A DNA stretch of 25,563 nt from a virus, in the IMG/VR virus record IMGVR_UViG_3300021961_000574, positions 1 through 25,563 of that record, one strand, 5' to 3'. The position numbers and the translations under genes are program-made. Every line of letters starts with the position of its first letter. Within the stretch, counting starts at the first letter, position 1. This document shows positions 1 to 25,563 of this stretch, piece after piece. The notes beneath the pieces are model-generated. The model was not told the DNA's origin and made no database searches. It saw only the letters and a list, made by a program, of their open reading frames with translations.

Positions 1-1
1 T

Positions 2-448
2 TCTCAGCGTTATGCTGATACAAATCTTTTAAACAAAACTATTCCTCTTCCTGAACTACGTCGACAGGATACAAAGAATCGTCAAAACAGTATCGATGAT
101 ATTCCAGATTATTTGAGACTGACTTTGACCGAAGATATCCGTGTTCATTTTGAGCACTCCCTACGCCTCTACAATCGTCTTCTGGACAAGGGAGTGGCAA
201 AGGAGTGTGCAAGGTTTGTATTGCCTCTAGCAACGCCTACAAGACTCTATATGACTGGCTCTGTGCGTTCTTGGATCCACTACATTGATTTGCGTTCAGC
301 GCACGGTACACAGAAGGAACACATGGAGATTGCTGAACTGGTACGTTGCATTTTTACTTGTCAGTTCCCTGCAGTATCTGAAGCACTTGGTTGGACTCGT
401 GATGGTTGTTCTGAATGTGTAGATGCTCCTTCCATCATTATTGAATAA
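2..448 (+). CDS. thyX: Flavin-dependent thymidylate synthase ThyX (C-terminal part)
   Basis: The reading frame is open from the window edge, so the gene is 5'-truncated here; 148 residues are visible. ThyX makes dTMP from dUMP using FAD and methylene-tetrahydrofolate. The visible part starts with SQRYAD, which matches the SxRY block that follows the RHRxxS signature; the signature itself lies outside the window. Further on it has the conserved C-terminal substrate-binding stretch (RFVLPLATPTRLYMTGSVRS, then the hFxxLR-like IHYIDLRSAHGTQKE and EIAEL). T4 itself uses the unrelated ThyA-type enzyme, whereas cyanomyoviruses carry ThyX, which fits the rest of the window. It lies upstream of phoH in the replication and nucleotide cluster. 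The family call is firm; only the N-terminal portion is missing because the window ends. Confidence 0.93.
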   Translation, partial: SQRYADTNLLNKTIPLPELRRQDTKNRQNSIDDIPDYLRLTLTEDIRVHFEHSLRLYNRLLDKGVAKECARFVLPLATPTRLYMTGSVRSWIHYIDLRSAHGTQKEHMEIAELVRCIFTCQFPAVSEALGWTRDGCSECVDAPSIIIE

Positions 449-451
449 ATA
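444..451 (+). promoter_or_regulatory. Candidate T4-like late promoter box (AATAAATA)
   Basis: AATAAATA matches the NATAAATA late-promoter -10 motif of T4-like cyanophages. It overlaps the thyX stop codon and ends 26 nt before the TTG start of the next gene, the same spacing class (20-26 nt) as the other late boxes in this window. It would transcribe the FmdB-like gene and phoH late in infection. The motif is short and AT-rich, so a chance match is possible. Confidence 0.4.
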
Positions 452-465
452 TCCTTACATACAAT

Positions 466-470
466 GGAGG
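466..470 (+). promoter_or_regulatory. Shine-Dalgarno GGAGG fixing a TTG start
   Basis: GGAGG lies 7 nt before the TTG at 478. There is no in-frame ATG near the front of that gene, so this strong ribosome binding site is what supports the rare start codon. Confidence 0.75.
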
Positions 471-477
471 ACTAATA

Positions 478-726
478 TTGGCAACGTATCCTGTTATTAA
501 TAAATCAACTGGAGAACAAAAAGAAATAGTTCTCAGTGTTCATGATTGGGATCAGTGGAAACAAGATAATCCTGATTGGGATAGGGATTGGTCTGACCCG
601 AGCACCTGCCCTTCTTCTGGAGAACTAGGAGAGGTGTACGATAGACTTAAAAAATCCCACCCAGGATGGAATGATGTTTTACACAAAGCATCAAAAGTTC
701 CAGGATCCACCGTAAAACCAGTCTAA
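478..726 (+). CDS. Small conserved cyanophage protein, FmdB-like without cysteines
   Basis: An 82-aa acidic, tryptophan-rich protein starting at TTG 478 with GGAGG correctly placed. It begins MATYPVINKSTGEQKE, which resembles the front of FmdB-type zinc ribbon proteins with the CxxC pair replaced; only one Cys is present (in STCPS). The middle has repeated W/D segments (HDWDQW, DNPDWDRDW) and the end KVPGSTVKPV. I recognise the style from T4-like cyanophage genomes next to thyX and phoH, but no function is established from the sequence. It is followed 4 nt later by phoH, so the two are likely co-transcribed. The FmdB relation is an inference from the N-terminus only. Confidence 0.75.
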   Translation: MATYPVINKSTGEQKEIVLSVHDWDQWKQDNPDWDRDWSDPSTCPSSGELGEVYDRLKKSHPGWNDVLHKASKVPGSTVKPV

Positions 727-730
727 ACAC

Positions 731-1486
731 ATGGCAAGAAAAAGAAGAACAACTGATCAACCAATTGGCGTTGGTATGACTGCAAAGCAGATGAAGAGAA
801 AGAAGCCAATTAATTTGGATGTGATGAGAGACATTGAACCTCTCACAGACAATCAAAAGGCACTCTTTGAATCATACGAAAAGAACCAGAACATCGTTGC
901 TTATGGATGTGCTGGAACAGGTAAAACATTCATCACTCTTTATAATGCATTGCAAGATGTGCTTGATGAAAGATCGCCATACGAAAAGATTTACATTGTA
1001 AGGTCTCTTGTAGCAACCAGAGAAATTGGTTTCTTACCTGGCGATCATGAAGATAAGTCCTCACTTTACCAGATTCCATATAAGAATATGGTGAAGTATA
1101 TGTTTGAGATGCCAGACGAAGCTTCTTTTGAAATGCTTTATGGCAATCTAAAAACCCAAGGAACAATTAGTTTCTGGAGCACATCATTCATTCGTGGTAC
1201 TACTCTTGACAATGCAATTGTGATCGTGGATGAGTTCCAAAACTTGAATTATCATGAACTTGATAGTATAATTACTCGTATAGGTGAAAACAGTAAGATC
1301 ATGTTCTGCGGTGACGCAACACAATCTGACTTAGTTAAATCTGCCGAGAAGAATGGTATTGCAGACTTCATGAAAGTTCTTCGTATCATGCCTTCAATTG
1401 ATATTATTGAATTTGGAGTAGAGGATATTGTCCGCTCTGGATTGGTGAAAGAATATATTCTTGCGAAAATGGAACTTAATTTATGA
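731..1486 (+). CDS. phoH: PhoH-like P-loop ATPase
   Basis: A 251-aa PhoH-family protein. The Walker A motif GCAGTGKTF is at residues 59-67, the Walker B VIVDEFQN at about 164-171, and the sensor-like CGDATQ at 193-198, all typical of the PhoH helicase-like core. PhoH is one of the most common cyanophage genes. It was named for phosphate-starvation induction in E. coli, but its role in phage is unresolved (RNA handling or nucleotide metabolism have been suggested). The basic N-terminus (MARKRR) is phage-typical. The start ATG lies 4 nt after the upstream stop, and the stop overlaps the next gene by 4 nt (ATGA), so translation is probably coupled with the nuclease gene. Confidence 0.93.
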   Translation: MARKRRTTDQPIGVGMTAKQMKRKKPINLDVMRDIEPLTDNQKALFESYEKNQNIVAYGCAGTGKTFITLYNALQDVLDERSPYEKIYIVRSLVATREIGFLPGDHEDKSSLYQIPYKNMVKYMFEMPDEASFEMLYGNLKTQGTISFWSTSFIRGTTLDNAIVIVDEFQNLNYHELDSIITRIGENSKIMFCGDATQSDLVKSAEKNGIADFMKVLRIMPSIDIIEFGVEDIVRSGLVKEYILAKMELNL

Positions 1487-2163
1487 CCTTTATTCATCAT
1501 AATTACTTAGGTGATGTTGAATTAGAAAAGAAAGAACAAAATGGCATCCGTCTCTACAATCTTCCTAGTGGAGACTGGGTGCCTTCTATCACATCAGTTA
1601 CTTCTTTCTACAATCGTCAAATCTTTGCAAAATGGCGTGAGCGTGTTGGTCTAGAAGAAGCAAACCGCATCACAAAAAAAGCAACAGCAAGAGGAACTGA
1701 CTTTCACCAAGTCTGTCAGGACTACCTTGAAAATAAAGAACTAAACTGGGATGATTACCAACCCCTGACAAAGTTTATGTTTTATCATATCAAACCAGAA
1801 CTTGATAAGATAAATAATATTCATGCAATTGAGAGAACCCTTTATTCTGAATATCTTGGTCTCGCTGGAAGAGTAGATTGCATTGCCGAATACGAAGGTG
1901 AACTTGCGGTCATTGACTTTAAAACATCAACAAAGATCAAACCTGAAAAATGGATTGAAAATTACTTTGTTCAAGAAATGTTTTATGCTTCTGCATATTA
2001 TGAGATGACCGAAATTCCTATCAAAAAGTTAATTACTTTAATGGTTACTCCTGAGGGAGAAGTCAAAGTATTTGACAAAAGGAACAAAGGAGACTATATT
2101 AAGTTATTAGTTCGCTACATTAAAGAATTTGTACATCACAATATTGGGTCAGATGGAGAATGA
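1483..2163 (+). CDS. PD-(D/E)XK nuclease, RecB/MGME1-like exonuclease
   Basis: A 226-aa protein with the PD-(D/E)XK nuclease core. ARGTDFHQVCQDYL (about residues 69-82) corresponds to the N-terminal GTxxH motif. GRVDC supplies the metal-binding Asp and AVIDFKTS supplies the D-x-K catalytic pair. A Gln/Tyr motif follows (VQEMFYASAYYE), as in RecB-like and MGME1/Cas4-like exonucleases. This family degrades DNA ends, and in cyanophages is usually annotated simply as exonuclease. It may process recombination intermediates or degrade host DNA. The start ATG overlaps the phoH stop (ATGA), and the last codons overlap gene 33. The family is firm; the substrate is unknown. Confidence 0.85.
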   Translation: MTFIHHNYLGDVELEKKEQNGIRLYNLPSGDWVPSITSVTSFYNRQIFAKWRERVGLEEANRITKKATARGTDFHQVCQDYLENKELNWDDYQPLTKFMFYHIKPELDKINNIHAIERTLYSEYLGLAGRVDCIAEYEGELAVIDFKTSTKIKPEKWIENYFVQEMFYASAYYEMTEIPIKKLITLMVTPEGEVKVFDKRNKGDYIKLLVRYIKEFVHHNIGSDGE

Positions 2164-2410
2164 ATTAGAGAAAGCACTAGAAAATAAGTTCTTTTGTCCA
2201 TCAACATTTGCAAAAGAAATTGAAAGTCTTGTTCACACAAACGATGACATGAACTATATTGATGCGATCATTCATTTTTGTGAATTGAATAACATCGATG
2301 TTGAATCTGTGCCTAAACTAATTTCAAAACCACTGAAAGAAAAACTAAAATATGAAGCAATGGAACTTAATTTTCTAAAGAGGAGCTCCAGAGCAAAACT
2401 ACCCCTTTGA
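2153..2410 (+). CDS. 33: gp33 late promoter transcription co-activator
   Basis: An 85-aa protein. In T4, gp33 links host RNA polymerase (beta flap) to the sliding clamp gp45 and works with the late sigma factor gp55 to activate late promoters. The identification rests on size, on the order gene 33 then 59 then 32 (as in T4), and on resemblance to cyanophage gp33 proteins (ENELEKALENKFFCPSTFA near the front, a helical middle, then MELNFLKRSS). I chose the ATG at 2153, which overlaps the upstream nuclease stop; upstream TTG codons are in frame but would only add residues inside the nuclease gene. No strong ribosome site is visible, so translational coupling is likely. The NATAAATA boxes found elsewhere in the window are its expected targets. 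Confidence 0.8.
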   Translation: MENELEKALENKFFCPSTFAKEIESLVHTNDDMNYIDAIIHFCELNNIDVESVPKLISKPLKEKLKYEAMELNFLKRSSRAKLPL

Positions 2411-2413
2411 TGA

Positions 2414-3010
2414 ATGATGCCAGTTGATGCCTATCGTTGTTATCTGTCTTTGAAAAATCACTTCACCAAAGACAGTTATGATTACCACAAATACTGTGGT
2501 AAAAGTCGCGCTACAGTTCAATCTTTTTATAAACGTAAAGATCGCTTCTGGTTTGAAAAAGTTTCTAGGCAAAAAACAGATCAAGAAATAGTAGAGTTTT
2601 TTGTTTCCAATTTCATTAGTTGTACTGATCCAAGTAAATTGTGGATCGGTGAAATGATGAGAGAGGGTGATGATAGGTATGAGCAATGGAAGAAAAGGAA
2701 TCAATCATTGTCATACGTTTTCAAGGAAGAATCTGAAAAGTTATTTGAAAATAAAAAACTTGAAGAGGTATTTGATTGTAAAAAAGGTCATCCGCCTATT
2801 CTTAAAAATTTCCTGAGCGGGAATATTAGTATAGAAACCCTAGTCATATACGATAGAATTTTCCTGTTCGGGAATAAATTTGATAAGAGACTCAAAGACC
2901 CAGTGTGGGAAACCGTCAGTATGAAAATGAAAAAATATTCTCCGTTTCTAAATATTGATGTACTCCGTTATCGTAAAATTTTGAAGGAAATTATTTTGGG
3001 GGACTCATGA
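2414..3010 (+). CDS. 59: gp59 loader of the replicative helicase
   Basis: A 198-aa protein matching T4 gp59 (217 aa), which loads gp41 helicase onto gp32-covered forks and recombination intermediates. Recognisable segments are the N-terminal PVDAYRCYLSLKNHF with SYDYHKYCGK, the central FFVSNFISC and LWIGE, and the C-terminal helical half with hydrophobic and basic residues. Tandem ATGs lie at 2414 and 2417; either could be the start, 3 or 6 nt after the gene 33 stop. The downstream gene overlaps its stop by 4 nt. The position between 33 and 32 is the T4 order and supports the call. Confidence 0.9.
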   Translation: MMPVDAYRCYLSLKNHFTKDSYDYHKYCGKSRATVQSFYKRKDRFWFEKVSRQKTDQEIVEFFVSNFISCTDPSKLWIGEMMREGDDRYEQWKKRNQSLSYVFKEESEKLFENKKLEEVFDCKKGHPPILKNFLSGNISIETLVIYDRIFLFGNKFDKRLKDPVWETVSMKMKKYSPFLNIDVLRYRKILKEIILGDS

Positions 3011-3351
3011 GTTTTTTTAATTCTGAAGTTGTCCGTGCAGAGATGACTGAAATTAGCGAACTACAAGAAGAAGTTTACCAAAACGTCTTCAAGTTTCCTA
3101 CAATGAGTAGGGAAGAAAAGTTATATCATGTCAGTGTTCTCGAAAAACTTCTTGATAAACAAAAAATTCTGTATACCAGATTGAGTTTATCTGATGATCC
3201 TGAAGCAATTAAAATGAAAGAACGAATTGCAGAATCAGCATCTATGATGGGTCTTCCATCTGGTGTTGATATGAATGTCATTTTCTCAAACATGTCCAAA
3301 ATGCTTGAGGTGATGAAGGAACAGATTGACAAGACAGGTTCAGACCTGTAG
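3007..3351 (+). CDS. DUF1825-like conserved protein between 59 and 32
   Basis: A 114-aa, mostly helical, acidic protein. Its front, MSFFNSEVVRAEM, resembles the MxFFDSExVQxE start of the cyanobacterial DUF1825 family, and the segment LLDKQKILYTRLSLSDDPEA fits the same family. Cyanobacterial genomes carry this family, so a host-derived or shared cyanobacterial origin is plausible; its function is unknown. The ATG overlaps the gp59 stop (ATGA). Its stop codon lies inside the hairpin of the candidate gene 32 leader pseudoknot, so translation through this gene should melt that structure. I am fairly sure it is a gene and less sure of the family. Confidence 0.8.
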   Translation: MSFFNSEVVRAEMTEISELQEEVYQNVFKFPTMSREEKLYHVSVLEKLLDKQKILYTRLSLSDDPEAIKMKERIAESASMMGLPSGVDMNVIFSNMSKMLEVMKEQIDKTGSDL

Positions 3352-3361
3352 AATAACTGAG
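3334..3361 (+). promoter_or_regulatory. Candidate gene 32 autoregulatory pseudoknot
   Basis: ACAGGT (3334-3339) pairs with ACCTGT (3344-3349), leaving the loop TCAG (3340-3343). That loop is perfectly complementary to CTGA at 3357-3360, with a possible extra T39-G61 wobble. The connecting loop is 7 nt and A-rich (3350-3356). This is an H-type pseudoknot ending 40 nt before the gene 32 ATG. With a 5-bp first stem, loop 1 is one nt, as in the T4 gene 32 element. In T4 such a pseudoknot nucleates cooperative gp32 binding across an unstructured leader and shuts off translation. Here the leader 3361-3400 is A/C-rich with no obvious stem. Confidence 0.6.
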
Positions 3362-3400
3362 TACACAAAAGCCAAATCCGTACAAATCCGAGGTAATCTA

Positions 3401-4339
3401 ATGTCTTTTAAAGATCTCAAAAAGCAATCTTCTCTTGGTTCTCTTACCGCTAAACTAGTCAAAGAGGTTGAGAAGATGAGTACAACTTCTGGAGGTGCTG
3501 ATGAGCGTCTCTGGAAACCTGAAATGGACAAGACTGGTAATGGTTTTGCAGTTGTCCGTTTCCTACCTGCACCAGAAGGTGAGGAACTCCCTTGGGCAAA
3601 GATGTATTCCCATGCGTTCCAAGGTCCTGGTGGTTGGTATATTGAGAACTCATTGACCACAGTTGGTCAAAAAGATCCTGTCTCCGAGTACAACCGTGAA
3701 CTCTGGAACAGTGGTCATGATACTGATAAGGATACTGTCCGCAAGCAGAAGCGTAAACTGTCCTATTACAGCAACATTTATGTTGTAAAAGATCCTGCTA
3801 ATCCTGCAAACGAAGGTAAAGTCTTCCTGTTCAAATACGGCAAGAAGATCTTTGACAAGATCATGGAAGCAATGCAACCTGAGTTTGAGGATGAAACTCC
3901 TATCAATCCTTTTGACTTCTGGCAGGGTGCTAATTTCAAAATCAAAATCGTAAAGAAAGATGGTTATTGGAATTACGACAAGTCAGAATTTGGAACAGTT
4001 GAACCACTACTGGATGATGACGATGCTTTGGAAGCCCTCTGGAAGAAAGAGTATTCGTTGACTGCAATTACTGCTCCAGATCAATTCAAGTCTTATGAGG
4101 AACTTGATAAGCGACTCAAGTATGTTCTTGGACAGAAAGGTTCTACTCGCTCTACCTTTGTAGAAGAGGAAACCGAGTATGATAACTATTCCGAAAACAG
4201 TGTTGAAAGTACTGTTACAAAAGAACTGGAAGAGTCTTATGCTCGTGCCAAGTCTCCCTCACTCCCTGTTGTCAACAAGGAATCTGATGAAGATGAAGAA
4301 GATGCACTTGCATACTTCCAACGTCTTGCTGAAGAGTGA
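3401..4339 (+). CDS. 32: gp32 single-stranded DNA-binding protein
   Basis: A 312-aa homologue of T4 gp32 (301 aa), which coats ssDNA and organises replication, recombination and repair. The N-terminus carries a basic/hydroxyl LAST-like element (KKQSS, residues 7-11) for cooperativity. The OB-fold core is clear: FAVVRFLPAPEGE, YSHAFQGPGGWYIEN, KRKLSYYSNIYVVKDPANP and GKVFLFKYGKKIFDKI. The C-terminus ends in an acidic tail (ESDEDEEDALAYF), which in T4 recruits partner proteins. No Cys is present anywhere. By alignment the T4 zinc ligands H64, C77, C87 and C90 correspond to H71, S84, D92 and S95, so the zinc site is lost. I chose ATG 3401 because upstream in-frame codons overlap the previous gene and the mature N-terminal motif starts here. 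A terminator follows, inside gp53. Confidence 0.96.
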   Translation: MSFKDLKKQSSLGSLTAKLVKEVEKMSTTSGGADERLWKPEMDKTGNGFAVVRFLPAPEGEELPWAKMYSHAFQGPGGWYIENSLTTVGQKDPVSEYNRELWNSGHDTDKDTVRKQKRKLSYYSNIYVVKDPANPANEGKVFLFKYGKKIFDKIMEAMQPEFEDETPINPFDFWQGANFKIKIVKKDGYWNYDKSEFGTVEPLLDDDDALEALWKKEYSLTAITAPDQFKSYEELDKRLKYVLGQKGSTRSTFVEEETEYDNYSENSVESTVTKELEESYARAKSPSLPVVNKESDEDEEDALAYFQRLAEE

Positions 4340-5005
4340 TTATTGATAGAGTCTGATATTATCAGTTCTTCTTACGGTTCTACTTACATAGGAAGTAGAA
4401 CCTTTTTTGTATGCCATAATATCTTCAATGTCATCTAGAATAATATTGAGATATTCATTTCTAAGAACGAATATATTTCTTTTATCAGTCTCTTTCTCTT
4501 CTTCATAAGCAAAGTTAGTTACTTCTCTTACAATATCTCTTCTCTCAACATACTCTCTCAAGAAAGGATCATAGTAACTAGCGGTGTAATCTGATGGAAC
4601 ATACAGTCCTTTAGGAATCATAATTTGTCCTTCAGAATTTTTCACTTCTAATGTTTCATAATGATGTGTCTGCAAGAATGCTTCTTCTGTTCCGTATCTT
4701 TCTAGAAGAAAATTATAAAAAGTTTGTTGAGTCATCGGCCATTCTGATTGCACGTTAATAATGTTATTTGCAATTAAGATTAACCAATCAAGTGTTTCAT
4801 CTCCATATTGTTCGTATGCAACATTATCAGGTCTATCATCTCCCTTGATTTGATATCTTGTGAAGAAAATTAAATTTGAGAAAATGTCTTCACGAATTGT
4901 TGCTCTCTTGAATAGATTTTTTAATCTCACATAGTCAGATATGCGAGCATCATTCTCTCTACTTGGATATTCAATTTCTGGTAGTTGTCTGAAATAAGCT
5001 GGCAT
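4340..5005 (-). CDS. 53: gp53 baseplate wedge protein
   Basis: A 221-aa baseplate wedge subunit. In T4, gp53 clamps neighbouring wedges around the hub to close the sixfold baseplate. The sequence shows the family's N-terminal YFRQLPEIEYPSR and the middle LDWLILIANNIINVQSEWP with the block FLLERYGTEE, which contains a LysM-like stretch. The C-terminal part includes RNIFVLRNEYLNIILDDIEDIM. It is the last gene of a minus-strand group (4, 145-aa protein, 48, 53). Its stop codon directly abuts the gp32 stop with no spacer. The final residues (KKGSTSYVSRT) are encoded by the arms of the terminator hairpin that serves the opposite strand. Confidence 0.92.
   Translation of the reverse strand: MPAYFRQLPEIEYPSRENDARISDYVRLKNLFKRATIREDIFSNLIFFTRYQIKGDDRPDNVAYEQYGDETLDWLILIANNIINVQSEWPMTQQTFYNFLLERYGTEEAFLQTHHYETLEVKNSEGQIMIPKGLYVPSDYTASYYDPFLREYVERRDIVREVTNFAYEEEKETDKRNIFVLRNEYLNIILDDIEDIMAYKKGSTSYVSRTVRRTDNIRLYQ
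4376..4408 (+). terminator. Strong intrinsic terminator for the gene 32 operon
   Basis: A perfect 10-bp stem, GGTTCTACTT (4376-4385) with AAGTAGAACC (4393-4402), a 7-nt loop and six T residues (4403-4408). The U-tract is only correctly placed for plus-strand transcription. It starts 37 nt after the gp32 stop and lies entirely inside the 3' end of gene 53 on the minus strand. Confidence 0.9.
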
Positions 5006-5006
5006 T

Positions 5007-6239
5007 TTAGTAACCTATGTCGTCGTCTGAATTGATTTCTCTATAATCCGCTGCATAAACAGGTTCAATCTCGTTAAATCTCAATGTCATTTGATAGCAA
5101 GTCATTGGATAACCCTTTTGCTCATCATCAAACGTCATGTAAGAACCGTCTGGTGTGTAATCAACATCACAACCAATTAAGGCACAAGTTTTAATTCTAG
5201 GTAATGATTTATGAGCACTATTATCATTTCCAGATTGAAACTGAATATTGAAAACATTGGGAGATTTTAAGAAAATATCTTGATCAGTTGTTTGAACTGC
5301 CATTCCCTCTTTGAAAAATCTTATAATTCTTTTTACTTGCTCAGCCTCTAAACTACTTCTTGGTGCCATTCTAAAACTAAATGTAAATGGTCTTAGTGAT
5401 GGTCCATTGAATAGAAGTTCTACGTTTGGATTAGCAACAACTCCACCAACTCTTGATAATAAACCTTGAGCACCTGCTGCTTCTTGTGCAAGATATAATT
5501 GCAGAGCATCCCTATTTGCAGATGTTTTTGCAAAATCTTTAAGATTTTTCATTGCGTCTCCTGCTAGTTTTGATAGCATTTGAGACACATCGCCTTCAGA
5601 TCTCATACCTTTCAATGCAAGAGATGCGAGCATAGACTGCATTGGAGTCATTGTTGCACTACTCCAGTCTGCACTATTTGAATCACTTATTTGATTTGGG
5701 ACAGCTAAGTAAACTTCACCTAAAGGTGTTCCAGTTGTCCTTCTACTAAATCCACCTAAAGATGTAGAGGCACTAGGTGTTAAGTTTCTAGTTCCTGCAG
5801 TTCTCATTTCAAATTTAATTCTATCCTGCTTAGTTGTAGCTAAACTTTGTGGATAGTATGATGTTGGATAACTATTTCTTGCTACATTATTTCTTCCACC
5901 ATTTTGTGACCGGTTTGTTTGGGGTATTGATCCTAGAATAGCTGATCCAGAGGCAGTCCCTTGAGTAACTGCTTGTTGCGTGGTTCTAAGTTGAGCATTG
6001 TTTATTTGAGTACGAAAGTCATTTTCAACTCTGCTTCTTGTTCCTGCAGTAGTTCCTGTTGACTCCAAAACAGTCGTTTGATCTGTTGTGCTGTTATATT
6101 GAACCATTCTGCCAGAAGATGGGTGATACCACACTGTTACAGCAGGATCACTTGCTACTCCTCTACCTCTTAGTCCTTCCCAATCATTTAAAGTACTACT
6201 TGGTACTCCATAGTTTGGATCTCTTGGATCAAATGACAT
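5007..6239 (-). CDS. 48: gp48 baseplate tail tube cap protein
   Basis: A 410-aa protein related to T4 gp48 (364 aa), which sits on top of the baseplate hub and starts the tail tube together with gp54. The conserved part is the C-terminal half, with the tail-tube-like segment LLFNGPSLRPFTFSFRMAPR, then EAEQVKRIIRFFKEGMAV and FNIQFQSGN. The N-terminal 170 residues are Ser/Thr/Gln-rich and low in complexity (TTDQTTVLESTGTTAGTRS). It starts with ATG at 6239; gp53 follows after 1 nt. A late promoter box lies just upstream, in the end of the preceding gene. Neighbouring gp53 and the length support the call. Confidence 0.88.
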   Translation of the reverse strand: MSFDPRDPNYGVPSSTLNDWEGLRGRGVASDPAVTVWYHPSSGRMVQYNSTTDQTTVLESTGTTAGTRSRVENDFRTQINNAQLRTTQQAVTQGTASGSAILGSIPQTNRSQNGGRNNVARNSYPTSYYPQSLATTKQDRIKFEMRTAGTRNLTPSASTSLGGFSRRTTGTPLGEVYLAVPNQISDSNSADWSSATMTPMQSMLASLALKGMRSEGDVSQMLSKLAGDAMKNLKDFAKTSANRDALQLYLAQEAAGAQGLLSRVGGVVANPNVELLFNGPSLRPFTFSFRMAPRSSLEAEQVKRIIRFFKEGMAVQTTDQDIFLKSPNVFNIQFQSGNDNSAHKSLPRIKTCALIGCDVDYTPDGSYMTFDDEQKGYPMTCYQMTLRFNEIEPVYAADYREINSDDDIGY

Positions 6240-6254
6240 TCTACCGGATAGTTT

Positions 6255-6692
6255 TTATCTATTTATTATGAACTTTGAATAATTTATACCTTTCATAAAC
6301 TCAATCTCATCTTTATAAATCACATGCAACTTGCCTGGTATTTCTTCCCAAGTATAATTTCTGATACATTGACTTGGGTTGACATCTTGCCAGTGAAAGT
6401 TTAGACCACGAAATCCCCATCTGAATATTTCTAAAACAGCAACTAGTGGGTGTTGATCGTAAGTTATGTTTGGTGTTTTTGCATTAAAAATATATGTGTA
6501 ATAATTTCCAACATCAGGTACTACTTCACTTTCTTTAAGAACATCCATAAGTTCTATCATAATTTCTTCAGGATCTGTTAGACCACGAATTGCTCTTTGG
6601 ATAATACTTGATCTAGAACCACCAACTCTTTTTTCAGGTTCTTCATCAAATCCCTGTTTAATTAACCAACTAGAACTTTCGTTTTCCTGCAT
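6255..6692 (-). CDS. Unassigned conserved cyanophage protein (145 aa)
   Basis: A 145-aa protein that I do not recognise from T4. It has an acidic/polar N-terminus (ESSSWLIKQGFDEEPEKR) and a charged helix (LTDPEEIMIELMDVLKESE). The compact C-terminal half contains YTYIFNAKTPNITYDQHPLV, GFRGLNFHW and LHVIYKDEIEFM. I chose the ATG at 6692, in the TGATG overlap with the gp4 stop and preceded by AGGA; a GTG one codon earlier would give a 4-nt overlap. Its position between head completion gp4 and the baseplate proteins 48/53, all on the same strand, suggests a virion assembly role, but no specific function can be given. Confidence 0.8.
   Translation of the reverse strand: MQENESSSWLIKQGFDEEPEKRVGGSRSSIIQRAIRGLTDPEEIMIELMDVLKESEVVPDVGNYYTYIFNAKTPNITYDQHPLVAVLEIFRWGFRGLNFHWQDVNPSQCIRNYTWEEIPGKLHVIYKDEIEFMKGINYSKFIINR
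6260..6267 (-). promoter_or_regulatory. Candidate late promoter box for gene 48
   Basis: On the minus strand this reads AATAAATA, a NATAAATA late box. It ends 20 nt before the gp48 start (6239), inside the last codons of the 145-aa gene. The spacing matches the other boxes in the window. Confidence 0.5.
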
Positions 6693-7135
6693 CACTTAAT
6701 TCCTAATTCTTTTTCTGTGATGACCTTAAATTCTAATAATCTATCTGCACACCATTCTTGAGCTGCTTTCCACTTTGCTTGATTCACAGCATAAGTTTGT
6801 GCTTCGTATAAAAATGATTTGGTTATTCTTGACTTCTTTTTGGGTGGAACTGTTTGTCTCTGTGGTTTTACTTCAATCACGTAAGTTTTGATTTTTCCAG
6901 TTTGCTCTTTAACCTTGATGATAAAGTCTGGATAGTATCTGTGAACACGATTATCCACAGGAGACACGTAGGGAATAAAAAATTCTTCACTACCCCACTC
7001 AATTATATTTTCATTCAAATCGCACCAATAACAAAACCTTCTCTCCCAACTACTTCTACAGATAATATTGTTTGGATCGCCCTTATATTTCTTTGGGAAA
7101 GACGGTTTGTATTTACTTTTGAGACTTTCTGCCAT
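6692..7135 (-). CDS. 4: gp4 head completion protein (nuclease-like fold)
   Basis: A 147-aa homologue of T4 gp4 (150 aa), which finishes DNA-filled heads before tail joining. Strong family matches are SFPKKYKGDPNNIICRSSWE, the block FIPYVSPVDNRVHRYYPDF, YVIEVKPQRQTVPPKKKSRI and KAAQEWCADRLLEFKVITEK. The YPDFII and VIEVKP segments give the D...ExK arrangement of the PD-(D/E)XK/TnsA-like fold. It is the first gene of the minus-strand group. A perfect TATAAATA box lies just upstream in the 31-bp divergent gap. The identification is very secure. Confidence 0.95.
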   Translation of the reverse strand: MAESLKSKYKPSFPKKYKGDPNNIICRSSWERRFCYWCDLNENIIEWGSEEFFIPYVSPVDNRVHRYYPDFIIKVKEQTGKIKTYVIEVKPQRQTVPPKKKSRITKSFLYEAQTYAVNQAKWKAAQEWCADRLLEFKVITEKELGIK

Positions 7136-7157
7136 ACATAATATATAAGGTAAAAAT

Positions 7158-7165
7158 TATTTATA
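7158..7165 (-). promoter_or_regulatory. Late promoter TATAAATA for gene 4
   Basis: On the minus strand this reads TATAAATA, the exact T4 late consensus. It ends 22 nt before the gp4 start codon, in the 31-bp gap between divergent genes 4 and 54. No equivalent plus-strand box is visible in the same gap. Confidence 0.7.
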
Positions 7166-7166
7166 G

Positions 7167-8159
7167 ATGCCTGCCCCAGTCAGAAAAGCAGTTGCAGATA
7201 TTAAATCTCAACTCTTCAATCCAGCTCTCACATCACATTTTCAATGTTATTTTCAACCACCACAACCGGTGATTGACTGGATAAACCAACAGAGTTCTGT
7301 TGGGTATGGTCTTCCCTATGACAATCGCAATGATGAATTTATTTCCATTGCGTGTATGGAAGCATCACTTCCAGGTTCTAACTTGATGACTCATGAACAA
7401 ACAAACGATTTTCATGGCATAACTGAGAGACATGCTTATAGAAGAGATTATGGAACTGGTGCAGACTTCACTTTTATGGTTGATAATAACCACAATATAA
7501 TTTTCTTTTTTGAGAATTGGATTAGGTATATTGTGAATGAAAGACATGGTGGCACTCAAGACTACCCTGATATGTACAATTATACGAATGGATATAGCAG
7601 AGTAAATTATCCTAACAACTATAAAGCTCCTTACGGTCTGTATATTAGTAAGTTTGAAAGAGATTATGAGGGTAGTTTAGGTATTACATATCAATTTTTG
7701 AATGCATATCCAACTTCAATTACATCAATGCCGATTTCTTATGAGTCTTCACAGTTATTAAAGTGTACAGTTACCTTTACTTACACAAGGTATATTGCAG
7801 CTCCTTCATCTCCACCAAATGTTCAACCTGCACAAAATACTGCAATACCTTTACCAGTTATCAATTATACTGGTGGAGCAAGAAGACAGGATTTAGACAT
7901 CTGGGCACTTCAGAATCAATCAATGATTAGGAGTGTGGGAACCGCAGATCAAAGAGCACTTCTTCGTGATGTTCAATCATTTTATGGTGGAAATTCTGGA
8001 GCTCAGCAGAACTTACAGAGACTTACAAATCAGGGTGGATACACTGCAGGAACTAACGGTGCATTCAGTGGACAGGCATTACCTGGAACTAATTTAAACT
8101 TTGCAACTCTAAGTCAACCAGTTGGTAATGCTCCAACCAATCCCCTTCTTGGAAATTGA
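7167..8159 (+). CDS. 54: gp54-like baseplate-tail tube junction protein
   Basis: A 330-aa protein close in length to T4 gp54 (320 aa), which caps the baseplate and initiates tail tube polymerisation. The middle resembles the tail-tube fold shared by gp19, gp48 and gp54: an ACMEASLPGSN segment, a beta strand ADFTFMVDNNHNIIFFFENW, then LLKCTVTFTYTRYI. The C-terminal 90 residues are low complexity and rich in Q, N, G and P. It sits in the divergent start of the tail module, next to gp26. The 54 assignment rests on fold-like pattern, length and context rather than a strong sequence match; another tube-like baseplate protein is the alternative. Confidence 0.62.
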   Translation: MPAPVRKAVADIKSQLFNPALTSHFQCYFQPPQPVIDWINQQSSVGYGLPYDNRNDEFISIACMEASLPGSNLMTHEQTNDFHGITERHAYRRDYGTGADFTFMVDNNHNIIFFFENWIRYIVNERHGGTQDYPDMYNYTNGYSRVNYPNNYKAPYGLYISKFERDYEGSLGITYQFLNAYPTSITSMPISYESSQLLKCTVTFTYTRYIAAPSSPPNVQPAQNTAIPLPVINYTGGARRQDLDIWALQNQSMIRSVGTADQRALLRDVQSFYGGNSGAQQNLQRLTNQGGYTAGTNGAFSGQALPGTNLNFATLSQPVGNAPTNPLLGN

Positions 8160-8161
8160 CT

Positions 8162-8169
8162 AATAAATA
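8162..8169 (+). promoter_or_regulatory. Candidate late promoter box for gene 26
   Basis: AATAAATA lies just after the gp54-like stop and ends 25 nt before the gene 26 ATG, which has a good AGGAG ribosome site at 8187-8191. It probably drives the long tail operon. Confidence 0.6.
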
Positions 8170-8194
8170 ATGATATTGAATTGTATAGGAGATT

Positions 8195-8914
8195 ATGCCT
8201 TTACCAAAGATTTCTACACCAACATATGAGTTGGAATTGCCATCAACTGGACAGACAATTTATTTTAGACCGTTTCTAGTCAAAGAAGAAAAATTACTAG
8301 TTCTTGCATTAGAGACAGAGGATATTAAGCAAATTACTACAGCAATTAAAACAGTAATTAAGAGCTGTATTCAAACAAAGGGTATCAAAGTAGAATCTTT
8401 ACCAACTTTTGATATTGAATATTTGTTTCTTAACATTCGCGGAAAGTCTGTCGGAGAAGATATTGAAGTTAATTTAATTTGCCCTGATGATGGGGAAACT
8501 TCTATTCCTACTAAAATTCTGATTGATGACATTAAAGTTCAGAAGAGTGATGATCATACTACTGAGATCAAAGTAGATGATTCTATTACTATGAAAATGA
8601 AATATCCTTCACTTGATCAGTTTATTAAGAGTAACTTTGATTTTTCAGAGGACTCAACAATGGATCAATCATTTGATCTAGTTGCTTCTTGCGTTGAAAC
8701 AATTTATACGGAAGAAGAAACGTGGTCTACTGCAGATGTTTCCAAAAAAGAACTTATTGAATTTTTGGAACAGATGAATACTCAACAGTTTAAAGAAATT
8801 GAAAAGTTCTTTGAAACTATGCCAAAACTTTCTCACGAAGTTCAAATTAAAAATCCAGTAACTGGTGTTGAAAGTACAGTCAAATTGGAGGGACTGGCAA
8901 ATTTTTTCGCATAG
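8195..8914 (+). CDS. 26: gp26 baseplate hub/tail assembly protein
   Basis: A 239-aa protein matching the T4 gp26-type baseplate family (T4 gp26 is 208 aa): PLPKISTPTYELELPSTGQT, then YFRPFLVKEEKLLVLALE, helical TTAIKTVIKSCIQ and LPTFDIEYLFLNIRGKSVGE. The C-terminal half is helical and acidic. A zinc-like Cys pair is absent. The gene ends in GCA AAT TTT TTC GCA TAG, which contains overlapping -1 slippery heptamers preceded by GGAGGG, and the -1 frame leads into the next short ORF. In other tailed phages a protein at this position, before the tape measure, is a tail assembly chaperone made in two forms by frameshifting. That role is an inference here; the gp26 family call is secure. Confidence 0.88.
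   Translation: MPLPKISTPTYELELPSTGQTIYFRPFLVKEEKLLVLALETEDIKQITTAIKTVIKSCIQTKGIKVESLPTFDIEYLFLNIRGKSVGEDIEVNLICPDDGETSIPTKILIDDIKVQKSDDHTTEIKVDDSITMKMKYPSLDQFIKSNFDFSEDSTMDQSFDLVASCVETIYTEEETWSTADVSKKELIEFLEQMNTQQFKEIEKFFETMPKLSHEVQIKNPVTGVESTVKLEGLANFFA
8887..8908 (+). other. Candidate programmed -1 frameshift site
   Basis: GGAGGG (8887-8892) is an internal Shine-Dalgarno-like stimulator. It is followed by A_AAT_TTT (8899-8905) and the overlapping T_TTT_TTC (8902-8908), both in the X_XXY_YYZ register relative to gene 26. Spacing from GGAGGG is 6 nt to the first heptamer and 9 nt to the second, close to the E. coli dnaX arrangement. A -1 slip continues as FRIAMMYMNLSTYFEL and yields a 298-aa fusion. 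I see no strong downstream stem-loop. Confidence 0.7.
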
Positions 8915-8916
8915 CA

Positions 8917-9090
8917 ATGATGTATATGAATCTTTCAACTTATTTTGAGTTGAATTTTTCCTTGATGCAGTATCATAAATATTCATTGACAGAGATTGAA
9001 AATTGGATGCCTTGGGAAAGGGAAGTCTATGTTGCTATGTTACAGAATTACCTAGAGGAAGAAAGGTTAAAGCAACAAAATGGCTCCTAA
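8917..9090 (+). CDS. Short ORF, probable -1 frameshift extension of gp26
   Basis: A 57-aa ORF from ATG 8917, whose frame is open back to 8872, overlapping the end of gene 26 by 43 nt. The product is helical: LSTYFELNFSLMQYHKYSLT, EIENWMPWEREVYVAMLQNY, then a charged tail. The style is that of the C-terminal extensions (GT-like) of tail assembly chaperones. It lies in the -1 frame relative to gene 26 and directly before the tape-measure-like gene, whose start it overlaps (9080-9090). The ATG at 8917 has no ribosome site at usable distance; GGAGGG is 24 nt away, so reading by frameshift from gp26 is more likely than independent initiation. It could still be a separate small protein. Confidence 0.7.
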   Translation: MMYMNLSTYFELNFSLMQYHKYSLTEIENWMPWEREVYVAMLQNYLEEERLKQQNGS

Positions 9091-11536
9091 AAATATCAAT
9101 GACATCTTGAATTCAATGGGGGCAGGAGGTAATACTTCTGCCCTCACTCCTTATTCTGGAGGTAGAGGAGATACCAGGCTAGTAAATGAAACAATTGATG
9201 AAAGAATATTAAGATTACTGGGTCTTGATGACGTATTTGATATTGACTACGGAACTTATAAAACTCTTTTGAGAGAAAGACTTGCTGCGGCAAGAATGAG
9301 TAAATCAAAAATTCCAGCAGAAGAAGATGAATTACTGAGAAATGAGTTTAAAAGAATAAGAGGAAAAGAAGGAAGATTTAAAGTTAAGAAGAAAAAGATT
9401 ACTGCATCAAGTGCAGGTCTTGGCAGATCTTCAAGTGCTATTGTAAAGAGATCAAAGATTTCTGCTTTACCCGCATCTTTGAAAGTTCGTCCAGATGCAG
9501 GTGGAGAACAGCAATCTGGTATTCTTGAGAATTTAAAAACAATAAATCAGACGTTAGACAAACTTTTAAAAAACGTCATTAATCAAGGTCAGAGTGATCG
9601 TAAAAGAAGAGAAAAAGATAGAGTTGATAGTGAAAGACGTAAGGCACAAGAAAGAGAATCTGGACTTGAAAAACCACTACAGGTTGCAAAGTCATTAGTC
9701 AAGAAAGTAGTAGCACCTTTTCAAGGTATTCTTGATAGAGTTTTTAGATTTCTTGGATTTACTTTCCTTGGATGGTTAATTGGAAAGTATGAAGAAATAC
9801 AAAATTGGTTCTCTTCAAATCAAGATAAGATTACTGTAGTAAGCAGATTCTTAAAAGACTGGGGACCTGCATTACTTGGAGCATTTGTTTTATTTGCTAC
9901 TCCTTTTGGTGCATTTGTTCGTGGAACTTTGAAGATGTTGAGGTTCTTTATACCTCAGATCGTAAGGTTGATTGCAGCAAACCCCATGCTTGCTGGACTC
10001 ACTCTAGCGACTATTGGTGGAATAGCAAAGATAAAAGAATCTGAAAGGATGAAACCCTTGGTTGAAAAAGACCAAGCAGAAATAAATAAAACCTTAGAAA
10101 GTAAAGATGCTCCATGGTATGAAAAGTTAGGTGCAGGATTCGCAAACCAAAGTTTAAATGCTCCTGGAGGACCAAAAAATCCAACTGGATTGCCAATGCC
10201 AGGAAGTATGTTCTCTCGTGGTGGATCCATATTTGGATTTAAAAATGGTGCGGGTCTATTCTCTGGTCTTGTCGGTGGTAACAGTGGAATTCCTGTAACT
10301 GGATTTGGACAAGATACCCAGGCATTTCCTATTGAGGGTGGCGGAACTGCTGTACTGAAACCAGGCGAAGTTGTAATGAACACTTCTGCCGTAAACGCTA
10401 TTGGTGCAGATAGATTGTTGGGATGGAACAGGCAGTTTGGTGGTCCAAATGCAAACAAACCAGTAAACTTTACATACAACGGTGGTGGTGTTGTTGGTAT
10501 GCAGGGTGGTGGTATCCTTGGAGCACTTGGAAATCTTATCACTCAAAAAACTAAAGGATTGGGATTTGGTGGCGTAAGAGCTGGATTCACTGGAATGGGT
10601 CCCAAGGGATATAAGTCAATTAGTTCTGGTGAAGGTTATAAACTACCAACACAAAAATCATTATTTGGTAAAGGTTCTCGTCCTGTTCTTGGGCGTGGTG
10701 CTTATAATGCACCAACAATGAGAGGTGCCGGTAGATATAAGAAACCTGGTGGAGGAATTATTAAATCAATTGTTCCCAAAGGTGCAGTTGGAAGTTCTCT
10801 AGTGGATATATTTGAACCCCAATCAAGAGTTAGACCTCAAACTTTTGATAAAGGAAGAGAACTTGCAAACAGATTAATGAGTGGAAAGTATGCAAACAGT
10901 CCTCTTGCAAATCAACTTCGCCAACAATTGATGTCGGGACAAGCAGTTAGCACAATGTCAAAGGTTTCGGGATTAGGCAGAGGCGCAGCTGCTTTGAAAC
11001 TTTTGGGTGATTTGGGTAAATTTGGTAGTAAGTTTACTCGCATTCCTCTTCTGATGGATATGTTGTTCCCCGATCCAACATCGGCATATGATCAAGTTAC
11101 TGGACCGAATGCGTATTATAATGCACCTGGATATACTGGACCAAGACCATCTGGTTATCAAAAAGGTGGTGTTGTTCCAACTTTTGGTGGAAAACGAGGT
11201 GCTGATAATCTTTTAATACCACCAATGTTTTTACAACCTGGTGAACGTTTAGCAGTTCTTACAAAGAGATCTGTTGAACTTGGTTCTGTTGATGCTGTTA
11301 ATAAAACTCTTGCAGAGTTAGACCCAAATTCTAGACCAGCAAAATCTCAAAACTTAAAGAGAGATGTTGGACCAAAAGTTACTTTCATTAATCTACCAAC
11401 AGAAACTGTTTCTGCACAACCAAAAGGTGGTGGAGTTAATCCAGGAAAACCTCAACTACCTGAGTTTAGCGTCATTATGGATCATCCGAAGAGGATGGAA
11501 GTTGCAGCATCCCTAGGAATAGCAGATTTGGTGTAG
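9080..11536 (+). CDS. Large tail protein, probable tape measure (818 aa)
   Basis: An 818-aa protein. The N-terminal 220 residues are charged, with a coiled-coil-like stretch (GQSDRKRREKDRVDSERRKA). A hydrophobic region follows at about 223-317, starting with RFLGFTFLGWLIGKY and continuing through PALLGAFVLFATPFGAFV and NPMLAGLTLATIGGIAKI. Then come Gly-rich segments with the tape-measure-type phrase AVLKPGEVVMNTSAVNAIGA (about 425-444) and QPGERLAVLTKRSVE near the end. Position directly after gp26 and the frameshift ORF is the classical place of the tape-measure gene, which sets tail length and passes into the host envelope. It could be the counterpart of T4 gp29, but I cannot see sequence identity to it. 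It is related to the next gene by the RFLGFT motif. Confidence 0.7.
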   Translation: MAPKNINDILNSMGAGGNTSALTPYSGGRGDTRLVNETIDERILRLLGLDDVFDIDYGTYKTLLRERLAAARMSKSKIPAEEDELLRNEFKRIRGKEGRFKVKKKKITASSAGLGRSSSAIVKRSKISALPASLKVRPDAGGEQQSGILENLKTINQTLDKLLKNVINQGQSDRKRREKDRVDSERRKAQERESGLEKPLQVAKSLVKKVVAPFQGILDRVFRFLGFTFLGWLIGKYEEIQNWFSSNQDKITVVSRFLKDWGPALLGAFVLFATPFGAFVRGTLKMLRFFIPQIVRLIAANPMLAGLTLATIGGIAKIKESERMKPLVEKDQAEINKTLESKDAPWYEKLGAGFANQSLNAPGGPKNPTGLPMPGSMFSRGGSIFGFKNGAGLFSGLVGGNSGIPVTGFGQDTQAFPIEGGGTAVLKPGEVVMNTSAVNAIGADRLLGWNRQFGGPNANKPVNFTYNGGGVVGMQGGGILGALGNLITQKTKGLGFGGVRAGFTGMGPKGYKSISSGEGYKLPTQKSLFGKGSRPVLGRGAYNAPTMRGAGRYKKPGGGIIKSIVPKGAVGSSLVDIFEPQSRVRPQTFDKGRELANRLMSGKYANSPLANQLRQQLMSGQAVSTMSKVSGLGRGAAALKLLGDLGKFGSKFTRIPLLMDMLFPDPTSAYDQVTGPNAYYNAPGYTGPRPSGYQKGGVVPTFGGKRGADNLLIPPMFLQPGERLAVLTKRSVELGSVDAVNKTLAELDPNSRPAKSQNLKRDVGPKVTFINLPTETVSAQPKGGGVNPGKPQLPEFSVIMDHPKRMEVAASLGIADLV

Positions 11537-11540
11537 TATC

Positions 11541-14500
11541 ATGGCAGTTAACACTCAGAAGTTATTACCAGGATCAGCAGGCGGAGCACTTGCTATTAGG
11601 TACTCTAAAAAAACAATTGCTGCCCCAGCAGATAAAACAAAGGGAGGTTCTTTATCTAAAGAGATTCTCCAGATGAAGACTAAAATTATTAGACTTCAGG
11701 GAGAATTTGCAAAGAACACAAAGGCAAGTCAAAAAGCAGAAGAAACTAACCGCAAGAAATCGGAAAAAGAAAAATCTTCTAAAAGAGAAAAGAAGTTTGA
11801 GCAGAGGGGTGGGATCAAAGGAGTTGATCTTCCAAACGTAATTAGTAAATTGCCTGGTGGAAGTATTGTTGATACTATTAAAAGATTCCTTGGATTTACT
11901 CTACTTGGTTGGTTAGTTGGAAAGTATGATAAGTTGATGCCTCAACTTGAGAAGTTTATATCGGTTGCAAAACCAGTCTTTGATGGTATTGTTTCATTCA
12001 CTGGATCTCTCTTTAAAGGAGTGTATGGTTTTGTTGAAGCGGGATATAAAGCATATGATAAAGTTAGTGCAACCATAAAACAAATCGGTGGAGAAAATGC
12101 GGAGAAAACATTTAATGATTTCTCAAGTCATCTAAACAAACTGTTGAACGGAACTTTATTAATGTCTATGCTCATTGCGAGCACTGCACCTGGGAGACCT
12201 GGGAGAATGCCTGGTGGAAAACCTGGTCCTGGTGGCGGATATTCTAAACCAAATCAAAGACTTCAAAGTTATCTTGGTAGAAATGATCAAACTAAACTAA
12301 TTGAAAGAAGATATGGTAATGATGCTGCAAGGATGTATGAAGCAAGAAGAAATCAAGGTGCAAGTCAGAAGAGATCACTTGCTGATGTGAGAAAAAGATT
12401 TGAACCTTCCACAAATCCTTCAAGTTCTCTTGCAGATATTAAAGGTAGTAGAGTTTTTAATAGAGGTTTAGCAAAGGCACCACAAAGAGCAGCAACTAAA
12501 ATGTTTGGTAAAGCTGCTGGAAAAACTGTATCAAAACTTGGTGGAAGAATTCCTATCGTTGGACCACTAATTGATTTTGGTATCCGAACATTAATTTATA
12601 AAGAACCTCTTGGTAAAGCAGCTGCTGGTGCAGTTGGCATGGGAGTCGGTCAGGCACTTGGTGGATGGTTGGGTGGAGCAATTGGTGGTATTATTGGATC
12701 TGTTGTTCCTATTATTGGAACAATGTTGGTTGGCGCTGCGGGTGCAACTGTTGGATCTCTTATTGGTGGTGTGATTGGTGATCTGCTTGGTGTAGCACTT
12801 TATGATTTTGTTGCTGGATCTAATAATAAAGGTAAAGCAACAGGTCAAGCAAGAGGTGGTACTATAGGAAACAGAAGACCAAGGAGAACATCTACTGGAC
12901 CTGGACCATCTAGAAGAAGAATACAACCTCAACCAACAAAACCTGGAAAGGATATTGGTGGAAGAAGGAAGATAGAAGAATTTTATGGAAAAGACACTCC
13001 AAGAGGCTCCATACGAACTAGAGGGGAAACTATTGTAAAGTCTCTTGAAAAAACTTCAAAAGACGTTAAGAAACTGCCATTAGATTGGGTTGCGAGTATT
13101 GGTGGCGCATACATTGACATGACCATGGGACAAAAACCTGATAAAAAATTAGCATCTGATGTTGGAAAGTCTTTTGGAATTTTTATTGACTCTGCAATCA
13201 ATGCAGAAGTTGCTGCAACCACTGGTCAAATAACAAAAGCACTTGTTGGAATGGCTAATGGTGGATCAATTCCCACTAATTCTGCTGAACGTGGGAAGAT
13301 TGCAAAAGAAGCTGCCAAGAATATTGAGCAAAGACTTCAGACTATTTTTGATCAATCATCTACCATTGCTTTAAGAAACTTTAAAGATCAATATTCCACT
13401 TTAGGTGTTGGTGGATTTCCTGCCGGCGACGGAGGTGGTGGTGGGGGAGCAGGACCTGGTGGCGGAACTGATATTGAAAAAATTGAAATGGGTGATTTTA
13501 GTTCTGAAGATATTGATGTATTAGGTAGAATGATCGCGGCAGAATCTGGTAATCAGACTGGATTAGGAAAAGCGGGTGTCTTATCAGTTATTTTGAATAG
13601 ATATCGCTTGGCAAAATCTGGGGATATGGGATATATGCCAAGCGGAAAAAATAAGAATACTGTTACACTTAAAGATATCATATATGATGAGGGGCAATTT
13701 ACTCCAATAACTGATGGTAGATTTGATCGCACTACTTCAGACGCTGGAAAAAATGCACTTGCTGCAGCAATAGCTGCTTCTGGAAATGATCCTCAAAAGT
13801 TTAAACAAAAATTGATGAGTGAATTGAATATGAGTGAATCTGACGCAGAAACTGTAGTAAGAGCGACTGCATTTTCAAATCCAAAGAGTAGAAGTAGAAA
13901 ACCATTTGATACGAAAGAAGTTTCTGTTGGTGATCATTCATTCCAAGAGTCTCCTTATTCTAGGATTGGATCTTTCCCTGGAGCGATATCAGCAAAAGTA
14001 ACTAGACTACCCATCGGCAATATACCAAAAGCGGATTATATTAAGGGTGTGTTTGATGAAAGTGGAGAACCTGGATTTGATGTTACCTGGAAAGGTGATA
14101 ATAATGTCGCTATTCTTCCAGGAACAATAAAAGAAGTTGGACAACTATACGGATCTGGATATGGAAATGTTGTTGTTGTTGAATCGGTTGATCCAGTAAC
14201 TGGTAAAAAAGTTGACGTTTTATATGCACACTTCCCCAATGGTGGTATATCTGTACGTCCTGGAGATGTTGTAGGAACTGGACAAGTTTTGGGGAGAATG
14301 GGAAAACCCGGAGAACCTGGCATCGGAAATATAACAGGTCAACATGCTAGTATTGATTTTTATGAACCAGGATCTAAGAATAAGTACTCTAATTGGCAAA
14401 GATTATCTAGTGAGATTATAAGTGCTGCCCAGACTGGAAGAAATCCAAGCACTTGGCCAAAACCAGGACCTCCACCTGGAAATGAAACGGCAGGATATTC

Positions 14501-14930
14501 TGGACCACCAACCCCTGATATCTTAGCAGCAGAACAAGCACGTTCGGCGGCTATAACAAAAGCAGTGGCAGCTAAGGGAGCAATTCCATTCACTCATGAT
14601 GGAAAAAAATTCTTCTTTAGAGTTTATGAAGACGGTAGAGTTGAAGCATTCAAACCAAAAAATGCTTTTGGGTATCAGGAACCGATAGATCTTGGTAAAA
14701 ATAAAGCACTTCGCAATTCAATCAATCAGAAAATCCAAACGATGTATGGAAAACCAAAACCACCTACACCAGGTCCTGGTGGAAAAGGTTATGGAGGTAA
14801 TATGCAAAAAGGAGGAATCCTTGGTCCATACTCATCTCTAAATTCAATTAAAGAAGACACCTCATACAATAAGGAAATGGTTGTGATGTATAGGGAAAAA
14901 ATTGTAATGGTTCCATCTCAACAGTATTAA
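11541..14930 (+). CDS. Tail protein with SleB-like and degenerate M23-like domains (1129 aa)
   Basis: An 1129-aa protein, paralogous at its front to the previous one (RFLGFTLLGWLVGKY at 115-129). An N-terminal coiled coil (about 30-90) and a glycine-zipper hydrophobic region (about 356-425, e.g. GMGVGQALGGWLGGAIGGII) suit a tape-measure or membrane-penetrating protein. Residues about 650-815 look like a SleB-type cell wall hydrolase: LGRMIAAESGNQ with candidate catalytic E668, then GVLSVILNRYRLA and DEGQFTPITDGRF. Residues about 845-945 resemble an M23 peptidase/lipoyl-like fold (PGTIKEVGQLYGSGYGNVVV, VLYAHFPN, GQHASIDF), but the HxxxD metal motif is missing, so it is probably inactive or binding only. 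It likely digests peptidoglycan during DNA entry. It starts 4 nt after the previous stop. Confidence 0.8.
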   Translation: MAVNTQKLLPGSAGGALAIRYSKKTIAAPADKTKGGSLSKEILQMKTKIIRLQGEFAKNTKASQKAEETNRKKSEKEKSSKREKKFEQRGGIKGVDLPNVISKLPGGSIVDTIKRFLGFTLLGWLVGKYDKLMPQLEKFISVAKPVFDGIVSFTGSLFKGVYGFVEAGYKAYDKVSATIKQIGGENAEKTFNDFSSHLNKLLNGTLLMSMLIASTAPGRPGRMPGGKPGPGGGYSKPNQRLQSYLGRNDQTKLIERRYGNDAARMYEARRNQGASQKRSLADVRKRFEPSTNPSSSLADIKGSRVFNRGLAKAPQRAATKMFGKAAGKTVSKLGGRIPIVGPLIDFGIRTLIYKEPLGKAAAGAVGMGVGQALGGWLGGAIGGIIGSVVPIIGTMLVGAAGATVGSLIGGVIGDLLGVALYDFVAGSNNKGKATGQARGGTIGNRRPRRTSTGPGPSRRRIQPQPTKPGKDIGGRRKIEEFYGKDTPRGSIRTRGETIVKSLEKTSKDVKKLPLDWVASIGGAYIDMTMGQKPDKKLASDVGKSFGIFIDSAINAEVAATTGQITKALVGMANGGSIPTNSAERGKIAKEAAKNIEQRLQTIFDQSSTIALRNFKDQYSTLGVGGFPAGDGGGGGGAGPGGGTDIEKIEMGDFSSEDIDVLGRMIAAESGNQTGLGKAGVLSVILNRYRLAKSGDMGYMPSGKNKNTVTLKDIIYDEGQFTPITDGRFDRTTSDAGKNALAAAIAASGNDPQKFKQKLMSELNMSESDAETVVRATAFSNPKSRSRKPFDTKEVSVGDHSFQESPYSRIGSFPGAISAKVTRLPIGNIPKADYIKGVFDESGEPGFDVTWKGDNNVAILPGTIKEVGQLYGSGYGNVVVVESVDPVTGKKVDVLYAHFPNGGISVRPGDVVGTGQVLGRMGKPGEPGIGNITGQHASIDFYEPGSKNKYSNWQRLSSEIISAAQTGRNPSTWPKPGPPPGNETAGYSGPPTPDILAAEQARSAAITKAVAAKGAIPFTHDGKKFFFRVYEDGRVEAFKPKNAFGYQEPIDLGKNKALRNSINQKIQTMYGKPKPPTPGPGGKGYGGNMQKGGILGPYSSLNSIKEDTSYNKEMVVMYREKIVMVPSQQY

Positions 14931-14946
14931 ATAGTAATAAAAAGAA

Positions 14947-16278
14947 ATGGCAGCGGGAAGCAAGGAATCACTTACTGTTAATAAGTTTGAAATTAAGTCA
15001 AACTCAAATGGAAGAACTTTTGACATTGCTAAAGGTGATGCCAATAGTGGTATTCCAGGTAAAGTCCCTGTCATTGAATATAGAGAAAGTGTATTTACTC
15101 CTTTTGTAGAAATAAAAACTATTCTTGTAGATGAGGGAACTGCAATTCCTGAGGATGGTGGATATGTTGATGTGATGAATGGTTTAAAAATTGCAGGAAC
15201 TGAAGAAGTAAAATTTCAAATTACTGATGGTGCGGGAAATACAATTCGTCTTACTGATACTGATGATTTAAGACTTGGCAAACCTGGTGTAACTATTCAA
15301 GCTTATAAAAGCACTAGAACTGAACTCACAATATATTCAAAAGAAGTTTTTGATAATACGCTAGTTGATAATAGAGTTCTACAAAAACTTGATGGTACAA
15401 TATCTGATGCAGTAATAAGAATACTTCGTGATGACTTAGGTGTTGAAAAATCAATTCAAGTTGATAGAACAACTGAAGGAGTCAAGAATGAATTTGGTGA
15501 AGGTAGAAGACCATTTGATGTCATACTAGGTCTTCAACCAAAAGCAATACCTGCGAATGTTCAAGATGCAACTGGAAATTGTGCTGGATATTTGTTCTGG
15601 CAAACTTCCGAAGCATTTTACTTTAAGTCTCTTGATAAAATATTTGATGGAGAACCAGTTAGCAGATTTGTTTTTAACAATAAAGTAAGTGCAGTTCCCC
15701 CTAATTTTGATGACAAGATATTAGATTTTCAAGTTGAAAGAACAATTGATGTTTTAACAAATCTTGAAGTCGGTGCATATGCAACTAGAATGCATGTAAT
15801 CAATTCATATGCTCAAACTTATGATACAACACAGGAACTAATCACTCCTTTGGAAGGAAACCGTCCAATTGCTGGAGCGGAGATTCCAAAACTTCATCAA
15901 GATTATTTTGAAAAACCAACACTACAACTGGTGTCCGAAGTTCCTTTTGGTAGTTTTGATTTGGGGCAAAGTATGAGTGCTCAAGCTGGAGTATCAACAA
16001 CTCCTGCATTCTCTGTTCAAAATACAGTGCAACAATCTCTTCAAAATTATAGACAGAAGTTTACAATATCTGCTGTGATAGTTCTTCCATGTAACTTAAG
16101 TCTTCATGCTGGAGATTTAATTTACTGTGAGATACCAGAAAACTCAAGAAAAACAACTCCAAGAAGAGACCCCAGATCAAGTGGCATATATATGATATCA
16201 GATCTGTGTCATTACACCAACTCAACACAAGCTTTCACAAAGTTAAGATTGGTTAGAGACTCATTCGGAATCAGGTAA
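14947..16278 (+). CDS. 27: gp27-like baseplate hub protein
   Basis: A 443-aa protein placed like T4 gp27 (391 aa), whose trimer forms the central hub and converts sixfold tail symmetry to the threefold spike. The sequence has beta-rich tube-like domains: SVFTPFVEIKTILVDEG, KFQITDGAGNTIRL, a peptide AVIRILRDDLGVEK, GYLFWQTSEAFYFKSLDKIF, and a C-terminal AGDLIYCEIPENS, SGIYMISDLCHYTNSTQAFT. This last pattern (secretion/hub domain ending in VGDxI, GxYxIxxxxH, then KLRLVRDSFG) is common to phage hub proteins and supports the call. It is followed by the CP12-like gene and the gp5-like gene, consistent with a 27-5 hub-spike module. Confidence 0.78.
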   Translation: MAAGSKESLTVNKFEIKSNSNGRTFDIAKGDANSGIPGKVPVIEYRESVFTPFVEIKTILVDEGTAIPEDGGYVDVMNGLKIAGTEEVKFQITDGAGNTIRLTDTDDLRLGKPGVTIQAYKSTRTELTIYSKEVFDNTLVDNRVLQKLDGTISDAVIRILRDDLGVEKSIQVDRTTEGVKNEFGEGRRPFDVILGLQPKAIPANVQDATGNCAGYLFWQTSEAFYFKSLDKIFDGEPVSRFVFNNKVSAVPPNFDDKILDFQVERTIDVLTNLEVGAYATRMHVINSYAQTYDTTQELITPLEGNRPIAGAEIPKLHQDYFEKPTLQLVSEVPFGSFDLGQSMSAQAGVSTTPAFSVQNTVQQSLQNYRQKFTISAVIVLPCNLSLHAGDLIYCEIPENSRKTTPRRDPRSSGIYMISDLCHYTNSTQAFTKLRLVRDSFGIR

Positions 16279-16283
16279 AAGTC

Positions 16284-16499
16284 ATGGACAGAACAATCAA
16301 TCAGCACATAGAAGACGACCGCAATGAACTAGACGGTGCAAATGTGAGCTCACAACGTCGTCGTCATTTAGAAGATGAACTAACCTCACTTGAGAAATAT
16401 AAAAAAAATCATCCAGAGGATGAGCATGATCCAACTGGGTTGGAATTGTATTGTGATGAACACCCAGATGCTTCAGAGTGTAGAATTTATGAGGATTAA
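16284..16499 (+). CDS. CP12-like small protein in the tail cluster
   Basis: A 71-aa acidic protein. Its C-terminus, LELYCDEHPDASECRIYED, is the CP12 C-terminal signature, with two Cys (C57, C66) separated by eight residues and the terminal YED. In cyanobacteria CP12 binds GAPDH and PRK in the dark and halts the Calvin cycle; cyanophages are known to carry CP12 genes as auxiliary metabolic genes. The N-terminal half here lacks the first Cys pair and the AWDxVEEL core, having RRRHLEDELTSLEKYKKNHP instead, so PRK-binding features may be absent. It sits 5 nt after gp27 and 10 nt before the gp5-like gene, so it is expressed with tail genes. The motif is clear; function as a Calvin-cycle inhibitor is an inference. 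Confidence 0.75.
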   Translation: MDRTINQHIEDDRNELDGANVSSQRRRHLEDELTSLEKYKKNHPEDEHDPTGLELYCDEHPDASECRIYED

Positions 16500-16509
16500 T
16501 TTTAAGTAG

Positions 16510-19500
16510 ATGGCAGATATACTCCTACCAAGAGGACAATTTATTGAGAAATATTATGAAGGTGGTGATCCCAACAATCCTATTGTAGGGATGATTGTTG
16601 AGTATGGTGAAAAGAAAAATAAGCAATCTACTTATGAAGGTAATGCCGCCAGGTTTACTTATAAGATAAGATTGTGTACTGGTAATTCCTCCCAAACACC
16701 AGACGATCAAGTTATTAGTGTTCCTCATCCAGTAACTTCTTCCGGAAGAGGTGGGTTTTATAGTGGAGATACTCTGCTGTCTAGAGGTGATTTTGTACGT
16801 CTACTTAAACATAAAAAAACCGGTGAATGGTACATTGATAGTGTCCTTCCAGTTTGCACTGGAGCAACTCTTGATCAAAATGCTATAGAGGGTATCTGCC
16901 AGAACAGAGGTGGTTGGACTTTTAGAGATGGATTATTCCAAGTTCCATTGGCAAATCAAGGTCCTAATGGTGGTGCTCCAATTAATGAAACTTTCTTTTT
17001 GGGAGTTCCAGACAGAGCTAAATGGGATACTCTTTATCTAAGTATTCCTCCAATCCAACTTAAGACTCCTTGTGAACCATCAAGCATGGCGGGTATGCCT
17101 ACCGCTATGAGTAATCTTTTGAGGGATGTTCAGGATCTAAGAACTGGTCTTCTTGGTGATGATTCTTTCTTAGTCACTAGTCAGCAATTTGTTGATGAGG
17201 TACAAGCGAAGGTAGATAGCACCGCTTCTATTGTTGCTGGTGCAATTTCTTGGTTGATACAAGAAATCAAGAAGCAGATAATGAGACAAATAAACACAAT
17301 TGTTAATAATACTGTTGGAGCTGCATATTTAAACACAAGATATCAAATTTTTGAAGGTGTTGATGCGGGACTAGCAGCTTGTAATTGTGTTATTGCTGCT
17401 TTATTGGATACTCTAGCTCAATTTATTGCAGATGCTCTGAATAATTTTATCAATGATATTATTACTCCAGCAACTTGTGCAATTGAAAACTTCTTATCAG
17501 ATTTGTTATCTCAGATTGCAAATGGAATTCTAAGTGCAATCAGTGGAATTCTTGGTGGAATCAGTAATATCATTGGTGCAGTCATTGATGTTGTTGATAC
17601 TATCCTTGGAGTAGTTGAATCTCTACTTAACATTTTTGAAGGATGCCCTCCACGACAGGTTTGCCCAGCAGATGAAGAATGGAATTTTCTTGAAGGGGTT
17701 GCAGGTGGCGGAAACGTAATTGATATTCAAGGAATTTTTGACAGAGTTAATGATTCCATTTCATCTTTCAGAAATCTTGGAAATGCCATTACTGAGTTTC
17801 CATCTACTTTTGATAACTTTAATTTTAATTTGGATCCAAATTCTGCATTGGCATCCGCAGGCGGATGTTTCGTTGGTCCTTCTCCATGCGGTCCACCAAC
17901 AGTTAGATTTTTTGGTGGTGGAGCAGTGCGCGATGCCGTTGGAAGAGCAGTTGTTTCTAGAGCAGGTCAAGTTTTAGGTATTCAAATTTTAGATCCTGGT
18001 TCTGGATACAGAACAAACCCAATGGTTGTTATTGATGATCCTTGTGGTCTTGGTATTGGTGCAAGAGCATCAGTTGAAATAGGTCCAATTCCTGATACTG
18101 GTGGACCCTCTGGTGGCGGTCCACCTTCAGGTGATGGAAATGTTGCATGTAACTATTCTAGAGAACAAGGTTATGCAACACCTGGAATATATCTGGACTT
18201 AACTAGTGTTTCTTCTAGGGTTAATGTTCCTTTCTTTGTTTCTAAAGAAGCTGCAAATAATTACACTGTTAATATTCCAGGAGTAAGAACTTTTAATGAA
18301 AATGATGTAAACTCGTCAGATCAAGGTGGAATCAGTGTATCTGTTGAAGGTGGTAGAATATATGGACCATGTACACTAAATGCTGGTAATGGAACTCTAT
18401 ATGTTGGAAACCAAACTGTATCTGGTGTAAGTGGTAGTGGTGGTTTACCCAACACATGTTTAGTGGTGGAAGAAGGTGGTGATGATTGGAATGACTTTGT
18501 AATTAGAACTGGAAGAGGTAGATTTATTAATCTAACCGATTGTACGCAAGGTTCTACTACAACATCTGGAGTGACAACTGCAACTATTCTCCAGACTGGT
18601 CATAGTTACTTACCATCACCAGATGGATCACGAGGTGCAAATGGTAGACAGTATGGAGAGAGATGTCAAACTCTTGTGCAAAGAGCACTTGGAACTTGGG
18701 ATCAACCATTTAATCCTGGTGATGTAATTACACTAGAAACTGGAGATAGAATTTCCTTACCTGCTCAGGGAGAAATTCAAATTGGTGATGCAGTACTGCC
18801 TGTTGAACTTACACGACTTGGAGCACGTATTGTTACAATCAATCCACCACTCGCAACTATTCCATACAGAAGTATGGTTGGGTTTGATGATTCAGTCGGA
18901 GAACCTGGTTGGTTTAGTATGGAGGATTATAATGAAGCAAGAAGGCAAGGATACACTGATCCCGATATAAGATTTTATCTTGAAAGAAATTACGTTGGAA
19001 GAATAAGTCCAAGAGTTCAAACATTTTTAAATGATCCAAACTGGGGAAGACAAGCAAGTAATGCACCAGTTGGGTATTATGGAATTCGTCAAATGTTTGG
19101 GTTTGATGACTCTGCAGGAACAACAAACTTTTTTGGATATATTAGAGACTATCAAGAGGCAAGAAGAAGAGGATTTACTGATGCAGATATTCGTTATTAC
19201 CTAGAAAATCATTATACTGGTCAAATTGGACCAAGAATGCAAGAGGCATTGGATGATCCAAACTTTGGAAGAATTCAGGGAATTAGTAATATGGCAGGAG
19301 TTCCTTTTGGAACTCCTAGAGACATGCAAGGATTTAGTGACGCATATGGAGATCCTGGAGCATTTGGTAATCTTGATTATGAAGAGGCAAGAAGACAGGG
19401 ATATACTGACGCTGATATTCGCTACTATCTAGAGAACCATTATACAGGAATCATTGGAGCAAGGATGAGAACCCGACTCAATGATCCTTCATGGGGAAGA

Positions 19501-20409
19501 GTGCAAGTTGATAGGGGATTTTCTGATGTTCCTGGTGATGTTGGTGCTTTTGGTTCACTTGATCTTGAACAAGCAACGAGGCAAAATCAAACTGATGCAA
19601 CATTTTTAAATTCCGATTCATTATATGAACAGGCAATACAGGAAGGATACACTGATGCGGATGTTCGTTATTATCTAGAAAATTATTATAGAGGTGAAAT
19701 TGGACCAGAGATGCAATCACGACTTGATGATCCTACTTGGGGTAGAGATCTGCCTGTTGTTCCTGGCCCTAGTGTTTCTGCTCCGCCAAGAATTAGAAGT
19801 ATGATAGGGTTTAATGATGGACCCGGAAGAAGAGATGAATTTAGTAATGCTGACCTGGATGAAGCAAGAAGAAGAGGATTTAGAGATGTTGATATTAGAT
19901 TCTATCTTGAGAACAACTATACGGGGTACATTGCAGATGGTATAAGAAGATTACTAAGTGATCCAAACTGGGGAAGACTTGGACAAACGATTACTGTTTC
20001 TTTGACTGCTCCTGGATGTCCTGATGACCAAACAGTATCTGATTTAATTTCTTCTGAGGGTAACCTTACTTCATTCCTTGCAAATGCTGTTATTGCAGAT
20101 CCTGGATTTGGATACAACTGTGGCGTTGATCAAATAGTTGTAACCCCATCAAATGGAGCACAACTTGAATATGATTGTGTCAATGGATCAATCTCGAATG
20201 TGAGAGTTGTGGATCCTGGAAGCGGATTCACTGAACTTCCCGAAATCACAATAAATAGTGATACTGGATATAATGCCCGCATTGTTCCTGTTCTTGGATT
20301 CACTGGAATTAGCACTGCCGCAATTGGTGCAGGCACAACCTTCATTAGAGTTGTTGATTGTGTAGGAACTATTCCACCAAGAAGACCTTTAGATGTAGTA
20401 CCGGAGTGA
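16510..20409 (+). CDS. 5: Giant gp5-like hub/spike protein with five internal repeats
   Basis: A 1299-aa virion protein. The N-terminal ~115 residues look like a gp5-type OB domain (NNPIVGMIVEYGEK, ISVPHPVTSSGRGGFY, GDFVRLL, GEWYIDSVLP). There is no T4-like lysozyme domain. Residues about 300-380 are hydrophobic and helical (ISGILGGISNIIGAVIDVVD). Three DPGSGY/F-type motifs (about 495, 1197, 1235) mark small beta domains. Residues 788-1156 hold five tandem repeats ending DPxWGR (see the repeat entry). It follows gp27, as expected for hub then spike, and precedes a beta-helical protein that could supply the needle. The gp5 symbol is tentative: the OB match and position support it, while length and middle domains are unlike T4 gp5. 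Calling it simply a virion structural protein is the safe alternative. Confidence 0.62.
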   Translation: MADILLPRGQFIEKYYEGGDPNNPIVGMIVEYGEKKNKQSTYEGNAARFTYKIRLCTGNSSQTPDDQVISVPHPVTSSGRGGFYSGDTLLSRGDFVRLLKHKKTGEWYIDSVLPVCTGATLDQNAIEGICQNRGGWTFRDGLFQVPLANQGPNGGAPINETFFLGVPDRAKWDTLYLSIPPIQLKTPCEPSSMAGMPTAMSNLLRDVQDLRTGLLGDDSFLVTSQQFVDEVQAKVDSTASIVAGAISWLIQEIKKQIMRQINTIVNNTVGAAYLNTRYQIFEGVDAGLAACNCVIAALLDTLAQFIADALNNFINDIITPATCAIENFLSDLLSQIANGILSAISGILGGISNIIGAVIDVVDTILGVVESLLNIFEGCPPRQVCPADEEWNFLEGVAGGGNVIDIQGIFDRVNDSISSFRNLGNAITEFPSTFDNFNFNLDPNSALASAGGCFVGPSPCGPPTVRFFGGGAVRDAVGRAVVSRAGQVLGIQILDPGSGYRTNPMVVIDDPCGLGIGARASVEIGPIPDTGGPSGGGPPSGDGNVACNYSREQGYATPGIYLDLTSVSSRVNVPFFVSKEAANNYTVNIPGVRTFNENDVNSSDQGGISVSVEGGRIYGPCTLNAGNGTLYVGNQTVSGVSGSGGLPNTCLVVEEGGDDWNDFVIRTGRGRFINLTDCTQGSTTTSGVTTATILQTGHSYLPSPDGSRGANGRQYGERCQTLVQRALGTWDQPFNPGDVITLETGDRISLPAQGEIQIGDAVLPVELTRLGARIVTINPPLATIPYRSMVGFDDSVGEPGWFSMEDYNEARRQGYTDPDIRFYLERNYVGRISPRVQTFLNDPNWGRQASNAPVGYYGIRQMFGFDDSAGTTNFFGYIRDYQEARRRGFTDADIRYYLENHYTGQIGPRMQEALDDPNFGRIQGISNMAGVPFGTPRDMQGFSDAYGDPGAFGNLDYEEARRQGYTDADIRYYLENHYTGIIGARMRTRLNDPSWGRVQVDRGFSDVPGDVGAFGSLDLEQATRQNQTDATFLNSDSLYEQAIQEGYTDADVRYYLENYYRGEIGPEMQSRLDDPTWGRDLPVVPGPSVSAPPRIRSMIGFNDGPGRRDEFSNADLDEARRRGFRDVDIRFYLENNYTGYIADGIRRLLSDPNWGRLGQTITVSLTAPGCPDDQTVSDLISSEGNLTSFLANAVIADPGFGYNCGVDQIVVTPSNGAQLEYDCVNGSISNVRVVDPGSGFTELPEITINSDTGYNARIVPVLGFTGISTAAIGAGTTFIRVVDCVGTIPPRRPLDVVPE
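18871..19977 (+). repeat. Five tandem ~60-aa protein repeats inside the gp5-like gene
   Basis: Units start at 18871, 19090, 19321, 19507 and 19798, and end at 19050, 19272, 19500, 19746 and 19977. Four units are 60-61 codons; the fourth is 80 because of an insertion of about 20 residues with a partial copy. The consensus contains GFxDxxG, then EARRxGYTDADIRYYLE, NxYTGxIG and LxDPxWGR. DNA identity between units is clearly lower than protein similarity, so these are old, diverged duplications. Function is unknown; the helix-rich unit may be a binding module. Confidence 0.92.
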
Positions 20410-20413
20410 TTTA

Positions 20414-21124
20414 ATGCCAGATACACCAGCACCAACTCAAGCAGGAGAAGTTAGAGCTGATGCTTATTCCCCAATTGGTACTCCTGAGGGGAGAATTGAT
20501 TTTGGATATCCTGCTGCCAATAATGCAAAGATGGCAGTTCTAATTCGTAATATTTTTGGTACTCCTACCTTTAGGCAAGCACATTACATTGGTCTTTTTT
20601 CTGAAGGACCGTTAGCTGGTGGAACTACAATCGTTGCTCCATCAGTGTTCCAAGTTTATTGTGGAGAAAAACCAGTATCAGTATCTGGTGAAACTTCTGG
20701 AGCAGAAGCATTGTCTTCAATTGTCGGTAGTAAAGAGTCTAATGGTATTGCCTTTGTTGCACACGCTGCAAATGGAGATATGATTCTCTCTGCTCCAAAT
20801 GGAAGAATCCGAATCATGGCACAAGACATTGACCTTGTGACTCATGGCAATAAATCTGGTAATGGATTTATTAGTTTAGCTGCTAGTGGAACTGTAAAGG
20901 TCAAGGGTAATAGAGTAGAAACTGAGGGTGCTGACGCTATTAAGTTTGGAACGGAAAGAGAGTATGGAATTTCTGTTCCAGGAACTTATAAGATAGAGTG
21001 TGGTAGATTCAAGGTAGTTGAAGGTGCTGATGCATCGCCACTTGGTGGGCAAAGTGGAACTCTTACTACAAAACAATATGCAGAATCGGTAGTCAAACTT
21101 ATTCAATCTGCACTAGGAGGGTGA
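20414..21124 (+). CDS. Beta-helical spike-like virion protein
   Basis: A 236-aa protein. Residues about 120-200 have short alternating strands with glycines (NGDMILSAPNGRIRIMAQDI, FISLAASGTVKVKGNRVE), the pattern of a triple beta-helix such as the gp5 C-terminal needle or gpV-like spikes. The N-terminal part is Ala/Pro-rich with GRIDFGYPAANNAKMAVLIR. It starts 4 nt after the gp5-like stop and ends 3 nt before the next gene. A plausible reading is that the OB domain of gp5 and its needle are on separate polypeptides in this phage. No T4 homologue is recognised at sequence level. Confidence 0.7.
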   Translation: MPDTPAPTQAGEVRADAYSPIGTPEGRIDFGYPAANNAKMAVLIRNIFGTPTFRQAHYIGLFSEGPLAGGTTIVAPSVFQVYCGEKPVSVSGETSGAEALSSIVGSKESNGIAFVAHAANGDMILSAPNGRIRIMAQDIDLVTHGNKSGNGFISLAASGTVKVKGNRVETEGADAIKFGTEREYGISVPGTYKIECGRFKVVEGADASPLGGQSGTLTTKQYAESVVKLIQSALGG

Positions 21125-21127
21125 TAA

Positions 21128-22237
21128 ATGGAAGTCAATGATATTCACGTAGGTAGGCAACTACAAGTAAGTTCTGGTATCGGTGCTCAGGCAACAGGAC
21201 CTGCTGTTTCCCCTTCACCGCCAGCACTTTGTTTTGGTTCTGGTCCTACTTCAATTTCAGGAACTGCTTGGATTGAAAATGGTTTGATGGTTGGAAGTCC
21301 TATAACTTTTCCATCACCAGTTCTTGAAGCTCAGGTGATGATTGGTAGAGCACCAACACAAAATGCAAGAGCAACCGCACTATCAATTCTTAAAGTTTCA
21401 TCAAGAGGTAGCACTTTTCCACTAGGATCTCCTATTGATGTCATGCTTGGTGATCCTTCTGGACCCGTTGGTGTTCAGATTTATGGTGGTCCACAAAACC
21501 CAGTTCTTATTCAAGCAAAAGATATTCTCTTTACGGCAATAACATCAGAAATACATGCTGCATTAAAAAAGTCTCAAGTTACTACAAGTTCAGATAGAAT
21601 TGATGCAGTTGGTAGTAGAGTTGGTACTGAATCAAATACTGGTGCCACAGCTACTACTGGTGCAGTTGCCGATCAATCTGCCACAACTCATGCTGGTCCC
21701 GAATTAAATGCCGCAACTCCTGCTGTTGGAGCTGCTGATTTTACTTCTGTTGGTGCAAGTTTAAATGGAACTCAAGCACTTGCAAGTAGTGCTATGAGTT
21801 TGGCTGGAAAGGGTTTTGATATTCCACACCCAGTCAAAAAAGAACACAGATTGAGATATATTTGTTTAGAGGGACCAGAAGTTGGTGCATATTTTAGAGG
21901 AACTTTGAAGGATGGAGATACTATTGAACTACCAGAATACTGGAGGGAATTGGTGTATCCAGAAAGTATCACTGTAAATCTAACACCAGTTGGTTCCTAT
22001 CAAGAATTATTTGTAGACAAAATTGAATGGGGAACTAAAATTAGAATCAAAAATAATTCTGGTAATGCAATTCATTGTCACTATACTGTGTTTGCAGAAA
22101 GAAAAACTCAGGATAAGTTGCAAGTTGAATATAAAGGCTTGACACCAGATGATTATCCAGGCGATAATACAGAATATGCTTTAGGTGGTTGGGATTATGC
22201 AAGACACAAGGGAGAACCTAAATCACCAAATTTATGA
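21128..22237 (+). CDS. Virion structural protein with C-terminal GPE/YRG domain
   Basis: A 369-aa protein. The N-terminal half is beta-rich and Pro/Gly-rich (MEVNDIHVGRQLQVSSGIG, PSPVLEAQVMIGRAPTQNAR). A linker at about 175-230 is very rich in Ala, Thr, Ser and Gly. The C-terminal domain (about 234-330) has HP, LEGPEVGAYFRG, IELPEYWRELV, ITVNLTPVG and CHYTVFAER. The same domain forms the whole of the 110-aa protein at 24603. Similar LEGPExGVFYRG domains are found at the ends of phage tail and fibre proteins. This suggests a tail tip or fibre-attachment component. The start ATG 21128 lies 3 nt after the upstream stop. Confidence 0.72.
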   Translation: MEVNDIHVGRQLQVSSGIGAQATGPAVSPSPPALCFGSGPTSISGTAWIENGLMVGSPITFPSPVLEAQVMIGRAPTQNARATALSILKVSSRGSTFPLGSPIDVMLGDPSGPVGVQIYGGPQNPVLIQAKDILFTAITSEIHAALKKSQVTTSSDRIDAVGSRVGTESNTGATATTGAVADQSATTHAGPELNAATPAVGAADFTSVGASLNGTQALASSAMSLAGKGFDIPHPVKKEHRLRYICLEGPEVGAYFRGTLKDGDTIELPEYWRELVYPESITVNLTPVGSYQELFVDKIEWGTKIRIKNNSGNAIHCHYTVFAERKTQDKLQVEYKGLTPDDYPGDNTEYALGGWDYARHKGEPKSPNL

Positions 22238-22916
22238 GATCTTCCCCACTGTAATTTACAGAGGTGAAATTACTTGCCATCAAGAATTTAAAGGAAAATA
22301 TCTTGAAGAACTTTGTAAATATTGGCACTGGGCACCTGATTTACCAAGACAAGAATTAACATCACCAGAAAATTCTGGTAGATATTTTCTACATCATAAT
22401 GATAACTACAAAGAATTTTTTGATTGTCTTGTTGATAATGTGAGACAGTATCTACGTGTTCTATCTGTTGATGATTCAAAATTGAATGTATATGTAACTA
22501 AATCTTGGGTTAATATTCACGAAGAAGATTCACCTCAGATTAAAGTACACAACCATAATTGCAGTAACATATCATTTTGTTACTATATGCAGTGTAATGA
22601 AACCTCTGATAAACTTTGTTTTCACCAAACAAAAAATCCAAATGAGGTTTCTGGATTTATGTTTGAAACTACTGTTAATAGTGACAATAATTTAATTACA
22701 AGTTATAATAAGTATAACTGTAATAAGTATACAGTTAGTCCAATAGAAGGGACCGTGATTTTATTTCCCAGTTCTATGCTACATTCTACTCTAAATCATA
22801 TGCATAGAACTGTAAACAGAATTGGTATTGCAGGAGATATTATGTTGTCTTTGAAAGAGGGAAATGAAAAATCTGAATTTAGTATGATTGATCCATCTAC
22901 TTGGCGAAAGTTCTAA
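22197..22916 (+). CDS. Putative 2OG-Fe(II) oxygenase
   Basis: A 239-aa protein starting at ATG 22197, 41 nt inside the previous gene; an upstream GTG (22185) is the alternative. The front, QIYEIFPTVIYRGEI, is typical for phage 2-oxoglutarate/Fe(II) oxygenases, whose real N-terminus often begins near this segment. A candidate iron site is SWVNIHEEDSPQIKVHNHN (H118, H120) followed by SNISFCYYM, with distal PIEGTVILFPSSMLHS (H196) and NRIGIAG (R208) for the 2OG carboxylate. The family is common in cyanomyoviruses near tail genes. The substrate is unknown; virion or tail protein hydroxylation, or host nutrient stress, have been proposed for the group. Confidence 0.72.
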   Translation: MQDTRENLNHQIYEIFPTVIYRGEITCHQEFKGKYLEELCKYWHWAPDLPRQELTSPENSGRYFLHHNDNYKEFFDCLVDNVRQYLRVLSVDDSKLNVYVTKSWVNIHEEDSPQIKVHNHNCSNISFCYYMQCNETSDKLCFHQTKNPNEVSGFMFETTVNSDNNLITSYNKYNCNKYTVSPIEGTVILFPSSMLHSTLNHMHRTVNRIGIAGDIMLSLKEGNEKSEFSMIDPSTWRKF

Positions 22917-22922
22917 TAAATA
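22915..22922 (+). promoter_or_regulatory. Candidate late promoter box for the 551-aa virion gene
   Basis: AATAAATA overlaps the stop codon of the oxygenase gene and ends 22 nt before the ATG at 22945, with the same geometry as the gene 4, 26 and 48 boxes. Confidence 0.6.
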
Positions 22923-22944
22923 TTAGCATTGAAAAAGTTAGTAT

Positions 22945-24600
22945 ATGCCAGCCGATTCATCTTCTAATACCATTGAAAATTTCCTTAATGAAAGGATTTC
23001 TACAGCAACAACGCAGGAAGAGGTGCATTTAGAAAGAATTATTGTTCTAGATAATGCTAAAAATGAATACGTTGATGCAATAAGAAGAATAGACACCACA
23101 CTACTATCCACAGTTGATGAGGTAAATGATAGCATCTATGCAGTGAATGATGCATATCAAAATAGAATTGACACTGGTTGTCGCACAGATTTATTCTGGA
23201 GATTGGTTGGTATCTCTTCGCAAAGTAACACTGTCAGTAATCCTGGAGGTAGAACTCTTAGTCCGCCTCAATACAATTATACATATGAATGTGTAAGAAT
23301 ATCACCTACTGGGTATCCGTCTGTTGGAGATCCACCACCACCATTCAACCCATTTTCTTTATCTGCTGCTTCTAGAATTGTTAGTTCTGGTCCAGGTCTT
23401 GGAAATACTATAGGCGTCAGTACAACTACAGTTGAGTATGTTGCAGATACTCAGGGAACTCATGAGAGTGTTCCATTAGACGATCTTTTTGGTTTTCAAC
23501 CAGTTAATCTTTATTCTTTGAAAATGTATGATGAACCCTATACGATTGATATAGGTGATACTTTTGTCACATCTTTTATTGGAACTTGTGGAATAGGAAC
23601 AAATATTGTAATTGCAATGACACCAAATATATCTGGTGGAATTAGTAATATTACACCAGGACAACTTTTGATTTGTGATAAACCAAATGTCTTTAATACT
23701 GACGCATACGTAATCACTGGAGTTAGTACTGCTACGGCTAATTTAAGCGGAATTAATACCACAAATCCAGATTCTATGAGAGAAGTTGTTGTTCCAAAAC
23801 TTATTTTAGATGATAATACAATTCAACCAGTATTTGCCCCTGAAGATGATGGAAATTATGTAACCTTTACTGTCCTCTCAAATCCTGATTCTATTTCGGA
23901 TCTTGGGCTTTCTAGTGATGCTCAACCATATGTTCCCCAAAGAATCAAATGTCCAATGACTTCTTCGGACAGAGGTAAGGGAGTTAGAATTGAATTTGAT
24001 AACTCTGGAGCTGCAAGTGGAACTCGTACTTGGAATCAATTTTTAGAAGGACAAACCGACCCCGACGCAAGAATTAGTGGAAATAATGAAAGTGAATTGA
24101 GAAGATCTATTAGGGAAAATATAGTTAGAGAACCTGTTTTGGGTGGTGGTAAAGTATTCAATAAACTTGGATTTAGAGTTGCTCCCGTAATTTATACTAA
24201 TACTGACAGAACACAATACAGATTTGCAAGAGAAGGTGAGACAGTTGTTTTGAGAGCTCGCATGGGTCAACCATCAATCCCTTCAATTTTTGATTTTTAT
24301 GGTTTTGGTAGAACTCAAGACTCTGCAGGTGTTATAGAACTTCCCTTGTGTAGTGGATCAACAAACAGTTTGCTTCGTGATGCTCAAGACGTATCGGATA
24401 GAATTATAGCAGGAGTTGCGAGCACTACGATACAAGATAACATAACCGTTGCAAATATGTTAAGAGATGATTTGAATGATATTAACATCAGAATTTGGAG
24501 CGAAAGACAATTACTTGGAGATGCTCAACAAAGACAATCAACATATAGACAAAGAAGAACTCTAGTTCAAGGTAACAGATCAACAATTGACGGTAACTAA
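22945..24600 (+). CDS. Virion structural protein (551 aa)
   Basis: A 551-aa protein of unknown function. Both ends look like helical coiled coils: residues about 8-75 (TQEEVHLERIIVLDNAKNEY) and the last 70 (MLRDDLNDINIRIWSERQLL, then Gln/Arg-rich). The middle is beta-rich with many Ser, Gly, Thr and Pro residues and has little charge (TFVTSFIGTCGIGTNIVIAM, ITPGQLLICDKPNVF). This layout suggests a trimeric or elongated tail or fibre component. It has its own late promoter box and is followed after 2 nt by the stand-alone GPE/YRG-domain gene. I recognise no T4 homologue. Confidence 0.75.
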   Translation: MPADSSSNTIENFLNERISTATTQEEVHLERIIVLDNAKNEYVDAIRRIDTTLLSTVDEVNDSIYAVNDAYQNRIDTGCRTDLFWRLVGISSQSNTVSNPGGRTLSPPQYNYTYECVRISPTGYPSVGDPPPPFNPFSLSAASRIVSSGPGLGNTIGVSTTTVEYVADTQGTHESVPLDDLFGFQPVNLYSLKMYDEPYTIDIGDTFVTSFIGTCGIGTNIVIAMTPNISGGISNITPGQLLICDKPNVFNTDAYVITGVSTATANLSGINTTNPDSMREVVVPKLILDDNTIQPVFAPEDDGNYVTFTVLSNPDSISDLGLSSDAQPYVPQRIKCPMTSSDRGKGVRIEFDNSGAASGTRTWNQFLEGQTDPDARISGNNESELRRSIRENIVREPVLGGGKVFNKLGFRVAPVIYTNTDRTQYRFAREGETVVLRARMGQPSIPSIFDFYGFGRTQDSAGVIELPLCSGSTNSLLRDAQDVSDRIIAGVASTTIQDNITVANMLRDDLNDINIRIWSERQLLGDAQQRQSTYRQRRTLVQGNRSTIDGN

Positions 24601-24602
24601 AA

Positions 24603-24935
24603 ATGAAAATTCAACATCCATTAACTAAAGGATACAGTCTAAATTACGAAAGTCTTTCTGGACCTGAAAATGCTGTTTTTTATCGTGGAAAGGTCACTGG
24701 AAAAACAGAAATTACACTTCCAAATTACTGGACAGAATTGGTTGATGAAAGAACAATTTCTGTCCATATCACTCCAATTGGAGCACATCAGGATATTATA
24801 GTAAAAAGAGTCGGTCAGAATCGTGTTTGGTTGCAATCAAAAAGCGGTATTCCCATCAACTGTTACTACCTCGTGATGGGAGAGCGTCGTGATGTGCCGA
24901 AATTGGTGCCTGAGCAACCCTTGACAGAGGGGTGA
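24603..24935 (+). CDS. Stand-alone GPE/YRG virion domain protein (110 aa)
   Basis: A 110-aa protein consisting almost wholly of the domain that ends the 369-aa virion protein: HP near the front, LSGPENAVFYRG, ITLPNYWTELV, ISVHITPIGAHQ, SGIPINCYYLVMGERRD. The shared residues run in the same order along the full length, so homology is evident by eye. It may cap or extend the neighbouring 551-aa protein, or compete with the fused domain. It is the last gene of the late tail operon, and its final codons overlap an early sigma70 promoter for the next transcript. Confidence 0.78.
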   Translation: MKIQHPLTKGYSLNYESLSGPENAVFYRGKVTGKTEITLPNYWTELVDERTISVHITPIGAHQDIIVKRVGQNRVWLQSKSGIPINCYYLVMGERRDVPKLVPEQPLTEG

Positions 24936-24949
24936 CCCCGTGCTATGAT
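24921..24949 (+). promoter_or_regulatory. Strong sigma70-type early promoter with palindromic spacer
   Basis: TTGACA (24921-24926) is a perfect -35 and TATGAT (24944-24949) a near-perfect -10, with an optimal 17-nt spacer. The predicted start is about 24956, some 19 nt before the next ATG. The spacer holds a perfect inverted repeat, GGGGT-G-ACCCC (24929-24939), and includes the stop codon of the 110-aa gene. Host RNA polymerase should use this promoter early. The palindrome could be an operator. Confidence 0.85.
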
Positions 24950-24974
24950 ACATGGGTAATCAACGGACGACTGA

Positions 24975-25157
24975 ATGCAAGACGAGTACCTGACCCGCTG
25001 CGTGGTGGATCCTATCAAGCGTACAGTATATCTGTATTCTAATGAGGGTGATGAGAAGCAAGTTACATGCGAAACCGTGGAGCAATTTATGAACGTGCTT
25101 GAAGTTGTGCGTGCTACTTGTGATGAAGACGTGCTTGCATATTCAAGTCCACTCTGA
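24975..25157 (+). CDS. Small hypothetical protein (60 aa), early
   Basis: A 60-aa acidic protein (MQDEYLTRCVVDPIKRTVYL, then VTCETVEQFMNVLEVVRATC). It is predicted to be a small alpha/beta protein: two strands in the first 30 residues and one long helix after. GGA at 24965-24967 gives a weak ribosome site. The sigma70 promoter directly upstream marks it as an early gene, in contrast to the late genes before it. I recognise no function. GC content here appears higher than in the tail genes. Confidence 0.75.
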   Translation: MQDEYLTRCVVDPIKRTVYLYSNEGDEKQVTCETVEQFMNVLEVVRATCDEDVLAYSSPL

Positions 25158-25233
25158 GGGAAAAACGACTTTTAATTCCATTTTTGGGGGAAAAAATCTC
25201 CGGCAAAAATACTCACACGATACTTTTTTCAAA

Positions 25234-25440
25234 ATGGGTCTTTTAAAGATTAATAAGGCAGCACTTTACGAACATCCTGTGAAAACTACTCCTCAGAATG
25301 TTCAAGAAGCAAATGAAGCACTCTTTACCGCAAAGTGGAATCTACCAAAAGCAGCAAAACATTGCGGAATGACACAAAAAGAAATGAAGTTGACTTTCTG
25401 GGAGTATCTCAAGTATAATCCTGTTACTTACCAAGTGTAA
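25234..25440 (+). CDS. Small helix-turn-helix-like protein (68 aa)
   Basis: A 68-aa protein from ATG 25234. The stretch ALFTAKWNLPKAAKHCGMTQ, continuing KEMKLTFWEYL, has the spacing of a helix-turn-helix of the Fis/HTH_8 type: an AA in the first helix, CGM at the turn, then the recognition helix. It is probably a small DNA-binding regulator expressed early. The frame is open further upstream to 25099, but this start fits the domain, and the upstream part overlaps the 60-aa gene with unlikely composition. No good ribosome site is seen, which leaves the exact start uncertain. The 76-nt gap before it (25158-25233) holds an AT-rich hairpin, ATTTTT-GGGGGA-AAAAAT, and no clear promoter. Confidence 0.65.
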   Translation: MGLLKINKAALYEHPVKTTPQNVQEANEALFTAKWNLPKAAKHCGMTQKEMKLTFWEYLKYNPVTYQV

Positions 25441-25447
25441 GTTTTTT
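25426..25447 (+). terminator. Weak candidate terminator before the tRNA
   Basis: ACTTAC (25426-25431) pairs with GTAAGT (25437-25442) around a 5-nt loop and is followed by T residues to 25447. The stem is only 6 bp and AT-rich, and the tRNA starts at the next base, so read-through or RNA processing is as likely as termination. Confidence 0.3.
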
Positions 25448-25532
25448 GGGAGCGTGGCGGAATCGGTAGACGCACCGGACTTAAAATCCGTTGGGAGTAA
25501 ATCCTGTGGGGGTTCAAGTCCCCCCGCTCCTA
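25448..25532 (+). tRNA. tRNA-Leu(UAA)
   Basis: An 85-nt tRNA with a long variable arm, typical of Leu. The acceptor stem is GGGAGCG (25448-25454) with CGCTCCT (25525-25531), the first pair a G-U wobble, and the discriminator is A25532. The D arm holds GCG...CGC with AATCGGTAGA. The anticodon loop is CTTAAAA, with anticodon TAA at 25482-25484 reading UUA. The variable arm has GGA/TCC, and the T arm is GGGGG-TTCAAGT-CCCCC. The top anticodon-stem pair is a C-U mismatch. No CCA is encoded. There is no intron, although some cyanobacterial tRNA-Leu(UAA) genes carry a group I intron in the anticodon. It could offset the high UUA use of the AT-rich phage genome. Confidence 0.97.
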
Positions 25533-25533
25533 T

Positions 25534-25546
25534 GAGGTTCAACCTC
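25534..25546 (+). repeat. Short inverted repeat after the tRNA
   Basis: GAGGTT-C-AACCTC is a perfect 13-nt inverted repeat starting two bases after the tRNA. As a hairpin it would have a 4-bp stem (GAGG/CCTC) with a TTCAA loop. It could assist 3' processing of the tRNA, but there is no T-run, so it is not an intrinsic terminator. Confidence 0.5.
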
Positions 25547-25563
25547 TAAATACTCAAAAGTAA

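Follow-up and report, generated by a model that had tools for sequence, protein, structure and literature searches.

In phage lambda the chaperone forms gpG and gpGT arise from a -1 slip at G_GGA_AAG close to the 3' end of the gene for the short chaperone, and in E. coli dnaX the heptamer A_AAA_AAG is combined with a Shine-Dalgarno-like motif about 10 nt 5' of it and a strong downstream hairpin. The two lambda products are made at a ratio of about 30:1, and G-T frameshifting is regarded in the review of Atkins et al. as conserved among long-tailed phages except T4 (PMC5009743). The tail assembly chaperone (TAC) of Pseudomonas phage Adele, of the family Vandenendeviridae, also involves a -1 frameshift; its site is T-rich, with the motif GTTTTT, and lies close to where TAC-N ends (PMC12846349). 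In T4 the two forms come from separate, divergently oriented genes, 26 and 51, so that no frameshift is needed. Frameshifting was reportedly found by Vladimirov and colleagues to be kept in several T4-like groups, with T4 relying on its genes 26 and 51.

The T4-like tail assembly chaperone genes were identified by Vladimirov, Gautam and Davidson (2022, Virology 566:9-15), a study represented here by papers that cite it: PMC12846349 credits it with poly-T -1 slippery sequences in T4-like TAC-N genes, and PMC10885494 cites it for T4-like phages that, in place of frameshifting, have one short gene and one longer, fused gene. Sullivan et al. (2010, PMC3037559) had in addition described that gp51 of cyanophages and marine vibriophages lacks the N-terminal ~200 residues present in the other form. 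As far as the citing papers convey the T4-like gp26/gp51 system, the locus analyzed here has the same genes and the same division into a short and a long form, and the central claim of a T4-like chaperone frameshift is, by their account, already known; a preliminary description of this DNA, made from its letters and a list of open reading frames, had been unaware of any report for T4-like phages and was preceded by that publication. The gain lies in confirmation and in the detail of the stimulators, namely synonymous constraint on a Shine-Dalgarno-like element and a covarying stem-loop, of which no description was found in the literature, Vladimirov et al. (2022) being covered through its citing papers.

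Compared with lambda, the likeness is architectural, with no sequence similarity claimed: a -1 slip is predicted close to where the short chaperone gene ends, immediately ahead of a presumed tape-measure gene, and the site is U_UUU_UUC. The resemblance to dnaX lies in the Shine-Dalgarno-like motif about 10 nt 5' of the heptamer, whereas the proximal hairpin is degenerate in this phage. Adele shares the T-rich -1 site near the end of TAC-N and differs in its motif and family.

Gene 26 and the adjacent reading frame

The window is the whole stretch of DNA that was analyzed, 25,563 nt of IMG/VR virus record IMGVR_UViG_3300021961_000574. Its gp26 has Synechococcus phage SynMITS9220M01 as closest named relative (75% identity). 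The features of the junction and its flanks are the following.

7167-8159, +, tail tube protein gene, upstream (phrog_45 E=9e-32; Pfam PF23849 E=2e-15)
8195-8914, +, gene 26, candidate short tail assembly chaperone (TAC-N), 239 aa (Pfam T4_baseplate PF12322 E=5e-73; phrog_150 E=1e-78)
8887-8892, +, GGAGGG, Shine-Dalgarno-like putative stimulator, 9 nt 5' of T_TTT_TTC and 6 nt 5' of A_AAT_TTT
8899-8905, +, overlapping heptamer A_AAT_TTT; in most relatives the codon preceding TTT is AGT, TCT, GAT, GGT, GCT or ACT
8902-8908, +, slippery heptamer T_TTT_TTC, the conserved predicted -1 slip site
8908-9090, +, -1 frame extension (gp51, TAC-C), 60 aa past the slip, stop at 9088-9090 (phrog_634 E=2.7e-24)
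8912-8914, +, 0-frame stop TAG, in the frame of the ORF, predicted to terminate the short form
8917-8919, +, ATG, in principle a stand-alone gp51 start
8919-8932, +, site of the proximal stem-loop of marine relatives, degenerate in the window
8934-8954, +, 9-bp stem TTCAACTTA-TTT-TGAGTTGAA, 25 nt past the heptamer, role putative
9080-11536, +, next gene, 818 aa, tape-measure candidate, its start overlapping the end of gp51

Read in the frame of its ORF, gene 26 ends with GCA AAT TTT TTC GCA TAG at 8897-8914, and the -1 frame runs without a stop from 8872 until 9088-9090; both had been noted in the preliminary description, as had the position of GGAGGG 6-9 nt upstream and the lack of a ribosome site for ATG 8917, and all were confirmed. 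The start of gene 26 at 8195 is preceded by AGGAG, whereas no Shine-Dalgarno lies near ATG 8917. A slip on T_TTT_TTC would yield a predicted fusion of 238 + 60 = 298 aa. The 57-aa ORF that had been termed hidden proved to be the known gp51 (PHROG 634, labelled "baseplate hub assembly catalyst"), which the annotations of many cyanophages, P-SSM2 among them, include.

Both parts are homologous to the T4 gp26/gp51 family through their matches to PF12322 and phrog_634, and T4 genes 26 and 51 belong to the same protein families as the pair in the window. T4 gp51 matches phrog_150 over its length and phrog_634 over its C-terminus, and its alignment runs unbroken through the predicted point of fusion; for T4 gp26 the gp26 family is the sole match. 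T4 gp51, which has the architecture of the fusion, would thus be its single-protein equivalent and T4 gp26 the equivalent of the short form. That T4 encodes the fusion as one protein supports the fusion as a functional long form elsewhere, and T4 gp51 itself becomes easier to interpret as the long form of the chaperone. Judged from these comparisons and those below, gene 26 and the adjacent small ORF very probably constitute one tail assembly chaperone unit, expressed as a short and a long form through a programmed -1 slip; if true, this would answer the question of how the two forms of the tail chaperone are produced in an abundant group of marine viruses.

Conservation of the slippery heptamer

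The junctions of 80 viral contigs from a first scan were combined with those of named phages and further contigs into 133 distinct, non-redundant junctions; two extra viral scans using divergent queries gained few loci. TTT TTC was present near the end of gp26 in all 80 first-scan contigs, and gp51 lay in the -1 frame in every one of the 79 contigs scored as well as in the named phages. The heptamer T_TTT_TTY occurred in 0-frame register in 131/133 junctions, its carriers including Kyanoviridae, Pelagibacter phage HTVC008M, Sinorhizobium phage phiN3, Stenotrophomonas phage DLP6, Caulobacter phage Cr30, Vibrio phage nt-1, Cronobacter phage LPCS28, and Aeromonas phage 65.2. The proposal of 239-aa and 298-aa forms made by a -1 slip, for which an alignment of the junction across relatives had been suggested, gained support from this comparison. 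Relatives without the heptamer, which had been named as evidence against the proposal, amounted to two Vibrio phages with gp26-like genes, K469 and VP-1, which may use another mechanism. In both of them the gp26-like gene is followed by a -1-frame ORF starting at TAATG.

The codon before TTT was AGT, TCT, GAT, AAT, GGT, GCT, or ACT (Ser, Asn, Asp, Gly, Ala, or Thr) and always ended in T, with a naive log10 P of -28.6 that is overstated since the sequences are related. Codons for different amino acids and from both Ser families (AGT or TCT) share the T ending, although only 60% of all Ser codons in these genes have T as third base and TCA alone accounts for 25% of them. Elsewhere in gp26, Phe-Phe is mostly written TTC TTT. 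Of the two overlapping heptamers to which slipping had been attributed, T_TTT_TTY was therefore the conserved one; A_AAT_TTT was not conserved and is probably incidental.

Within the window TTTTTTY is depleted (19 seen versus 40.8 expected), and the main ORFs, 7909 codons in all, contain just two in-frame T_TTT_TTY sites: one is at the second codon of another gene, the other at the end of gene 26, where GGAGG lies 10 nt upstream. Given this depletion, the mere two in-frame sites, and the conservation in 131/133 junctions, the arrangement of motifs at the gene 26 slip site is more than expected by chance. The other in-frame site reads T_TTT_TTT and belongs to the ORF at 3007-3351.

The upstream Shine-Dalgarno-like element

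Most gp26 genes encode Glu-Gly eight codons before the stop. These codons were GAG GGN or GAA GGG at 115/121 junctions compared to 7/37 at the other Glu-Gly pairs of these genes (Fisher p 8e-20, overstated by the relatedness of the sequences), and GAA was followed by GGG in 26/32 cases, GGG making up 6% of the Gly codons in these genes. The best Shine-Dalgarno-like motif was located 8-10 nt 5' of the heptamer in 126/131 relatives, close to the spacing in dnaX, and its duplex with the anti-Shine-Dalgarno averaged -7.0 kcal/mol versus -1.6 for controls, reaching -9.5 in the window. On the evidence of codon choice, the Glu-Gly codons are selected to spell a Shine-Dalgarno-like motif ahead of the heptamer, which supports the dnaX-like stimulator postulated in the preliminary description. 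Signal, register, and fusion architecture are thus all conserved among the sequences compared.

Alternatives to ribosomal frameshifting and the annotation of gp51

It is quite unlikely that gp51 is made solely as a separate small protein, through termination and reinitiation at ATG 8917, with the U run being mere coding sequence. Reinitiation would accord with the ATG close behind the stop in the window, with an ATG no more than nine codons from the heptamer in 113/131 relatives, with TGATG or TAATG overlaps in a few distant phages, and with the annotation of a separate gp51 gene in many records. Against it, ATG 8917 has no Shine-Dalgarno; no ATG is present within nine codons in 18/131 relatives and no ATG, GTG, or TTG in 15/131; and of the 25 named phages that carry the heptamer, 12 have no -1-frame ATG until about +50 or beyond, where it falls within the conserved domain. 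Reinitiation also leaves the T-ending codon, the heptamer, and the Shine-Dalgarno-like codon choice 8-10 nt upstream unexplained, and in T4 both parts are one protein.

The frame change could also stem from RNA polymerase slipping on the conserved run of six T rather than from the ribosome, yet six T is short for polymerase slippage, and the codon register and the Shine-Dalgarno-like element at ribosomal spacing are conserved while neither is needed by the polymerase, leaving this source highly improbable. The idea that the signal is a by-product of conservation of the protein (Leu-Glu-Gly ... Phe-Phe) with no recoding role draws on a gene end that is indeed conserved as protein, Gly and Phe-Phe being invariant in an 11-sequence alignment, and is scarcely credible in view of the constrained synonymous choice (AGT or TCT for Ser, GGG after GAA, and TTC TTT for most Phe-Phe elsewhere).

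Across public cyanophage and T4-like records the start of gp51 varies or the gene is omitted. Its start is put at an internal ATG in S-RIM2, Syn33, Syn19, and P-TIM40, only 31 codons of it are annotated in ACG-2014a, and it is missing from the annotation of ACG-2014d, S-WAM1, ACG-2014e, S-CAM1, LPCS28, and Aeromonas 65.2. Such variable or absent annotation is what a gp51 without its own start codon predicts, and the frameshift reading of the junction corrects it.

Proposed mechanism and downstream RNA structure

For programmed ribosomal slipping, we infer both the event itself and its frequency: most ribosomes would stop at TAG 8912 and release the 239-aa short form, while a fraction would pause as GGAGGG pairs with the 16S anti-Shine-Dalgarno. 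Paused ribosomes would slip back one base on U_UUU_UUC, with tRNA-Phe re-pairing UUU/UUU, and read on to 9088 to give the 298-aa long form.

Downstream of the heptamer, a 40-nt stretch beginning 5 nt past it gave a stronger fold than synonymously resampled versions of the -1 frame (mean z -1.76, n=131). Among 37 marine relatives, a stem of five pairs that begins 10 nt past the heptamer was 90% paired versus <=57% when slid, and showed 15 double-change cells versus 4.0 +/- 3.1 in shuffles, a covariation count that is not a blind test since the stem was picked after viewing the sequences. RNAalifold recovered only two pairs from the same 37 relatives, and other, longer stems were found near the same place in P-SSM2, Cr30, DLP6, and S-CAM1. 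In many marine relatives, a gp51-frame ATG (CATATGG) falls in or beside the loop of the covarying stem, just past the gp26 stop.

The window itself, read directly at 8919-8932, retains 4/5 pairs of the proximal hairpin with one G-U and one mismatch, GATGT and GAATC being mismatched where the relatives pair, and the hairpin was rejected there as a candidate. Folding of the whole 111-nt region of the window was no better than shuffles (z 0.26). A stem-loop is likely in relatives and unproven in the window. A terminator-like 12-pair stem was also observed at 9117-9146, shortly after the start of the 818-aa gene downstream of gp51.

A broader reading, with about even chances of being correct, is that the slip site is a three-part signal of Shine-Dalgarno-like codons, U_UUU_UUY, and a stem-loop. 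Even very distant T4-like phages would share the heptamer, and most of them the Shine-Dalgarno-like codons, and the stem-loop would persist at roughly the same place while being rebuilt in each lineage with a different sequence and able to decay, as in the window; the T4 lineage would have replaced recoding by two separate genes.

Proposed chaperone function and gene neighborhood

We infer the chaperone function of gp26 chiefly from published work on T4 and lambda. If the two forms act like lambda gpG/gpGT and T4 gp26/gp51, the short one would cover the tape-measure protein, with tail-tube subunits being recruited through the C-terminal extension of the long one. The tail tube gene at 7167-8159, directly upstream of gene 26, is a usual neighbor of tail assembly chaperone genes. 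An AlphaFold model of gp26, built from an alignment of contig proteins only, had a mean pLDDT of 85.8, and among the 50 PDB matches listed by Foldseek for this model the tail assembly chaperone HK97 gp13 (2OB9) had the highest probability (0.63-0.69), with non-significant E values of 1.3-1.4, such that the structural match is suggestive only. A search of solved structures by sequence returned nothing relevant for gp26 or its 818-aa neighbor, and NCBIfam held no relevant model.

The gene at 9080-11536 had been taken for the tape measure in the preliminary description. Its position and two hydrophobic segments fit this assignment and make it a candidate, whereas no significant tape-measure homology was found among phrogs (best match, weak, E=0.04) or solved structures.

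Further along the window, a CP12-domain gene was identified at 16284-16499 (PF02672 E=2e-14); CP12 is a regulator of the Calvin cycle and a known auxiliary metabolic gene in cyanophages.
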